Source: a virus. Taken from it: a DNA stretch of 57,305 bases. Below are positions 1 through 57,305 of the stretch, one piece after another. The notes beneath the pieces are model-generated. The model did no database searches. It was not told the origin of the DNA and was given only the letters and a program-made list of their open reading frames with translations. The translations under genes were made by a program, and so were the position numbers. Positions within the stretch are counted from its first letter, which is position 1, and the number at the start of each line of letters is the position of its first letter. Location of the stretch: IMG/VR virus record IMGVR_UViG_3300035182_000325, positions 1 through 57,305 of that record, one strand, 5' to 3'.

Positions 1-91
1 ACATTTTGAGATGAGCATCATCGATTTGGACTTCAAACATTTTGAAGTAGTGTTCTGGCCTCTTTTCAATATCTCCTGCTACTCTCTCCAA
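1..91. repeat. terminal direct repeat (left copy), circular closure
   Basis: These 91 bases are identical to 57215-57305. The minus-strand nuclease gene reads in frame across the join, so the repeat most likely marks a circularly closed assembly of a circular or circularly permuted genome. A genuine 91-bp packaged terminal repeat is possible but less likely, because the junction falls inside a coding sequence. Confidence 0.9.
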
Positions 92-796
92 ATACTTCTG
101 ATCGGAGAGTTTCCCCTGTTTTAATTGGGGCTTACGAATCACATTGTAAAGAATTCCCCCCAGAGGAATCTTGGGGTTGTCGTGTCGTATGGAGAGCAGG
201 TACAGCATAGGCTGAAGCATATAGCCTAGAGTCTGTTGTATCTGATCTTCGTTGATTGTGCTCTTAGTCTTGTTCTCCTGAAGCCATAGAAGACCCTCCT
301 TAATGTAGCATTGGTCTCTACGTCCTCTAAGTATTATGGTCTTACCCATCACTTGATAAGGGATTTCAAAGACCTCCTCTGTCTCAATGTACTTAGCTCC
401 TTTCAGTTGGTTCTTCCAGAACTTGAGGTAGTAAGGAACCATCAAAGCAGCAAGCTTACAAAGTTTTAGATCGTAATGCTTTGATCGTGCTTTCTTCTGT
501 AAGTGGGCAAAGATTTGGGAAGTAGTTTTACCTTGAGCATTGAGTTCTAATGCCTTGTGGTAAATCGTACCGAACTCCATAGCCTCTTTACTGGAGTCTT
601 TGACAGTAAGACCCTCTACTACTCGGAGTCTGAACCTTTCTCTGCATAGAACGAACTTGTTCATGAGAGACTGGCTTAGTCCATGCTTGACTCTGGGGTT
701 AGGGTAGAGGTCCCAATTGCATGGAGGTTGGAGATTCGTCTTTAACTGGTAAGGAGGAACCTCCCTATTCTTCAGTACCTTCAAAGGCTTGTTCAT
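1..796 (-). CDS. Cas4/RecB-like PD-(D/E)XK nuclease, N-terminal part (continues at 57214)
   Basis: The ATG at 794-796 overlaps the stop of the upstream uracil-DNA glycosylase gene (ATGA). The frame stays open to base 1 and continues in phase at 57214 down to 56967, giving a protein of about 347 residues. Visible motifs of the PD-(D/E)XK fold are EFGTIYHKALE (the His of the first helix), LRGRRD (the catalytic Asp) and LQENKTK (the E-x-K motif), in the expected order. Such Cas4/RecB-like exonucleases process double-stranded ends in phage recombination. Here the gene lies next to a Sak4-like recombinase and close to an SSB-like gene, which fits that role. No Cys cluster of the Cas4 iron-sulphur type is obvious, so RecB-like nuclease is the safer name. 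Confidence 0.75.
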   Translation of the reverse strand, partial: MNKPLKVLKNREVPPYQLKTNLQPPCNWDLYPNPRVKHGLSQSLMNKFVLCRERFRLRVVEGLTVKDSSKEAMEFGTIYHKALELNAQGKTTSQIFAHLQKKARSKHYDLKLCKLAALMVPYYLKFWKNQLKGAKYIETEEVFEIPYQVMGKTIILRGRRDQCYIKEGLLWLQENKTKSTINEDQIQQTLGYMLQPMLYLLSIRHDNPKIPLGGILYNVIRKPQLKQGKLSDQKYLERVAGDIEKRPEHYFKMFEVQIDDAHLKM

Positions 797-1527
797 ATTC
801 CGAGTTCTTGTTTGAGTTTTTTGAGTTGGAGCACAAGACGCTTAAAGTCTACTGATTCAGCACCTCCCTTACGTAGGATGTAGGCGGGATGAACGTAAGC
901 AAGGAAGTCTACCTTGAGCATTGTTAGAGCTTGTTTAGCTTTGTTCCCAAGAGCTACAATCTTTTCAGGCTTAAGGATTTCAATAATCTCCTTAAGTCTT
1001 GGAGAACAGGCTTTCATCTCATCCTTAGCTGGTTCTCTGAATGAAGACCTTGACTTATCTTCGTACGGAGCACAGAGAACAGTGTTAGTAAATGATCTAT
1101 ACTTCCCTTCTATCCCAGCTTCAGAGATTGCTAAATCAATTAGTTTACCACTAACTCCTACAAATGGTTGTCCTAATGAATCTTCAGATTCTCCAGGAGC
1201 TTCACCTACGAAGAGTATTTTAGGTCTGAATGCTCCGCGATGAAATACTTTACAGGAGGCGAGTTTATGTAGAGGACATTTCTTACAACAAGCCCATTGT
1301 AGAAAGTGTTCTGCTAAGTTATCTACAACATCAGTCTTTGTCGAAACGATAGGCTTCCGTTTCGGAAGAGTCTTGAATCTTGTAGATTTCAAGGGTACGC
1401 TTTCGTCTTTCTTCGAGGGTAAGGTTTTCTTCTTCAATTGTAGATTCCTTTTCGTCTTCAATTTGATGAGCCTTGCTACTTCTGGGGGAGAAGTCCTTAG
1501 GTACCTGATCGTGCTTCCATAGATCAT
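793..1527 (-). CDS. uracil-DNA glycosylase, family 4-like
   Basis: The core has the family 4/5 uracil-DNA glycosylase signature: GEAPGESEDSLGQPFVG followed by SGKLID, then the TNTVLCAP segment and the C-terminal VHPAYIL motif with the His that contacts the flipped base. A CKKCPLH segment and later Cys residues are candidate iron-sulphur ligands, as in thermostable family 4 enzymes. It removes uracil from DNA in base excision repair. The first 65 or so residues overlap the upstream gene in another frame, are very Lys-rich and have no clear ribosome binding site. The true start may therefore lie near 1331 at a non-ATG codon. The gene ends in an ATGA overlap with the nuclease gene, so the two are probably translationally coupled. 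Confidence 0.8.
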   Translation of the reverse strand: MIYGSTIRYLRTSPPEVARLIKLKTKRNLQLKKKTLPSKKDESVPLKSTRFKTLPKRKPIVSTKTDVVDNLAEHFLQWACCKKCPLHKLASCKVFHRGAFRPKILFVGEAPGESEDSLGQPFVGVSGKLIDLAISEAGIEGKYRSFTNTVLCAPYEDKSRSSFREPAKDEMKACSPRLKEIIEILKPEKIVALGNKAKQALTMLKVDFLAYVHPAYILRKGGAESVDFKRLVLQLKKLKQELGI

Positions 1528-2173
1528 AGGTACGGATACAACGATACAGCTTTACAGGAACGAACTTATAGAGGTCTTCTAGTTCAGAGTTGTTTGGAAT
1601 ACTCCAAGCATGGAATATTCCCTTCTGTACTGCGTACTGATGAATGTCCTCCATTTCAGCTACAGTGAAGAATCGAGGATCAACAATCTTGTACTTAATA
1701 CATCCTTCTTGGCATTCAGTGAATGTAGGGAACCAAGTCGATCCACGATCCTTAACTATGTGTCCTTCAGGTGAGTACCTGAATGGATAGAGGATAGGTC
1801 TAGCTTGACCTTTATAGAGAGTGCCTAGCTTGAATTTATTACGGTAATGATTCAGAGTGTGCTTACCAGAGGTTAAGGCTCCTCCTGGATTAATTGTTCC
1901 ACCACCGAACTTTGTAGGCTTTCGATTACCAAACTCTAGATCGTAGTTGTACTTGATCTGTTCGTCGGTTAAAGGTTTGACTGCTTTGTTAGTGAGATTC
2001 GCTAAACATCGCATCTCGTTCATCTCGAATACAGCAGCAAGCCACCTGCTAATAGGGAGACCGGATTTAGCTCCGATACACTTGTGACCTTTGAGAACGA
2101 GACGCTTAGAGACTCGTACCTCAGTATCAAGGATATCATTGATCCAACGAGAAACCCGAGACACTTTAGCCAT
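1331..2173 (-). CDS. hypothetical protein, 280 aa
   Basis: I do not recognise this protein. It begins MAKVSRVSRWINDILD and is basic in its first half. The middle is rich in Gly, Tyr and aromatic residues (GGGTINPGG, RYSPEGH, STWFPTFTECQEGC). It ends in a charged Glu/Lys/Arg helix-forming tail. The last 197 bases overlap the possible N-terminal extension of the glycosylase gene downstream. The position between small phage genes and repair genes suggests a DNA-metabolism or host-takeover protein, but no motif supports a specific role. Confidence 0.6.
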   Translation of the reverse strand: MAKVSRVSRWINDILDTEVRVSKRLVLKGHKCIGAKSGLPISRWLAAVFEMNEMRCLANLTNKAVKPLTDEQIKYNYDLEFGNRKPTKFGGGTINPGGALTSGKHTLNHYRNKFKLGTLYKGQARPILYPFRYSPEGHIVKDRGSTWFPTFTECQEGCIKYKIVDPRFFTVAEMEDIHQYAVQKGIFHAWSIPNNSELEDLYKFVPVKLYRCIRTYDLWKHDQVPKDFSPRSSKAHQIEDEKESTIEEENLTLEERRKRTLEIYKIQDSSETEAYRFDKD

Positions 2174-2216
2174 AGCAGTCCTAGGGATGAGAGGTGTTTC
2201 TAGTTGCGGTCCAAAA

Positions 2217-2543
2217 CTATGATTGGAAAGGAATGCCAGAAGAAATTAACAGATGTGATTGCTGTTTAGTAATCTTCGTTTCATAATCAAGTATTCCGGT
2301 GTCTCCGTCGATTACTTGAAACAAATGAGCCTTTGAGTCAGATATATTAATTCGGATGATTGCCGAGTCTTTTATCAAAGATTCAATTCGAATTTGCTGT
2401 ACGAGTTGCTCGCAAACTAAGTCGCGAATTACTTGAAACCCCGTATGTATCCTGTCAAGATATCCGTAGTCAAAGTGCTTAATCAAGGATTCGCGTTTGA
2501 TCGCTTTTTTTTGAACGCCCTTGTTCTTAACTTTTTTCGTCAT
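2217..2543 (-). CDS. hypothetical protein, 108 aa
   Basis: The start at MTKKVKNKG is chosen because AGAGGACATT precedes that ATG at good spacing. The longer open frame to 2603 has no such site. The product is a small, basic-N-terminal protein with an amphipathic central helix (FQVIRDLVCEQLVQQIRIE) and a beta-rich end (IIRINISDSKAHLFQVID). No family was recognised. Confidence 0.5.
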   Translation of the reverse strand: MTKKVKNKGVQKKAIKRESLIKHFDYGYLDRIHTGFQVIRDLVCEQLVQQIRIESLIKDSAIIRINISDSKAHLFQVIDGDTGILDYETKITKQQSHLLISSGIPFQS

Positions 2544-2662
2544 AATGTCCTCTAGAGGTTGAGAGAGAAGAGAAAAAGACCTAGCTACTTCTGCCTCGGT
2601 CACAAAGCTTAGGTAGCAGGGAAGTAAGTCCGCTTACTATCCTTTTCGGTCGAAGCTGGATT

Positions 2663-2950
2663 CTAGCTATTAGTCGGTTCGGTGTCAACTGGGTCTTTAG
2701 CTTTTTTGAGAAGTTTTTCTGACTCCTGGATAGACCAGAGGACTAATAGTTTCGCTGCGGACGCTACAAAGGGTAGGTTTCGTTTCTTGGCTTCCGCACG
2801 CATCCAACCAATGATGATGTGAATTTGTCTACGACATTCCAGAGGACCCCAGAAGTCCATAGTTTTACGATGTTCTTCACAGTTGCAGCTACTTGTTAAA
2901 GTGACTCCAAAGGATGCAAGCTTCTTGTGGAGGATGGTTCCTGGACCCAT
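2663..2950 (-). CDS. small CxC / MDxWGPxxC domain protein, 95 aa
   Basis: This short protein carries C22-x-C24, then MDFWGPLEC at residues 31-39, followed by a long helix. The same pattern with identical spacing (C-x-C-x6-MD-x-WGP-x2-C) occurs in the N-terminal part of the glycosyltransferase-like protein at 4501-5835. The three Cys suggest a small metal-binding or disulphide unit. The start overlaps the stop of the methyltransferase gene (2950), so the genes form one operon. The function is unknown. It may be a stand-alone partner or adaptor using the same module as the glycosyltransferase-like protein. Confidence 0.6.
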   Translation of the reverse strand: MGPGTILHKKLASFGVTLTSSCNCEEHRKTMDFWGPLECRRQIHIIIGWMRAEAKKRNLPFVASAAKLLVLWSIQESEKLLKKAKDPVDTEPTNS

Positions 2951-3468
2951 TACTTATTGTCCACTACGATAAAGTGGAATTCGTTTTCGTGTCGAGTCCT
3001 TGGAAGCCAAGTTAGAATATCTCCATCTGGCCAATCCTTAAATAGTGGATTGGCCCTTGCCATGTTAAACCAGAAGTCATCTGCCCCAGCTTCAATTCGC
3101 TGGAGAGCTAATTTCTTAGGAGAGTTCTCCCAATACATTTCTGGGAATATGTGGTCTGCGTGTCGCATGAAGTTAATGCTGACTACGCCGATATGACCAA
3201 CTACCATAGCCATTTCACTAGCAGAGTCTGGACAACGTATTTCTACAGTTGATCCAAGTTTCCCAATACGAGCACATTCTCTAAGAAACATCTTTGGGTC
3301 TTTAACATGCTCGATACAGTGGCTGGAGTAAATCATATCAGCAAAATCGTTCTCTACTGGCCAAGGAGCATAGTCCAAGTTGTGGACTATATTAGCAGTA
3401 GGACAGATATCTAAATTTATCCAGTCTTCTTTCCGATTGCGAATGCCTCCTCCGATTTCAAGCTTCAT
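2950..3468 (-). CDS. class I SAM-dependent methyltransferase
   Basis: The N-terminus has the SAM-binding glycine loop in reduced form (LEIGGG, residues 3-8) and an acidic residue at the end of strand 2 (NLD, 18-20). Motif IV is seen as SSHCIEHV at 48-55. This resembles Methyltransf_11-type enzymes, here shortened to 172 aa. The start codon overlaps the radical SAM gene stop (TAATG), so the two are translationally coupled. Together with the glycosyltransferase-like gene upstream this looks like a modification cassette. The substrate (sugar, peptide, nucleic acid) cannot be read from sequence. Confidence 0.75.
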   Translation of the reverse strand: MKLEIGGGIRNRKEDWINLDICPTANIVHNLDYAPWPVENDFADMIYSSHCIEHVKDPKMFLRECARIGKLGSTVEIRCPDSASEMAMVVGHIGVVSINFMRHADHIFPEMYWENSPKKLALQRIEAGADDFWFNMARANPLFKDWPDGDILTWLPRTRHENEFHFIVVDNK

Positions 3469-4526
3469 TAAATAAATTCCTTATGTATTCTTGGGACGAG
3501 TATAGAGTCTTCAATAAATTGGTTAGTCCCAAAGTGCCTACAGAATGAAGGGCAATCTTCACTAACAATAAATCGCGTACCTAAATGCTTCTTCCATATC
3601 TTCGTAAAGGTGTCTGTTTCTAAATCACCTATTGCAAAGTTCAGGTTACCCTTATGGTGACAGCAGGTATACACCATTCCATCTGCACTTATTGCAGATT
3701 CAAAGTAGATACCATGACAGTTCTTAGTGCGTCCTGGTTCTCCGTTAGCAATTGCTTTGTACTTGACTTCTGAGCAAGTGACCCTGGAATCAATTGCCTT
3801 AGCTTTAGCAATGAGACCGATAACAGTATCCGTGTCTGATTCCCATTGTTTTCCATGTGTGTCATGTAATGGACGATATTGAATGTAATCAACCGGAACA
3901 TCCTTCCAAAGATTCGGAAAAGTTTCTATCTCCTTCCAGGACTCAAAATGAGTTAAGAACCCTACCCCTACGGTAACCTCTAAATTCTCATCTCGTTTCC
4001 GATTCGCAGCCTTAGTTATATTTTCTAAGACCTTAGCAAAGTGTTGAGGTTTACCGTGTTGGTCTCTGTAACCCTCAACAGTAGAAGCATCGACAGAGAA
4101 GCGTACCCATTCAAAATGATGTATCAATTTTGATACGTCAATTACACCATGAGTAATAAGAGCTTGCTTAAGCCCTGCATAGCTTGCGAACTCTACAATT
4201 TCTTGGAGTCCTTTATGTTGTGTTGGGTCTCCTCCTCCAGTCCAAGTAATGGCTTGAACTCCCAAATGTTTTAGTTCTGAGATTAGATTCTTAACTCCAT
4301 GAACTGAGTTCTCTAGTCTTTCTGAAGGGGAAGCACCATCTGCAAATAAAGTAGCATTACTCCACTTTCGATCTAAGTACCCAGCACACCAAGGACAGGC
4401 TGAAGCACATAGGTTAGTGAGGTCTATCTCCACTAAGATCGGAGGATACTCAGTACTGCCCAGTATATAATCGGTGAGTATCGGAAGATGAGCCAGAATC
4501 TTATGTTGTTTGAATGGGCCGTTCAT
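3468..4526 (-). CDS. radical SAM protein with SPASM-like C-terminal Cys
   Basis: The signature C40-x3-C44-x2-C47 (CASACPWC) binds the catalytic 4Fe-4S cluster. TGGGDPTQH follows as the usual glycine-rich SAM-binding strand. More Cys lie near residues 270-335 (CHGIYF, YTCCHHKG, EDCPSFC), as in SPASM/Twitch proteins that carry auxiliary clusters. The length of 352 aa fits this class. Such enzymes do radical chemistry on peptides, sugars or cofactors. The gene overlaps the glycosyltransferase-like gene by 26 bases and the methyltransferase gene by one base. Radical SAM enzymes are uncommon in phage tail modules, so a role in virion-protein or glycan modification is an inference. Confidence 0.85.
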   Translation of the reverse strand: MNGPFKQHKILAHLPILTDYILGSTEYPPILVEIDLTNLCASACPWCAGYLDRKWSNATLFADGASPSERLENSVHGVKNLISELKHLGVQAITWTGGGDPTQHKGLQEIVEFASYAGLKQALITHGVIDVSKLIHHFEWVRFSVDASTVEGYRDQHGKPQHFAKVLENITKAANRKRDENLEVTVGVGFLTHFESWKEIETFPNLWKDVPVDYIQYRPLHDTHGKQWESDTDTVIGLIAKAKAIDSRVTCSEVKYKAIANGEPGRTKNCHGIYFESAISADGMVYTCCHHKGNLNFAIGDLETDTFTKIWKKHLGTRFIVSEDCPSFCRHFGTNQFIEDSILVPRIHKEFI

Positions 4527-5835
4527 TACGGAACCTTTCTAGTTGGGGTTGTATCTCTTCATTCCAATATTCAAGACTATATAGATCGTCGGAATAGTCT
4601 GCAAACAAACATCCTGTATCGTCGGGATGAAACATTAGTCCTGGGTACGATTCAGTTCCAAAAAAGAATTGATCCACTGTTCTCCAGTCTCGATTGAAAA
4701 CATCTCGATTACGGAACCAATAGAAAGTCCCAGAGTAGTGCCATTGATGATTGTTGAACGTGTCGAACATGCCGTATCGTTTGAATGCCCCAGTCATCGC
4801 TTTGGTAGCTAGTTGTTCTTTAACTAGGTCCCAATGGTCTAAGCAAGTCTCGTACATTACTGAAGTCCAACGATACAACGTCGAGTCTTCAGTATGTTCG
4901 TCTACGTGGTGTCTTGCTATCTTACTATGACAGGAGAATGTGACTTGGTTAGAGTCTAATGATTGCTGTCTCTCTAACATTGGAACGAAAGAAACAACTT
5001 CACGAATGCTAGGATCGTTAGAGAACTCTAAAAAGTCAGTAGTGAAGTCTTTAAGGTACTCTCGTACTTCGCCAGCACTACAAGAATCTTTATCTGTTGC
5101 GATGGACACAATCCTTCGACCATTGAATAGAGAAGCCCTTTCCATTACTTGATCGCAGTTCCATTGCCAAGCCCCATTACGAGAGGGCCAAATGTGCATT
5201 TGGAAATTGCGGATTAAATTAGAAGTATCAATCGTCTCTACGTTAGGACCTCTTACAGGAGTTCCTTCTCCTCTTCTGCGTCTTCTTCTTGGAGAGTTGA
5301 AGGTTGTCTTTACTTCCAATTTCCGAACATTGGCAGCTTCTTCCAGTCTATGCCTAACATCCTTAATTGCTTCCGATAGGAGCCAACCAGCACCTAATCT
5401 TAATGCTGGATCAAGAAGTCCTAAACCTACAGTCCAACCGGCAATAGACTGTACCGTTGATCCTAGAGAAACAAGGCTATCCTTAAGCATCTCCTTGTTT
5501 TCCATAAGTCTGCTAATGATATACTCTCTACGAGCATCACATTCATCTGGACCCCATTGGTCCATTTGAGCAGCCAAGGTATTACACCCACAAGTTCCAC
5601 CCGTCTTAACTTGTAAGAGTCCAGCTATTTTATCTTTCAGAGTTGAGCCTACTCCTAGAACATTACGGAACCTAGGATTAACTGCTAAGCCCGCTCTATG
5701 TGGAACTGAGGGATTGTAGTCGTATAGGGTGTCAATCGTTGCTACTTGGCCAGCTTGACAACGATTGAAATGCACATCAGGAATTTCACACTTCCGTCTA
5801 GTACACATCCCAGCTTGTAAACATTCGCACTTCAT
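4501..5835 (-). CDS. Cys-rich domain fused to a glycosyltransferase-like protein, 444 aa
   Basis: The start at 5835 is chosen because its ATG overlaps the upstream stop (ATGA). The longer frame only reads back into the upstream gene. The first 30 residues are Cys-rich (MKCECLQAGMC, RRKCEIP). C82-x-C84-x6-MDQWGPDEC then repeats the module of the 95-aa protein at 2663. A basic stretch (SPRRRRRRGEG) separates this from a C-terminal half that resembles small surface-glycan glycosyltransferases: NGAWQWNCDQV, FNNHQWHYSGTFYWFRN and FFGTESYPGLM. I am sure of the two-part architecture and less sure of the enzyme class. Confidence 0.6.
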   Translation of the reverse strand: MKCECLQAGMCTRRKCEIPDVHFNRCQAGQVATIDTLYDYNPSVPHRAGLAVNPRFRNVLGVGSTLKDKIAGLLQVKTGGTCGCNTLAAQMDQWGPDECDARREYIISRLMENKEMLKDSLVSLGSTVQSIAGWTVGLGLLDPALRLGAGWLLSEAIKDVRHRLEEAANVRKLEVKTTFNSPRRRRRRGEGTPVRGPNVETIDTSNLIRNFQMHIWPSRNGAWQWNCDQVMERASLFNGRRIVSIATDKDSCSAGEVREYLKDFTTDFLEFSNDPSIREVVSFVPMLERQQSLDSNQVTFSCHSKIARHHVDEHTEDSTLYRWTSVMYETCLDHWDLVKEQLATKAMTGAFKRYGMFDTFNNHQWHYSGTFYWFRNRDVFNRDWRTVDQFFFGTESYPGLMFHPDDTGCLFADYSDDLYSLEYWNEEIQPQLERFRNERPIQTT

Positions 5836-7241
5836 ATAAATAATGTCCCACCGCAAGATACTTGACAGCAATCAATTGGTTTACCAGCACACGCTCCATT
5901 AACTCCAATAATTGCAGCAGTACAATCAATTGTAATGTCAAAGGGTATAGACGCTGCTACTCCTCCTACAGGATCACAGGTGCAAGTACTAGCTTGAACT
6001 CGTTTCCAAGAGTAACCGCTAGCTCCTCCATCTGGGCTTTCTCCTACGTCACCTACTTGTTTGAGTAAGGAGCCCACCCATAACCATAATCGACTACATT
6101 GAGTGTTCCCTCCAGGTTTGTCATACCTAGCAGTACACTCAAGAAACAATTTTAGACTATTGCTACATGGAGTAGTTGGACAGTTATAACCTGAAGGAAA
6201 GTCGAATTGGTATCGAGTTCCTGTCATCGAACCACCTGTAGTAAACGTGGTTGCGAAGACTACTTCTGTCGAGCAAGGTTCATCTCCAGGCTGTGCTCTA
6301 AAGAATCCACTACCACCCCCACCACATCCCGTATATGAGAAAGGTATATCTTTGATAACCCCTCCAGGATAGGTAGGATTGCTGAAGTCCATAGGGAGAC
6401 AACAATATTGACAGTACTCTGTTGATTGACAACCACAATCTTTTGACTTGATACGTACTATCGAACCATCGTAAAGAGTATATGTTACGTCTAATTGCTT
6501 ACAATTAGTAACGATTTTTGGAGGGAGAGTCAGCTTGTTGACTACCCCAGAAAGAATACAAGCTCCAGTGTATGGGTCTCGATATAAGTAAACGTATACG
6601 TCTATATCTTTTTTAAGAACATTAAAGGTTACAGGTACTGATCCTCTCCATTCGGGTCCGTCACATTTAGGATCAATGTAAGGGTCCATCCCAATCTCTT
6701 TTTCACCTAAGAGAACTGCTGAACCGGATTTAATATGAAGAATAGCACAAAGTTCTTTTGGAGCACATTCACAAGTACCACAAAAGAAGTCCATACAACC
6801 ATCGTCGGTTTGGACGTAAGGTAGCTTTTGAGTTTCTTGCCGAGTCCAGGAGAGTTTACCGTATTCGTAATCAATGGTCTTCATTACGAATCCGCTTGAA
6901 TCTCTACAAGTAACTCCTTCGTTACAGCTCGTAGCTTTTATTTGTTTTTCATCTAGCAGAACTACAAAGTAACAGACTCCATATCTGTTTTCCCAATAAG
7001 CAATGAAGGTATGTCCAAAGATAGTCCCTTTCCAGTATGCCCTATCCTTATCAAAGGTAGCTATCCCTATTTCATCAGGCATCCCATATACTTCCCACTT
7101 GAGACAGTAAGTACAGGGAAGTACAGCACAACAAAGATCAGCTAGTTGAGGGTCACAAACATCAACATGGAATTCGGAACAGCGTTTAAGACCATCATTC
7201 TGGAGCCATACAGGCCCCATTCCTTTGTTTGGTCCTAACAT
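5832..7241 (-). CDS. Cys-rich virion/tail-tip protein, 469 aa
   Basis: About 35 of 469 residues are Cys, often as CC, CxC or CxxC pairs (LCCAVLPCTYC, CMDFFCGTCEC, EYCQYCCLPM). Gly-rich and beta-prone segments lie between them. No signal peptide is seen. Its place directly after the 587-aa tail protein, with stop and start touching at 7241/7242, argues for a structural tail-tip or receptor-contact protein. The Cys could form disulphides outside the cell or bind metal. Cys-rich proteins of this look occur in planctomycetes and their viruses, but I cannot name a family. Confidence 0.55.
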   Translation of the reverse strand: MLGPNKGMGPVWLQNDGLKRCSEFHVDVCDPQLADLCCAVLPCTYCLKWEVYGMPDEIGIATFDKDRAYWKGTIFGHTFIAYWENRYGVCYFVVLLDEKQIKATSCNEGVTCRDSSGFVMKTIDYEYGKLSWTRQETQKLPYVQTDDGCMDFFCGTCECAPKELCAILHIKSGSAVLLGEKEIGMDPYIDPKCDGPEWRGSVPVTFNVLKKDIDVYVYLYRDPYTGACILSGVVNKLTLPPKIVTNCKQLDVTYTLYDGSIVRIKSKDCGCQSTEYCQYCCLPMDFSNPTYPGGVIKDIPFSYTGCGGGGSGFFRAQPGDEPCSTEVVFATTFTTGGSMTGTRYQFDFPSGYNCPTTPCSNSLKLFLECTARYDKPGGNTQCSRLWLWVGSLLKQVGDVGESPDGGASGYSWKRVQASTCTCDPVGGVAASIPFDITIDCTAAIIGVNGACAGKPIDCCQVSCGGTLFI

Positions 7242-9005
7242 TTATGCACACTCCGGTTGTCCGCAAATTGCATCAATTATCCAAACACCAGAGCAAGAGG
7301 CTCCGTAGGCTGCGTTAGTATGCCAATAAGTAGCTCTACCTGTAGCCCCTCCAGTTAAGAAGTCTTGAGTATAGTAAGAGAGAACACAACTGTCAATAAC
7401 CTTAATGTACCCGGTATATGGATCAATTCCAGGAGGGATTGCACCACACGATCCAGTGTAGTGAGTCCACTGTACCCATACGCATGGAGTAGTTCCAGTA
7501 CAATCTAACTTCTTAATGATGAATCTAATTTCGTCACTACCTCCACCTCCACCTCCAGAAATTAGTTCGTACCTTCTGGTATGAATGTTGAAGTGAACTC
7601 CAACCATATCTCCAACAGCTACGTCATCTTTAGATTCATTAAAGAAAGGAACTTTGAATGCGGTATGTCCTAGCAATGGAAGTTTAAGTTCACATTGAAC
7701 GGATGAATTTTCTGTAGTAGGTGCAGTACCGCCAATAGTAACAGTTCCCCTAAGGAATGGAGGAACGTACTCTAAGCCTCTACTGATCTGATTGACTAAA
7801 GGGGGAACCGCTAGTCCTTCTGGGGGGGAAGAGTACGTAGAGGTCAACATCCCCTGCGGAGAATAGACGTATCGAACTTTACTAATCGTTGCTGACGGTT
7901 CAATTAAAACTATGTCTTTGTATACTAGCTTAACCATTCGAAGCGTTCTGGCTTCGTAGTTGGTTTTTAGTGCTGCGATAAGGTTCATGTACTCGGAGTT
8001 CGAGTTGGGAGTTCCGTAAGTGTCATTTTCAAAGAACGGATAGTAGATCGCTTCAGCGTTACCACTAGAAGGAGTCCGAGCTACGTTTGGTAATGTTGGG
8101 TCTGTAGTTGCTGATGGTGAAACTTGATCTTGTGCCCAAGGTGTATCGGTATTCCCTAGATAGTCGATCAATAAAGTAGTTCGTTGTTTGGACTGCTGAT
8201 GCCCATTCTCAGAGAATACAACGTCAACTTTTGTGGGACAAGCTGGAGGCCCGTACGATGAATAAATTAGCTGATCTTTTGCTGGTACTAATTCAGAGCT
8301 AGTTTGGGCATTGGTCATGGTGAGCACTCCATTTTTATCAATGAAGACTACCATGTAATGAGCATCAGCAATAGTTCTTAGAACATCCTTTAATGCTGAC
8401 CCAGCTATAAGTACATTCCTTGGTTTGAATGAAGCTGGAAACCCTGAATGCGATAGGGTAAGGGTTGTAGTCCCAACCGGATGGTTAGTAAGTATGTCCG
8501 ATATGATTTGAGGGAAGGTTAATAACGATCCTACGATTGGCTCAAATTTATTAGCTGTATCCTTAGGAGCTAACCGAGTGATTTGATTGTAGTCTTTGTC
8601 TAAGATATCGCCCATGTTAGCGGAGTAGTCAACCAGTTCAACGATAGCTACTTTACGAGACTCTTCAGCATCAGTAGCAGGGTTAGCCAATGCCCAGGAA
8701 GTAACAGGGACTTCAAAGTAACTAACTGACTTGACTAGCAGATTCTGAAAGGTGATAGCATAATAAGTCTCGTTATTGAAAATGGTAAGTGTTATTTCAA
8801 ATTTACCAGTATTGATTACTGAGACTTTATCCGCAGCTACAACGAACTTACCAGAGCTTCCATCAGGGAAGATTCCATAGGTATACGAATTCCACTTATC
8901 CATTTCTGGATCAGAGATACCTAAGGCTTCATATCGTTCAATGATAGACTTCTGATCGTACACCTCAATCGATACTGCTGAAGTTGCATTCGTTATCGTT
9001 ATCAT
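7242..9005 (-). CDS. tail protein with C-terminal Cys-rich domain, 587 aa
   Basis: The first 450 residues are beta-rich and look like a baseplate, hub or distal-tail protein (MITITNATSAVSIEVYD; later RTIADAHYMVVFIDKNG and KVDVVFSENG, like the repeated domains of tail hub proteins). A GGGGGG hinge at about 497-502 leads to a roughly 85-residue Cys-rich end similar in style to the next protein. The start overlaps the portal gene stop (ATGA at 9002-9005). A structural role follows from position and composition. The specific part is an inference. Confidence 0.5.
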   Translation of the reverse strand: MITITNATSAVSIEVYDQKSIIERYEALGISDPEMDKWNSYTYGIFPDGSSGKFVVAADKVSVINTGKFEITLTIFNNETYYAITFQNLLVKSVSYFEVPVTSWALANPATDAEESRKVAIVELVDYSANMGDILDKDYNQITRLAPKDTANKFEPIVGSLLTFPQIISDILTNHPVGTTTLTLSHSGFPASFKPRNVLIAGSALKDVLRTIADAHYMVVFIDKNGVLTMTNAQTSSELVPAKDQLIYSSYGPPACPTKVDVVFSENGHQQSKQRTTLLIDYLGNTDTPWAQDQVSPSATTDPTLPNVARTPSSGNAEAIYYPFFENDTYGTPNSNSEYMNLIAALKTNYEARTLRMVKLVYKDIVLIEPSATISKVRYVYSPQGMLTSTYSSPPEGLAVPPLVNQISRGLEYVPPFLRGTVTIGGTAPTTENSSVQCELKLPLLGHTAFKVPFFNESKDDVAVGDMVGVHFNIHTRRYELISGGGGGGSDEIRFIIKKLDCTGTTPCVWVQWTHYTGSCGAIPPGIDPYTGYIKVIDSCVLSYYTQDFLTGGATGRATYWHTNAAYGASCSGVWIIDAICGQPECA

Positions 9006-10306
9006 GCTGCTTCCGGTTTAGGTGTAGATTTCTTTGCTGGTTTCTTAGTAGCAGGATCGGGTTTACCTGAAGTTGGTTTAGCTCCAGGTTCTTCAGGTGC
9101 TTCAGGTGGTGTAATCTCTACAGACTTCAAAGGAATCACTTTATAAATCTTGTAGTCAATGTCTTTACGGAAGTTGACTTTAATTAGGTAGTCAAGTACG
9201 AATCGTTTGAAGTCATTGATTACGTTGTTGACCAATGGAGAGAGGGAAGAGTAATAAACTTGTAGAGGAACCTCTCTACCTGAGGATGATCCTAAACCAC
9301 CATCACCGCCCTCTACTACTTCGGGTGGAACTCCCATTGCTTCGAGCATTTCTAGACGTAGTACTTCTGGGTATTCCATTAATCCTTGAGGGGTAACGCT
9401 AGCGGTCGGAGGTTCCCAGACCCATTTCTGAGTCTTACCATCTTGTTGGAACTCGTTTGGAAGCACTAGGAAGCCTCCAGTTCGACGATTGGACATAATC
9501 CCTATCGCCAACTGCTTATTGTCCATCTTGTTCGTAGCATTCGTTCCTACGCTTCCAATGGGATACCGCATAACCCCCCCATCGTAGGCATTCCGATGGA
9601 ACCATGTGCGGCGTATATCCCTAGCTCCATAACAGACCCATGTTTCATGCCAAGGAACAAACGCCCAAGAGAGACGGGATTGACCTACGATAGGATGATG
9701 GGACTTTTCGTGTACGTGCCACATAATCTTGGGGATATCGATTTCTTTACCTTCTTCGTATCCAGGTACCCCACGAACCCGAGCACCTACTAGCTGTTCT
9801 CTCCAAAGTTTAGGAGCTACGTTGAATGGGTGAATATGTTTCATGCTGGAGTAGTGAATCTTACCATCAAGTTTCTTCTTATACATAACTTGACAGCAAG
9901 AGAATCCCCAGTCTAAAGCTAAAAGCATTTCCTGAAGTCCATCTTGCCATAGTTGGCTAAGTGACTCCATGATGAACTCTTTAATCTCTTTGTCTTCGCA
10001 CTTAACACCGTAGACAAACTGGATACCCTGTTCTCGTATGGTCTCGTGGAGTTGGGGATTCTCAGCCTCTTCACTATCAACGAATGCAGCAAAGGACTGG
10101 ATAGGACCTTTGAGAAGATTCAATCCGTATCGAATCCTTGGGTCCTGTTTCATCGTAGGAACTAAGGAGAGCCTGAAGAGAGGAAAGTTGTGCCCATACT
10201 CTGGAGAGAATGAAGTAGGATAGTTCGAAGTCATGATAAAGTCAGTAGGGTTGGTGTTGTAGGTTACCAACAAGTCTCTACCAGTTTGAACTTTACTTCT
10301 ACTCAT
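9002..10306 (-). CDS. portal protein (DUF935 / Mu gp29-like)
   Basis: The pattern is that of Mu-type portal proteins: DPRIRYGLNLLKGPI near residue 55, an LLALDWGFSCCQVMY helix, IHPFNVAPKLW, the IPKIMWHVHEKSHHP stretch, GQSRLSW, and a C-terminal helix after EVVEGGDGGLGSSSGRE. Length (434 aa) fits. Portal subunits form the dodecameric DNA channel at one capsid vertex and dock the terminase. The gene begins in an ATGA overlap with the frameshifted tail chaperone gene and sits among tail genes, about 17 kb away from terminase and downstream of the capsid block. That is an unusual place for a portal. No other portal candidate is visible between terminase and capsid. Confidence 0.75.
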   Translation of the reverse strand: MSRSKVQTGRDLLVTYNTNPTDFIMTSNYPTSFSPEYGHNFPLFRLSLVPTMKQDPRIRYGLNLLKGPIQSFAAFVDSEEAENPQLHETIREQGIQFVYGVKCEDKEIKEFIMESLSQLWQDGLQEMLLALDWGFSCCQVMYKKKLDGKIHYSSMKHIHPFNVAPKLWREQLVGARVRGVPGYEEGKEIDIPKIMWHVHEKSHHPIVGQSRLSWAFVPWHETWVCYGARDIRRTWFHRNAYDGGVMRYPIGSVGTNATNKMDNKQLAIGIMSNRRTGGFLVLPNEFQQDGKTQKWVWEPPTASVTPQGLMEYPEVLRLEMLEAMGVPPEVVEGGDGGLGSSSGREVPLQVYYSSLSPLVNNVINDFKRFVLDYLIKVNFRKDIDYKIYKVIPLKSVEITPPEAPEEPGAKPTSGKPDPATKKPAKKSTPKPEAA

Positions 10307-10808
10307 TTTTTAATTTCCCCAATTAGATAGCTATTTTCAGCTTTGTTAGCATCATCAAAAGAGAACCCAGCCCGAAGCATAAGAGTCTTTATGTTTCCTG
10401 AATGAACAGGTTCGTTAATAGCAAGCTTCTCTTCTGCTTCAATACGGACTCGGGCATACTCTAAGAGTTCGAGGTCTCTGTCGTTTCTTGGGGTCCAGGA
10501 GAATCGGAAGAATCGTAGACTTCTTGCAAACTTGAGAACTTTTTTTTGAGAACTTCCTCAATCTTATCAAACTCAGCAAGTAGGACCATTGCAGTCCCAT
10601 TGGAGATTTTAATGTTGTGGTTCTTCTCATATATCTCACTTACGAATGATGCGAACACCTCATTAGAAGTTTGACCTGTGACCTTCATCTGAGTGTACGC
10701 TTCTTGTACGTATCGTTGATGGTCAAAGTAGTCGATGATGAACTCAGCACCACCTACTTTGATCTTAACGGATGTTTCCTCAGCAGTTGGGAGGGATAAT
10801 TCGTGCAT
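10303..10808 (-). CDS. tail assembly chaperone, -1 frameshift fusion (gpG-T-like)
   Basis: A second coding frame follows the short chaperone. In the -1 frame the sequence is open from just after a TGA upstream of the slip site down to the TGA at 10303-10305. It reads with clear protein character (RDLELLEYARVRIEAEEKL, MLRAGFSFDDANKAENSY) and ends in an ATGA overlap with the portal start. It has no good start of its own. A slip on A-AAA-AAG at 10539-10545 would join codon 90 to 78 further codons, giving about 168 aa. This matches the conserved G/G-T organisation of long-tailed phages. Confidence 0.65.
10461..10808 (-). CDS. tail assembly chaperone, short (gpG-like) form
   Basis: This 115-aa acidic, helical protein (GGAEFIIDYFDHQRYVQEAY; FDKIEEVLKKKF) has the size and character of the first tail assembly chaperone. 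It is adjacent to tail genes and carries an eight-A run near its 3' end. A -1 shift there extends it into a second frame (see the fusion entry). These chaperones coat the tape measure protein during tail assembly. The gene lies after the tape-measure-like gene rather than before it, so the order differs from lambda. Confidence 0.6.
   Translation of the reverse strand: MHELSLPTAEETSVKIKVGGAEFIIDYFDHQRYVQEAYTQMKVTGQTSNEVFASFVSEIYEKNHNIKISNGTAMVLLAEFDKIEEVLKKKFSSLQEVYDSSDSPGPQETTETSNS
10539..10547 (-). promoter_or_regulatory. programmed -1 frameshift slippery site (A AAA AAG)
   Basis: The minus strand reads CTC AAA AAA AAG TTC in the zero frame. The heptamer A-AAA-AAG (10545-10539) is the classic bacterial slippery type, as in dnaX. 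The -1 frame is closed by TGA just upstream and open downstream for 78 codons. No strong downstream stem-loop was evident by eye. Confidence 0.6.
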
Positions 10809-10823
10809 GATGGTCCTTTGGGG

Positions 10824-12752
10824 TTAGGCAAATTCGGCTGATCGTCCAGAAGTTTCAATTACAATACCGTTGCTTTCAGCAGTTCCTTTAAGTGCATACT
10901 CATTATCCCAAGTCGCCATGTAAATGGGAATTTGGTCCGACACACATAAAAGATTGCATGACCAGCTGCTTTCTCCGATTCGATAACAATCTCTATTATT
11001 AATCTGAGAAATGACTGGACACGGAATTTCGTAACCAATTCGTATAGCGTATCCTTTTGACCGCACTGTGTAAATAGGCTTTCCACGAACATGAATGATA
11101 TCGTTGTTGTATGGGGTTTGGTCTGCTGCTGCTGAAGCCCCATTAATACCAAACCCAACTGAGGATTTTGAAGAGGTTTCTAAGGAAGAGGCTTTTCGAC
11201 TATTCAGGAACTGACTAGTAATGGTAGGCAGTATTCCTGAATTTGTAAACTCTTTTATCAAGAACCAAGGGACGTATTCAATCCATGAGTTTTCTGGAGT
11301 AATCCCATCCAGGTACTCACCGTAAGCAGAAACGTCATATGATCCTTTACCTAAGGGCATTGTGTCCCGCTCATAACTATCTGTTCTATAAGGTCTAACG
11401 GGTTCTCCAGGAGTATTCTGACTTTGATAAGAAGATTGACGGGAATTTGACAACGAAGATTGGTCAGCAGTACATAGATCGAAGAGTAGACTGAATGTTG
11501 GTAGAGAAGGATTACGAAATCCGGTACTACCCTGAACCCCACCAATGTTAGTTTTCCACAATGACCATTGATCAGCCCGAGAAAATGGATTAGCAGTATT
11601 GAGGTTATCAGGAACTCTTCCATCTTCTACAGCACTCCAAGCCACATCTACGGGATAGAACATCCCTGTTGACTTAAATAGATTCAAAATAGAAGTATAA
11701 GTAACCCATCGCATGTTTACAGAAACCTTGCGAGAGTTGCAAGATTCCTTGATTCGTATGCTTAAAGGAATTTGCTTTGGTAGTTCCTTCTTTTTATCGT
11801 TCGGTTCTTTGTTATCCTTTAGGAACTGATCTATTGGGGCTGCAAAGAAATTAGATCGATTACGACGATTAGCCATGTAGATAGCGAAAGCTACCCAGGC
11901 CCATCCCTTCCATTCTCCAGGCTTAACCGTGAACTCACCACTCATATCATTAGCCCAAGTTCTAAATCCTGAACCTTCAAATATATTATCTGAAAGCAGA
12001 TTAGAACTAATAGAATGGGAAACTTCTTGAGATACGATGTAACGATAGAACGGATTCTCTGAAGCAATTTCCGTGTCAGTTATTTGATAGTCAAGAGTAC
12101 GTTGATCTCTTCGAACAGTAATCCTACTTGTACGTTGGAAGTTAAGAAGTTGGTTTTTATCGAAGTACGCAGCAAATATCTTAAGAGCGTTAGGAGTTAG
12201 GAGTCCTCTTTTTCCGGATTGACCAGCAACTTCAATGGAACCTGAAGTAGTAATTACAGCAGCACCTTCTTCATTAAAAGCTATCTCTGTCTCTTCGATT
12301 AATGAGAGGATCGTTAATTGTGCTGCTGAAGCTACAGTTAGATCGGCTGGAATAGGGCAGGCTGTTGTAGTAGCTTCTAGTCTCCAAGTTACCTCAGCAG
12401 CAAGATTACCGCCTAAGGTTTTCCATTCAAGGATTTCAGGAATAGGTCCATAGTTGATATCAGTGTAGGTACTGCCCGGACCATTTAATGAAATTACGTT
12501 ACCAAACCCTCTACCTTCAAAATGGAACTCTAACCCTTTGGTAAGTAGCTGTCCTTTAATAAGATCGAATTCATCATCAGTACCGCTAGGATTAGCTAAG
12601 ATGAACTTAACTTCAAACGTAGTCTTGTAGTACTTAATCGTAATCCCATCGTCTGCACGAACAGGTACTACTTTAGCATCAGTATGAATCGAGTAATTAG
12701 CAAAGCTGAATAAACCATAGCTAACCGGCATGAAGGACGAACAATCGATCAT
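10824..12752 (-). CDS. tail structural protein, 642 aa
   Basis: A large, mostly beta-rich protein without recognised catalytic motifs. The start overlaps the tape-measure-like gene stop (ATGA, 12749-12752). The N-terminal third (FSFANYSIHTDAKVVPVRAD, VKFILANPSGTDDEFDLIKG) resembles jelly-roll-like distal-tail or tail-tube-adjacent proteins. The middle has basic runs (NRRNRSNFF, KKKELPKQIP). Position between tape measure and chaperone genes supports a structural tail role such as distal tail or baseplate. The precise part is not determined. Confidence 0.5.
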   Translation of the reverse strand: MIDCSSFMPVSYGLFSFANYSIHTDAKVVPVRADDGITIKYYKTTFEVKFILANPSGTDDEFDLIKGQLLTKGLEFHFEGRGFGNVISLNGPGSTYTDINYGPIPEILEWKTLGGNLAAEVTWRLEATTTACPIPADLTVASAAQLTILSLIEETEIAFNEEGAAVITTSGSIEVAGQSGKRGLLTPNALKIFAAYFDKNQLLNFQRTSRITVRRDQRTLDYQITDTEIASENPFYRYIVSQEVSHSISSNLLSDNIFEGSGFRTWANDMSGEFTVKPGEWKGWAWVAFAIYMANRRNRSNFFAAPIDQFLKDNKEPNDKKKELPKQIPLSIRIKESCNSRKVSVNMRWVTYTSILNLFKSTGMFYPVDVAWSAVEDGRVPDNLNTANPFSRADQWSLWKTNIGGVQGSTGFRNPSLPTFSLLFDLCTADQSSLSNSRQSSYQSQNTPGEPVRPYRTDSYERDTMPLGKGSYDVSAYGEYLDGITPENSWIEYVPWFLIKEFTNSGILPTITSQFLNSRKASSLETSSKSSVGFGINGASAAADQTPYNNDIIHVRGKPIYTVRSKGYAIRIGYEIPCPVISQINNRDCYRIGESSWSCNLLCVSDQIPIYMATWDNEYALKGTAESNGIVIETSGRSAEFA

Positions 12753-14398
12753 TGAAAAATTCCCTTGATAGGTGTGTTAGTGTTTCGTCCTCCAGGACCA
12801 TCTTGCTTATTGTTCAAGAATGCTTCTACATCCCCAATAACTTGTGGAGATTTATTTCGATTCTGAGCATCTTTCATAGCTTCTGAGAATACGCTGGTCC
12901 AGAAGGTTGAAGAGAATATAGAACCACCCTTATCCATTCTAGCGATTGCATTCTTATACAAATCAACCACTAAAGTAGTGGCATCTACGATAAAAGCAAC
13001 ACCTTCCATAATCGCAGACAGCGTAGGTCCAAAGGTCTCAATCAGCTTATCTGCCAAACGCTGGGAAGAAGCTTCCAACATAGTACGAGACTTTGAAATG
13101 TCTGCAAGTACTGACCCAAGCTTCTCTCCTCTCTGTATGTTCATATCAAGGAACAGAAGTTGTTTGTTGATCGAAGCATTAATCAATTCAGGACTAAACG
13201 GAAGTGTCTTCTGTTCCGTGTTCTTAGCGATATTATCTAGCGTTGATACAATTTCAGTAAGAACCTTACCGACATAATTAAAAGGTATATCAGCCCCAGT
13301 TGCAGCACCTGTTACAGTTCCAGGGTCGCCACTGGTTAGGTCTCTAGCTTTCTTTCCAGCACTTGAAATAGCTCTGGAGATAGCTTGGTCTACTATGGCT
13401 GCTACAGCAACTATAGCAGCTACCTTAGCAAATAAAGAACCCGCAGATGCTTTTGATCCTACAGCATCATCTGAAGCCTTTGTATTTACTGGAGGGGGAA
13501 CAGGACTTTCACCCCTAGCAAGACTTCGTTCGCCCCTAGCAACTTCTTCAGGAGAAGGTACATTACTAGCAGTTAGTTCGTTGTATTTCTTCTGAGCTGC
13601 TTTCTCAGCCTCTTCCAATATCTTTGATTGACGATTAGCGTGTCCTGAACCAGAGACCTTACCTCTCCGACCCATCAATAGGACACGATCAATAAAGTCA
13701 GTCATAGCTTCAAATGGAGACATTTCCAACTCTGAAGCTCGACTAGCAAGGTATTCTCGTTTAGCTAAATCAGCTTCTACTTTAGCAGAAGCTTTAAGCT
13801 GTTCTAACCTTTGCTTTTGAAATTTAGCATCTTCGTGGTCAGTCTTACGTTTGGTTCTCTTAGCTTCTAAATCCTTTTCAGCTTGTTCTTTCTTAGCAGC
13901 CCTATTGACCATCTCCTTTTGGGATACTTCTTTAAGAGCATCCATAATCTCTTGGACTTTACCAGGAGCATCAGCTAAATTGCCTGACTCAAGTTCATCG
14001 TAGATAGCTTTAACGTGGGCAAGGTCTTCTTCGTTTCCTCCAGTAGTTTTGATCCAAGTCTTGATAGCATCAAATGATTTCATAAGGTCTACTTCTAGAC
14101 CCTGGATACGATTGTTCTGCTTCTCGGCCATCCCTGAGACTATTTCGTCTAATCGTTCAGGAGTCTTAGCAGCCCTAGCTCTTTGCTGAGCCATAGCTCC
14201 AGCAGTAAGTACTTGAGACTTCAAACGAATCTGTAGCTTGTCTACAGCTTTTTCGAAGTCTCGAATACGCTTCTCAAGAATCAATCTCCCCTTACGATCT
14301 TGCTTAGGGATATCCTTAATCTCTTCCCCTTGAGGAATATCATTAGAATTGGCTGGTCCAATGTTTCCGTCGCCAATATTAATATTGAACCCAGCCAT
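12749..14398 (-). CDS. putative tape measure protein, 549 aa
   Basis: The first 300 residues are dominated by charged, heptad-like helices (RIRDFEKAVDKLQIRLK; KKEQAEKDLEAKRTKRK; QRLEQLKASAKVEADLAKRE). A hydrophobic Ala/Val/Ile helix follows near 325-345 (FAKVAAIVAVAAIVDQA) and a second near 465-485. That combination, together with the gene directly after the major-tail-protein-like gene, is typical of tape measure proteins. If so, the tail would be rather short for a siphovirus, since tape length sets tail length. A coiled-coil baseplate protein is the main alternative. Confidence 0.55.
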   Translation of the reverse strand: MAGFNINIGDGNIGPANSNDIPQGEEIKDIPKQDRKGRLILEKRIRDFEKAVDKLQIRLKSQVLTAGAMAQQRARAAKTPERLDEIVSGMAEKQNNRIQGLEVDLMKSFDAIKTWIKTTGGNEEDLAHVKAIYDELESGNLADAPGKVQEIMDALKEVSQKEMVNRAAKKEQAEKDLEAKRTKRKTDHEDAKFQKQRLEQLKASAKVEADLAKREYLASRASELEMSPFEAMTDFIDRVLLMGRRGKVSGSGHANRQSKILEEAEKAAQKKYNELTASNVPSPEEVARGERSLARGESPVPPPVNTKASDDAVGSKASAGSLFAKVAAIVAVAAIVDQAISRAISSAGKKARDLTSGDPGTVTGAATGADIPFNYVGKVLTEIVSTLDNIAKNTEQKTLPFSPELINASINKQLLFLDMNIQRGEKLGSVLADISKSRTMLEASSQRLADKLIETFGPTLSAIMEGVAFIVDATTLVVDLYKNAIARMDKGGSIFSSTFWTSVFSEAMKDAQNRNKSPQVIGDVEAFLNNKQDGPGGRNTNTPIKGIFQ

Positions 14399-14417
14399 GA
14401 TGATCCTTGAATAAAAT

Positions 14418-14443
14418 AAGAGCTAACTAATCGTCTAGCTCTT
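14418..14443 (-). terminator. terminator-like hairpin between major tail and tape measure genes
   Basis: Read on the minus strand, AAGAGCTA pairs with TAGCTCTT around a 10-base loop and is followed by ATTTTATT. A second hairpin just upstream (14456-14469, AAGGG-CTAG-CCCTT followed by TCTTTT) strengthens the case for partial termination here. Such a stop would let the major tail protein be made in excess over the tape measure. Confidence 0.5.
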
Positions 14444-14455
14444 TGGAGTAAAAGA

Positions 14456-14469
14456 AAGGGCTAGCCCTT
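14456..14469 (-). terminator. short terminator-like hairpin after major tail protein gene
   Basis: AAGGG-CTAG-CCCTT on the minus strand is followed by a T-rich TCTTTTAC stretch. It lies between the tail protein stop at 14488 and the larger hairpin at 14418-14443. Confidence 0.4.
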
Positions 14470-14487
14470 CTGGAGGGAGAGAAGCTA

Positions 14488-14973
14488 TTAGGTGAAAGTG
14501 TAGAAAACTCCACCCGCACAGCCCATCACAGCAGCAGAAGACTTCGGAACTGGGAGGATTGCAAGTGAGACTGCTACTTTCCGTTGTTCTCCGGCTAATT
14601 TAGTTTTGACTGCTTCAGTCCAAAGAACAGCCCGAGTAAACGTAAGGCTGGTTGGTACTGCTGCGTTACCAGTGCACTTGGTAAGGATCAACGGAAACGC
14701 AAGGGTTGACATTAGAACCCCGGTAACTCCAGCATCACCGTTAGTAATGGTCCAGGGCCACAACAAGGCTTGAACACCTGTTAGGGTAGGCTCGTTGAGA
14801 ACGAAACTGATGTTCATCTCTACACCTTGGTAGACTCCGTCTTCCCGAGCCCTCCAAAGGTCCGAATCAATGTCTTGAACCTTTTGGGAATAGTCCCATT
14901 CGAACCCATCATCAATTTGACCAATAGCAACAGCATTGTAAGTTGCTGAGTAACCACCTGCGATATGAGCCAT
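14488..14973 (-). CDS. putative major tail protein, 161 aa
   Basis: A compact beta-rich protein starting MAHIAGGYSATYNAVAIGQI, with FEWDYSQKVQDIDSDLW and QGVEMNISFVLNEPT. This pattern of an N-terminal GxxxxTYxG-like strand, an acidic loop and alternating hydrophobic strands fits tail-tube proteins of simple siphoviruses. It is followed by two terminator-like hairpins and then the tape-measure-like gene, as expected for a highly expressed tube subunit. Confidence 0.5.
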   Translation of the reverse strand: MAHIAGGYSATYNAVAIGQIDDGFEWDYSQKVQDIDSDLWRAREDGVYQGVEMNISFVLNEPTLTGVQALLWPWTITNGDAGVTGVLMSTLAFPLILTKCTGNAAVPTSLTFTRAVLWTEAVKTKLAGEQRKVAVSLAILPVPKSSAAVMGCAGGVFYTFT

Positions 14974-15000
14974 TTACTCTTCTCCTAAGTTTGTGATCTA

Positions 15001-15016
15001 ACGGAATTAATTAAGG
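15001..15016 (-). repeat. isolated copy of the TTAATTAATTCCG repeat
   Basis: This short sequence in the gap between the zinc-ribbon gene and the tail protein gene matches the core of the five-copy array at 15461-15652 over 13 bases, but in the opposite orientation. The zinc-ribbon gene is thus bracketed by inverted copies of the motif. Confidence 0.4.
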
Positions 15017-15031
15017 GGTTAGAAGGGAGTT

Positions 15032-15445
15032 CTAAGGGGCGAAAGGATTAGGAGGAGTATCCCCTTCAAAGACAATCTCAGTGTTAGAAGGTTCGTCTAC
15101 TTCCACTGGTTTGGGGTCCATCAGGTTATTGTCTTTGAGATACTTGACACACTCATAGCAGGTACAGGCCAATGGTTGATTCGTTCCATTGACTGGATGA
15201 ACTTTGGAGTTACATGCTGTCTGCCATTGTACTCCAGAAGCTCCAGATACATCAGGAGGGAACCCCAGAGGGATATCATCTGAGGTATGGAGGTGGTTCC
15301 CTCCTTCTCGGAGAGGAATGAAACAACAGATTTTGGCTAGGTCTATAAAAGCTGTTCCACCACACTTTTCACAGGGGGGAGCAACTTCTCGTAAGGACTT
15401 TGTGTAAAACACGTTTTGGCACGATTGGCATCGTTTGGCAAACAT
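15032..15445 (-). CDS. zinc-ribbon protein, 137 aa
   Basis: CQSC at residues 6-9 and CEKC near 25-28 form a four-Cys zinc ribbon at the N-terminus. More Cys follow (ICCF, CTCYEC) and may make a second metal site. The C-terminal part is acidic and Pro-rich. It lies between the connector genes and the tail protein gene, but nothing in the sequence shows a structural role. A small DNA- or RNA-binding regulator is possible. Confidence 0.6.
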   Translation of the reverse strand: MFAKRCQSCQNVFYTKSLREVAPPCEKCGGTAFIDLAKICCFIPLREGGNHLHTSDDIPLGFPPDVSGASGVQWQTACNSKVHPVNGTNQPLACTCYECVKYLKDNNLMDPKPVEVDEPSNTEIVFEGDTPPNPFAP

Positions 15446-15460
15446 TTGGGGAACTTTCGT

Positions 15461-15652
15461 TTAATAAAATCCGCAATTTCGGTACGGAAAAGATTTTTCA
15501 ATTTAATAAAATCCGCAGTTCCAAAACCGGGTTTTCAGCTTTTTTTCGCTAATTAATTCCGCAAACCGCTTTTCCTGTGAATTCCGTTTCATTTAATAAA
15601 ATCCGCAAAAACAGGGTGGAAATTTGGCTTTTTTCGGTTAATTAATTCCGCA
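15461..15652. repeat. five-copy intergenic repeat array, about 45-bp period
   Basis: The 15-mer TTAATAAAATCCGCA occurs at 15461, 15503 and 15593, and the variant (T/C)TAATTAATTCCGCA at 15549 and 15638. Copies are 42, 46, 44 and 45 bases apart. The spacers share an order (A-rich, GG-containing, then a run of T) but not exact sequence. The array fills the gap between the genes at 15655 and 15445, and its last copy ends just short of the upstream gene's stop. The regular spacing, near four helical turns, would suit a protein-binding array such as an operator cluster or iterons. Confidence 0.75.
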
Positions 15653-15654
15653 GA

Positions 15655-16290
15655 TCAGCAGGGAGTTTTGAGGACCATATTTGGCCCCTGAAAAGCTAAT
15701 TTCATACTCCAACCGGACTCCTGAATTCTATCATTTCCGAAGGGTATTTCAACACCTCTTTTTGTGTTAAAAGCGTGGAAAAACTCATCAAATCGAGGAA
15801 TTGGAGTCCCTGAGAAACCCGAGACTAAAATGGGTTGGAGAACCGTCAAATTTGCCACCAAATCGGAGAGGCTAGTTGAAGCGGGCGATGGGGGGGTTGA
15901 CAAGGAAATTTGATTTACTATACTTGTCTTACTGTTCTCTATACTACTTACTATATTACTATATAATATAATACTATTATCTATTAGTAGTGTAAGTATG
16001 GAACCCACTGATGATAGAGCAGTAACTTCTTCTAAGTAGCACGCGAGACGTTGACGATCATTTGGGAGGTTCCCCATTTTTCGATTGATCGAAATGTGAG
16101 TTGTTAGAACGTACTCAGCAGCCATCTTTTGCGACTTGCGAAAAACTTCGCTTCCGTGAATCGTAATCGTCTTGTCTCCAGAACTTGGAAATGGTTTTTC
16201 ATCTGGAGTGATCTGAACTTGATACTCTTTCAGAATCGCGACGGAATCAATTAACGCTTTGGTTTCGGTGAGGATGTTAGATAAGAACAT
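15655..16290 (-). CDS. tail-completion-region protein, 211 aa
   Basis: The open frame extends to 16299 only through a TTG. The ATG at 16290 (MFLSNILTETKALIDSV) overlaps the end of the upstream gene and is the likelier start. It reads as a mixed helical/beta protein (ITIHGSEVFRKSQKMAAEY). Position after the morphogenesis-like protein is where tail terminator or minor tail proteins usually lie. No signature confirms this. Confidence 0.5.
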   Translation of the reverse strand: MFLSNILTETKALIDSVAILKEYQVQITPDEKPFPSSGDKTITIHGSEVFRKSQKMAAEYVLTTHISINRKMGNLPNDRQRLACYLEEVTALSSVGSILTLLIDNSIILYSNIVSSIENSKTSIVNQISLSTPPSPASTSLSDLVANLTVLQPILVSGFSGTPIPRFDEFFHAFNTKRGVEIPFGNDRIQESGWSMKLAFQGPNMVLKTPC

Positions 16291-16834
16291 ATTTAGCAAA
16301 TCCGGCTATCAAGTGTGGGGTGGCTTTTTCAATTGCAATTCTTAACCAAGGGTCTATTGACTCTGGGAAGTACGGTCTTACTTCTTGAACATCGTCAGCG
16401 TAGGGAATATTAATCTTAATTTGAATCCCTTGCTCGGTTATCAGTACTTGTTGATCTGGGTTTGGAGGAACATACTTCCATCCAATAACCTTTCCTGGAG
16501 CCAACGCATTTATTAAACGCTTTGTATCAATATTGATCGGAGGATTACGATCAGCCAAGAGTTCTTTCTTCGTTCGTTTCCTCCGACCAATCTTGAACTG
16601 AGTTCTCTCTCCCCGCTGAAGGGGTTTGTATAGTCTCCGAGATTCACTTAGAGGTTTCCATTTCACGCCTAACGAATCGGAGTATCCTTTACTCTTTATA
16701 ATGAACTCAGTATGTATCAAATCAAATAAGTAATACAGCACCCAGGAACTAAACAACAGAATTAATTGGCTTCTCTCTGTTGGGGTTGGGTTCCTCCTAA
16801 GGTTGTATTGTTTGAAGTCTAAAGGTATTTTCAT
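16277..16834 (-). CDS. virion morphogenesis-like protein, 185 aa
   Basis: The segment GYSDSLGVKWKPLSESRRLYK, then basic residues, then NIDTKRLINALAPG resembles the pattern of Mu gpG / HK97 gp10-like tail-completion proteins (a W-x-P-L box, basic loop, TxxLxxS helix). A strong ribosome binding site (CTGGAGGGGAAG) precedes the ATG. It lies between a connector-like gene and tail genes, as expected. I hold the family call with moderate confidence. Confidence 0.5.
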   Translation of the reverse strand: MKIPLDFKQYNLRRNPTPTERSQLILLFSSWVLYYLFDLIHTEFIIKSKGYSDSLGVKWKPLSESRRLYKPLQRGERTQFKIGRRKRTKKELLADRNPPINIDTKRLINALAPGKVIGWKYVPPNPDQQVLITEQGIQIKINIPYADDVQEVRPYFPESIDPWLRIAIEKATPHLIAGFAKYVLI

Positions 16835-16864
16835 CTTCCCCTCCAGAAAACTGGGGTGCCGGGG

Positions 16865-17377
16865 TTACAACCAACTGAAGGGGATGTATCGTTGTACGAA
16901 TCGAACACCTGAAACATCTGGAGTAGCTGAGATAGGATCAATTCGCATTGGTGTGAATGGGTAACGATTGTCGGATGAGACATTCAGGAAGACTGCTTGG
17001 CTTGTAACATTAGCCGGAAGGTCATCTAAGTATCGTTCTCCGTTTACTAATGCAGTAAGGTCTTCTAAAGCTTCCAGATACTCATTGAAGTACTGTGAGT
17101 CATTACCTCTTCGAATTGAAAGTAAGTACGCTCCGATGTAGGTTGCTCTTGCTCGAATCCACGGATGTGGTTTAGCAACAGAGTCATCAAACAACTTATT
17201 GATGATACTCTTAACTTCATAATGAGCCCTGATGATTATCTCATTCATCGTGTCTACGTAGTCTGGCTCTAATGCAGTATAATCATCTCTTCGATTCTCA
17301 ACAGCATCTACTGAAAACAGTCTTTGAATCTCAGCTAAAGAAGTATAGTAGGTACTATCTACAGTTACACTTGGCAT
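16865..17377 (-). CDS. putative head-tail connector, 170 aa
   Basis: The N-terminus (YYTSLAEIQRLFSVDAVENR) followed by a helical bundle with an IRARATYIGAYLLSIRRG helix resembles DUF1320 / Mu gp36-like adaptor proteins that sit under the portal. Position ahead of the morphogenesis-like gene fits. The C-terminal 50 residues are beta-prone and not diagnostic. Confidence 0.5.
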   Translation of the reverse strand: MPSVTVDSTYYTSLAEIQRLFSVDAVENRRDDYTALEPDYVDTMNEIIIRAHYEVKSIINKLFDDSVAKPHPWIRARATYIGAYLLSIRRGNDSQYFNEYLEALEDLTALVNGERYLDDLPANVTSQAVFLNVSSDNRYPFTPMRIDPISATPDVSGVRFVQRYIPFSWL

Positions 17378-17408
17378 TTTAGATTGTCTCTACTATATAA
17401 AATTTAGC

Positions 17409-17735
17409 TTAGGTAGTGATTGCTGTTAGTGCTGCATTAAGTTGAGCAGTTGTTGCAGTTGGAATTGCTTGCTTGATTTGCTTGGCAACTCCTGTAGCAG
17501 CAACTGTTTCTAGGGCAGCAGCTACATTAAGTAAGTGAGCAGCAGTAATTCGTTGAGACAGTATGGTTTGATAACTGTTCTTACGATCTGCTGCTGTGAC
17601 GTTAGGAAGTTGAGGAAGTACGTTTCCTTCAGCAAGTCGTTTAGCGTTTTCATCAGCAATGGCTACATCCATTACTAATTTATCGCCTTGGTCAACATTG
17701 CCAGATACGTTGGCGGCTAGAACTATAGTACTAAT
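17409..17735 (-). CDS. small structural-region protein with AUU start, 108 aa
   Basis: The ATG at 17672 is not the likely start. Upstream, the same frame encodes ISTIVLAANVSGNVDQGDKL with normal codon character back to an ATT at 17733-17735. AAGGAG, ending the previous gene, sits 7 bases before that ATT. No ATG, GTG or TTG is available between the in-frame TGA upstream and this ATT. AUU initiation, as in infC, therefore seems real. The mature protein is small, Ala/Thr-rich and helical at the C-terminus. Function unknown; it lies in the fibre/connector block. Confidence 0.55.
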   Translation of the reverse strand: MSTIVLAANVSGNVDQGDKLVMDVAIADENAKRLAEGNVLPQLPNVTAADRKNSYQTILSQRITAAHLLNVAAALETVAATGVAKQIKQAIPTATTAQLNAALTAITT

Positions 17736-17737
17736 GG

Positions 17738-18283
17738 TTAGGCTCCTTGAGCAATTGCTAAGTATTCAGACAACGATTTAACATTTCCCGGCGAGACAGT
17801 AGCCCACAAGGAAGCATACATTAAAGCTCCTGATGCTCCTACAGCAGATGATCGATACCACTTGGTTCCGATTTGCTGTGGAACATGACTAGCTCCAAAG
17901 GTTCCCCAAGTAGACCACATTTCGCCGGTACTACTGAAAGGACAGAGGGTAGTGGCTGGGTCTGTACTCAATTCGAAGAATACAGGCAATCCTTCTACGT
18001 CACCACCTACAGCAGTTACTAAGGCTACTAAGGACAGTGGAATCCTCTCTAACTTAGAGATAGGTCCACAGCACGCAAGAGGAACAGTTCGATCAATAGA
18101 TGATCCTGTAGCTGTTCCTATTTGTGTGATGATGTCATAGTAAGGGTTTCTTTGTCCAGCAGTTACTAAGGCTTTGCCTAGTAGCTGATGGAGTTGGTTA
18201 ATTTGCTGGGTAGCTGCGTCTGTAAGTGTTGGATCAGATATATCCGTAGGAATATGAATCCAACATTTTCCGTCATTTTTCAT
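17738..18283 (-). CDS. hypothetical structural-region protein, 181 aa
   Basis: Starts MKNDGKCWIHIPTDISDPT and overlaps the fibre gene stop by four bases (ATGA). A helical N-terminus (TQQINQLHQLLGKALVTAG) precedes a Gly/Ser/Thr-rich beta part (ASGALMYASLWATVSPGN). This could be a fibre chaperone or an attachment subunit partner of the LamG fibre, to which it is translationally coupled. No family was recognised. Confidence 0.5.
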   Translation of the reverse strand: MKNDGKCWIHIPTDISDPTLTDAATQQINQLHQLLGKALVTAGQRNPYYDIITQIGTATGSSIDRTVPLACCGPISKLERIPLSLVALVTAVGGDVEGLPVFFELSTDPATTLCPFSSTGEMWSTWGTFGASHVPQQIGTKWYRSSAVGASGALMYASLWATVSPGNVKSLSEYLAIAQGA

Positions 18284-20799
18284 GCTACATACGCCTGTGC
18301 GTTAGTTTTGTCAGTTCCAGTAAGAGCCGTTCTTGCTGCAAGATATCTATCGTCTCCATCGGTTTTCGTTCTTCGGAATCTGGTATCTACTACCGATTCG
18401 TTTTGAACATCGTACCCAGGTGCGTACTTATCAGCAGAGGTTGATCCAATATTTACCAATGATGGAGCGTTCCAATAGTCTTGGAGTAATCGGGAGTATG
18501 GGTTTCCATGCTTGCCGACGCTGAGTGTTTTGGCGTTTCCGGCTGCATCGTTTGCCGATGCAACCTTTCCAGGCACGAACGAGCCGTTGGCAGCGATGCC
18601 GCCACCGTTGTTTATGCACCAATCTTGAGCGTACGGACAGCGAGCCGCAAACATAGTCGAAACAGTTCCGTTGATAATCCCGGAAGCTACCGCCACCGCC
18701 GTTCCATCAGAACACATGATGTAAAAATCGCGATTCGTATTCGAGCTACCCGGACCACACTGATCGAATAGCGGGTAATAAGTCTTTCCGCTCGTTGTGA
18801 CTGCGAACCCTGCAATTGCGCCGGAATTAGGGAATGATGCCCCGGCCTTGTCAAGCAATTCCGTACTGACTTGCAGAACCGTACCGACGCTAGGCATTGT
18901 ATTGATCGATGCTGATCCGCCGATCGGTGTTACCGTAGTGACGATATTCGTACCGGATCGCACAATGTCAATTCTGTGCCACGTAGCAGCAACAAATGCC
19001 CCAAGCGTATTAACACTAACTCCGTTCCATACAACCTCTAACGCGCCGGCAGTACCGCCGCCTCCGTTTGAGTTCGCCATGATCGAAAAGCGGTTAGCAG
19101 TGGCCGATGTCCATTGGGTTAAAACCCACTGGCGAGTGGTGTTGTTAGCCAGATGATAGTAATAAAGCGTTGCCGAAAAATCCGCCGTCGATGGAAGAAT
19201 AGGGGTTCCGAGATTAACGCTTGCCGAAACGCCGTCACCAGTAATGCAAGGTACTTCCATCACACCTGGAAGCATGATCGGACCTGCGAAACCAAGAGTA
19301 TTACCAGTACAATCAAGCGTAGGTGACGCTTCGTTGCGCGGAATGACAATACTTGACAGGAATGCAGTCGTCGAAGCGTTAGCACTGTATGGCAATGCCG
19401 TCGATGTTCTTGTAATAGTAGGGGAAGCTACACGTATCGTTTTGCTCGTACCTACATAGCCAGGACTCCAAACAGTGCTATTAGTTCCAAGCATCGCTAT
19501 CGACGCATTTCCAGCGGAGGATGCTGGACGACTGTATGTCATTATTAACCGATACCAGCCAGAGCCGATGCTTGATACAGATGTAGCCAGGATTTTCCAT
19601 GTTGTTCCAAGTGATGTAGTATTACCAAGTAGCCCTGTGGACAGGTCAATGTTTACACCTACACCGTTTGAAGCCGCATCCGATACCATAATTCGAGCAA
19701 GACTTGCAGTGCCTGCCTTTAGATATGCAGAGGCTGTGTAGGTGTCAGCCACGTCGCCTGCCGCAGTACTGCATGATATTGCACGGAACGCGCTAGCGGT
19801 ATCCTCAGTAATCACAAAGCCAGTTGCTCCTACTACACCGGATGGTAAATCAGAATTATCTAGCGTTGCTGTTAGATCCGTCTTTATCCATGTTGCTGAG
19901 GTAAGATCATTCGTGATCGCTAATAGGTTGTTGCCGTATGATGTATTACCTAGCTCGTTAGGGCCACTGTAATTAACGGATGTATCCGCTGCGTGAAACG
20001 TAGCCGCTGTGATGTTGGTTAGCGTTAAATGGTTTCCGTTGCCTGACCAATCGTATCCTATGGTCCCGGCTTCTTCCGAACAGTAGTAACCACCGACAAG
20101 TCCAGTACGATCATGAGCAATTACTTGAGCGTATGTTTTAATTCCAGTGTAAAAGCTCATATCCCAGGCTTTGATGCCAGTATAGGATACTCCGGTTGTT
20201 CTTCGACCAATGTTGAACGGGCCGGTATTGGTAGGTTGCAGATAACTTCCAGCAGTTGTATAGGGAACTTGCAGAACACCGTCGATATACAATTGGAAAC
20301 GAGCAAGCCCTGTAAGTGCCGTATTGTGGACAGCTAGATAGTGCTTAGCTGTTGAATAGTTTACTGTGAATTGTGCCCATCCAGTCGCGTTGCCTATCAA
20401 AAGTACGGTAGAACTGTTCACCCAAAGTAAAAAGCTAGAAGCACCGTTTGCCGACATGAAATAACCAGCGACGGTGAAGTCTTTCATGTAAAGACCGATT
20501 GAAAAATCACCGGCTAGAATCGCCGCTAAGTTGTTGTTTACTGCGTAATCGTCAACTCCGTCAAACAACCAGCATCGACCAGAGCGAGGCTGGGCTAGTA
20601 TTCCTGGAATGCTAGTGAGGACTGGAAGAGCTGCAACTTGGGAAACGTTATACGACAATGGAGAACTAAGGTTCTGGAGGGAGTTAGAACCTAACGATGC
20701 TGGAGTCCAAGGTGGAGCTACGATACTACCATAAGTATCTGTAGCATTAACCCGAGTATTGGACCGAGTATTCGATCTAGTATTAATTCTAGTTGCCAT
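18280..20799 (-). CDS. LamG/concanavalin-like tail fibre or receptor-binding protein, 839 aa
   Basis: The N-terminus is a short Asn/Thr/Arg repeat (MATRINTRSNTRSNTRVNA). A first LamG-like domain (about 75-260) shows WLFDGVDDYAVNNN, FSIGLYMKDF, YIDGVLQ and YDWSGNGNHLTL. A central carbohydrate-binding-like domain (about 290-460) shows SATWIKTDLTATLDNS, TYTASAYLKAGT and GSGWYRLIMTYS. A second LamG-like domain (about 510-690) shows ITGDGVSASVNLG and ATWHRIDIVRSGTN. These folds bind glycans. From about 18500 to 20600 the DNA is richer in CpG and GC than its neighbours, suggesting recent acquisition of the binding domains. It is the best receptor-binding candidate. Confidence 0.75.
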   Translation of the reverse strand: MATRINTRSNTRSNTRVNATDTYGSIVAPPWTPASLGSNSLQNLSSPLSYNVSQVAALPVLTSIPGILAQPRSGRCWLFDGVDDYAVNNNLAAILAGDFSIGLYMKDFTVAGYFMSANGASSFLLWVNSSTVLLIGNATGWAQFTVNYSTAKHYLAVHNTALTGLARFQLYIDGVLQVPYTTAGSYLQPTNTGPFNIGRRTTGVSYTGIKAWDMSFYTGIKTYAQVIAHDRTGLVGGYYCSEEAGTIGYDWSGNGNHLTLTNITAATFHAADTSVNYSGPNELGNTSYGNNLLAITNDLTSATWIKTDLTATLDNSDLPSGVVGATGFVITEDTASAFRAISCSTAAGDVADTYTASAYLKAGTASLARIMVSDAASNGVGVNIDLSTGLLGNTTSLGTTWKILATSVSSIGSGWYRLIMTYSRPASSAGNASIAMLGTNSTVWSPGYVGTSKTIRVASPTITRTSTALPYSANASTTAFLSSIVIPRNEASPTLDCTGNTLGFAGPIMLPGVMEVPCITGDGVSASVNLGTPILPSTADFSATLYYYHLANNTTRQWVLTQWTSATANRFSIMANSNGGGGTAGALEVVWNGVSVNTLGAFVAATWHRIDIVRSGTNIVTTVTPIGGSASINTMPSVGTVLQVSTELLDKAGASFPNSGAIAGFAVTTSGKTYYPLFDQCGPGSSNTNRDFYIMCSDGTAVAVASGIINGTVSTMFAARCPYAQDWCINNGGGIAANGSFVPGKVASANDAAGNAKTLSVGKHGNPYSRLLQDYWNAPSLVNIGSTSADKYAPGYDVQNESVVDTRFRRTKTDGDDRYLAARTALTGTDKTNAQAYVA

Positions 20800-20806
20800 G
20801 TTACTA

Positions 20807-21103
20807 CTATTGGTATAGCGGATAGATAGTTATGGAAATAGTGCCAGCAATACCAGCAATATTGAAGTCAATATCTCCACCACCAGAAATATCAAAATCA
20901 GTATTTACTGTTGTTGATACCGCTGAGACTGGAGCAGGAATATTTACAGCAGAAGGTTGTGAGGTAGGGCTAGGATAGTATCTCGGAGTCACCGTTCCAG
21001 CAGCCCCTCCTCCGAAGTTAACTGAAACTTTATTCCAACCATCTCGGAGCTTATACTTAGCTGTAGCTCCGTTTACGGTAACATCGAAAGAAGTAGCTGC
21101 CAT
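20807..21103 (-). CDS. small beta-rich virion protein, 98 aa
   Basis: MAATSFDVTVNGATAKYKLRDG followed by Gly/Pro/Thr-rich strands (GGGAAGTVTPRYYPSP, VNTDFDISGGGDIDF). It has the composition of a small fibre-associated or decoration protein. It is directly upstream of the LamG fibre gene in the same operon. No family was identified. Confidence 0.45.
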   Translation of the reverse strand: MAATSFDVTVNGATAKYKLRDGWNKVSVNFGGGAAGTVTPRYYPSPTSQPSAVNIPAPVSAVSTTVNTDFDISGGGDIDFNIAGIAGTISITIYPLYQ

Positions 21104-21105
21104 AT

Positions 21106-21495
21106 TTAATTTCCCGAGTTGATGGTATCTATCTTTTGCTCAGAAGAGAAAACCCGAGCTTTAATCTCAGCCCTTTCTCTATCTGATATTTCCATTCTGG
21201 CTTTCAAAGCAGCCCTATCTTGTTTGCAATCTGATATCTCTTTCCATTGAGCATCGCAAACATCTTCGAGTTCTTTGTATTTAGTATTGAAGGTTTTTTC
21301 AATTTCTTTATAGTCATTTTTGAGCATTCCTAATTCACTCTTAAGAGTCTCGATTGTTTGTTGGTATTGACCTTGAATCATTCGAGCTAGTGTCACTATT
21401 CCACCAATGGCTCCACTTAGAGCAGCCAATGTTGAAGTAATTATCCAAGCAGGCCAACCACCATCTCCTACCGGCATTTCTGGCATCATCCACAT
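21106..21495 (-). CDS. membrane protein with coiled coil, holin-like, 129 aa
   Basis: One hydrophobic segment (WIITSTLAALSGAIGGIVTLA, residues 17-37) is followed by a long charged coiled coil (ETLKSELGMLKNDYKEIEKTF and onward). This one-TM plus coiled-coil layout is seen in some phage holins and spanin-like proteins. It follows the papain-like gene in the operon, so a lysis role is possible. Confidence 0.5.
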   Translation of the reverse strand: MWMMPEMPVGDGGWPAWIITSTLAALSGAIGGIVTLARMIQGQYQQTIETLKSELGMLKNDYKEIEKTFNTKYKELEDVCDAQWKEISDCKQDRAALKARMEISDRERAEIKARVFSSEQKIDTINSGN

Positions 21496-21512
21496 CCCTA
21501 CAAGCGAAAAGA

Positions 21513-22478
21513 CTAACTCCAGATGCTTTGCTTAGACCAGTCGAATACCTTAGGTTGAGCAGGGTATCCTTCAAAGGAACTAAACGCATACACTTCGGAG
21601 TACTGCGATTGACATTCGTTGTGGACTAAATCCAAAGGAAGCCACAATCCTCCCTTAGCACCACCACCTGGATCAGTACCATATACGTCGGCACCCCATT
21701 GATTCATCTCATAGATGAGTTCACCTAGGTCTGGATGATTCCAATAACCGACCCAGCCCTCTTGGTGTCCACCTCTACCGTTATATGAGCCTATCAATGC
21801 TCCATGTTTAACTGTAGCAGTCCCAGGATTAGCAAACTTACCAAAAGCCCGAGTACACCCATAACCATTAACAATAGCGTCTCGAACTTGAGGTCCACTA
21901 TTAACAGGAGCACTGGAGAACTTATGAGGTTTAGCTTCATTGCGTAGAGCTTGACTAGCATGATTACCATCAGACCAAATAAGTTCTTGACTCTTACCAA
22001 TGGTTAGCTGATCGGCAACTTTGAAGTCTGGGAGTCCAAGAGTCTTATCCCAAAACAAGCTACCATCTTCAGAAGCACTCTTAGCAAAGGTAGCTCCCAT
22101 TGAGCCCTCACCTTGACCACGCATCCCAGCTAATAGCCGAGACCGACCATAGTTGTAAGCCCAAGCAATGAGCCCTATACGCTCTGGCTGACCTCGAAGG
22201 AGAGCATCAAGGATATTCGTAGTCTGGAGGATGTTGCCCCCACCTACACCCACGCACGAACCCGAAAATTGATGCCAACCTAAGAACGCGAATCCAAGCT
22301 GTTCTACAGTGTCAGGATGCTTCCAGTAGTCAGTGAGGAGAATCTTAGTCCCTACTGGAGGAACTTCCCCTACCAAACCAAAGGCAGGCATCTTCGCTAC
22401 AGCAGCATTGTGGATCTCATTTTGTTCATCGGTTCGTTCCTCGAAAGGAACCCAACCTAATAATTGAGTATAGTCCAT
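21513..22478 (-). CDS. papain-fold cysteine peptidase-like protein, 321 aa
   Basis: A catalytic triad of the papain type can be read. Q70 and C75 sit in WHQFSGSCVGVGGGN, H238 in NGRGGHQEGWVGYW, and N259 in EMNQWG, which matches the N-x-W-G motif around the papain Asn. No signal peptide is visible. It lies between an exported protein gene and a membrane protein gene, so it could be an endolysin-type amidase/peptidase or a virion-associated enzyme. Planctomycete cell walls are thin and unusual, so the target is uncertain. Confidence 0.6.
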   Translation of the reverse strand: MDYTQLLGWVPFEERTDEQNEIHNAAVAKMPAFGLVGEVPPVGTKILLTDYWKHPDTVEQLGFAFLGWHQFSGSCVGVGGGNILQTTNILDALLRGQPERIGLIAWAYNYGRSRLLAGMRGQGEGSMGATFAKSASEDGSLFWDKTLGLPDFKVADQLTIGKSQELIWSDGNHASQALRNEAKPHKFSSAPVNSGPQVRDAIVNGYGCTRAFGKFANPGTATVKHGALIGSYNGRGGHQEGWVGYWNHPDLGELIYEMNQWGADVYGTDPGGGAKGGLWLPLDLVHNECQSQYSEVYAFSSFEGYPAQPKVFDWSKQSIWS

Positions 22479-22480
22479 TA

Positions 22481-23197
22481 CTACTTCCCTTCAAAACCAG
22501 TAGCGACTTGGAGCATAATAAGGTCTGCGTTCTGAGGGAGAACTGCGTCACCTAGGAGAGGTTGAAGAACCTTACCCATAGACATTTTGAAATTGGTACG
22601 AGTAGCTAGGTCTAGGACATTACCTCTAGCCCCTAGTTCTAACATCGTCTTGATCTTCCCTGCTTTAATCTCTTGGGCTATGGTTCTCATATCATTAGCC
22701 ATAGCTGTAGTAAAGACATTGAAGATTTTATTAGATTCAAGTGACAATCCATTCAGAATATCATCAGGTATTACCGGATCGACTGGTCCTACTGGAGGGG
22801 GAGTAGAAGGATTGTAATCAACGATCCACTCATCATCGATGAATCCCTTTTCAGGATCAAATCCATCGTATGCAAATTTGTATTTACCAGCAGTGGCACC
22901 CGAACGGAACCAATAGGTTTCCGAATCAGGAGCTTTCTCCACAGCAATCTTCTCCCCCAGAGGAATACGCTCTACCTTTAATCGATAGAACTTATAGGGT
23001 ATTGCGGCATCAAATGCGTATTTGGTGGAGAGTTTCACTACAGGCTTGGAGTCTGGTCCCGTAGTTAGTTCTCCATTGCTCCCAAGTACCGGATTATCAA
23101 AGCCAGTCCATACTTGAGTTTTTAATTCAGTCATTTTGAGTTGAGCATAAGCAGGGCTTATGATTAACATCAGGAGGATTAAGATCAAGTTTTTCAT
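22481..23197 (-). CDS. exported protein, 238 aa
   Basis: A clear signal peptide (MKNLILILLMLIISPAYAQ, cleavage after AYA) heads the protein. The middle is beta-rich and ends with a Pro-rich linker (STPPPVGPVDP). A helical C-terminal third follows. Export of a phage protein to the periplasm suggests lysis, superinfection exclusion or envelope alteration. It lies three bases upstream of the papain-like gene. Function unknown. Confidence 0.6.
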   Translation of the reverse strand: MKNLILILLMLIISPAYAQLKMTELKTQVWTGFDNPVLGSNGELTTGPDSKPVVKLSTKYAFDAAIPYKFYRLKVERIPLGEKIAVEKAPDSETYWFRSGATAGKYKFAYDGFDPEKGFIDDEWIVDYNPSTPPPVGPVDPVIPDDILNGLSLESNKIFNVFTTAMANDMRTIAQEIKAGKIKTMLELGARGNVLDLATRTNFKMSMGKVLQPLLGDAVLPQNADLIMLQVATGFEGK

Positions 23198-23247
23198 TAT
23201 TCGTCTTTCGTCAAGAGAACAGGAAGGGGAAGGAGTTAAGTACAGAC

Positions 23248-24210
23248 CTAAGCAGCTAGATCGTAGAAGTACCCTGAGAGGTTATCGATACTCACATAGG
23301 GTTCTGTATTAACAGAATCCATTGGAGTGTTTCCAGCGAAGAGTTTAATTAATTCGAGGATGATCGGTAGAACAGTCTTAAAGAAGTCTTTAAGCTTACT
23401 CCAATCTACAGCCCCAGTAGCATTGGCCAATCCTTGCTCTGCTGCTGCTTCCTGAAGTGCTGCTTCTAAGTGCTGAGCAACCTCAGGGAATCGAGAAGCA
23501 ATACTGATCTTAAGGTATTCTGCTGCTGAGATATCACCATTGTCTCTAGCTTCTTTTGCAGCAGCCATTAAAGATTTGCGGAAATTATTACCTTGAAAGA
23601 TTCCTTCAGATGGAGGAGCAGCAAAGGAAGCTTGGCTATTGATTTCAGCTTCAGCTTTCTTAAACTTATAGCAAGGGCAATTCTCACAAGTACAACCTGA
23701 AGTCTTAGCAACTGGGGGAGCAACACTGTACGTAGGTCCGATGGAGGTAATAACATCACCGTACCTATCCCTACTGCCTACTCCAAAGCTTCCCCCTCCA
23801 GAAGAACCGAAGGACTTCATTGCTGAACCTGCTGATCCAAACGAAGCACTAGAACGAGCAGGGTAATTGGCTTTAGTAGAAGGGTTAATAGGCATAGCCT
23901 TACCTTCATGAAGGGCATCATGAAGATTCAACTTTTCCCGCCAACTCAGACCAGCAGTAGATACTCCATGAGTACCTTCTAGGTGTGCATCAATGTTACC
24001 TGGATAACTCCAATGTCCTGGAGCATTAGCAGTAGCTGTGTAGGCTTGAACTGGAGCAGCAGAAGTAGGGCATACCCCACCTGGACAAGATGAACCTACT
24101 TGTTTTGTCTGATTCCACCAAGCATTTGGAAACAATTGAGCACTAGCTACCGATGGTAGTAGGGCACATACAAGACAGACCAGAAAACGAATCATAATCA
24201 GAAACCTCAT
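23248..24210 (-). CDS. exported protein with CPGGVCP and HWSYPG motifs, 320 aa
   Basis: The N-terminus is a signal peptide (IRFLVCLVCALLPSVASAQ). The ATG at 24195 has the better ribosome site (GAGG), so the start is either 24210 or 24195. GSSCPGGVCPT and then HWSYPGNIDAHLEGTHGV with a nearby LHDALHEG recall small domains of secreted planctomycete proteins. A Ser/Gly-rich linker and a CTCENCPCY cluster follow. The C-terminal half is helical with a hydrophobic stretch (FFKTVLPIILELIKLF). Function unknown. The gene directly follows the capsid terminator. Confidence 0.55.
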   Translation of the reverse strand: MRFLIMIRFLVCLVCALLPSVASAQLFPNAWWNQTKQVGSSCPGGVCPTSAAPVQAYTATANAPGHWSYPGNIDAHLEGTHGVSTAGLSWREKLNLHDALHEGKAMPINPSTKANYPARSSASFGSAGSAMKSFGSSGGGSFGVGSRDRYGDVITSIGPTYSVAPPVAKTSGCTCENCPCYKFKKAEAEINSQASFAAPPSEGIFQGNNFRKSLMAAAKEARDNGDISAAEYLKISIASRFPEVAQHLEAALQEAAAEQGLANATGAVDWSKLKDFFKTVLPIILELIKLFAGNTPMDSVNTEPYVSIDNLSGYFYDLAA

Positions 24211-24226
24211 TGGATCGGGAGAAAGA

Positions 24227-24251
24227 GGGTCTAGCCACGCCGGCTAGACCC
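24227..24251 (-). terminator. hairpin after the major capsid gene
   Basis: A perfect 10-bp stem (GGGTCTAGCC / GGCTAGACCC) with a 5-base loop lies just downstream of the capsid stop on the minus strand, followed by TCTTTCTCCC. It probably terminates or attenuates capsid transcription. Confidence 0.6.
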
Positions 24252-24276
24252 GAGAACTTATATCAAAGCTCAACCG

Positions 24277-25437
24277 TTATGGGAGAACTGTTGCTACGTT
24301 GACTGCCCGAGGCAGGAAGAGACAAGGGATACCATTATCAACTGCTGTAACGTCGAAGCGTCCAGGGTTAATTGCAGGAGTACGCCATACTCCAAAGCCG
24401 GTGACTTCCTTAGGAGCCATATCCATGACAGTTTCACGAACTGGTTCACATCCTTGAGCATAACCACACCAAATTCCATCCACTGGAGGAAGAATGATTG
24501 CAGTCTTAGGTGGAACCAACTGAGTGAAGTTGGCCAAAAGAATTTGGTTCGATTCGTTTGGAACCAATTCATCCAAATTAAGACCATCGTTGATAACGTG
24601 GAAAGTAATCCAAGGAAGACCACCAAACACGATAGAGAACATTGCTGAACTCTTAGCATCTGACTCAGTAAGAGGCTTCTTGCTGAACGTATCAAAAATA
24701 CGATTAGCAGTACCACGAACTTTCGAAAGCCCAGTGTTATTAAACAGAGGAGCAATAACTCCACTGTCACACATAACGTCACTAGGGGAGTATCCGCTGG
24801 TACGAGCCATACGCTGAGCAAGTGCTAGGAACTGTGAAACAATATCAGCAGCAGGGTCATTCCAAAGGGTAGCAATCAAACCGTTTAGGTTACCCTTGTT
24901 TTCTGCTGGAATCTGATAATCGTTGACAATGGTAGCAGCACCATCAGTAGCTTCACAGAAACGGTACTGATCCCCAGCAGCAGGTTTCAAACCGAATCCA
25001 CCAAGCAACATACGAGAGACCATAAATTCCCGAGTATTGCGGAACATAGTACTCAAGTGATTCAACTGAAGGGCAATGTACTTCTGCCCTTGAGCATCAA
25101 CTTCGCCGAGGCTTCCACCGATAGGACGCGATTGGAATACCTTCTCATCATAGATGGTAATCGATCCAATGGTACGAACCATTGTAACCGAGACCATACC
25201 AGTAGGCTTCAAACCTAAGCGAGGTGCTGGAGCCATAGGAGCAGAAGCAGGAGCCATTGTACGAGTATTCGAATACGTATCGTATCCAAACATACGCATT
25301 TTTGAAGTAATGGCAGGAGCATCTTTAATGCCCATCTTCATGAAGCGTTGGAAGAAGGTTGACGATTCATTGAGTTTCGCAACAGCCCGAACTACCTGAG
25401 TAGGCTTCATTAGCTGTTCGTAGGATACACCCGGCAT
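24277..25437 (-). CDS. major capsid protein, 386 aa
   Basis: Length, composition and position after the protease/scaffold and decoration genes fit a HK97-fold capsid protein. The segment QLNHLSTMFRNTREFMVSRM resembles the long spine helix. GNLNGLIATLWNDPAAD and the Pro-rich C-terminal domain (PPKTAIILPPVDG; TGFGVWRTPAINPG) resemble capsid proteins of the phage capsid E-like group. A good ribosome site (TAAGGATT) precedes the ATG, and a terminator hairpin follows. Fold assignment rests on context more than on a signature. Confidence 0.7.
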   Translation of the reverse strand: MPGVSYEQLMKPTQVVRAVAKLNESSTFFQRFMKMGIKDAPAITSKMRMFGYDTYSNTRTMAPASAPMAPAPRLGLKPTGMVSVTMVRTIGSITIYDEKVFQSRPIGGSLGEVDAQGQKYIALQLNHLSTMFRNTREFMVSRMLLGGFGLKPAAGDQYRFCEATDGAATIVNDYQIPAENKGNLNGLIATLWNDPAADIVSQFLALAQRMARTSGYSPSDVMCDSGVIAPLFNNTGLSKVRGTANRIFDTFSKKPLTESDAKSSAMFSIVFGGLPWITFHVINDGLNLDELVPNESNQILLANFTQLVPPKTAIILPPVDGIWCGYAQGCEPVRETVMDMAPKEVTGFGVWRTPAINPGRFDVTAVDNGIPCLFLPRAVNVATVLP

Positions 25438-25481
25438 AGTAAATAATCCTTACAGTTGAGAAAATTTTTAGTAATGTAAAA

Positions 25482-25516
25482 GTCTCCCCCCACTGGACGA
25501 AACAGCAGAGGGAGAC
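25482..25516 (-). terminator. terminator-like hairpin after the decoration protein gene
   Basis: GTCTCCC pairs with GGGAGAC across a 21-base loop on the minus strand, followed by TTTTACATT. It lies between the decoration gene stop at 25540 and the capsid start at 25437. Confidence 0.45.
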
Positions 25517-25539
25517 CACTCCAACCCCAACCCTAAAGA

Positions 25540-26373
25540 TTAGGTTACGATAGTCTGGGTCTGGGTTTCCCAAAGTGTTGGGAGAACGATCCAACCCGTA
25601 CCATCACCGATAACATCAAAAGCACCACCGATCTTTTCACTTGCAGTTGACAATGAAACACTGTCAGCATTCAAGTCATTCAAAACTACCATCGTATCTG
25701 CTGTACCAGCAGTAATGGTTAAGTTCTGATCCGATACGTTAATGATCGGTCCAAAACGACGACCCTTTGAAGGAGTAGCTGGTAGTGTCAAGTTGACAGC
25801 ACCTACCGCACCTCGAATGACAAGAATTTGTCCAGCGTGAGCAACACCTAAAGTTGCAGAGGCAGCTAGAATTGTGATTCCGCGACCTGAACCACCACTT
25901 TGACCACCCTGAAGATCGTCGTCCAATTGGAAGAATCGATTCAATTGAGCACGAATATTGAACTCTTCAGCAGTACCGACAATGCCTGAAGTAGTAAGTG
26001 CTGCTTGGGTAAGAGCCCGAGCATACACACCACCAGTAACTAGAAGCGTACCGCTGAATCGATCAGCATTCGAACCCATGAACTGCATAACAAGTTCATG
26101 AACCAGAACACCACCGATAATCTGGCTACCATCAGTTGCCGTTGGGTCCCACTGTTTGAACTTGCCAGTGGCAGTAATTTTGCCCATTAGCAAGTTCGGA
26201 CGTAGTACAGTGACAAAACCAGTGTTACCAGCATCCCGAGAAGCACCATCAATTTGAACAGGAAGAAAGCGAAGTTGTGAGGCTTCACTCCACGTTAAAC
26301 CAGTTGCTGCTACCACTTGTTCGATTTCAGTTCGAACTCCTGGAATCATCTGGTAACCACTAAAGTCGTACAT
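25540..26373 (-). CDS. head decoration protein with C-terminal extension, 277 aa
   Basis: Residues about 50-125 match the lambda gpD-like decoration pattern: VLRPNLLMGKITATGKFKQW, then DGSQIIGGVLVHELV and SGTLLVTGGVYARALTQ. Residues about 165-277 form a separate beta-rich domain (TILAASATLGVAHAGQ, VNLTLPATPSKGRRFG, TGWIVLPTLWET) like the small domains often added to phage decoration and fibre proteins. It is next to the capsid gene, as expected. Decoration trimers stabilise the expanded capsid, and the extra domain may project outwards. Confidence 0.65.
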   Translation of the reverse strand: MYDFSGYQMIPGVRTEIEQVVAATGLTWSEASQLRFLPVQIDGASRDAGNTGFVTVLRPNLLMGKITATGKFKQWDPTATDGSQIIGGVLVHELVMQFMGSNADRFSGTLLVTGGVYARALTQAALTTSGIVGTAEEFNIRAQLNRFFQLDDDLQGGQSGGSGRGITILAASATLGVAHAGQILVIRGAVGAVNLTLPATPSKGRRFGPIINVSDQNLTITAGTADTMVVLNDLNADSVSLSTASEKIGGAFDVIGDGTGWIVLPTLWETQTQTIVT

Positions 26374-26439
26374 TTGATAACTACCTATCTTAAATTATGG
26401 ATTTTGAAAGAGAGAACGCTTGGAGTTGTAGGTAGTTAC

Positions 26440-27693
26440 CTAGATCAGACTGACCATTGCCTCAGCAATCTTGTCACCTTCTTCATCACTCAGTTCAGCA
26501 TCATCGTTGTCGATGAAGCTACCATAGGTGAATGCTTCAGATTTTGGAGGAGCCTTAGCAGGCATGGCTTGAAGTGACATAATGATCGCTTCTACAGGCT
26601 GAGTGCGAACATTCTGTCCATCGAATTCCAGGACATAATTATCAGCTTTCGGATACAATTCCGTATCAGCAAAAGCCTTAGGACATTGACCCTTCTCAAC
26701 GAGACTGTTAATACGTTCTCGGAGACCTTGACGCTTCTGATCCTGAAGATGATTAGCCATTGCAGACATAACCAACTGATCCTGGGTAGGACCTTTTTGT
26801 TCTTGTTTTACAGCACCCAATTCCGCAGCCGTAAATGGCTTGCCAGTATCAGGATTGATGGTCTTGGTAAGTGCTGCTAACTGGGTTTGAGTAAAGCTAC
26901 TCATAACGATAGGCTCCGTTCTAAAAGGTGTCGATTCTGGACCATCATCATCTGACTCTTTCTTGCTCATCAGTTTCAACTGATTGAGTGCAACAGTCAG
27001 ATTCGAAACTAAACTTGCCGCAGTTGTTGAAGCAGGCAAATAAATTCCGGCTACTTCTGCAAGTAATCCAGAAAGTTCGGTAAAGCTAACATCAGTTTCA
27101 GGTAGATCGTTTGGATCAGCCTCATACTCTGACATAGCAATGTATACGTCATTTGGATCAGGGAGAACTTCAAAGTTCTTCTGTCCAGGCTCAATTGGAT
27201 GAGTCACTAGAGCAACGTGCATAAGCACATTCTCAAGCATCTCTCCAGTTTCGTCAGTCATTTCATAGGTTGGACGCATGTAGATCGATACGTCTTGGAC
27301 TGAAGAACCTACTTTACTGGCAGGAGAGTCAGTATCGGCAACTGATCCAGGAACCTCAATTTCACCGTAAAGGACTTTCTTACCTTTCTCATTGATCTTG
27401 GTGAACATCTTATCCCAGAATCCAGCGTTCTTACTGGAGTCTTCTAGGAGTCCTCCATCACCTTCAGTAATTTTGGTGAAGGTGGTAATCCCGAAGTCAT
27501 GCTTCCAAGGAGCAGGAACTTTGAGACCCTTGCTTCGCATCTTATCAAAGGTTGCAACTGCTTTATCAATGTCTTCAGCAGTCAACTCTTTGAGTGTCTT
27601 CTTCCCATTTCGGTCGAAGGTACGATACTTACCTTCGGTTACGATTTCTTTGGTGAAGCGAGTTGTAACAGGTTTTTTAGTAGTCTTTGTCAC
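26440..27693 (-). CDS. capsid maturation protease/scaffold (Mu gpI-like), 417 aa
   Basis: The N-terminal half resembles Mu gpI-like head proteases (KTLKELTAEDIDKAVATFD; VLYGEIEVPGSV; LMHVALVTHPIEPG, containing the likely catalytic His). The C-terminal half is charged and helical, as in fused scaffolds (KKESDDDGPESTP, QTQLAALTKTIN). It lies between terminase and decoration genes, the usual position. The start is GTG at 27693 with AGGAG upstream, part of which lies in the hairpin at 27705-27737. Confidence 0.65.
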   Translation of the reverse strand: MTKTTKKPVTTRFTKEIVTEGKYRTFDRNGKKTLKELTAEDIDKAVATFDKMRSKGLKVPAPWKHDFGITTFTKITEGDGGLLEDSSKNAGFWDKMFTKINEKGKKVLYGEIEVPGSVADTDSPASKVGSSVQDVSIYMRPTYEMTDETGEMLENVLMHVALVTHPIEPGQKNFEVLPDPNDVYIAMSEYEADPNDLPETDVSFTELSGLLAEVAGIYLPASTTAASLVSNLTVALNQLKLMSKKESDDDGPESTPFRTEPIVMSSFTQTQLAALTKTINPDTGKPFTAAELGAVKQEQKGPTQDQLVMSAMANHLQDQKRQGLRERINSLVEKGQCPKAFADTELYPKADNYVLEFDGQNVRTQPVEAIIMSLQAMPAKAPPKSEAFTYGSFIDNDDAELSDEEGDKIAEAMVSLI

Positions 27694-27704
27694 TTAAGGG
27701 GTCT

Positions 27705-27737
27705 CCTATTACGCTCAACTCTAGAGCACGTAATAGG
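27705..27737 (-). promoter_or_regulatory. hairpin overlapping the protease/scaffold ribosome binding site
   Basis: CCTATTACG and CGTAATAGG form a 9-bp stem with a 15-base loop. On the minus strand the second arm ends in ATAGG and runs into the AGGAG ribosome site (27703-27707) of the gene starting at 27693. The fold could hide part of the site and limit translation of the scaffold/protease. Confidence 0.4.
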
Positions 27738-27777
27738 AATGTCAATATTAACCCTATTGCTAAATTGAATATCTTTT

Positions 27778-30234
27778 CTAGATATACGGTTTGTAAATAC
27801 TTGGAGGATCGGTGTAATACCCAGGCGAGTTATCTGGTAGTGTCTGCGTATAGTCTATTTCCATTTGCATAACTGGATCAAGTCCAGCACCTTGAGAGGA
27901 AACATAATTACAAGCATCAGATAGTGTATCTACAATATCATCAGGAACTCCAGGGTGACCAGTCCAAGAGAAGACTTCATCCATACAGGTTTGGAGCCAA
28001 GGAGCATCTTCAGGGAACCAAATCCTACGCTTCTTCATACGATAGATCGCACTAGCAGCATTCTGAATCTTATCCTTACTCTTCTTGTGATCCATGATTG
28101 GAACACCTCTAGAAGCAAGAATCTGAGCAGGACCAATCCCTAATCCGTTAGCTTCGACTAGCACATATTTAGGTTTGAAGGTTTTATTAATCCGAATGAC
28201 TTGCTCAATCAGATAAGGAATCTCTTCTCTGAACCTCATCATGTGAAGCCATACCAACTGATAGTCTGGAGTCAAACCCCATACAGAGATAACAGTATAC
28301 GAAGGACCTTTCTTCTTATTAGTCACTTCGTCAATGGGTCCTTCCATAGTCGATGCTGCTGGATCAACAGTAACGAATACTTCTAAGAAGTCCTCCAACT
28401 TAATGACATACGGACCTAGTTGGAAGTAGTCTCCTCTAGAAGTGTAGAACTTAGCATGTAGAGAGTTGAATCTACTATCAGGAGAGATGTCCCAGTCACC
28501 ATAGAGTAGTTGTTGCTTACGAATCTCATCCAATCGATCGAGACTAGAAGCATATCCCCTTTGATCGATGAACTCATTATCAGCTAGTGTAGAAGGGATA
28601 AAGGGCATGTGAGGGTATCGTCCTACCCATTTAACTCTTTTCTCTCCTACTTCATCGGTGTATATCTCTTTGTGGATACCATATCTAGTTTTGATCCAGT
28701 GGTGTCCAGGTCCTCCAGGATTTCCAGCCATACGGAATCTAAGAGGTAACCCTTCATACATTGAGCATACTTTGCATCCTTTAACGTAGTTAGGTATTTT
28801 TTCTCCAGTATCAGGACATTTCTTTAACCTATGTTTAGGACATACGTTTTTTCTTAATCGAGAAAAGAGATAAGTTGGCGCAGAATCATTTTCAAAGTGA
28901 GAAGCTTCATCAATACCACAATTGGCATTGACAAGACCACACATTGTGATATAGTGTGAACTGTCTTCAACGGTTATATCACAAACATCAAAGGTTCCAG
29001 GCAATGACAAAAGGTATGAAGTGGAAACATCCAGGTGACAAGCGTTGGTTTTCTCGACCAGGATATCCTGATTCGTATATGGGTGGATATACGAAGCTGA
29101 ACAGGCAAGGTTATGTTCTTGAATACCATCCACACATTTCAACGAATGCTGCAAAGATGGTATCACAACATCGTTTAGTTTGGTTGGACGTTCATTCTGT
29201 TCTTCCTGAGGGGTACGATGTTCATCATAAGAACGAAATAAAAACGGATAACCGGATTGATAACTTAGAGTTGAAGACAAAATCGGATCATGGAAAGCAT
29301 CATATAAAGAACAATCCGATCTATCGAGTGTGTACTTTGACTTCAAAGGAAGTGAAAAAAGCACTGAAGGGGCGGACAACTTTGAAAGCGGCTGAACTAC
29401 TCGGAGTACATCATCAAACTTTGAGGAATCACTTTGACCATCTTCTAGATAAGAGAAAAGTACCTTCTTCAGATACTCCTGAGATTCAAAAGATAATTCG
29501 GAAGTACGCGAAAGACCCTGATAAGACCTTTCGAGACCTTCACAAGGATCATGGAATAGTGGCAAGGTTTGCTTGCAAGATTCTAAAGAAGTACTCGATT
29601 CCTTGGTTTTATCGACGGCCTTGGGGAGAGGTTGTGTCAAAAACCTATGATTGACTCCTTGAATCTGAAGTCCGTATCTTGTGACAGCTAGAACACACTC
29701 TTTATTAAGTTTATGTGTTTTAGTTACTCGTTTTGGACCGTTCAAAGTCCAAACCATATCACCAACTTCAATAAGACCAATCTTCTTGTAAGACTTATCA
29801 TCCATTAAAACTGGGGTCTCCGGAACACAACAGAACTGATATTCAGCACCTTGGTATCTAGTTTCAGCTTGATACTCCCCCAGATAGCCAAATTGAATTT
29901 TAGCGGGGTGTCCCGGTGATCCATTTGGCCAAAAGGTAGGAAACGAATAAGTATGGTTTTGACTATCATACTTAGCCGAAGTACCGCTGAACCATTGATG
30001 AGCCTTATCAAGCAGAGCTTTAGGTTGAGTCAATTCAACTAAAGTTCTTCGAAGAATAAGGGCCGCATACCCAGGCACATCAACGTACTGAGTAGCAGCC
30101 ATTAGAAGAACTTCAGACTTACCTCCTCCAGCAGCACCACCAAAGAAGGCTTCCAAGTGAGGAAGTAACAGGAATGCTAATTGAGTGGCATAAGGTTCCG
30201 TTGGAATGTATTCGCGATTCCATTTTATGTGCAT
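27778..30234 (-). CDS. terL: terminase large subunit interrupted by an intein, 818 aa precursor
   Basis: The ATPase has Walker A GGAAGGGKSEV (residues 32-42), Walker B CGIDEASHFE (439-448) and the coupling motif MAGNPGGPGHHW (502-513). The RNase H-like nuclease has Asp in VTVDPAAST (near 624), VLVEANGLG (near 694) and PDDIVDTLSDA (near 766). The enzyme cuts concatemers and pumps DNA into the prohead. Residues 136-438 are an intein placed exactly before Walker B, in a conserved site as inteins usually are. Ligated exteins give about 515 aa, normal for TerL. The gene starts in a TAATG overlap with the RuvC-like gene. Confidence 0.9.
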   Translation of the reverse strand: MHIKWNREYIPTEPYATQLAFLLLPHLEAFFGGAAGGGKSEVLLMAATQYVDVPGYAALILRRTLVELTQPKALLDKAHQWFSGTSAKYDSQNHTYSFPTFWPNGSPGHPAKIQFGYLGEYQAETRYQGAEYQFCCVPETPVLMDDKSYKKIGLIEVGDMVWTLNGPKRVTKTHKLNKECVLAVTRYGLQIQGVNHRFLTQPLPKAVDKTKESSTSLESCKQTLPLFHDPCEGLERSYQGLSRTSELSFESQEYLKKVLFSYLEDGQSDSSKFDDVLRVVQPLSKLSAPSVLFSLPLKSKYTLDRSDCSLYDAFHDPILSSTLSYQSGYPFLFRSYDEHRTPQEEQNERPTKLNDVVIPSLQHSLKCVDGIQEHNLACSASYIHPYTNQDILVEKTNACHLDVSTSYLLSLPGTFDVCDITVEDSSHYITMCGLVNANCGIDEASHFENDSAPTYLFSRLRKNVCPKHRLKKCPDTGEKIPNYVKGCKVCSMYEGLPLRFRMAGNPGGPGHHWIKTRYGIHKEIYTDEVGEKRVKWVGRYPHMPFIPSTLADNEFIDQRGYASSLDRLDEIRKQQLLYGDWDISPDSRFNSLHAKFYTSRGDYFQLGPYVIKLEDFLEVFVTVDPAASTMEGPIDEVTNKKKGPSYTVISVWGLTPDYQLVWLHMMRFREEIPYLIEQVIRINKTFKPKYVLVEANGLGIGPAQILASRGVPIMDHKKSKDKIQNAASAIYRMKKRRIWFPEDAPWLQTCMDEVFSWTGHPGVPDDIVDTLSDACNYVSSQGAGLDPVMQMEIDYTQTLPDNSPGYYTDPPSIYKPYI
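28928..28955 (+). promoter_or_regulatory. sigma70-like promoter for the antisense endonuclease
   Basis: TTGACA (28928-28933), a 16-base spacer and TATAGT (28950-28955) lie on the plus strand, within the DNA that encodes the intein's C-terminal splicing blocks. Transcription would begin near 28962, some 40 bases before the endonuclease ATG. AAAGG at 28990-28994 gives a ribosome site 9 bases before that ATG. Confidence 0.65.
29004..29654 (+). CDS. HNH homing endonuclease encoded antisense inside the intein
   Basis: The start is the ATG at 29004 (MTKGMKWKHPGDKRWF), preceded by AAAGG. The longer frame from a GTG at 28956 would begin at the promoter. The HNH domain reads SQHRLVW (H56), YDVHHKNEIKTDNRIDNLEL (H74/H75, N83/N87) and KSDHGKHH, the standard phage HNH arrangement. 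Residues 111-142 (LTSKEVKKALKGRTTLKAAE and following) look like a helix-turn-helix, and a second lies near 160-200. The 216-aa protein would cut intein-less terL alleles to promote homing. It is fully contained within the intein, opposite to the sense frame, with its own promoter. Confidence 0.85.
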   Translation: MTKGMKWKHPGDKRWFSRPGYPDSYMGGYTKLNRQGYVLEYHPHISTNAAKMVSQHRLVWLDVHSVLPEGYDVHHKNEIKTDNRIDNLELKTKSDHGKHHIKNNPIYRVCTLTSKEVKKALKGRTTLKAAELLGVHHQTLRNHFDHLLDKRKVPSSDTPEIQKIIRKYAKDPDKTFRDLHKDHGIVARFACKILKKYSIPWFYRRPWGEVVSKTYD

Positions 30235-30716
30235 TACGCATTCCTAAATTTTAATCTACATGCTTCAGAGATTAGAACTGAATCAGCAGTCTCTACATTG
30301 ATAAGAGGGTGTTTGAACAATCGAGTAGCTAGTTTAACCATCTTGGTCTTATCCTTCCCAGGACTTGAAGCTTCCTTTTTCCACTGGTTAGGAGTAGGAC
30401 ACCAAATAGATTCAATGTTGAAAGCCTTAGCCATTCCTACAACGAATCCATAATACCAATGCATAGACGCTATGGACTTCTTACCATTGAGAGGCATGAA
30501 CACTGGAGCCTCAATCGTAAGGTAAGTCTCAGCAGGGGAATCAAAGACTTCTCGGAGAAGATCAGCCAATTCATCTTCACCCATAGTACGAAGTCTAGTT
30601 CCACCATGCCTACCCCAGAACCAATGTAGCTCTAGAGTAGGCTTCTTGAATGGAGGTTTCTTCTGAATGGAGATTGATCCCTTTTGGCCTAGATCAATCC
30701 CGATGTACCTAAGCAT
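30234..30716 (-). CDS. RuvC-like Holliday junction resolvase, 160 aa
   Basis: RYIGIDLGQKGSISI near the N-terminus is the RuvC/RNase H first strand with its catalytic Asp. LTIEAPVF supplies the second acidic residue, and ETADSVLISEACR the C-terminal Asp helix. The start at 30716 (MLRYIG) is preferred because the longer frame runs back over the upstream gene's stop. It is coupled to terL by a TAATG overlap. Resolvases of this kind trim branched DNA before packaging. Confidence 0.75.
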   Translation of the reverse strand: MLRYIGIDLGQKGSISIQKKPPFKKPTLELHWFWGRHGGTRLRTMGEDELADLLREVFDSPAETYLTIEAPVFMPLNGKKSIASMHWYYGFVVGMAKAFNIESIWCPTPNQWKKEASSPGKDKTKMVKLATRLFKHPLINVETADSVLISEACRLKFRNA

Positions 30717-31002
30717 TGGATTCTTTGTTCGCTTCGTATACATCAAAAGCGTTGGACATAATATCTGCAAAATTAATTACTTCTACAGCAGCCCTCTCAA
30801 TCATGGGTCTCCTATCACCCATTCTACCCTGAAGCATATAGGTCTTGAGGATTCGTTCCATACCCATTTGTAGAGCAGAAGCGATAACTAGGTCTCTCAT
30901 CGTAAGAGCACCTGTTACACGAAGTACTGTTTCAGGTCCGTTCTCTTTACTAATCTGACGTAAGAGTTCTTGGTCTTCAGGATTCGGCGTAGCTTTAGCC
31001 AT
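30709..31002 (-). CDS. hypothetical protein, 97 aa
   Basis: The start is placed at MAKATPNPEDQELLRQ because AGGGA precedes that ATG. The apparent hydrophobic extension to 31077 is probably untranslated. The product is a helical protein (ETVLRVTGALTMRDLVIASA; MERILKTYMLQGRMGD) between terminase small subunit and resolvase genes. It may assist packaging. No family was recognised. Confidence 0.55.
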   Translation of the reverse strand: MAKATPNPEDQELLRQISKENGPETVLRVTGALTMRDLVIASALQMGMERILKTYMLQGRMGDRRPMIERAAVEVINFADIMSNAFDVYEANKESNA

Positions 31003-31081
31003 GTAATAGTCCCTATAGAAAAGGAGAAATGGAGCAAGAGTTACAAAAAATAGAGCGTAGGAAGTTAAGCTAATCAATAGC

Positions 31082-31744
31082 CTAAGTTTCTATGTTAGTC
31101 GCTAGAGACGATGGTAAGGAAGGAAACACATTAGACAGAACTCCATTGCTGGTTAATAAATCCTGTTCTTTTTCCTTAGGAGCCTCAGTCTTGATCGTGA
31201 GTAGATCAAGGTCCAGAATCGAGTTTATATCCAAACCCTGCCTACGAGCAAGCTTCAAGGATGCTATCAAATTAGCCCCAACATCCAGTCTAGTCTTAGT
31301 TTCTTCTTCTTCAGAACTAATCTTAGACTCTACCCAATCATCCCCCAGAAGCTGGCTAGTCTTGGACTTCAAGAATAGTTCAGGGTTCTTTTGGGCTAGG
31401 GAGGTTTCCGCCAGAATGCGGGCTTGTGAATACCCCTCTTGTAGATACTTCCACAATTTCATGTGTGGAGTCAGGGTAAACTCTGGATCGTACTTTAGAC
31501 AGTCCTCACGCCCTCTGTACGCCCAGTTGGAGAAGGTTTGGGGTGAAACCCCTACGCACGCTGCAATCGTCCCTAGAGAGCATCCTAGGAACGCTTTGTC
31601 TTGAATGATCCCCACCTTCTTGTGGTTCTTTAGAATCCCCTCCAGAAGGGTTTCCTTAGTCTTATCGTTCAGAGGAACTAGCTCGACTACTGGTTCAGTT
31701 TTTGGTAGCGAGCTGATTCTTCTTAGTATTCTGAGTTGTCGCAT
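31082..31744 (-). CDS. terS: putative terminase small subunit, 220 aa
   Basis: A helix-turn-helix (LGCSLGTIAACVGVSPQTFS, about residues 53-72) is followed by NWAYRGREDCLKYD and a helical oligomerisation-like region (LWKYLQEGYSQARILAETSL). This is the usual architecture of TerS DNA-recognition subunits. It lies 0.8 kb upstream of terL in the same operon. The C-terminal tail is acidic to neutral and probably disordered. Confidence 0.7.
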   Translation of the reverse strand: MRQLRILRRISSLPKTEPVVELVPLNDKTKETLLEGILKNHKKVGIIQDKAFLGCSLGTIAACVGVSPQTFSNWAYRGREDCLKYDPEFTLTPHMKLWKYLQEGYSQARILAETSLAQKNPELFLKSKTSQLLGDDWVESKISSEEEETKTRLDVGANLIASLKLARRQGLDINSILDLDLLTIKTEAPKEKEQDLLTSNGVLSNVFPSLPSSLATNIET

Positions 31745-31893
31745 TGGGTTATCTCTTGGGGGTCAAGGTCTTCTGACCCCCCCAAGTCTACCCATAACCC
31801 GTTCCCCAATTCAATGGGCTCCCCCAAATTAGCCATGATAACTTCTTGCAAAGCTTCAGGGTCTGGTTGGAGACCGTGAAAGTCTACTAACAT
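31723..31893 (-). CDS. hypothetical small acidic protein, 56 aa
   Basis: Start chosen at MLVDFHGLQPDPEALQEV, where GGAGATTACG precedes the ATG. It overlaps the TerS start by 22 bases. The product is short and acidic (WVDLGGSEDLDPQE). No function can be read. Confidence 0.5.
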   Translation of the reverse strand: MLVDFHGLQPDPEALQEVIMANLGEPIELGNGLWVDLGGSEDLDPQEITQCDNSEY

Positions 31894-31993
31894 CGTAATC
31901 TCCTTTTCAGATAAAGAAAAACTCTCGTACACCAAGGATAGTATACGAGAGTCAATGAGAAGCGAAAAGGTTCAGTCAATGGTCTAAAAGAGT

Positions 31994-32263
31994 TTATTTT
32001 CCTAATTGATCTCTTTTACAACGGTCTGACCAATAGCAGCCCTGTCTGCATTCTTCTCGACCACAATTCACTTTCGAACCATAAACTAATCGAAAGGACT
32101 CTGCGGTTAGAGCACTATACAGAATATCCCTTTCAAGTATGTTTATTTGATTGACAGACTCAAGGAATGATGATCGGGGAACGCTCTGGGAGGATGAGGT
32201 CCGATTCATCGGATGCTGGTGTAGTTCCGGTGTCACCATTGACTCCTTTAACAAAATTCTCAA
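31994..32263 (-). CDS. hypothetical small Cys-containing protein, start uncertain
   Basis: The open frame ends at 31994. Its C-terminal half (YGSKVNCGREECRQGCYWSDRC) has four Cys that could bind a metal. The N-terminal part overlaps the 105-aa gene upstream in another frame and is unlikely to be coding. The true start is probably downstream of 32160 at a rare codon. AAAGGGA near 32122-32130 precedes a CTG. Treat the boundary as approximate. Confidence 0.35.
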   Translation of the reverse strand: MRILLKESMVTPELHQHPMNRTSSSQSVPRSSFLESVNQINILERDILYSALTAESFRLVYGSKVNCGREECRQGCYWSDRCKRDQLGK

Positions 32264-32477
32264 GTTCAGTGGTTAGAGTATTCTGGGTCAACATGAATTG
32301 CATCATGGTTTGGGATAGCATCGTATGAGACACTGAAGCCCCTGCCATGAACATAGCTCTCATCTCCTTAATAGCCGGAGGAAGGAGCTGTTCCACATCG
32401 TACTGTGAGATTAAGTATCGTTGGAATTCAGTCTCTAAAAGTAAGGAACCGATAATTGGATCATCTTGGGCTGGCAT
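32160..32477 (-). CDS. hypothetical protein, 105 aa
   Basis: MPAQDDPIIGSLLLETEFQR with Met-rich helices in the middle (MRAMFMAGASVSHTMLSQTM). It adjoins the next gene at 32477 with a one-base overlap. No family was recognised. Confidence 0.55.
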   Translation of the reverse strand: MPAQDDPIIGSLLLETEFQRYLISQYDVEQLLPPAIKEMRAMFMAGASVSHTMLSQTMMQFMLTQNTLTTELENFVKGVNGDTGTTPASDESDLILPERSPIIIP

Positions 32478-32704
32478 TACTGTTCTCTTTCATAGGATTT
32501 AATTAACTCTTTCAGCATCCGAACATGACGATTATGTTCAATCTCTCGGAGTAGTGCTAATGCTTCTAGCTCCTTAATTCTCTCTTTTAACTTAACCTCT
32601 CTTTCCTTTGTTGCTAAGTACCTTGTCTGATAGTACTTCTCTGACTTGATCGTTGCCCTAAGCTCCTTTAACTTAGTCTTGTACCATTGTATCGTAAAGT
32701 TCAT
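32477..32704 (-). CDS. small basic coiled-coil protein, 75 aa
   Basis: Nearly the whole protein is a charged amphipathic helix (KEREVKLKERIKELEALALL). It overlaps its neighbours at both ends, typical of tightly packed phage small genes. Function unknown. Confidence 0.5.
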   Translation of the reverse strand: MNFTIQWYKTKLKELRATIKSEKYYQTRYLATKEREVKLKERIKELEALALLREIEHNRHVRMLKELIKSYEREQ

Positions 32705-32915
32705 CAGCGTCTCCGTTGAGTTGGTCTACGATACTTGGATCAGTCCCGTAATATTTAGCTCTATCCTTTGTTGCTGTAGCAAAAGCAGTAAGGCAAGCAC
32801 ACATATATTTGGCAAGGATAAAATCAGGAGTGTTCGATTCCCTCTCAACGCTGTGAGCGTTAACCAATCTCTCTAGTTGCTGGATAAATGTCGGTTTTTC
32901 TTGTTGTTCAGGCAT
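32673..32915 (-). CDS. conserved small phage protein with SNTPDFILA motif, 80 aa
   Basis: FIQQLERLVNAHSVERESNT followed by PDFILAKYMCACLTAFATA and a KDRAKYYG end. This pattern recurs in small proteins of unrelated phages, from actinophages to others, and has no assigned function. It overlaps the next gene by 32 bases. Confidence 0.65.
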   Translation of the reverse strand: MPEQQEKPTFIQQLERLVNAHSVERESNTPDFILAKYMCACLTAFATATKDRAKYYGTDPSIVDQLNGDADELYDTMVQD

Positions 32916-33135
32916 AGTACTCTTGGACCCTTCTTTCTACTTCATTAGCTGGAATTGGAAACAACGCATAAACGGTAATCTCAATCGGAGTATTGAACTT
33001 TCGATGAGTAAACTTGTGTTGTCTATAGTACTCAACACCTCCTATTATCTTATGCTCTAAATGAGGTTTATCTTCACTGATGTTAATGATCTTCCCATCT
33101 AGTGATCCTCCTATGAACAGTCTAGGTAACTGCAT
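32908..33135 (-). CDS. conserved small phage protein, 75 aa
   Basis: LFIGGSLDGKIINI at the N-terminus, a central YYRQH and TPIEITVYALFP strand, and a helical end (ANEVERRVQEYY). The pattern is common among small phage proteins of unknown function that sit beside the SNTPDF family, as here. Confidence 0.55.
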   Translation of the reverse strand: MQLPRLFIGGSLDGKIINISEDKPHLEHKIIGGVEYYRQHKFTHRKFNTPIEITVYALFPIPANEVERRVQEYYA

Positions 33136-33380
33136 TAGTACCTCTTTCCTGAACTAATATAAACGGGAAGGTAAATTACATGCTGTTGTCTAAGCTGGTA
33201 GTAGTAAGCATTCTGTCTTACTCTTTCCCAACGTAGCTTCCTCTCATACTCCTTCTGTAAGTAAGCGTCAGAAGACCGTATCTTCCTAGCAGCATCGATA
33301 AGCCTCTGTTCATGGGGAAGGGTTCCATACGTAGTACTCACAAGTCCCATGAACAATAAGAGAGTTAATAAATTTCTCAT
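33135..33380 (-). CDS. small exported protein, 81 aa
   Basis: A signal peptide (MRNLLTLLLFMGLVSTTYG) is followed by a basic, Tyr-rich helix (YLQKEYERKLRWERVRQNAY). The mature part is about 60 residues. Its exported nature suggests an envelope role such as superinfection exclusion. Its start touches the next gene's stop at 33135. Confidence 0.5.
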   Translation of the reverse strand: MRNLLTLLLFMGLVSTTYGTLPHEQRLIDAARKIRSSDAYLQKEYERKLRWERVRQNAYYYQLRQQHVIYLPVYISSGKRY

Positions 33381-33435
33381 AATTTAGTTTCCTAGTATTA
33401 CTGGAGGGGAGAGATTACTGCTTTGGTTTAGCGAT

Positions 33436-33759
33436 CTATTCGTAGGTCGTAACTACTTCTGTTGCTATTTTATTCAACTGTTTCCGATCTTCAATATGAT
33501 CCTTAATCAAGTCCTTCGGAATCTCCAAACAGTCCCGAGGATGTTGTTCGTCACTATCGTACCAATCGAGGATAGGTGCTAGCATAGTGCTCTCATAGTC
33601 AGAGAGGAGTGTGTTATAGTCCTTATCAGCTTGATCGAACCTCCTCTCCCAGTCCCGAGCTTTGAGTTTCCAGTTGTCTATCCGATCAGTAAGGATTGAA
33701 GCCCAAACTCCCATTATCAATCCGAAGAACACATAAATGACTGACACTATCGATTCCAT
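33436..33759 (-). CDS. membrane-anchored coiled-coil protein, 107 aa
   Basis: One N-terminal membrane segment (VSVIYVFFGLIMGVWASIL) precedes a charged helical domain (LKARDWERRFDQADKDYNTL). It is the first gene after a strong promoter at 33801-33829, so it probably leads the operon that runs towards terminase. Function unknown; spanin-like or signalling roles are both possible. Confidence 0.55.
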   Translation of the reverse strand: MESIVSVIYVFFGLIMGVWASILTDRIDNWKLKARDWERRFDQADKDYNTLLSDYESTMLAPILDWYDSDEQHPRDCLEIPKDLIKDHIEDRKQLNKIATEVVTTYE

Positions 33760-33800
33760 AACACGCTCCTACAAAATGAGACTCGAACAACATTCCCCGA

Positions 33801-33829
33801 ATCCTACACTTTAGAGTTCGACAAGTCAA
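33801..33829 (-). promoter_or_regulatory. sigma70-like promoter, TTGACT-N17-TAGGAT
   Basis: On the minus strand, TTGACT (33829-33824), a 17-base spacer and TAGGAT (33806-33801). It drives the genes from 33759 towards terminase. The 16-base motif CAAAATGAGACTCGAA (33772-33787), also found at 39256-39271, covers the early transcribed region. Confidence 0.65.
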
Positions 33830-33864
33830 TAGGTAGAATTCGATAACCTTTCTGAGAATCCTAT

Positions 33865-34401
33865 TTACCTGGAAGGAGTATTCTTTCCTCTATATTTTCT
33901 AGCCCGAGCTTTGTTCTTATCGAAGTCTAACCATCGGCAATTAGAAGGGGTGTATCCTTTTTCAGGTTTAATTCTATCGATGGATTCATTAGGCTGAGGG
34001 AGGCCCATATCAGCTAAGAAGTTTACGAATGAAGTTCTCCATCGTTTACAGACAGTGATACCGAGTGCTCCATATCCTTTGTAACTTCTACACTTGGAGT
34101 TGTGGCAACGATGAACCATATCTCTCCACGCTGAATACACTTTAGTATTTGCGTAGCCGTGAAAGGTTAATTTGTTTCCAGGTTGGACTCCTCTTCGGTG
34201 TTCCTTAGCCAAACATCCACAAGATTGGGTAGCTCCAGATTTAAGGTTGTTTCGAATAACTGTTGCTTCCTTACCACAGTCACATTTACAGAGCCAGTAG
34301 AAATAGTTCTTTTTTGACTTACCACGCACTTCGGTATGAGACAGACGTAGGACGACCAAACGCCCGTAACGAATGCCAACAAGGTTAGTAACTGGTTTCA
34401 T
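33865..34401 (-). CDS. free-standing HNH-like homing endonuclease with zinc-binding N-terminus, 178 aa
   Basis: The N-terminus has the repeated-Cys DNA-binding element GIRYGRLVVLRL, WLCKCDCGKE and TQSCGC, typical of phage free-standing endonucleases. It is followed by the variant HNH region YSAWRDMVHRCHN, YGALGITVCKRW, DRIKPEKGYTPSNCRW. Such genes are mobile and often lie near conserved operons. It has its own promoter (34442-34470) and sits at the edge of a gene-free region. Confidence 0.8.
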   Translation of the reverse strand: MKPVTNLVGIRYGRLVVLRLSHTEVRGKSKKNYFYWLCKCDCGKEATVIRNNLKSGATQSCGCLAKEHRRGVQPGNKLTFHGYANTKVYSAWRDMVHRCHNSKCRSYKGYGALGITVCKRWRTSFVNFLADMGLPQPNESIDRIKPEKGYTPSNCRWLDFDKNKARARKYRGKNTPSR

Positions 34402-34441
34402 TCAAAGGTCCTTTCAAAAGAGTGTTGAGTAGTATAAGTAT

Positions 34442-34470
34442 ATCTTACCAAGCTCATAAAAAATTTGCAA
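34442..34470 (-). promoter_or_regulatory. sigma70-like promoter, TTGCAA-N17-TAAGAT
   Basis: On the minus strand, TTGCAA (34470-34465), 17 bases, then TAAGAT (34447-34442), about 45 bases upstream of the endonuclease ATG at 34401. GCTACAATACG just upstream (near 34480) resembles the -10 region of the promoter at 56953-56981. Confidence 0.6.
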
Positions 34471-35204
34471 GGGCCGTATTGTAGCTAGGGTATCCCCGCC
34501 CTAAGAGTACTCAATAACATATATCAGTATTTTAGCTTAATAAAGTAATACAGTATTAAGGTAGAGGAGGGGTATCGTATATTAGAAGATAGAACGGTTG
34601 TTTATTAGTCGGGGAGAGAATCATTAAAAGACTCCTAGCAGGGATTCCCCACTACCCTCCCCGGTCCCACTCTACAGCATCACACGATCAGAACACATTG
34701 TCGTACCATGATTGGACTACACTACCCGTACTCGGGTACTCAGATGCGGCCATATGCTATGACCATCAATACCCGTACTCCGATCATAACAAGCATCTAC
34801 ATCTAGTACGCTGAGGGAGGGGATACACATATATAATACATACGTACATACGTACATACATGCATACATACATATTAATATATAATACATGACCAGTGAG
34901 GAACGGGGATATAGATCGCTTGGAGCAAAGCGAACAAGGAATGAGTACATCAGTATCATAGAGAGCGGGGATTAGATCATCATAGTGATAAGAGCATGAG
35001 AGGCTTGGGGAGCGGGGCCTATGATGATAATGGGAATGTTGTGAGCTGTGGGGAAACTCATACCTCAATACACCCCACACCTATTTTTACTCTCGCGAAC
35101 TACCCCACACCTATTTTTACTCATCCCCACATACTGTTATATATTATTGTATATTCCTCCTCACTACTTATTCTCACTAGGTTTATTGACGATATCAATT
35201 GATA
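34471..35204. other. gene-free region with repeats
   Basis: No convincing coding frame is seen in about 700 bases on either strand. It holds a GTAC/CATA-type tetranucleotide stretch (34838-34873) bracketed by two TATAATACAT copies, a 21-base perfect direct repeat (35072-35092 and 35102-35122), two TACCCGTACTC copies (near 34725 and 34770) and several GCGGGG or ACGGGG runs. It may be a replication origin, a recombination-prone junction or remnant sequence. The neighbouring accessory cassette begins at its right edge. Confidence 0.5.
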
Positions 35205-35206
35205 CG

Positions 35207-35231
35207 AAAAAACCCTAGCTATTAACTAGGG
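35207..35231 (-). terminator. intrinsic terminator of the accessory cassette
   Basis: On the minus strand CCCTAG-TTAATAG-CTAGGG is followed directly by TTTTTT. It lies 35 bases after the stop of the last cassette gene. Confidence 0.75.
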
Positions 35232-35265
35232 CTGAAAATGGGAACGGATACATAGGAGTAGGATT

Positions 35266-35577
35266 CTAGCTATCCAGCAGGGCTTGGTTATGGTAGCTCA
35301 CTGTTCCCGATGGTACACCTTCAACCTCGAACGGAGCACCATACACATTACGCCACCTGCGAACAAAGCCCTTCAGGCAAGTGTAGCTACCCCACTCCGA
35401 TACAAAGTAGCACCCATTATCAAACTGAATTACAAGCTTTGCTTCGTTGTAGCCGTCGAATAGAATCCGACCAACGCAAAGCTTGGTTATCAGGTGGTTC
35501 GAAACATACCTGCGAATTCCAGCTAGGTTTCTAGACCGCTGGACAATTTTCCCATTAGCATCTTTGACTACTTCCAT
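35266..35577 (-). CDS. conserved-looking small phage protein, 103 aa
   Basis: SRNLAGIRRYVSNHLITKL, then LVIQFDNGCYFVSEWGSYTC and a helical FVRRWRNVYG. This layout (an R-N-L-x-G-I helix, a strand with F-x-N-G and an aromatic strand) recurs in small proteins of many environmental phages, without assigned role. Last gene of the cassette. Confidence 0.55.
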   Translation of the reverse strand: MEVVKDANGKIVQRSRNLAGIRRYVSNHLITKLCVGRILFDGYNEAKLVIQFDNGCYFVSEWGSYTCLKGFVRRWRNVYGAPFEVEGVPSGTVSYHNQALLDS

Positions 35578-35613
35578 AATGTACGCTCCGCAAATGTTTA
35601 GAATGAATTAGGA

Positions 35614-35952
35614 TCAGCCTACGAATAACACGCTAGTACTTATACGCCGATAGAGGGGTGTGTCTTTGAACCGCGTAGGATCGATTTTGACACGCTCTAC
35701 CGCAATCCAGTCTAGATATCCGAATTGCAGCTTAGAGCGGTTTACAGGGCAGCCTAGGGCTTTGCAGAGGGTTTTAGCACTATCGCCCACAGCCACCCAG
35801 TAGCCCCTAGTGCCGAATAGTACTACTGGGGGGATTCTGAATGGTGGAAGGATACTCAACACCGCCCCTTCCCTCGGGACCGGAACGAATGGGAATGGGA
35901 TTAGGCCACCCCCATTCGTTCCAGTGTGATCGTCGGAATTAATTAGCGACAC
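35614..35952 (-). CDS. hypothetical protein, about 112 aa
   Basis: The longer open frame to 36102 overlaps the upstream gene. A GTG at 35950-35952 is the likely start, just before that gene's stop. The product is Pro- and Gly-rich first (GGGLIPFPFVPVPREGAV), then has a WVAVGDSAKTLCKALGCPV segment and a basic end. Not recognised. Confidence 0.4.
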   Translation of the reverse strand: MSLINSDDHTGTNGGGLIPFPFVPVPREGAVLSILPPFRIPPVVLFGTRGYWVAVGDSAKTLCKALGCPVNRSKLQFGYLDWIAVERVKIDPTRFKDTPLYRRISTSVLFVG

Positions 35953-36607
35953 TTTGAACCCCAGCGATTGGAGATTCGCGTTCCTTGTAAGTGATGAAGC
36001 AAACGATACATGAGCCACTAGGTCGCAGTTCGATAGTATCTTCCCACTCAGTCCTGAGGCATCGTCCGGTAATACCAATGGCCGATTTTGCCTTACGTAC
36101 AATTTGGGTTCGTGATGAACCCCCCGGAACCTGGATTACTTCCCGACGAACCCATGAATAGTTGGCCTCACCTCCATAGGTGTCCGTAAGCTCTACGTCA
36201 TAGGTCTCTACCCCAGCGTATCGTTTCTGAAGATCACGAACCCTACGCTTAACGTAGGTTGTGATCTTACGATACTCTGAGTCACCTGGATGAATGATCC
36301 GATTCGGTTGGAGGTTGCATACTACGGTACGCCGCCCATTAGAATCAAATGAGCACTCCAAGCCCCAGTAGGCTCTTTTGTATGACACTGATAGATATAA
36401 CGGCTTCCCTCCAATCATTCGAGTGTAGGTGTGGTGGGCGTAGGGCTCCGATTCCTGGTAGCCCTTCCCGATTCGTGTGGTGTGCGAGTATGAGAACCCC
36501 AGCAGCGTTATCAGGTGATGATATAGGTTGCTTCCGTGGACGATGCAATAACCTTGACCGCTGGAATTTGGATTCTCAATTTTCATGTGATCGACGATGG
36601 TAACCAT
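35939..36607 (-). CDS. hypothetical protein, 222 aa
   Basis: AGGA precedes the start at 36607. The sequence has many aromatic and basic residues (SVSYKRAYWGLECSFDSNGR), a QKRYAGVETYDVELTDTYGG middle and a basic C-terminus. It could bind nucleic acid. No family was recognised. It belongs to the 35.2-38.8 kb cassette. Confidence 0.5.
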   Translation of the reverse strand: MVTIVDHMKIENPNSSGQGYCIVHGSNLYHHLITLLGFSYSHTTRIGKGYQESEPYAHHTYTRMIGGKPLYLSVSYKRAYWGLECSFDSNGRRTVVCNLQPNRIIHPGDSEYRKITTYVKRRVRDLQKRYAGVETYDVELTDTYGGEANYSWVRREVIQVPGGSSRTQIVRKAKSAIGITGRCLRTEWEDTIELRPSGSCIVCFITYKERESPIAGVQSVAN

Positions 36608-36651
36608 GTTTGCGTTCCTGTATTTCTGGGAGGGATGTGTGATCGCTGGAA

Positions 36652-38286
36652 TTAATCAGCGGCATGTTCTATCGCCAATTGGAGGTCAGTAGGTAAACCC
36701 AGTTGAGCCGCAATGCTGAATACCTCTTCCCTAGGGATACGATGACAGCCCACTACTAGGCAGTCAAGGCTCGTATTATCTTCTGGGTGAAATGAATACG
36801 CACCCCATTGACGAGGAAGTTTGTCGGCTGAGAGTTCCCCATTCAAGTACCGTACCAATCGTGACCATACTGCCCTAGCGAACTTGATCGGAATATCGCA
36901 ACCTCGATTTGATTGGACCGTATCATTTTTAATCCTGAGAAGATACCCAACATCATAGGGTAGAGTTCCTACGTAGCTTCCTAGCCGCCAAGCAGCTATC
37001 TTTTCGGCGTTGTCAAGCTTGGCTTGTGCAATTCCTAGTGCTCGTTTCTCTTCCCGTTCTCGCGAATCTTCCACTTGGACGATTTTCGCGATTCGGGAAG
37101 CCTCTTCGACGTATGGGCGATAGAGAGTGCTGAAGAGTTTGCTGAGAGTTTCAGATAGTCTAAGATTCTCGATTGTCCGATCGTTGTAACCGCATGCCCA
37201 CTGGGTCGGCAAAGCCTCAAACTGATCGCGGAGATTATCGGCCAATACGTTTACCTGCAATTGGAAGTGCTCCGCCACCAATTCAGGATGAGCTAGCACA
37301 CTGATCGCTGAGGAGATTCTATTACGAACCCACCAACTTAGATTCTGGTCTTGCGGAGTGTACTCTGATACTCTTCCTTCAATCAATACTTTGCATGCCA
37401 AGTATTCTTGCAGGTACGATTCGGAAGTGAAGCAGGTCTGGATGAACTTTAACCCGTCATAAGCGGAATCGATTAGTTCATTAATTGTGGGGTAGCCTTT
37501 AATCGATTCAATATCGTCAGGTCTGATCGCGAATAGGTCGCGGGTTTGGCAATCGTTGAACAGAGTCTTAACATCTGGACCGAATTCAAGGAGAGTACTG
37601 GCGGTGACCGATTCATACTGACTGATCGGACAATGAGACTCAGTACCGATGAGCCATTGGAAGAGGTTGTAACCTAGGCGATATTGATCCCGGCGAGTTT
37701 GTTTAGTCTTGAGTGCTGTGGCAATACGCTTAGCAGTCTCTTTTTTCTTTAGGTCGTCAGCGAATAGTGCTTCCACTGGATTCGATTCCGAAGCGTTTGC
37801 GTGCTGTGTTAACACCTGCTTCCAGAACTTGTTCAAGTACTTCTTAGCGGTTTTGAAATGGGCTAGATAATCACGTAGGAAGCCTATAGCGTAGTTCATC
37901 CGCAATCGCGGTTGATATATTTTGTCCTTCAGTGTAGCGTATGCTGCGGATCGGATGTTGCCCTGAAGATATTCCAGGTTTTGCATATGCGAGGTTTTGC
38001 AGTCTGGACCTACATTTGGGACTCTGATGATTGTCCCAAAGGCGGATCGCGAAGCCCATGTTAGTTGTTTGGATGTAGTGACAGAGTAAGTATAGGAGTC
38101 TAACAGAAAGAAACGGTCTGCATGTTTTTTGGCAATGCGAGTTCGGTACGAATATAGGTTACCGTTATCGTCTCTGCTGCAATTGGAAGACTCATAAGCT
38201 TCGGACTTGCGAGCATTGTCGCGGTCGATGGTGCGTGAGTGTGCCCAGTTGTGAATGACAGTTTCAGTGTTTGATTGGCGAGGCAT
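36652..38286 (-). CDS. large cassette protein, 544 aa, unknown
   Basis: The N-terminal 90 residues (TETVIHNWAHSRTIDR; NGNLYSYRTRIAKK; YTYSVTTSKQLTWASRS) match a pattern I associate with unannotated proteins of environmental phages. The rest is helical (FLRDYLAHFKTAKKYLNKFW; YNLFQWLIG; WWVRNRISSAISVLAHPEL). No nuclease, ATPase or membrane motif is seen. It is the main product of the operator-controlled cassette. Confidence 0.55.
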   Translation of the reverse strand: MPRQSNTETVIHNWAHSRTIDRDNARKSEAYESSNCSRDDNGNLYSYRTRIAKKHADRFFLLDSYTYSVTTSKQLTWASRSAFGTIIRVPNVGPDCKTSHMQNLEYLQGNIRSAAYATLKDKIYQPRLRMNYAIGFLRDYLAHFKTAKKYLNKFWKQVLTQHANASESNPVEALFADDLKKKETAKRIATALKTKQTRRDQYRLGYNLFQWLIGTESHCPISQYESVTASTLLEFGPDVKTLFNDCQTRDLFAIRPDDIESIKGYPTINELIDSAYDGLKFIQTCFTSESYLQEYLACKVLIEGRVSEYTPQDQNLSWWVRNRISSAISVLAHPELVAEHFQLQVNVLADNLRDQFEALPTQWACGYNDRTIENLRLSETLSKLFSTLYRPYVEEASRIAKIVQVEDSREREEKRALGIAQAKLDNAEKIAAWRLGSYVGTLPYDVGYLLRIKNDTVQSNRGCDIPIKFARAVWSRLVRYLNGELSADKLPRQWGAYSFHPEDNTSLDCLVVGCHRIPREEVFSIAAQLGLPTDLQLAIEHAAD

Positions 38287-38354
38287 GGTATTAACTTTCA
38301 GAATGGATGAAACGAAAACGGAATTGCGAAGTGTGATCGGCGAAACAGGAACGA

Positions 38355-38789
38355 TTAAGCGTCAAAGTGAGTAAACGGGGTTTGTTCGATGAACAATTCA
38401 GGGTTTGCATCGATCGCGAATCGGTCACCAAAGATCGACCGATAGGCGGATGATACTTTGAGGATACGCAGTAACTCAGTATCGGATAATCGGAACCAGT
38501 AGCGGAGTTTATCACAATCGGAACTGAGGAGTAGCATAGGGGATGTTTTGGTGACACGCTTTACCCAACGCTGAATGAGTGATCGTAGGGTGTGATCGTA
38601 TCGACGTTGATCGGATCTACATTCTGACGATGCGAGCAATTGAGCCTGCAAATTCTTATATTCAAGCTCGCGACTGTGAATTGCCCAACGACATTCTAGA
38701 CCTAGTGTGAGCTTGACACATGCGGATAGTGTAGACTCGGTGGTGGTTTGCCATTGGCCATTGGAATCGAGGACTGATACTGTAAACAT
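38355..38789 (-). CDS. hypothetical protein, 144 aa
   Basis: Start placed at MFTVSVLDSNGQWQTTTEST, preceded by AAAGGATCACACA. The longer frame begins with TTG over the leader. The middle is helical and basic (RSLIQRWVKRVTKT) and the end has a LSDTELLRILKVSSAYRSIF helix. It is the first gene after the cassette promoter. Function unknown; regulator of its own operator is one possibility. Confidence 0.5.
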   Translation of the reverse strand: MFTVSVLDSNGQWQTTTESTLSACVKLTLGLECRWAIHSRELEYKNLQAQLLASSECRSDQRRYDHTLRSLIQRWVKRVTKTSPMLLLSSDCDKLRYWFRLSDTELLRILKVSSAYRSIFGDRFAIDANPELFIEQTPFTHFDA

Positions 38790-38828
38790 TGTGTGATCCT
38801 TTGAACTGGGTGCGAGCAACTATGAAAC

Positions 38829-38847
38829 CGATTACTGATAGTAATCG
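38829..38847. promoter_or_regulatory. operator-like palindrome CGATTAC-N5-GTAATCG
   Basis: A perfect 7-bp inverted repeat with a 5-base centre overlaps the -10 box (38844-38849) and start region of the cassette promoter. A protein bound here would block RNA polymerase. Confidence 0.55.
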
Positions 38848-38872
38848 TATCGTCCAGCAGAATTCCAGTCAA
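38844..38872 (-). promoter_or_regulatory. sigma70-like promoter, TTGACT-N17-TACGAT
   Basis: On the minus strand, TTGACT (38872-38867), 17 bases, TACGAT (38849-38844). It lies 55 bases upstream of the ATG at 38789 and drives the five-gene cassette down to the terminator at 35207. Confidence 0.7.
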
Positions 38873-39255
38873 GTAGGGATTCTCTAGAAATTTTCAGAAT
38901 TCGCAAAACTCAACAAAACGCTAGAGAATTCGTTGTTAGAAAAGATTCTGAGTATTACTGAACACTTAGTATTCAAACCAGTTAGGGGAGAAATGGTCCA
39001 AATAGTTAAAGGAGTCTGATCTAGCCAAGTGAGCAACCGGGGTCGGGGGATGTGAGCGTAACAATCAACTATACCGAGTACGGGGCTCCTGGTCCAGAAC
39101 AAGTAGATGCTCCGGGACGGGGGCACGTCTCAGGTGCAAATTATTGTTTAAGTACGGGGAGGTGCGATCCGGTGTAGTGCGTTGTTCTGATGCAAGTTGG
39201 GGACAGCGGACGGGGAGCACAAAGCTTATTGATATTGATTCTCAGTATCAATTCT

Positions 39256-39271
39256 CAAAATGAGACTCGAA
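39256..39271. repeat. CAAAATGAGACTCGAA, second copy at 33772-33787
   Basis: Identical over 16 bases in two non-coding regions, each close to a transcription start area. The other copy lies between promoter and gene at 33.8 kb. A shared regulator site is the simplest reading. Confidence 0.5.
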
Positions 39272-39298
39272 AAAATTTTCTCTATATAACGGCAAAAA

Positions 39299-39347
39299 AT
39301 TTGAATTCTAAAAACGGATTTTGGAATCGGCTAAAATGCTGGAAAGT
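39299..39347. repeat. 49-bp conserved intergenic element, copy A
   Basis: It matches 44082-44130 with identical spacing. The first 27 bases (ATTTGAATTCT...GGATTTT) differ at two positions, the next 10 are variable, and the last 12 (ATGCTGGAAAGT) differ at one. Conserved ends with a variable centre suggest a protein or polymerase recognition site. Confidence 0.6.
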
Positions 39348-39481
39348 GCTACCCCACCCCCCTTGTATTTCTGGAGGGAAGGGAGTAACGATCAGCCCTA
39401 GATTGTGGGGCTTGATTGGAATAGAATGTAAGCTCTTGGGGAAAGAGTAGAATTAATTAACGATTAAGGGAGAATAGAATC

Positions 39482-39895
39482 ATGGCTGCATTAACGGGCA
39501 TTACTGGAGTTAGACCATTTGCGAATACATCGATTGTGCCTAAAGCAATCTATGGTGAAACGATTGGTTTTGGTAAGGCTATTTATTTAGACCCTGCCAC
39601 AAATTTATGGATGCTTGCGGATTCGAATTTATCCGTGTTAGCTGCTGGAGCTAAAGGTATCTCTATGACACCTGGAGTGCTCAACAGCTATGGTATCATC
39701 GCTACAAGTGGTGATATCTTCCTTGTAGGGGCTGCTGGAGTTGTCTCTACCACTTACTTTGCTGGTCCTACTCCAGGTGACCTAATCCCTGAAGCAGATA
39801 GGACCACTGGGGAATGGCTGACTCGTATGATGACCTGCATTGCAGCGAGTACATTCAGGATCAACATTGAGGCTGTTGGGGTGCAAAAACCTTAG
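39482..39895 (+). CDS. capsid-decoration-like protein, 137 aa, lone plus-strand gene
   Basis: A strong ribosome site (AAGGGAGAATAGAATC) precedes the ATG. The protein is beta-rich and Gly/Ala-rich: YGETIGFGKAIYLDPATNLW, AKGISMTPG, GIIATSGDIFLVG, IPEADRTTGEWLT. It resembles the small trimeric DUF2190-like capsid-surface proteins seen in many phages. It is transcribed opposite to the rest of the genome and has its own terminator, so its timing or level is probably controlled separately. A moron-like acquisition is possible. Confidence 0.55.
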   Translation: MAALTGITGVRPFANTSIVPKAIYGETIGFGKAIYLDPATNLWMLADSNLSVLAAGAKGISMTPGVLNSYGIIATSGDIFLVGAAGVVSTTYFAGPTPGDLIPEADRTTGEWLTRMMTCIAASTFRINIEAVGVQKP

Positions 39896-39930
39896 TGTGT
39901 TCGGTGGATTTTATTAACTCAATCAACGAA

Positions 39931-39959
39931 AAAACCCCAGTCTCATCAACTGGGGTTTT
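39931..39959. terminator. bidirectional intrinsic terminator
   Basis: AAAACCCCAGT pairs with ACTGGGGTTTT over 11 bp with a 7-base loop. T-runs lie on both sides, so it can stop the plus-strand gene at 39482-39895 and the minus-strand operon ending at 39989. Confidence 0.85.
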
Positions 39960-39988
39960 ATTTTGGTTATTCAGTAGGTGATACTGAG

Positions 39989-41344
39989 TTACGCTGCTTC
40001 TTCAGCGTCTTCAGTCTCAGAGACTTCACCACCATTAGCAGTCAGCCATTCATGGTACTTGGTTTCGATACCGTTAAAGGTCATGACCTTGTTGCTGAGT
40101 TTCTTGGTATCGTCACCGGCTAGGTAAGCAGCCAGCATCGATTCGATAGCGGGTAGTTGTTCGATTGCTTTCTTGACCTTGTTGGTGCAAAGCTTAACAA
40201 CGCACTTGTGTTTCGATTCAGCACCCTTGTAGACTTCTTCCAAGAACTCACGGAACTTAGCGTAGAGTTTGTCAGCACTAAGCTTCTGCTGCGAGTCGAA
40301 CAAGCAATCTGCGAATGCTGTGAGGTAGTACTGAGCGTTGGGCATCCCTGGACCGGATACCAATGGGTGACATAGGGTAGGCATACGCTCACCCTTCTTA
40401 TCGTCTTCTGGATTGATGAGGCAGGTAGACTTCAGCAGTTCAGTTAGCAGATCGGTGTAGTAGTCGAATGGTTCTGAATCGGTAATGAAACCAGCAACAT
40501 CATCTGCTTGAAGTGTGATGGGTTTCTGCTTGTCGTTGACAATGTGCGGAAGGGTCAATCGCGAGGAATTGATACCTCGGCCATTGGCTAGGAGCACACT
40601 GAAGCGTAGTGCTGAAGCAATCTCTGCTGCGAATCCATCAGGAATACCAGTGATGGTAGAGAGAGCATCTTTAACCGATCGCTTACGCATTGCTTGATCG
40701 AAGAGGCGGAAGAGTGAGGAAGCATCAGCACTACCCTTAGGCTTGCCAATGAACTTCACATCGATATCGACGTACTCAACTTCGTAATCATTCAGGTAGT
40801 GCCATAGGGCCAGCAACGAGTGTTGACCGTCCAAGCAGAAACCATCCCAATCGAATACCATTGAGCGAAGTTCATGACGGTATCCAGTTCGTGCGAATCG
40901 GAGTTTGAGGTTGCTGATGTGACCAGTGGTTGGAACTCGATTACGCTTCAAGTGAGTGGGTTCCCAACGCTTGACTAGAACGAGCTTAGCTGTTTCGTCA
41001 CCATTCTTCTTGGTGGTAACGATTTCTTCCTTGAGAGGCATTCCTTCAGCATCGTAGACCTGGGCTAGCTTCCAGTTCTGAGGGATGTAGGTTTCAGCCT
41101 TGAATGCTTTAGACTTTGGGTCTTCCTCAGTGAAGAAGACCATTGCTGCATTGATTTCGTCTTTGGTGATTCGTGCAATGTAGGTAAGGGTCTTACCAGC
41201 ATCTAACGATTCAGGAAGAGAGGAGACAGCGTTTATCGGGCTGATTGGGAAGAGGTCTGTCAATTGATTATAGACTGAGGCTTTCATGATCGGGTCTTTC
41301 GTCTTGGGTGGAGTAAATTCGAGAATTGAAGTTTGTTCTGACAT
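39989..41344 (-). CDS. DGQHR/ParB-like domain protein, 451 aa
   Basis: Start placed at MSEQTSILEFTPPKTK rather than at the earlier ATG, because AAAG precedes it. The key segment VFDWDGFCLDGQHSLLALW (near 165-185) matches the DGQHR/ParB-N type motif, with YVDIDVKFIG after it. The C-terminal half is helical and unassigned. DGQHR proteins occur in phages and in DNA-modification loci (DndB-like). I infer a DNA-related role but cannot say more. Confidence 0.55.
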   Translation of the reverse strand: MSEQTSILEFTPPKTKDPIMKASVYNQLTDLFPISPINAVSSLPESLDAGKTLTYIARITKDEINAAMVFFTEEDPKSKAFKAETYIPQNWKLAQVYDAEGMPLKEEIVTTKKNGDETAKLVLVKRWEPTHLKRNRVPTTGHISNLKLRFARTGYRHELRSMVFDWDGFCLDGQHSLLALWHYLNDYEVEYVDIDVKFIGKPKGSADASSLFRLFDQAMRKRSVKDALSTITGIPDGFAAEIASALRFSVLLANGRGINSSRLTLPHIVNDKQKPITLQADDVAGFITDSEPFDYYTDLLTELLKSTCLINPEDDKKGERMPTLCHPLVSGPGMPNAQYYLTAFADCLFDSQQKLSADKLYAKFREFLEEVYKGAESKHKCVVKLCTNKVKKAIEQLPAIESMLAAYLAGDDTKKLSNKVMTFNGIETKYHEWLTANGGEVSETEDAEEAA

Positions 41345-41407
41345 GATTAACTTTAACTTTATATCGATTGGAATCAACTGGGGTAAGAGAAAAATTTCAC
41401 GAAAAGA

Positions 41408-41707
41408 TTAGGAATTCAAAATGTAGCCGAGAAGGAAGGAGATACCGATCAGGACCCACCAGATGAGAACAGGGAGTCTATCGTCTGCTGATATGAATCC
41501 ATCGACATAGCCAGCTTCTCTACCATCTTCGTAGTACTGTTTGAGGATACGTGAGAACTCTTGATCTTCTGGAGGGGAGGGAAGGTACTCTAGACCGTAT
41601 AGATTCACTTTAGGTTCGTCTTGAGTGATGATATGACCCTTCCCATCGCAGAGAGGGCAGTGAGCAGTAACTCCACGACAATGAGAGCAGGTTCTAACAC
41701 TAGGCAT
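41408..41707 (-). CDS. zinc-finger protein with C-terminal membrane helix, 99 aa
   Basis: CSHCRGVTAHCPLCDGKGH at residues 7-25 is a DnaJ-like CxxC...CxxCxGxG finger. A hydrophobic segment (LPVLIWWVLIGISFLLGYIL) ends the protein. A tail-anchored membrane protein with a cytosolic zinc finger is an unusual small phage protein. GGAGGAAGAG precedes the start. Confidence 0.65.
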   Translation of the reverse strand: MPSVRTCSHCRGVTAHCPLCDGKGHIITQDEPKVNLYGLEYLPSPPEDQEFSRILKQYYEDGREAGYVDGFISADDRLPVLIWWVLIGISFLLGYILNS

Positions 41708-41744
41708 TATCTCTTCCTCCAGTAATACAAAGGACTTGATTTAA

Positions 41745-42053
41745 TTAGTGAACTGGCATTTCAACGCAACGGATAGCTTCAGTGACAGTCATGGCCTTTG
41801 AGGGTAGTAGCTTGATTGCTTTGGGATAGACGTGGGTCCACTGTGTAATGTCACCAATTAATCCAGGATGGTTCGCTATGGCTCTGCGAACCGTTAAGCT
41901 AGTAGGAACTCCAAGATTGTAGTGAATTCTTACAACTTTGAATACCGCTTCTAATCGAGGAGAATAGAGATACATCCCTATCTCCAACATATCTGGAGCA
42001 ATCAAGATTTTGAGCTTAGTATAGAACTTCGCTACTGTCTTGATTGACTCCAT
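41745..42053 (-). CDS. hypothetical protein, about 102 aa
   Basis: The frame reads back to a TTG at 42086. The first ATG is at 42053 (MESIKTVAKFYTKLKILIAP). A beta-rich middle (MYLYSPRLEAVFKVVRIHYN) leads to a helical end. The start is uncertain, since neither codon has a good ribosome site. No family was recognised. Confidence 0.45.
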   Translation of the reverse strand: MESIKTVAKFYTKLKILIAPDMLEIGMYLYSPRLEAVFKVVRIHYNLGVPTSLTVRRAIANHPGLIGDITQWTHVYPKAIKLLPSKAMTVTEAIRCVEMPVH

Positions 42054-42082
42054 ATTGTATTGGGTTTTGTTGTTACAGTCTC

Positions 42083-42274
42083 TCAATTAACATCTCGCTT
42101 CATAATGTAGTGGTAGTGATGCCAAAGGGCCTCTTTGATTGAACATAGATGCTCATTTGTTATTTCGTCGTTGGCGTTTCGAGTCTGGAGTAATTTAGTT
42201 TGCTCCAAAGCGTCTAAATGTGTTTTATCTACTCTCTTGTTGAAAAAGTAGATAATCGTAGGAATCAGGATTAA
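42083..42274 (-). CDS. possible small membrane-anchored protein, no standard start codon
   Basis: The frame between a TAG at 42275 and the TGA at 42083 encodes a hydrophobic start (LILIPTIIYFFNKR), then a charged, helical stretch (VDKTHLDALEQTKLLQ; ITNEHLCSIKEALWHH). Composition looks coding, but no ATG, GTG or TTG is available near the front. It would need CTG or AUU, or begin inside. Its 5' end overlaps the inverted repeat at 42259-42297. Confidence 0.3.
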   Translation of the reverse strand, partial: LILIPTIIYFFNKRVDKTHLDALEQTKLLQTRNANDEITNEHLCSIKEALWHHYHYIMKRDVN

Positions 42275-42297
42275 CTAGAAGCTAATCCTGATTCCTA
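42259..42297. repeat. 15-bp perfect inverted repeat after the helicase gene
   Basis: TAGGAATCAGGATTA and its exact complement flank a 9-base loop, 19 bases beyond the helicase stop. No T-run follows directly, so it may be an RNA processing or stability element or a protein site rather than a normal terminator. Confidence 0.6.
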
Positions 42298-42315
42298 GAC
42301 CAGTCAGTATAGCAC

Positions 42316-43920
42316 TCATTCGATAACATCCTTCATAGTGGTAGTAACGTAACAGAGATGGAACTTTGCTCTTGTCAGGGCTACGTAAGTCAGATTGGTT
42401 TCTTGCTGACGATTGAATTCTGACTTAGCAGCTAGCTTTGGATGAGGTAGTAGCTCAGGTCGATAGATGTAGACCTTGTACCACTCTAGACCTTTTGAGC
42501 GATGGGCGGAAGAGAGGGTAATTACATTCTTCTTGTTCTCGTCAGAGAAGAGGGTGTTGAATTTATTAATCACACATTCAACAGTGGAGCACCCATCGCA
42601 GAAGATACGGACAACGATACATTTGTCTGAGAGTTCTTCTAGTTTCATATCCTTTTCAGGATGAGTTGAACAGAGGAGTTTGGAGGATTCTAATTGCTCG
42701 TATGCTTCGAGGTGCATCAGTAGTTCACTAACTGAATTGGCTTCGAACTTCTCAATCAATCGGATGATACCTTCAGCAAACTTACGTCCTTTAATGATTA
42801 CTGGAACTTTGTGTTTGAGGAGGTTCAAGGCTAGGCGTGTCAATGGAGCATTAGTGCGACATAGAACTGCTGATTCGATACCTCCTCGAAACTCTGATAG
42901 GAGTTGCTCACATAGCTTAATGTCCTTGATTGAGTCAACGATACCTTCGGGGTTGTCTGGATGTGCTCTGAATCCAGGTATGATCTTCTGGACTTCTCGG
43001 GCAATTGCTTTAGCACATCTACGAGTTTCAGTTAGAGCAAAGCCCTGCATTTTTCTGGGGGAGGAGAGCATCCACTCTTCGAGGTTGGGGATTGATGTAG
43101 GATCAGCTCCAGCGAATCCAAAGATGGACTGATTGATATCACCTACAGTACAGAGTCGTCGGCATGAGTGGGTAGCAAGCCACTGTTGAGCCTTGTTCGT
43201 GTCCTGTACTTCATCGATAACTCCGAAGTCTACAATCTCGGGTTGGAGGTTGTGCATTGCAGGAAGCCAGATCATATCGTCAAAATCAATCCAGTCTGTA
43301 CGTTCACAAGATACCTTCAGGACCTCGATAGCTTTGGCTAGTGAAGTATCTGAGCATTCGACCGAATAGAAGGAGCATACTGAGGCTAGGTCCTCAGGTT
43401 CTGCGTGGTACTCACCTGTACCTAAGCAATCTTCAGAACCAGCTAAGCAAGCTTTGCTGATCGATACGATATCGCCAATCTCACGGTACTGGTTAAGTGT
43501 AGCTCGTTTATCTTTAGCGTCAGATACTTTGCCGTACAAGTCTTCGCAAATGTTCTGAGTCTTCCAAGCAGAGACCTTATGTCGTCCAAGGTTCTCATAC
43601 AATGTGGATTTGCCTAGGGAGTGATTGGTCGATGATTGAACTGATTCAGGTAGGCGAGTAGAGAGTTCAGTAGCGATTGCTTTACTGAATGCTGTGAATC
43701 GAGCAGTCTTAGGCTTCTCTGACTGCATAGCTGCGATGATTGGGGATTGTTCTTCTGAGAGCTTCACCCCTTTAGGAGTACCACTGAATCCCCAACAAAT
43801 AGTTGTGGTCTTTCCAGTTCCGGCAAGTGCTCGGATAGAGAGGTGAGATGCTTTGGAACCGGAACTGATCTTACGTAGAAGCTTTGCCATGACAATGACT
43901 TTCGAAACGGTAGAGAACAT
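42316..43920 (-). CDS. SF1 DNA helicase, UvrD/Rep-like, 534 aa
   Basis: Motif I ALAGTGKTTT (residues 31-40), motif II VIDEVQDTN, motif III GDINQSIFGFAGA, motif V SSAHRSKGLEW and motif VI NLTYVALTRAK are all present, giving a complete SF1A helicase. An open frame reaches a TTG at 43980, but that codon is the -35 box of the promoter, so the ATG at 43920 or 43890 is the real start. It unwinds DNA in replication or recombination. Regulated by the promoter at 43952-43980 and by a leader hairpin. Confidence 0.85.
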   Translation of the reverse strand: MFSTVSKVIVMAKLLRKISSGSKASHLSIRALAGTGKTTTICWGFSGTPKGVKLSEEQSPIIAAMQSEKPKTARFTAFSKAIATELSTRLPESVQSSTNHSLGKSTLYENLGRHKVSAWKTQNICEDLYGKVSDAKDKRATLNQYREIGDIVSISKACLAGSEDCLGTGEYHAEPEDLASVCSFYSVECSDTSLAKAIEVLKVSCERTDWIDFDDMIWLPAMHNLQPEIVDFGVIDEVQDTNKAQQWLATHSCRRLCTVGDINQSIFGFAGADPTSIPNLEEWMLSSPRKMQGFALTETRRCAKAIAREVQKIIPGFRAHPDNPEGIVDSIKDIKLCEQLLSEFRGGIESAVLCRTNAPLTRLALNLLKHKVPVIIKGRKFAEGIIRLIEKFEANSVSELLMHLEAYEQLESSKLLCSTHPEKDMKLEELSDKCIVVRIFCDGCSTVECVINKFNTLFSDENKKNVITLSSAHRSKGLEWYKVYIYRPELLPHPKLAAKSEFNRQQETNLTYVALTRAKFHLCYVTTTMKDVIE

Positions 43921-43921
43921 T

Positions 43922-43940
43922 GACAGCCCCGTAAGCTGTC
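43922..43940 (-). promoter_or_regulatory. leader hairpin in front of the helicase start
   Basis: GACAGC-N7-GCTGTC lies between promoter and ATG. The ACGGGG stretch in loop and stem is the only purine-rich candidate for ribosome binding, so the fold may control translation. Confidence 0.4.
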
Positions 43941-43951
43941 TGACTTGAAGG

Positions 43952-43980
43952 ATTGTACTGATATCGATTGTGGCGGTCAA
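43952..43980 (-). promoter_or_regulatory. sigma70-like promoter, TTGACC-N17-TACAAT
   Basis: On the minus strand, TTGACC (43980-43975), 17 bases, TACAAT (43957-43952), followed by a leader of about 25 bases to the helicase ATG. Confidence 0.7.
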
Positions 43981-44081
43981 AGGGAAACAGAGAAAATTTA
44001 GAGAATAATCGAAACTGAGTTTCTAGTTCTCCTGGGGAGGGAGATACCCGCTCAAAAGTTTGGGATAGTTAATCAAGAAAG

Positions 44082-44130
44082 ATTTGAATTCTGAAAACGG
44101 ATTTTAGATATTCAGAGAATGCTGGAGAGT
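44082..44130. repeat. 49-bp conserved intergenic element, copy B
   Basis: Counterpart of 39299-39347 (see copy A). It lies between the terminator of the 139-aa gene and the helicase promoter, about 100 bases upstream of the promoter. Confidence 0.6.
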
Positions 44131-44175
44131 TAAACGAAAACACCCTGCTTGACATTGATAATCAAGCAGGGTGTT
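44131..44175 (-). terminator. intrinsic terminator after the 139-aa gene
   Basis: AACACCCTGCTTGA pairs with TCAAGCAGGGTGTT over 14 bp with a 9-base loop. On the minus strand TTTCGTTT follows. It ends transcription of the operon from 44658. Confidence 0.75.
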
Positions 44176-44238
44176 TCAGCGGTTAGCGTCCCATTCACGG
44201 GCTGTTTTCAAGTTAGCTGATTCGGTTTATCAAGTCAA

Positions 44239-44658
44239 CTACTTTTTAGCTTTTTTCTTCTTGGGTTTGACTGGAGCATCGTCTTCATCAGGATCGGTTA
44301 CTTGGCCCCTTGGAGTCTCTTGGGTCATTCCAGCCTTGGAGCCCTTATTGCGGCCCCCTAGCACGTATACGTAGCCTGGAAAGTCCTTATGGAACTGTTC
44401 TGACTCAACTGCACAAATAGCGTCAAAACGTGTCTGGAGGTCCTTATCGGCCAAACCTTGGAGTAACGTCAATGCGAGCGACAATGCTACTGCTTCTTCC
44501 ACTGTCTCGGCTGAGGCTTTGAGGACCTTAGCTTTAATGTCTGGAAGCTTATCCATCTTGTGACGGGTAGTCCAGTGAGTGAATTCTGAGAACTCTAGAC
44601 GCTTCCAAGCGTTGGCAGTTGTGGAAGTAGCTTTGATTCGTTTTTCTTTCTTGACCAT
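44239..44658 (-). CDS. hypothetical protein, 139 aa
   Basis: Basic at both ends (MVKKEKRIKATSTTANAWKR; PVKPKKKKAKK) with a helical, Ala/Leu-rich centre (ETVEEAVALSLALTLLQGLA). The tail is acidic then basic and probably disordered. It lies next to the histone-like gene. Function unknown. Confidence 0.5.
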   Translation of the reverse strand: MVKKEKRIKATSTTANAWKRLEFSEFTHWTTRHKMDKLPDIKAKVLKASAETVEEAVALSLALTLLQGLADKDLQTRFDAICAVESEQFHKDFPGYVYVLGGRNKGSKAGMTQETPRGQVTDPDEDDAPVKPKKKKAKK

Positions 44659-44702
44659 TTGTATGTTTCCTGAAAAGTGGAGTTGAAATGTTTTTATGAC
44701 AA

Positions 44703-44735
44703 CCAGAACTAGAAGTATACACTGTTCAGTTCTGG
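44703..44735. repeat. 8-bp inverted repeat CCAGAACT / AGTTCTGG
   Basis: It lies in the gap between the histone-like gene and the 139-aa gene with a 17-base centre. It may be an operator or a weak terminator. No T-run follows. Confidence 0.35.
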
Positions 44736-44767
44736 AAGTACAGGAGTGTTATTGTAGATTTAATTAG

Positions 44768-45163
44768 CTACTTTTTATTCCCTCCGAAGAGACCTCTACC
44801 TACTCGCTTACCTAGAGACTTAGGGGCTTTAACCGCTGCTTTCTTCTTAACTGGTCGAGTAGTCTTACGAGAAGATTTAGCTGTTGTGGCTTTGCCCTTT
44901 GAAGCAGCATCCTTACGAGCCTTAGCATTGCGTTTGGTGCTGGTCTTGGCTACTCTCTCAACAGCTTTCTTACGGGCTGCTTTGTCTTTCACCTTACGAG
45001 CATTCTTTCGGTTCTGCTTTGTAGGGGATGCTGTCTTTGAGGATGATCCCGATTTCTCTTTGGGGGCTGATCCTCGAACCTTACCTACCTTCTCTTTGTC
45101 CTTTTGTTTAGGAGATTTCCTACCGCTGAGTTTGAATCCAGGTGCTGCTTTTTTCTTGGCCAT
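44768..45163 (-). CDS. histone H1-like basic protein, 131 aa
   Basis: About half the residues are Lys, Arg or Ala (RKSPKQKDKEKVGKVRG; KRNAKARKDAASKGKATTAK; RPVKKKAAVKAPKS). This resembles the C-terminal tails of linker histones and bacterial H1-like proteins. It would bind DNA without sequence choice, compacting it or competing with host proteins. No globular domain is present. It overlaps none of its neighbours. Confidence 0.65.
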   Translation of the reverse strand: MAKKKAAPGFKLSGRKSPKQKDKEKVGKVRGSAPKEKSGSSSKTASPTKQNRKNARKVKDKAARKKAVERVAKTSTKRNAKARKDAASKGKATTAKSSRKTTRPVKKKAAVKAPKSLGKRVGRGLFGGNKK

Positions 45164-45169
45164 TGAGTA

Positions 45170-46483
45170 CTACTTTCTTGCTCTAAGTTTTCTACGTTTC
45201 TCAGTGTATTGGGGTAGGTAGATATATTTTACACCCTTAGGTAGGTGTCCGTGAAGATACTTTTGTTTCTCCTCCCCTCCATAGAGTAAGAATGCTTCAG
45301 GTTTACGTACAGAGATAATTAGTTTAATGAAGGAGAGAAGTCCCTCATTGTCTGACTTTCGGCATTGGATCGCAAGTGAGGGACAATGCTTAGGAAGTGT
45401 TTCCAGAGCAAACTCTCTAGTTGTAGTCGCATCACCCAAGGATTGGATAGAAGGTACAATCGGGAAACCCAGTTCTTGCCAGAATCTTCCGACCCACCTG
45501 GAGCGATACAGAGAGAAGATACGTAGTGCTCCTGGCCAATCTGAGTAAGTGCTAAAATCTGGGGTGAGGACACATTTAGGTTGCAGATCGTTAAGATATT
45601 CTGCGAATACTCCTGCGTTGGAATAGCTATCGTTAAATCTATGGTCTTCTGTATAGAATCCAAGAGTTCCAATAGGTTCTCCTTCGGTAAACGGGCCGGA
45701 AGATACGCAAAAATAGGCGTCCTCTCCATAAGCGTCTCTAACGTATGTTCTGGAGGGCAAGAGGTCTGGTCCAGCAAGTTCTGAAGAAAGGAGTTCTGGA
45801 ATTCCCAGCCATGTTGTCCCGTTAAACATAACGTCATCATTGATAATTTCGGCATGCACATCCCGTTCGATCCCATCTCCTGGTTCGTAGGATTGTTCAG
45901 GTCCATCTTCTGGTTCCTCTTCTTGTTTAATCTTGGGTGGACGAATCTTCTTCTTACTCTGGGGGAGAAGGACAGATGGTGAGTCTTCGTTCTCAGATAC
46001 TTCAGATAGGTCTTCGTAGAGTTGGGCTAGCTTCTGTTCTTGTGCGTTCTTAACTTTGCCCATTCTCTCCTTGGTAGCTTCAGTTAAGGATTTCAGAGCT
46101 TCGTTGTTACGCTTAGCTAAGAGTCCAATGTTGTCTAGGGTAGCTAGGACTTCATTCTCTCCATCCTCATCTACGTACTTAAGGATTACAGGGACATAGG
46201 GTTCTTTGTCCTTTATAGCTTCCTCTACTCGCATGTGACCATCTAGAAGCTTAGAGGTCTTGAGATTGTAGATTACGAAGCCTAACCAACCATACTTCTT
46301 CTTGAATGCGTTGAAGGTTGCTCTTTGACGTTGAGTATGAACTCTCCAATTCTTTGGATTCTCGTTTAGTGTTCTCGGGTCACACTGGAGGATGTAGAGG
46401 TCTACTTGATCTAGGTAGATTACCTGAGATTGTAATGACTTTGGGAGTGCTGAAAGAATTGGGTTGAGTTTAGACTTAGCCAT
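45170..46483 (-). CDS. ParB-like domain fused to DUF4417, 437 aa
   Basis: Residues 40-135 show the phage ParB/Srx-like pattern: ENPKNWRVHTQRQ, KYGWLGFVIYN, LLDGHMRVEEAI and EVLATLDNIGLLAKRN. An acidic, Pro-rich linker (KIKQEEEPEDGPEQ) follows. Residues about 225-420 match DUF4417: GPDLLPSRTYVRDA, CVLTPDFSTYSDWP, YRSRWVGRFWQELGFPIVPS. ParB-like proteins in phages can cut or bind DNA. DUF4417 is uncharacterised. The start overlaps the next gene's stop at 46483. Confidence 0.7.
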   Translation of the reverse strand: MAKSKLNPILSALPKSLQSQVIYLDQVDLYILQCDPRTLNENPKNWRVHTQRQRATFNAFKKKYGWLGFVIYNLKTSKLLDGHMRVEEAIKDKEPYVPVILKYVDEDGENEVLATLDNIGLLAKRNNEALKSLTEATKERMGKVKNAQEQKLAQLYEDLSEVSENEDSPSVLLPQSKKKIRPPKIKQEEEPEDGPEQSYEPGDGIERDVHAEIINDDVMFNGTTWLGIPELLSSELAGPDLLPSRTYVRDAYGEDAYFCVSSGPFTEGEPIGTLGFYTEDHRFNDSYSNAGVFAEYLNDLQPKCVLTPDFSTYSDWPGALRIFSLYRSRWVGRFWQELGFPIVPSIQSLGDATTTREFALETLPKHCPSLAIQCRKSDNEGLLSFIKLIISVRKPEAFLLYGGEEKQKYLHGHLPKGVKYIYLPQYTEKRRKLRARK

Positions 46484-46731
46484 TATCGTTGTTCTACTCC
46501 AGCTATTGCTGCTGCTAATTGTTTAACAAGGTTACCAGTAAGCATAGCTACGAATTCATCACCATCAATGGTTTTGAATTGAAAGTCTACAGTTGGTCTT
46601 CCTTCTACAGTGCCATTTTTAACAATGATTGCTGTATGAAGAGTTGCGGCTCTAATGTCGATTGCATCTCTACGATAATGTGGGGCGTTTTCGGGGGAGT
46701 CTGCTATCAATATCCGTAACGAGTTTGTCAT
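46483..46731 (-). CDS. conserved small phage protein, 82 aa
   Basis: GAAAGGTAATC precedes the ATG. AIDIRAATLHTAIIVKNGTV, then GRPTVDFQFKTIDGDEFVAM and a helical end. The A-x-V-V-x-x-G-T pattern is shared with small proteins of other phages of unknown role. The first 62 bases overlap the upstream gene. Confidence 0.55.
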   Translation of the reverse strand: MTNSLRILIADSPENAPHYRRDAIDIRAATLHTAIIVKNGTVEGRPTVDFQFKTIDGDEFVAMLTGNLVKQLAAAIAGVEQR

Positions 46732-47053
46732 GATTACCTTTCAACTTTTGAGCGAGTAGTTTCTTACGAGCCTTGAGGGTAGTAGGATTCCCTCCGACAC
46801 TCTTCTTTACCTTAGGAACGTGGTAAGCAGTTTTCGTCTTTGATTCTTGAACAGTTCTAAAGTACTTATGTTGAGCGAACTTTTTAATATCCTCAACATC
46901 CTTGAAATTGTTCTCCAGTCTCTCCTTATCGGTGAGGATGATTACTGCGTCTTTGTACGTACACACCAAGTCTTCCCCAGTCATACCGATTAGGACTACT
47001 TCTGGTTTCTTTGGTGTAGTTGCTTGTTCTAAGCCACTCATCATAACACCCAT
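46670..47053 (-). CDS. hypothetical basic protein, 127 aa
   Basis: N-terminal EVVLIGMTGEDLVCTYKDAV and then a Lys/Arg-rich half (TTLKARKKLLAQKLKGNHDK). The C-terminus overlaps the next gene. Start uncertain among three close ATGs. Not recognised; basic composition suggests nucleic-acid contact. Confidence 0.45.
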   Translation of the reverse strand: MGVMMSGLEQATTPKKPEVVLIGMTGEDLVCTYKDAVIILTDKERLENNFKDVEDIKKFAQHKYFRTVQESKTKTAYHVPKVKKSVGGNPTTLKARKKLLAQKLKGNHDKLVTDIDSRLPRKRPTLS

Positions 47054-47139
47054 TTTGATAACGTCTTAAAACGGTAGAGACAGTTGACCTAGATAAGCTC
47101 CGTTGAAGAATGCTTTCTGAGGTCCGTAAATGACAGCCA

Positions 47140-47328
47140 TTATGACCTCTGTAAATGGGTCCAGGATCGTCGGGCTCTGATATCCTTGATCGTCTTGACA
47201 GAAACATTGTACTCGTTGGCAAGTTTAATGGCTGGAGTGTTGATCGTTGAATCAAGGATATCTTGGGCTTGCTCCTTAGTCAGTTTCCGTTGAGCAAGTT
47301 TAACGGACTTTGGTAGTTCTCGTTTCAT
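47140..47328 (-). CDS. small helix-turn-helix protein, 62 aa
   Basis: LTKEQAQDILDSTINTPAIK followed by LANEYNVSVKTIKDIRARRS forms a clear resolvase/terminase-type HTH. The rest is a basic N-terminal arm. A small transcription regulator or DNA-binding adaptor. Coupled to the upstream gene by an ATGA overlap. Confidence 0.65.
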   Translation of the reverse strand: MKRELPKSVKLAQRKLTKEQAQDILDSTINTPAIKLANEYNVSVKTIKDIRARRSWTHLQRS

Positions 47329-47588
47329 TTGATTAAGTCATTAAGGAGGAGTGATTCGCCAGTAGTAATGTTGAGTCCCCAAATGTTGTGCTCAAGTTCT
47401 TCAGTACTTAAGTCCTTTCCAGGTACTGAGGGAAGCTTACCAATGAACTTACCTCTGAGGTCCTGGATGAGAGCATCCATATCGTCGTACTGGACAGTAC
47501 GGAGCTTTTCATCTCCTGTAGGGAGTTGGAGGGTTCGAGGTTGAAAACCACCTGATAGAATTACAATCCACATTCGTCTAGCTTTCAA
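47325..47588 (-). CDS. hypothetical protein, 87 aa
   Basis: Begins MKARRMWIVILSGGFQPRTL, with a DDMDALIQDLRGKFIG helix and a SLLLNDLIK end. Stop overlaps the HTH gene start. No function can be assigned. Confidence 0.5.
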   Translation of the reverse strand: MKARRMWIVILSGGFQPRTLQLPTGDEKLRTVQYDDMDALIQDLRGKFIGKLPSVPGKDLSTEELEHNIWGLNITTGESLLLNDLIK

Positions 47589-47600
47589 AGGGTTAAAGGA

Positions 47601-47648
47601 GGGGCCTAGGGATTCAAACCCTTGGTTTAACGGATGTGCCGCGACCCC
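47601..47648 (-). ncRNA. tRNA-like fragment (T-arm and acceptor-like stem)
   Basis: On the minus strand GGGGTC and GGCCCC pair as an acceptor-like stem. AAGGG-TTTGAAT-CCCTA resembles a T-arm, and CGG-CACAT-CCG can make a small hairpin. Only 48 bases are involved, with no D-arm or standard anticodon arm, so it cannot be a normal tRNA. It may be a degenerate tRNA, a tRNA 3' end used as an att or decoy site, or chance. Confidence 0.3.
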
Positions 47649-47657
47649 ATATAAAAA

Positions 47658-48026
47658 CTACTGAGGGAGTTTGATTTCGATAATCAAGGTACGCTTACCA
47701 TCATCTGAGTTGAAAGATGCAATCCCTAATACTCGGGTTCCATCCTCTAGCATGTTCGCAACATTCCTTAGGTCTGCTGCCATGAGCTTAGCATCTCCTG
47801 AAGTTGCTTGTTCTCCTGGAGGGAGAGTAGTACCCGTCGCAACAGAATCAAAGAACGCGTTAAGGTCATTGATTGCTGCTTGACGGATTCCAGGAGATAG
47901 GATTTTATTAATGTCGAACTGGAACATTGACCGTACTGCGATTTCAGTAATGGTCGGGCCCTTGAGTGCGCTAGAGTTAGGGTTCTGTTCTACTCGCATT
48001 AACTTTTGAACATAGGATACGATCAT
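47658..48026 (-). CDS. hypothetical protein, 122 aa
   Basis: Start overlaps the primase-helicase stop (ATGA). A helical half (VQKLMRVEQNPNSSAL; MFQFDINKILSPGIRQAAIN) precedes a beta-rich end (TRVLGIASFNSDDGKRTLII). Its coupling to the primase suggests a replication accessory protein, but no motif proves it. Confidence 0.5.
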   Translation of the reverse strand: MIVSYVQKLMRVEQNPNSSALKGPTITEIAVRSMFQFDINKILSPGIRQAAINDLNAFFDSVATGTTLPPGEQATSGDAKLMAADLRNVANMLEDGTRVLGIASFNSDDGKRTLIIEIKLPQ

Positions 48027-50125
48027 GAGGTTACTTTTCGTCTAGGGAGTTTACTGAAGCGGGATTGTTTCTTAGGAGTTGCGTTGTCTAAGCAGCCCTG
48101 AATAGTTTCGCTTACTTGGTAGAAAGAAGCATCTCTTCCTCTTTGCCCAGAACCGTTGTTGACTTTGCACTTCTCTAGGATGTTTAAGTGACAGAAGTCA
48201 ACGATGATCTGATGTACTCTAGTCTTCGGGATTTGAAGACGATTTACTAAAGTGTTTATTGAGCAAGCTTTTACTTTATGTATATAGTTTATACACTCTA
48301 GAGCTAGTCCAGGGCAAGAGTCAAAAGCTACCTTTTGTAAAGTTTCGTAGATATCGGTTGTAACTTCTTCTTCTTGCTTTGCCCACATAAGACCCTTGGC
48401 TATGGTCTTGAGTTGTAAGGCAAAGCGAGTAGGAGACTCTGCTACAGGTCTAGCAATCATTCCCTCGAACCGATCCTTGCTTACCTTAGTTCTGAGTTTG
48501 GTTGCCAGCTTAGCGAGCATCTTAATACGTTCTTCAGTCTCCGTACCGACTTGAGGAGGTGTTGTGAAGTCTGTATTGTTATGAAGGTGACGTAGATATC
48601 CGAGCATATTCTCTCGGAGTATCTTTTCAATCTCAGGCCAATTGTCCTGATTCATCATAGCTTGATCCATCTGAGCATCTTCATCAAAGTCTCGACCTGC
48701 AAAGTCGATCTTGACAAAGCGTTCACCCATATCGGATTCGTTGAAGTTGTAGATAGCGTGGGTGACTCCAGCAATCATACAGAACTTTTTACCGTAGTAT
48801 TCCTTGGGAGCTTGGTTACCGAAGGTTACCTTTAAGACTCCCCCGTATGCTTCTTTGAGGAGTCCCCAAAGTTTTTGCTGTACCAAGATAGGAAGACTAA
48901 GAATACCAGTAAGATCGCCAATAACCAACGTCTTACGGTCGATGTTAGCCATAAGAGAGATTTCATCTACTTCTCCTTTTGACATACCAGAAACAAATGA
49001 TTCAGAAGTTACCTTAGAAGCGTATTCAAAGTACTCGTTAGTTCCTCCCAGAGAATCTAGGGCAGTTGACTTACCTGTTGATGCTGCACCTACTACCATA
49101 CTCCATAGAGGTTTATCGGGGAGGTGTACTGATAATGATGTTGCTACAAGGAACTCGTATGTTCGTCGCATAGATTCGTTAAGGTATAGATGTTCCTTGA
49201 TTACTGATAGCCATTGATCGTAACTCTCAACTGGTTCTATGTCTTCAATGGAGGTGCGGAAATGAGATTGACCATTGCCTGTATTCGTTCCACTTTCATC
49301 TATAGTAACGCCTTGAGGAGAGTTAGCCATATCCATTAGAGTAAGAGCTACAGAGGCTTTGTCTTTAGATGTCTTCCAGAGGTCTCGTACATCGTTAATC
49401 GTCTCTGGATCATGGTCTGGAGACCAACCAGCAAATGAGTACGTGAAACCCTTTGCTCGTTTGGTAACAAGCTTCTTACCGTCTTCACCTCCTTTATCCT
49501 GGTTAAAGAAGAATACTACGTTCTTACCCTTGACTGCTTTGTTCATATCTGGAGTCCAGGTTGTGGCTCCTGATGTTGATATCAATGATGGTGCTTTCAT
49601 CCCTGCTTTACTAAATGCAGACTTAGAAGCCCATAGATCCCACTCACCTTCAAACGCATGAATGTCTTCCGTGAAGCGTTTGTTGTCAAATGGTCGATAG
49701 AGTTTGATTGGTAGCTCTGGAGCCTTGAGGATACGGTATGGGTTGGACGATCCAGGCCAGAACACTCCTAAGTTATTCAGGCAGGTCCCTTTGTCCTTGA
49801 ATGATACTAACCAACGATTCCAGTTCTCATCGTAGGCTAATCCTGCTGTCTGTAGCGTCTTACTTAATACTGATCGCTCTCTACCAAGTTCCTTGTACTT
49901 CTGGAGAGGAGTGATATCCAAATACTGCTTATGGAGTTCAGTCAGGAATGCAAAGACATTACCCTGCATACCGCATTTAAGACAGCGGTACAATCCGTTA
50001 GTAACATTAACTGAAAAGTGGTTCTCCTTCTCACAACCAATGAAGGGGCAATCTCCATATTTGTTGTCACCTTTCTGTTCATTGAAAGTAACTTTGTAGA
50101 ATTCGTAAATGCGGATAAAGTCCAT
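48023..50125 (-). CDS. primase-helicase, 700 aa
   Basis: An N-terminal CHC2-like zinc finger uses C26, C31, C48 and C51 (GDCPFIGCEKENH; YRCLKCGMQGN). A TOPRIM-like region follows (HAFEGEWDLWA near 156-166; VVFFFNQDKGGEDG at 203-216). The helicase part has Walker A GAASTGKST (346-354) and an arginine-rich sensor region after IAGVTHAIYN. A winged-helix-like C-terminus ends the protein (SINTLVNRLQIPKTRVHQII). It makes primers and unwinds the phage fork. Together with the family A polymerase it forms the replisome core. Confidence 0.85.
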   Translation of the reverse strand: MDFIRIYEFYKVTFNEQKGDNKYGDCPFIGCEKENHFSVNVTNGLYRCLKCGMQGNVFAFLTELHKQYLDITPLQKYKELGRERSVLSKTLQTAGLAYDENWNRWLVSFKDKGTCLNNLGVFWPGSSNPYRILKAPELPIKLYRPFDNKRFTEDIHAFEGEWDLWASKSAFSKAGMKAPSLISTSGATTWTPDMNKAVKGKNVVFFFNQDKGGEDGKKLVTKRAKGFTYSFAGWSPDHDPETINDVRDLWKTSKDKASVALTLMDMANSPQGVTIDESGTNTGNGQSHFRTSIEDIEPVESYDQWLSVIKEHLYLNESMRRTYEFLVATSLSVHLPDKPLWSMVVGAASTGKSTALDSLGGTNEYFEYASKVTSESFVSGMSKGEVDEISLMANIDRKTLVIGDLTGILSLPILVQQKLWGLLKEAYGGVLKVTFGNQAPKEYYGKKFCMIAGVTHAIYNFNESDMGERFVKIDFAGRDFDEDAQMDQAMMNQDNWPEIEKILRENMLGYLRHLHNNTDFTTPPQVGTETEERIKMLAKLATKLRTKVSKDRFEGMIARPVAESPTRFALQLKTIAKGLMWAKQEEEVTTDIYETLQKVAFDSCPGLALECINYIHKVKACSINTLVNRLQIPKTRVHQIIVDFCHLNILEKCKVNNGSGQRGRDASFYQVSETIQGCLDNATPKKQSRFSKLPRRKVTS

Positions 50126-50160
50126 TTGATACTCGGGTAGGTCTAGAAGGTTCGGAGGAA

Positions 50161-50655
50161 TTAATTAGCTTTAGTTTGGGTTTCTGATTCTAGCCGTTCT
50201 AGCTCCATCTGAACACAACAGAACCAAGCTACTTTAGCTAAGTGTTTCTCTGATCGGTCTCCCTCTTTCCATTTGATTAGGTGGAGTATAGCGTGTTCTA
50301 GTCTTTCCTCTTGGAATTCAGGATCATTAACTCCCTGTTTCCAGTTGTCTCTACCATACCTTAATCCTTCAACGAAGATGCTTCCTATCTCTAGTACAGA
50401 GTACATTGGAACCATTGTTAGTCCGGTTCCAACTTTATCTGTCTTGGCTTTCTTCGGATCAGCTACTTGTTCTTTTTCCATCGGTGTCTCCTTAAATTGA
50501 GGATTGTTTAGTAGGTAGTATTGTTGAGTAAGGTCCATTTGTTTTTGTACCTGAAACCGTTCGGAGCATTGTTTACATAAGAAAGTTCGGGTAGCAGGAA
50601 AGTATCCCAATCGTTGACAGTTGCAATGAGGACATTTAGGGTAGTCCTCAATCAT
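50161..50655 (-). CDS. zinc ribbon fused to DUF5664-like dNTP phosphohydrolase domain, 164 aa
   Basis: CPHCNC and CKQCSERF (residues 8-34) form a zinc ribbon. Residues about 75-155 match the DUF5664 / dATP-dGTP diphosphohydrolase-like pattern: VPMYSVLEIGSIFVEGLRYG, RDNWKQG, ERLEHAILHLIKWKEGDRSE and LAKVAWFCCVQME. The usual role is hydrolysis of purine dNTPs or nucleotide sensing. The start overlaps the thyX stop. The fusion with a ribbon is unusual. Confidence 0.65.
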   Translation of the reverse strand: MIEDYPKCPHCNCQRLGYFPATRTFLCKQCSERFQVQKQMDLTQQYYLLNNPQFKETPMEKEQVADPKKAKTDKVGTGLTMVPMYSVLEIGSIFVEGLRYGRDNWKQGVNDPEFQEERLEHAILHLIKWKEGDRSEKHLAKVAWFCCVQMELERLESETQTKAN

Positions 50656-51389
50656 GGTGCTTGTCTTCCATGTTTACAGAATGCGGCGTAGGTAATAGGC
50701 ATACAAGTAGCAAATATATCCTCTACTCTACGGGCTGCTACTTCAATCTCGTACAGAGGATAGCTAACTTTATTAGCGTCAGCATCATGGGTTCGTAGTG
50801 ATAGAAACGCCATGAGAGAACGAGCATTGCAAGATACCCAGCAAGAGGAGTATATTCCTACTGGCAGGCAGTCTCGGGCTAGCCCTGGATCAATGCCCAA
50901 CTCAAGGTTGGCTTCGTACATTGGATACGCCATACGATAGGAGTGCTCCAGGTTGTCACAACATTGTGACCATTTTTCTAATCCTCCTTCTACTTCTCTA
51001 GGAGTGAGAAACTTTGGCCGTCCTGGTTTCCAATTCGGAACGCAGAGCATCGGACGATTATTCGGAGGCATATAGAACACCGGGTCTAATTTTTTATATC
51101 GTCCGCTCTCTTCGTTATATGAGAATCCGATTCGGTGACGATGCCACTCACGCCATACGAATATCGGGGCATGAACAAAGAATTGAAAGAAGTTATGTTC
51201 GAAGGGTGTACCGTGTCGATGTTGGATGAGATAGTTGATGAGCCCTTCAATCTCTGCTTCAGGTGGTTGAGTTTCCTGCCCTACTTGTCCGCGAGTAGAT
51301 ACTCTTGCAGCATGTAGTACAGATAGATCGTTGGCGGAAACTTGTTGTAGTTCTACCGTAATATTAGAAATAAACTTAAGTTCTGTCAT
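50652..51389 (-). CDS. thyX: flavin-dependent thymidylate synthase ThyX, 245 aa
   Basis: The ThyX signature is complete: R84-H-R followed by IGFSYNEESGRY ending at Y98. ARVSTRG and HGTPFEHNFFQFF lie upstream and GIYSSCWVSCNARSLMAFL downstream, as in the family. It makes dTMP from dUMP using FAD and methylenetetrahydrofolate. Length is normal. It overlaps the genes on both sides, so it is in one operon with nucleotide-pool enzymes. Confidence 0.95.
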   Translation of the reverse strand: MTELKFISNITVELQQVSANDLSVLHAARVSTRGQVGQETQPPEAEIEGLINYLIQHRHGTPFEHNFFQFFVHAPIFVWREWHRHRIGFSYNEESGRYKKLDPVFYMPPNNRPMLCVPNWKPGRPKFLTPREVEGGLEKWSQCCDNLEHSYRMAYPMYEANLELGIDPGLARDCLPVGIYSSCWVSCNARSLMAFLSLRTHDADANKVSYPLYEIEVAARRVEDIFATCMPITYAAFCKHGRQAP

Positions 51390-51660
51390 CTTGGACTGTT
51401 CTGATTTTATTAAGTTGAATTACTCTGTCAATTGCTTCTTGGTACGTACTAGCTTCATGGTAAAGTTTCAAACATTCTTGACTTACCATGTAAGGATGAG
51501 GTGGATCAGTAAGTACGTATACTGATCCACTTATCGTTGTGACCTTATGCCCATCTCTTGAAACGAGCATTGAGGTTCTTATATTCTTACCGTTATCGTT
51601 GACTCCAATTAAACATCGACCTGCTACGCACCAGTTACTGAGAGTCTTTTCCTTTAGCAT
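51376..51660 (-). CDS. hypothetical protein, 94 aa
   Basis: MLKEKTLSNWCVAGRCLIGV, a beta-rich middle (VTTISGSVYVLTDPPHPYMV) and a helical end (EASTYQEAIDRVIQLNKI). It overlaps both thyX and the MazG-like gene. No family was recognised. Confidence 0.5.
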   Translation of the reverse strand: MLKEKTLSNWCVAGRCLIGVNDNGKNIRTSMLVSRDGHKVTTISGSVYVLTDPPHPYMVSQECLKLYHEASTYQEAIDRVIQLNKIRTVQDDRT

Positions 51661-52420
51661 CGTTTAGCCCTTCTTCAATTTTGTTGATAAAAATCGTGGT
51701 CCAATCAATCCCATTGGAATACTCTTCTAAGATTTGTGCAATCACAGGTTCAGGAGCAACGTAGTTGGGTCCTTTAATGAACTTGGTATGTTCTCCGTTC
51801 CATAGCGGCTTACCATCGATTAACTTAGAGTCTTGGCTGTCTAGGATAGCATGAAGGATTGCTACGATTGGAATACCCCAGCGTTGAGCCTCTGATACTA
51901 CGTAGACAATAACATCACCTAAAGTATCCGCCACAGTTACTAAATCAATCGTATCGTCTGCTTCATCACCTACAATTGCTCCTCCAAACTCCTCTACTTC
52001 TTCCGAGAGGATTTTAACAAACGCTTCTAGTCTTACCTTCCCTAGATTGGTAGGCTTCTCCAGCATTGGGACTTCGAAGGTCTCTCCCATCTTACGAATA
52101 CGAGCAACGATACACTCAAAGGTATCTCGAAAGTCAATTCGAGGAAGGTCTTCAGGAACTGTTAGAGATGCGTCAATCTCTGGTTTGTATTGTTTGTTGT
52201 GTTCATCTCTTGATTCAAGACAACGATCAATCCATTGAGTTCGTGATAAACGGTCTCTGTCTTTCTCTCCAGCGTTGACCCAATCAGTTAGAACCTCATC
52301 AAACTCTACTGAGCACATACCATAGAAATATAGTGCCCAACGTAAGGCTGCTTTAGGACTATTGAACTCATTAACTGGAATTGCGGATTCAATGTTCTCA
52401 AACTTAAATGTAGCTTTCAT
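51635..52420 (-). CDS. MazG-like NTP pyrophosphohydrolase domain protein, 261 aa
   Basis: Start at MKATFKFENIESAIPV (52420), because the longer frame overlaps the polymerase gene. Residues about 125-220 carry the all-alpha pyrophosphohydrolase pattern: LSEEVEEFGGAI with the metal-binding E-E-x-x-E, DTIDLVTVADTLGDVIVYVV with the E/D-rich helix, and IPIVAILHAILDSQDSKLID. The C-terminus (GPNYVAPEPVIAQILEEY) is typical of phage members. It cleans or reshapes nucleotide pools. The N-terminal 120 residues are an unassigned helical domain. Confidence 0.7.
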   Translation of the reverse strand: MKATFKFENIESAIPVNEFNSPKAALRWALYFYGMCSVEFDEVLTDWVNAGEKDRDRLSRTQWIDRCLESRDEHNKQYKPEIDASLTVPEDLPRIDFRDTFECIVARIRKMGETFEVPMLEKPTNLGKVRLEAFVKILSEEVEEFGGAIVGDEADDTIDLVTVADTLGDVIVYVVSEAQRWGIPIVAILHAILDSQDSKLIDGKPLWNGEHTKFIKGPNYVAPEPVIAQILEEYSNGIDWTTIFINKIEEGLNDAKGKDSQ

Positions 52421-52451
52421 CGTCTTGTCTTTCTGGAGGGGGGAGAAGTTA

Positions 52452-54425
52452 TTAAACAGCAATCGCTTCAGGGCTTCCCCAGTTGTGAGGAAGTTTTTCA
52501 GGTTTGGCTTTACATGGAACATTGAAGTTATCTCCAGCTTGTTCCATGAGGTCACATATATGTTTGACTGGGAACTCTACTCCCTTGGGGCATTGGAAGA
52601 GGAATTCATCGTGGACTTGTAGGATGATCTGAATAGATGGTTCGTTGAACTGGAGGTAATCGTAAATGTTTCCAAGAGTGTATTTAACAATGTCTCCCTC
52701 CGTTCCTTGTACTCTGTAATTAACTCCTGCGTAGGCTTTGTTTCGGGGGACTGTGAGGGGGTAGCCAGAAGCTGTTCTAATGAAACCATTCTTACGTACC
52801 TCTTCGGATGTAGAAGCGATGTAGGAAGCGACGTTAGGGTACATACGAGTAAACTGCTTATAGATTCCCTTCTTACCACAAATCAATTCGATCTTACGTT
52901 CTCCAGCACCAAAGATGATTCCGAAGTTTACGTTCTTAGCAATTCTTCGTTGAGATTTACTTGGAACATCTACCCCAAATATCTCTTGAGCAACTGTAGT
53001 GTGAAAGTCGAATCCTCTTCCTAGAGCATCCATTAGAGATTTCTCTCCAGAGAGGAATGCAAAGATTCTCATCTGAAGTTGGTCATAGTCGATAGCATAC
53101 CAATCGTATCCAGGAGGAGGACCAAATACCTTTCGCAATGAGTAAAGGATGATTTTATTACCGTCTTCATCTAGGTCTTCAGTCTCTCTACCTTTGGATA
53201 CGTTCTGTCCGTTTGGTTCTGAGGAGGAGAGACGGGTAGTAGCAGTCCCTACAATGTTCATGTTAGGGTGTAGGAAGCGATTGAATTGGAATCGATCATA
53301 AGATTCCAGATAGGTTACTGCTGTATTGGTAGCTCTGTATCGTAAGAGTGTTGCTGCAAAGCGTTTAGCCTGTAAGGTATTCTTCTGATAGAGTAACCCT
53401 GCCAATGCTCCTTTATCGGTGGATGGTGCTCCAGTCTTAGTAGTCTTCTCTGGTTGGAATCCAAAGTGAGAATAAAGAACTTCTTTGACTTGGGGTCCAG
53501 ATTCAGGGTTCAGATCTGGATCATCACAGAGGGTGCGTAGGGATGCTAGGAAGGTCTCTCGTTGGTCTCGATACTCTGCTAACTGATCGTCAAATTCATC
53601 AGGGAGAAGGTGGATACCATTCTCTTCCATATCGATTAGAGGGAAGAAGCAACGCTGTTGAATACGGTAAGCAGAAACTGCTTGTGGGTCCTCGTTGATT
53701 GACCCAACGAATACATTGAAGAGACCTGCTGTTCGTTCGGCATCTTGCTTGGCATATTTACCGCAGACATTAATAAGAAAGTCTCGATACTCTTTTGTTC
53801 CTTCAAAGTGTTCGGATTCAGCATAGGCTCTGGCAAGCCACATATCCATTTTGTGCCACTTCGATTTAGCTCCAGGGAATTGAGGATGATTTGGTCTTGC
53901 ATAATCCCAGCCTACTCTTTTAGCTACAAAGTGGAGTTTCTTGATTGTCTTGTCTAAGTCTTCTTCATCATCGTCTAGACAGTCCAGGTGGAGCACTGAG
54001 AGGTCTTTGAGACCCCTAGGGCCTTTGGAGTCTAGGAGGTGAGCTAGGACCATCGTATCGTGCATACGGGTTACGTCGAAGCTTCTGAAAAATCTTCGTA
54101 GGACTTTGCTTAGTTTCGAAAGTACTTTAACGTCAAATATGAGATTATGGAACACATAATGACCGTCCTTAAAGGACAGCACTAAAGCTTCCAGTTGCTT
54201 GATTAGCTTCTTAGTCCAAAGTGGTTTACGATTGGTGGGGTCTACAGGAACTTCGAAGTAATGAATGTTCCCTTCATTGTCACAAGTGGATACTGCGAAT
54301 GCTGCACAACCATGAACTAAATCCAAGCCTGAAGTTTCTGTATCCAAGGCAAGGAAGCGGGTAAACTTAATTTGATGAAACTTCTTGAATTTATTACGTT
54401 CTCGAAGATTAGCAAAGTCTACCAT
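52452..54425 (-). CDS. family A DNA polymerase, 657 aa
   Basis: The 3'-5' exonuclease motifs are FLALDTETSGLD (D28, E30), HNLIFDVKVL and YAKQDAERT (Y224-D228). Polymerase motif A is AIDYDQLQMRI (D446), motif B RRIAKNVNFGIIFGAG (K497, F501) and motif C LQVHDEFLF. No 5' nuclease domain is present, as in T7-like and other phage enzymes. Two usual residues differ: motif A has Q451 where Pol I has Glu710, and motif B has F505 where Pol I has Tyr766. It replicates the phage DNA and is the product of an operon with an SSB-like gene upstream. Confidence 0.95.
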   Translation of the reverse strand: MVDFANLRERNKFKKFHQIKFTRFLALDTETSGLDLVHGCAAFAVSTCDNEGNIHYFEVPVDPTNRKPLWTKKLIKQLEALVLSFKDGHYVFHNLIFDVKVLSKLSKVLRRFFRSFDVTRMHDTMVLAHLLDSKGPRGLKDLSVLHLDCLDDDEEDLDKTIKKLHFVAKRVGWDYARPNHPQFPGAKSKWHKMDMWLARAYAESEHFEGTKEYRDFLINVCGKYAKQDAERTAGLFNVFVGSINEDPQAVSAYRIQQRCFFPLIDMEENGIHLLPDEFDDQLAEYRDQRETFLASLRTLCDDPDLNPESGPQVKEVLYSHFGFQPEKTTKTGAPSTDKGALAGLLYQKNTLQAKRFAATLLRYRATNTAVTYLESYDRFQFNRFLHPNMNIVGTATTRLSSSEPNGQNVSKGRETEDLDEDGNKIILYSLRKVFGPPPGYDWYAIDYDQLQMRIFAFLSGEKSLMDALGRGFDFHTTVAQEIFGVDVPSKSQRRIAKNVNFGIIFGAGERKIELICGKKGIYKQFTRMYPNVASYIASTSEEVRKNGFIRTASGYPLTVPRNKAYAGVNYRVQGTEGDIVKYTLGNIYDYLQFNEPSIQIILQVHDEFLFQCPKGVEFPVKHICDLMEQAGDNFNVPCKAKPEKLPHNWGSPEAIAV

Positions 54426-54445
54426 GATTCGCCTAGGTGTAGAAA

Positions 54446-54472
54446 ATCCAGGGTAGGGTTAGTACCCTGGAT
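54446..54472 (-). terminator. intrinsic terminator between SSB-like and polymerase genes
   Basis: ATCCAGGGTA pairs with TACCCTGGAT over 10 bp and 7 loop bases, followed on the minus strand by TTTTC. It would reduce readthrough into the polymerase gene, keeping the SSB-like protein in excess. Confidence 0.65.
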
Positions 54473-54513
54473 CAGAGATGAGATAGAGATTGATGAGACT
54501 ACTAGCAGATCAG

Positions 54514-55614
54514 TTATTCAACGAAGTCTTTAACATCGTCTGGTGAACAAGTCTTGGTAACCTTACCTTGTTTGATCGTAAGGAGGTTTTTCTTCTTGTC
54601 AAACTTGGTGATTTCCCATACCGAAAGCTTCTTCTCACCTTCAGGTTTAATCTTAGCAGATTGACCAATCCAAGTAGAAGGATCGTCTGCGTCAACTTCC
54701 TCTTCTTCCTCTTCATCGTCCTCTACGTCTTCGTATTCAGGTTCTTCTTTCTTGGACTTAGAAGGGGATGCAGTCTTCGTTGTAGCCTTTTTGGTTGCAA
54801 TAGTAGCAGACTTTGAAGAGGACTTTTTTGGTGGCTCCTCTTCCTCTTCCTCTTCTTCATCTTCGTCTTCTTCGTCGTCCTCATCTTCCTCTTCTTCCTC
54901 AGGCTCTGCTTTCTTCACAGTCTTCTTAGCAGCACCCTTCTTAGCTTTTGGAGCCTCTTCTTCTTCATCATCCGAATCGTCATCTTCTTCGGTGTCTTCA
55001 TCTTCTTCCTCATCCTCTTCATCCGAATCTACTTCCTCATCAGATTCAGGATCGTAGGAAGAATTAACACGAACTCCATACTTGACTACACCCTTACTCT
55101 TGCCAGATTTACCTTTGTAGCAATTGACGTAGATAACGCAGTATGGTTTCTCTTCGGAAAGGTCATCGGCCAAGTCACACAACTTGGACATATCCAGTTC
55201 TTCGCTGGTATCGTATCCGAGTTTCTGAAGCATGAAGATAACTTCCTTCAGAGACTTCTCTGTTCTCTCTTCATCGTCAGCATCGAACCAAATATCGGTT
55301 CCTACTGGAGTTCCTTTACCTTTGCCGGATTGAATCACAAAGCGGAATTTAAGAACTTCAGAATCATTGACCTTGACAAACTTAACACTGGTCAAGCGAG
55401 CCTTGGCTGTTTGGCCCGATCCTGGCTTAAGACCTAGAAGCTTGATAACTTCTTCATCCTTAACGAATCCGGCTGGAGCAGTTTCCTTACCAGTCCGTTT
55501 GATGGTCTTGTTGAACTTCGCGTACTTCTTGACCATATCCGATTTGGATACTTCTACCTGCTTGCCCTTAGCTGGAGCAGTCTTCTTAGCAGGTGCTTTC
55601 TTTGGTACAGCCAT
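54514..55614 (-). CDS. SSB-like protein with long acidic tail, 366 aa
   Basis: A Lys/Ala-rich N-terminus (KKAPAKKTAPAKGKQ) precedes a folded part (about 55-185) with VIKLLGLKPGSGQTAKARL, LKFRFVIQSGKGKGTPVG and KPYCVIYVNCYKGKSG, consistent with an OB-like ssDNA-binding domain. From about 190 to 305 nearly every residue is Asp, Glu, Lys or Ser. A C-terminal domain follows (STWIGQSAKIKPEGEKKLSV). Acidic tails of SSBs recruit partner proteins. The strong promoter and following terminator suggest high expression. The SSB call is an inference from context and character. Confidence 0.55.
   Translation of the reverse strand: MAVPKKAPAKKTAPAKGKQVEVSKSDMVKKYAKFNKTIKRTGKETAPAGFVKDEEVIKLLGLKPGSGQTAKARLTSVKFVKVNDSEVLKFRFVIQSGKGKGTPVGTDIWFDADDEERTEKSLKEVIFMLQKLGYDTSEELDMSKLCDLADDLSEEKPYCVIYVNCYKGKSGKSKGVVKYGVRVNSSYDPESDEEVDSDEEDEEEDEDTEEDDDSDDEEEEAPKAKKGAAKKTVKKAEPEEEEEDEDDEEDEDEEEEEEEEPPKKSSSKSATIATKKATTKTASPSKSKKEEPEYEDVEDDEEEEEEVDADDPSTWIGQSAKIKPEGEKKLSVWEITKFDKKKNLLTIKQGKVTKTCSPDDVKDFVE
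54690..55045. repeat. low-complexity GAA/GAT (Glu/Asp) tract in the SSB-like gene
   Basis: The plus strand is dominated by CTT, CCT and ATC triplets, coding Glu and Asp on the minus strand, in three blocks separated by Lys/Ala/Ser-rich linkers. Triplet slippage could change its length between phage isolates. Confidence 0.7.
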
Positions 55615-55659
55615 AGATCAGATTTCCTTTAGTAGGGTCTAGGTAACAATCGTGTGAGT

Positions 55660-55688
55660 AATGTAAACTTAGAATCGTCTTCTGTCAA
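55660..55688 (-). promoter_or_regulatory. sigma70-like promoter, TTGACA-N17-TACATT
   Basis: On the minus strand a perfect TTGACA (55688-55683), 17 bases and TACATT (55665-55660), about 45 bases before the SSB-like gene start. AAAGGAAATCT supplies the ribosome site. Confidence 0.75.
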
Positions 55689-55703
55689 TGCATTATAGAG
55701 AAA

Positions 55704-56660
55704 TTATACAGATTTTCTCTTAACTTTTTTCTTTCTAGTTGGGGCGGGCGTCTCTTCAGAATCGTCTTCAGGTGCTTCGGGAACTACTCCTCCTTCCCAA
55801 TGTTCAATTACTAATGAGAATGGTTCGTTTTCAAATGCGGCACGTACAGCTTGTCCAGCAGTTTCCTTACTTGGAATCTCCAGGGCTGCAATCATTTGAC
55901 CATCGGTATCAAGGAACCTATCATCATTCCCGCAAGCAGTCCAAATGTTATCCTCCCATCGGATGTGCATAGCTCGAAAACCTTTATGCTTCCCATAGAA
56001 GAAAGCAAAGTCACAAGCCTGCTTCACATACTCCGATGGTTTCTTAGCACAACTAGGGCTATAGACGGTATGCTTCTTTAAGTCTGCTTTGCTGGCAGAA
56101 TTAATCTCAAACCGATCTTCAGTACAGTGAGAGATAAGCACTAAGCACAGTCCTGAATGCTTACGAATCGATTCCATTACTGACCGGAACTCAGCAGAGA
56201 CTTCATTCCAAGTAGCTCCGTAATCATTCATATCGTTTGGATGAGAGATACCATTCTCTTTACAGATATGATTCATACAAGCTTGATAAGCTAGGTCCAC
56301 TGAATCAACTACGATAATATCGACGTTAGCATCAGGGTCCATTGCATTCTCAACCACACCCTTGAAATTAGCCCAAGGGTCCGGTTCTCCGTTCTCCATC
56401 TCTTCCACTGTCTTCGACGGGAACGCTTTCATACGAATCTTGGTATTGTACCGATCCTCGAACATACATACCAATGTCTTTTCAGACAGTTGTGAACAGA
56501 GGGTAGTTTTACCAATACCCTTCTGTCCGTAGATGATGTAGCAATAATCAGTGAACTCATTCGGAGGTTCGTTGTACTCTCCTACTGCTGGAATTGTGTT
56601 ATCATCCTCAGCAGGTTTACGTTTCTTCTTTTTATTCTTGATCTGTTTTGCTACAACCAT
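55704..56660 (-). CDS. Sak4-like RecA-fold recombinase ATPase, 318 aa
   Basis: Walker A is GQKGIGKTT (45-53), and Walker B is VDIIVVDSVDLAYQ. LCLVLISHCTED resembles the RecA-core strand with its sensor residue. The C-terminal tail is Lys-rich (TRKKKVKRKS). Sak4 and related AAA_24 proteins promote single-strand annealing together with an SSB, and both partner types are neighbours here. A packaging or DnaC-like role is less likely. Confidence 0.75.
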   Translation of the reverse strand: MVVAKQIKNKKKKRKPAEDDNTIPAVGEYNEPPNEFTDYCYIIYGQKGIGKTTLCSQLSEKTLVCMFEDRYNTKIRMKAFPSKTVEEMENGEPDPWANFKGVVENAMDPDANVDIIVVDSVDLAYQACMNHICKENGISHPNDMNDYGATWNEVSAEFRSVMESIRKHSGLCLVLISHCTEDRFEINSASKADLKKHTVYSPSCAKKPSEYVKQACDFAFFYGKHKGFRAMHIRWEDNIWTACGNDDRFLDTDGQMIAALEIPSKETAGQAVRAAFENEPFSLVIEHWEGGVVPEAPEDDSEETPAPTRKKKVKRKSV

Positions 56661-56718
56661 GTTAATCTTTCAAGTGGGGTTAAAGTGAAGTCCCTAGTAT
56701 CTTCTGGAGGGAGAGGAA

Positions 56719-56913
56719 CTATTGCTCGGGCTTGGGAATCGTTAGAGTCTTCGCCCCTTGAATTCCAAGGTAGGTTGCTACAATTGCTCCAAGAGTACTC
56801 CAGTCTTTAAGTTCCAATCCGTGGATGTAATTAAAATGAAGCATGAACATTAGCACCGCTGAGAGAACAGTAATGGTAATGATCTTCCAGATGATATGAT
56901 CGGATGGAGGCAT
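56719..56913 (-). CDS. small two-helix membrane protein, holin-like, 64 aa
   Basis: Start at MPPSDHIIWKIITIT, where AAAGGTGTTCACC precedes the ATG. Two hydrophobic segments (IITITVLSAVLMFMLHF; STLGAIVATYLGIQGA) are joined by a short loop. Size and topology match small holins, but its location in the recombination block, away from lysis genes, leaves the role open. Confidence 0.5.
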   Translation of the reverse strand: MPPSDHIIWKIITITVLSAVLMFMLHFNYIHGLELKDWSTLGAIVATYLGIQGAKTLTIPKPEQ

Positions 56914-56952
56914 GGTGAACACCTTTCAAGAGAGTAAAAACAGAGGGGACGT

Positions 56953-56981
56953 ATTGTAGCAGATCGTTATGGTTCTGCCAA
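56953..56981 (-). promoter_or_regulatory. sigma70-like promoter, TTGGCA-N17-TACAAT
   Basis: On the minus strand TTGGCA (56981-56976), inside the last codons of the nuclease gene, then 17 bases and TACAAT (56958-56953). It serves the small membrane protein and Sak4 genes. Confidence 0.65.
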
Positions 56982-57305
56982 TTCGGGGAAAACATCGCAG
57001 TTAGGTTCTAGTCCTACGTCGATACCATTTACGACGCGATTGAAGTAGTCTCCTAGACCGTGAGACATTGGATCGTATATTCCGAACGGTCTTAGGTAAT
57101 GATGTGGATTTGGTTGACCGTCTACGCCTATCCACGGATCGAAAGGGTTTTGTTTTATTGACTCCCACCAAATGACGATCTGACAGAGCAGAGGGTAGAG
57201 GTATCGTTGCTCCCACATTTTGAGATGAGCATCATCGATTTGGACTTCAAACATTTTGAAGTAGTGTTCTGGCCTCTTTTCAATATCTCCTGCTACTCTC
57301 TCCAA
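56967..57305 (-). CDS. Cas4/RecB-like nuclease, C-terminal part (continues from base 1)
   Basis: This is the 3' end of the gene that begins at 796 and crosses the closure point. The overlap of 91 bases is duplicated here. The residues IVIWWESIKQNPFDPWIGVD and HYLRPFGIYDPMS are unremarkable C-terminal sequence. The stop at 56967 lies inside the promoter for the next operon. Confidence 0.75.
   Translation of the reverse strand: MERVAGDIEKRPEHYFKMFEVQIDDAHLKMWEQRYLYPLLCQIVIWWESIKQNPFDPWIGVDGQPNPHHYLRPFGIYDPMSHGLGDYFNRVVNGIDVGLEPNCDVFPELAEP
57215..57305. repeat. terminal direct repeat (right copy)
   Basis: Exact copy of bases 1-91, see the left copy. Confidence 0.9.

What the first reader, a model, noticed from the sequence alone, without database searches (positions are those of the whole stretch)
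28921..29829. Intein whose homing endonuclease is encoded on the opposite strand
Seen: the terL frame carries intein splicing blocks at both ends of a 303-residue insertion before Walker B. The middle 210 residues have no endonuclease motif. The plus strand of that same middle encodes a full HNH protein (29004-29654) with H-N-H residues and helix-turn-helix regions. Known: intein endonucleases normally lie in frame with the splicing domains. Antisense endonuclease genes are known in some group I introns. Inference: the gene invaded a mini-intein backwards and now shares DNA with a linker that must stay open, translatable and splicing-compatible. I know of no described intein with this layout. 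Both frames are stop-free over about 650 bases.
Basis: partly seen in the sequence, partly recalled or inferred. Interest (0 to 1): 0.95.

Follow-up and report, generated by a model that had tools for sequence, protein, structure and literature searches.

The report
Intein with backwards-coded homing endonuclease
A phage DNA-packaging gene carries a self-splicing protein insert (an intein) whose usual DNA-cutting partner gene is written on the opposite DNA strand of the same stretch, so one 650-base piece of DNA appears to be read as protein in both directions, a layout I could not find described for any intein.

Summary
Confirmed in sequence, with small corrections. The phage terL gene (27778-30234, minus strand) has a 304-residue intein at 29832-28921. 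It sits at the Walker B motif, where the closest relatives have none (AEYQF|C...N|CGIDE against AEFQF-V/A-AIDE). The intein N-part is secure (hhalign 95%, HMM E=1.3e-9). The C-blocks are correctly placed but statistically weak, and the penultimate His is replaced by Ala. Exactly where in-frame endonuclease domains normally sit, the plus strand encodes a complete HNH_3 + helix-turn-helix protein (29004-29654). It has a near-consensus extended -10 promoter of its own (28928-28955) inside the intein C-block coding. The terL frame opposite the HNH gene has no stop over about 215 codons. Expected by chance is 9-17, with P about 1.5e-8 (genome codon usage) or 5e-6 (HNH's own codon usage). So read-through of terL is very probably under selection. 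In-frame relatives of the same HNH domain occur in ordinary inteins (L003, L006-L009, L026-L028). None of 46 distinct HNH relatives has the antisense layout. Closest precedents are the same-strand out-of-frame ShiLan HNH insertion and antisense endonuclease genes in group I introns. Splicing and homing are inferred, not shown. This is one sequence with no close relative carrying the element.

The parts
27778..30234 (-). terL precursor ORF, 818 aa (large terminase subunit interrupted by intein)
   Evidence: PHROG 979/38 terminase large subunit; NCBIfam psiM2_ORF9 weak
29833..30234 (-). N-extein (Q-motif, intact Walker A FFGGAAGGGKS, up to AEYQF)
   Evidence: alignments
27778..28920 (-). C-extein starting C+1 GIDEASHF (Walker B DE) to nuclease domain
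   Evidence: alignments
28921..29832 (-). intein, 304 aa (Cys1 ... Asn304 | Cys+1)
29632..29832 (-). N-terminal splicing part, blocks A to B, intein residues 1-67
   Evidence: hhalign 95%, HMM E=1.3e-9
28921..28992 (-). C-terminal splicing blocks F and G (FDVCDITVEDSSHYITMCGLVNAN)
   Evidence: pattern and position; weak HMM score
29005..29649 (-). stop-free sense stretch opposite the HNH gene (215 codons, no Met; its first few codons are the end of block B): overprinted linker, no homologue found
29004..29654 (+). HNH endonuclease gene, 216 aa: HNH_3 core + two predicted helical HTH-like units; alternative start 29016
29169..29291 (+). HNH motif (HR..., VHHKNEIKTDNRIDNLEL...DH), HNH residues 56-96
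   Evidence: Pfam match residues 72-113 of the long ORF, invariant columns
28928..28955 (+). predicted sigma70 promoter TTGACA-16-TATAGT with extended -10 TG, inside the coding of intein block G/F
   Evidence: one of 5 sites of 11/12 or better in 57 kb on both strands and the only one with TG

Best explanation
It is a bipartite mobile element at the Walker B site of a phage terL gene: a cis-splicing intein plus a homing endonuclease gene encoded antisense inside it. Shown by sequence: intein N-part, empty site in relatives, intact HNH gene on the other strand, promoter-like site, and dual open frames beyond chance. Inferred: (1) terL is translated straight through, the 304-residue intein excises itself and joins AEYQF to CGIDE. 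(2) The HNH protein is made separately from its own plus-strand promoter, cleaves or nicks intein-less terL near the Walker B codons, and repair copies intein and gene together. (3) The sense-strand linker is an overprinted, hydrophilic loop at the place where in-frame endonuclease domains normally sit; its only duties are to stay stop-free and not to disturb splicing. (4) Opposite-strand coding with its own promoter would let the endonuclease be expressed at a different time from the late terL message.
For: Intein N-part homologous to TerL inteins of Caulobacter/Brevundimonas phages. The extein joins perfectly to the intein-free consensus of 80 TerL loci. HNH_3 E=3e-14, with the HNH residues intact. 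Sense frame stop-free at P 1.5e-8 / 5.3e-6, 0 of 5000 shuffles, 0 of 63 real-gene windows, and 0 of 46 HNH relatives open in that frame over 150 codons. Linker more hydrophilic (3% tail), fewer hydrophobic residues (1-3%), no Met. Promoter with 11 of 12 matches and extended -10 on the HNH strand, 49 bases upstream of its ATG. The same HNH (+HTH) domain is used in frame by ordinary inteins L003 (TerL-like) and L006-L009 (ribonucleotide reductase-like). No group I intron in the window, while the same search finds one in L034.
Against: Block F/G score is weak. The block B Thr position is Gly and the penultimate His is Ala. The ~25 residues after block B that complete the splicing fold in other inteins are not recognisable (one search stops at residue 67). 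The AlphaFold model of the precursor is uninformative (pLDDT 33). Only one instance is known, with no close relative for substitution-rate tests. The Shine-Dalgarno of the HNH gene is poor.
Confidence: 0.72

Rival explanations
1. The antisense HNH gene has wrecked the intein: terL is read through by chance, the intein no longer splices, and this genome is a defective or recently damaged copy.
For: Missing recognisable Hint segment after block B and weak C-blocks; His->Ala before the C-terminal Asn.
Against: Zero stops in 215 codons has P 1e-8 to 5e-6 and the linker composition is shifted towards soluble; exteins, Walker A and B are intact.
Confidence: 0.15
2. Same final layout but by inversion: an ordinary intein with an in-frame HNH-HTH domain suffered an inversion between block B and block F, and the inverted domain gained start, stop and promoter. 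(A rival for the origin only, not for the present function.)
For: The HNH gene lies exactly between block B and block F; relatives of this HNH domain are in-frame domains of inteins.
Against: The HNH protein also resembles free-standing phage HNH proteins equally well; no in-frame relative at this site was found.
Confidence: 0.25
3. Fractured gene: translation does not run through; TerL is made as two pieces that join by split-intein trans-splicing, with the HNH gene between them (as in the fractured genes of Dassa et al. 2009, from memory).
For: HNH gene between intein halves is the known fractured-gene plan.
Against: There is no stop after the N-half and the sense linker has no Met at all, fewer than expected, so there is neither an end nor an ATG start for two pieces; the open frame would be unexplained.
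Confidence: 0.04
4. ShiLan-type insertion: not an intein, the translated insert stays in the mature protein.
For: Out-of-frame HNH with open host frame is exactly what is described for ShiLan (PMC11855218).
Against: Here splicing blocks A-B are significant, Cys1, Asn and Cys+1 are present, and the insert is in the essential Walker B of TerL.
Confidence: 0.06
5. Group I intron carrying an antisense HNH gene, removed as RNA.
For: Antisense endonuclease genes are known in group I introns (PMC9548176), and another terL (L034) has a group I intron.
Against: No intron match in the window at gathering or relaxed threshold; intein blocks present; open frame unneeded for an intron.
Confidence: 0.01

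Closest known systems
Inteins with in-frame HNH endonuclease domain
   Same: Hint splicing blocks; HNH_3 domain homologous to ours (46% and 54% over the core), followed by HTH in L003/L006; same place between block B and block F
   Different: There the endonuclease is a domain of the intein in the same frame; here it is a separate gene on the opposite strand with its own start, stop and promoter-like site
[quoted passage not shown]
   Same: HNH gene in an alternative frame of an insertion that stays open in the host frame, in a phage gene
   Different: Same strand, no splicing domains, insert thought to be retained in the protein; here opposite strand and within a recognisable intein
Antisense HEGs in nuclear group I introns, e.g. 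Didymium squamulosum L2066 I-DsqI (PMC9548176)
   Same: Homing endonuclease gene antisense to its splicing host element, own promoter proposed
   Different: RNA intron, so the opposite strand need not be an open protein frame
Fractured genes / split inteins with an intervening endonuclease gene (Dassa et al. 2009, cited from memory)
   Same: Separate endonuclease gene between the two halves of an intein
   Different: There the host gene is broken into two translated pieces; here the frame is continuous
TerL inteins of Caulobacter phages (phiCbK, CcrMagneto, J4) and of Gordonia phage GMA6 / Brevibacterium phage Cantare
   Same: N-part sequence similarity (Caulobacter group, 36-42%) or same region of TerL (GMA6, Cantare, six residues upstream)
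   Different: Different insertion sites (Walker A; Q|SAEYQF); the Gordonia-type insert carries a LAGLIDADG-like domain in frame (by eye); no antisense HNH noted

Membership tests
Intein (cis-splicing) | In-frame insertion in a conserved motif, absent from relatives | tested here: met
Intein (cis-splicing) | N-terminal splicing blocks A-B with Cys/Ser/Ala1 and block B His | tested here: met
   Cys1 and block B His present, block B Thr replaced by Gly
Intein (cis-splicing) | Complete N-subdomain after block B (L..GD strand region) | tested here: inconclusive
   homology ends at residue 67
Intein (cis-splicing) | C-terminal blocks F/G ending Asn, followed by Cys/Ser/Thr | tested here: inconclusive
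   Asn and Cys+1 present, block F pattern present, weak HMM score, penultimate His is Ala
Intein (cis-splicing) | Self-excision with ligation of exteins | not testable with these tools
   needs expression
HNH homing endonuclease (HNH_3) | HNH core with catalytic His/Asn/His | tested here: met
HNH homing endonuclease (HNH_3) | DNA-binding module(s) | tested here: met
   HTH_23/HTH_20 below gathering, HTH matches in PDB profile search, predicted helices (moderate confidence)
HNH homing endonuclease (HNH_3) | Cleaves intein-less allele and promotes homing | not testable with these tools
   needs assay
Canonical full-length intein (endonuclease domain in frame) | Endonuclease domain in the same reading frame between blocks B and F | tested here: not met
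   no domain in sense middle; HNH on opposite strand
ShiLan-type hidden HNH insertion | Absence of splicing domains | tested here: not met
Group I intron with antisense HEG | Group I ribozyme | tested here: not met
   with positive control
Fractured gene with split intein | Host gene split into separately translated halves | tested here: not met
   continuous frame, no Met in linker

The most novel reading that the evidence does not exclude
A working intein whose homing endonuclease is a separately promoted gene on the opposite strand, with the sense-strand linker a de novo overprinted peptide held open by selection on the host protein. It would be a third way, besides in-frame fusion and split genes, for an intein to carry its endonuclease, and one that frees endonuclease timing from host-gene timing.
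Probability: 0.65. Interest if true: 0.85.

Novelty: new variant of a known kind. Interest (0 to 1): 0.77.

Why it matters
All intein endonucleases that I know of are in-frame domains at one conserved insertion site, and why that site is so conserved is debated (PMC6801210). An endonuclease at the same site but on the other strand would show that the site is used because the splicing fold tolerates any insert there, not because of a protein-protein arrangement. It gives a natural case of about 650 bases of antisense double coding in which one protein is catalytic and the other only has to be tolerated. It suggests how endonuclease expression can be uncoupled from that of the host gene. It also warns that HNH genes antisense to 'hypothetical' stretches of phage genes, and inteins called endonuclease-less, may be missed in annotation.

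Tried and rejected
No second copy: viral-contig scans with the intein N-part, with a junction pattern and with a Walker B intein pattern (its one hit, L217, is chance) found no intein at this site. The HNH scans gave only distant relatives, and the survey of their antisense strands found no intein layout (the long antisense ORFs in L004 and L147 carry no intein motifs and L190's is short). PDB sequence search with the intein N-part gave only chance hits. Single-sequence AlphaFold of the intein was useless, and Foldseek on the moderate HNH model gave nothing significant. MAFFT alignment of full inteins misplaced the N-blocks and was not used. Codon adaptation did not separate the two frames (0.756 against 0.758). 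Assembly error was considered and set aside: it would not produce a stop-free antisense frame. Group I intron rejected.

Full report
What is there. The window is a 57,305-base virus record whose ends share a 91-base direct repeat. Almost all of its long ORFs are on the minus strand. The terL gene runs 30234-27778 and encodes 818 residues without a stop. It belongs to the phrog_979/phrog_38 and psiM2-type terminases. Alignment with known TerL proteins shows one extra block, residues 135-438, between AEYQF and CGIDEASHF. Eighty TerL loci from viral contigs, four of them 55-58% identical to the window, read straight across this point (e.g. RYQGAEFQF-V-AIDEAGHFEND). Several distant relatives naturally have Cys at the +1 position (L057, L067, L093), so the required Cys+1 need not have been brought in. 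The insertion is 304 residues, window 28921-29832.

The splicing part. Residues 1-67 (CCVPETPVLMDDKSYKKIGLIEVGDMVWTLNG...GVNHRFLTQ) match TerL inteins of Caulobacter and Brevundimonas phages and a mini-intein profile made from them, gp41-1 (sequence from memory) and two inteins found here (hhalign probability 95%). An HMM of such N-parts gives E=1.3e-9, the only significant hit in all six frames of the window. The C-end FDVCDITVEDSSHYITMCGLVNAN|C carries the block F pattern, terminal Asn and Cys+1, but scores weakly (E 0.17 for the piece). Its strength is position: it ends exactly where the extein resumes. Two usual residues are changed (block B Thr to Gly, penultimate His to Ala). The stretch that normally follows block B (L..GD...) is not recognisable. 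That stretch is opposite the end of the HNH gene, and it is the main weakness of the splicing claim.

The endonuclease gene. On the plus strand, 29004-29654 encodes 216 residues with HNH_3 (E=3e-14), an HTH and matches to many phage HNH families. The histidines and asparagines of the core are invariant against relatives. AlphaFold with a four-sequence alignment gives a beta-beta-alpha core and two helical bundles at moderate confidence. Upstream, TTGACA-16-TATAGT with TG before the -10 lies at 28928-28955, 49 bases before the ATG, inside the coding of intein blocks G and F. Only five sites this good exist in the window on both strands, and this is the only one with the extended -10. The first in-frame GTG at 28956 would precede the likely transcript start, so 29004 (or 29016) is the likely start. 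The gene fills the interval between block B and block F, the place where inteins carry endonuclease domains.

Is the double frame more than chance. Reading the terL frame across the HNH gene meets no stop, whereas the four frames that are neither HNH nor terL contain 10-17 each. Keeping the HNH protein fixed and drawing synonymous codons with the phage's own usage gives P=1.5e-8 for zero stops. Using the HNH gene's own codons, which are already biased by any avoidance and so conservative, gives 5.3e-6. None of 5000 shuffles and none of 63 windows of real phage genes reach zero; the lowest is 10 in the real genes. There are 34 codon pairs at which a synonymous choice could create a stop, and all avoid it. 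In 46 HNH relatives the same antisense frame is never open over 150 codons. Conditional on no stops, the sense linker is also more hydrophilic, less hydrophobic and free of Met compared with recodings (one-sided tails of about 1-6%); this is suggestive only, since several properties were looked at. The linker itself has no homologue among the loci held. I conclude that the terL reading of this DNA is used, and that the linker is overprinted on an older HNH gene.

How it most likely works. Shown: anatomy, empty site, double coding beyond chance, promoter-like site. Inferred from known biology: TerL is needed by the phage, so the precursor must be translated through and spliced. The HNH protein is made from its own promoter and targets the intein-less site. 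Repair moves intein and gene together. Antisense coding with a sigma70-type promoter would allow expression before the late terL message, something an in-frame domain cannot do.

Origin. Two routes fit. A free-standing HNH gene may have inserted backwards into a mini-intein, or an in-frame HNH-HTH domain may have been inverted. The second is made thinkable by L003 (a TerL-like intein) and L006-L009 (ribonucleotide reductase-like), whose in-frame HNH(-HTH) domains are homologous to this gene.

Comparison. Known neighbours are in-frame HNH inteins, the same-strand out-of-frame HNH 'ShiLan domain' without splicing blocks (PMC11855218), antisense endonuclease genes in group I introns (PMC9548176) and fractured genes with split inteins (from memory). 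It fails the defining feature of each of the last three: it has splicing blocks, no ribozyme (the same search finds a group I intron in L034), and an unbroken frame. Literature searches for intein with antisense, opposite strand, reverse strand, complementary strand, out-of-frame or overlapping frame found no intein like it. A 2025 preprint on non-canonical intein architecture (cited in PMC11855218) is not held and could contain one. I rate it a new variant of a known kind.

Side observation of note. In the four closest relatives and one further contig (L052, L053, L054, L064, L216) terL is interrupted inside Walker A: GGAAGGG, then GTT and a stop, a GC-rich hairpin, and after 61 or 64 nucleotides GGT/GGC AAA TCA (GKS) in another frame. 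The hairpin is stable (about -33 kcal/mol, z about -3). A +1 frameshift would run into a stop in L064 and L216, leaving translational bypassing of the T4 gene 60 type, or an RNA-level removal, as the likely reading. No relative was found among 50,697 phage records. It is not part of the window, whose Walker A is intact.

Noticed in passing
L052:4001-4200, L053:4001-4200, L054:2991-3190, L064:4001-4205, L216 (reverse strand, around 11313-11342): terL of the closest relatives is interrupted inside Walker A (GGAAGGG|KS) by 61 or 64 nt with an immediate stop codon, a stable conserved hairpin, and matching Gly codons on both sides (GGC take-off, GGT/GGC landing): looks like T4 gene 60-type translational bypassing. 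The frameshift alternative meets a stop in L064 and L216; no match among 50,697 phage records. Deserves its own investigation.
   Followed up: partly
L034:3636-4621: terL P-loop (FYGG|AAGGGKS) split by a group I intron (Rfam RF00028, E=7.5e-18) with a GIY-YIG-like ORF.
   Followed up: partly
L071, L128, L129 (upstream of 4001, 3461, 4001): In-frame LAGLIDADG-type inteins (by eye) in the TerL P-loop (GGGK|...HN|SD), so the same Walker A codons host inteins, an intron and the bypass-like gap in different phages.
   Followed up: no
L038:545-2851, L039:370-2850: Brevibacterium phage Cantare and Gordonia phage GMA6 TerL carry inteins at Q|SAEYQF, six residues upstream of the window's intein site; annotated simply as terminase.
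   Followed up: no
window 1-91 and 57215-57305: 91-base direct terminal repeat: the record is probably a complete (circularly closed or terminally redundant) genome.
   Followed up: no
window 33865-34401 (-): 178-aa ORF with zinc-ribbon-like CxCG motifs that resembles free-standing phage homing endonucleases by eye; no Pfam match.
   Followed up: no
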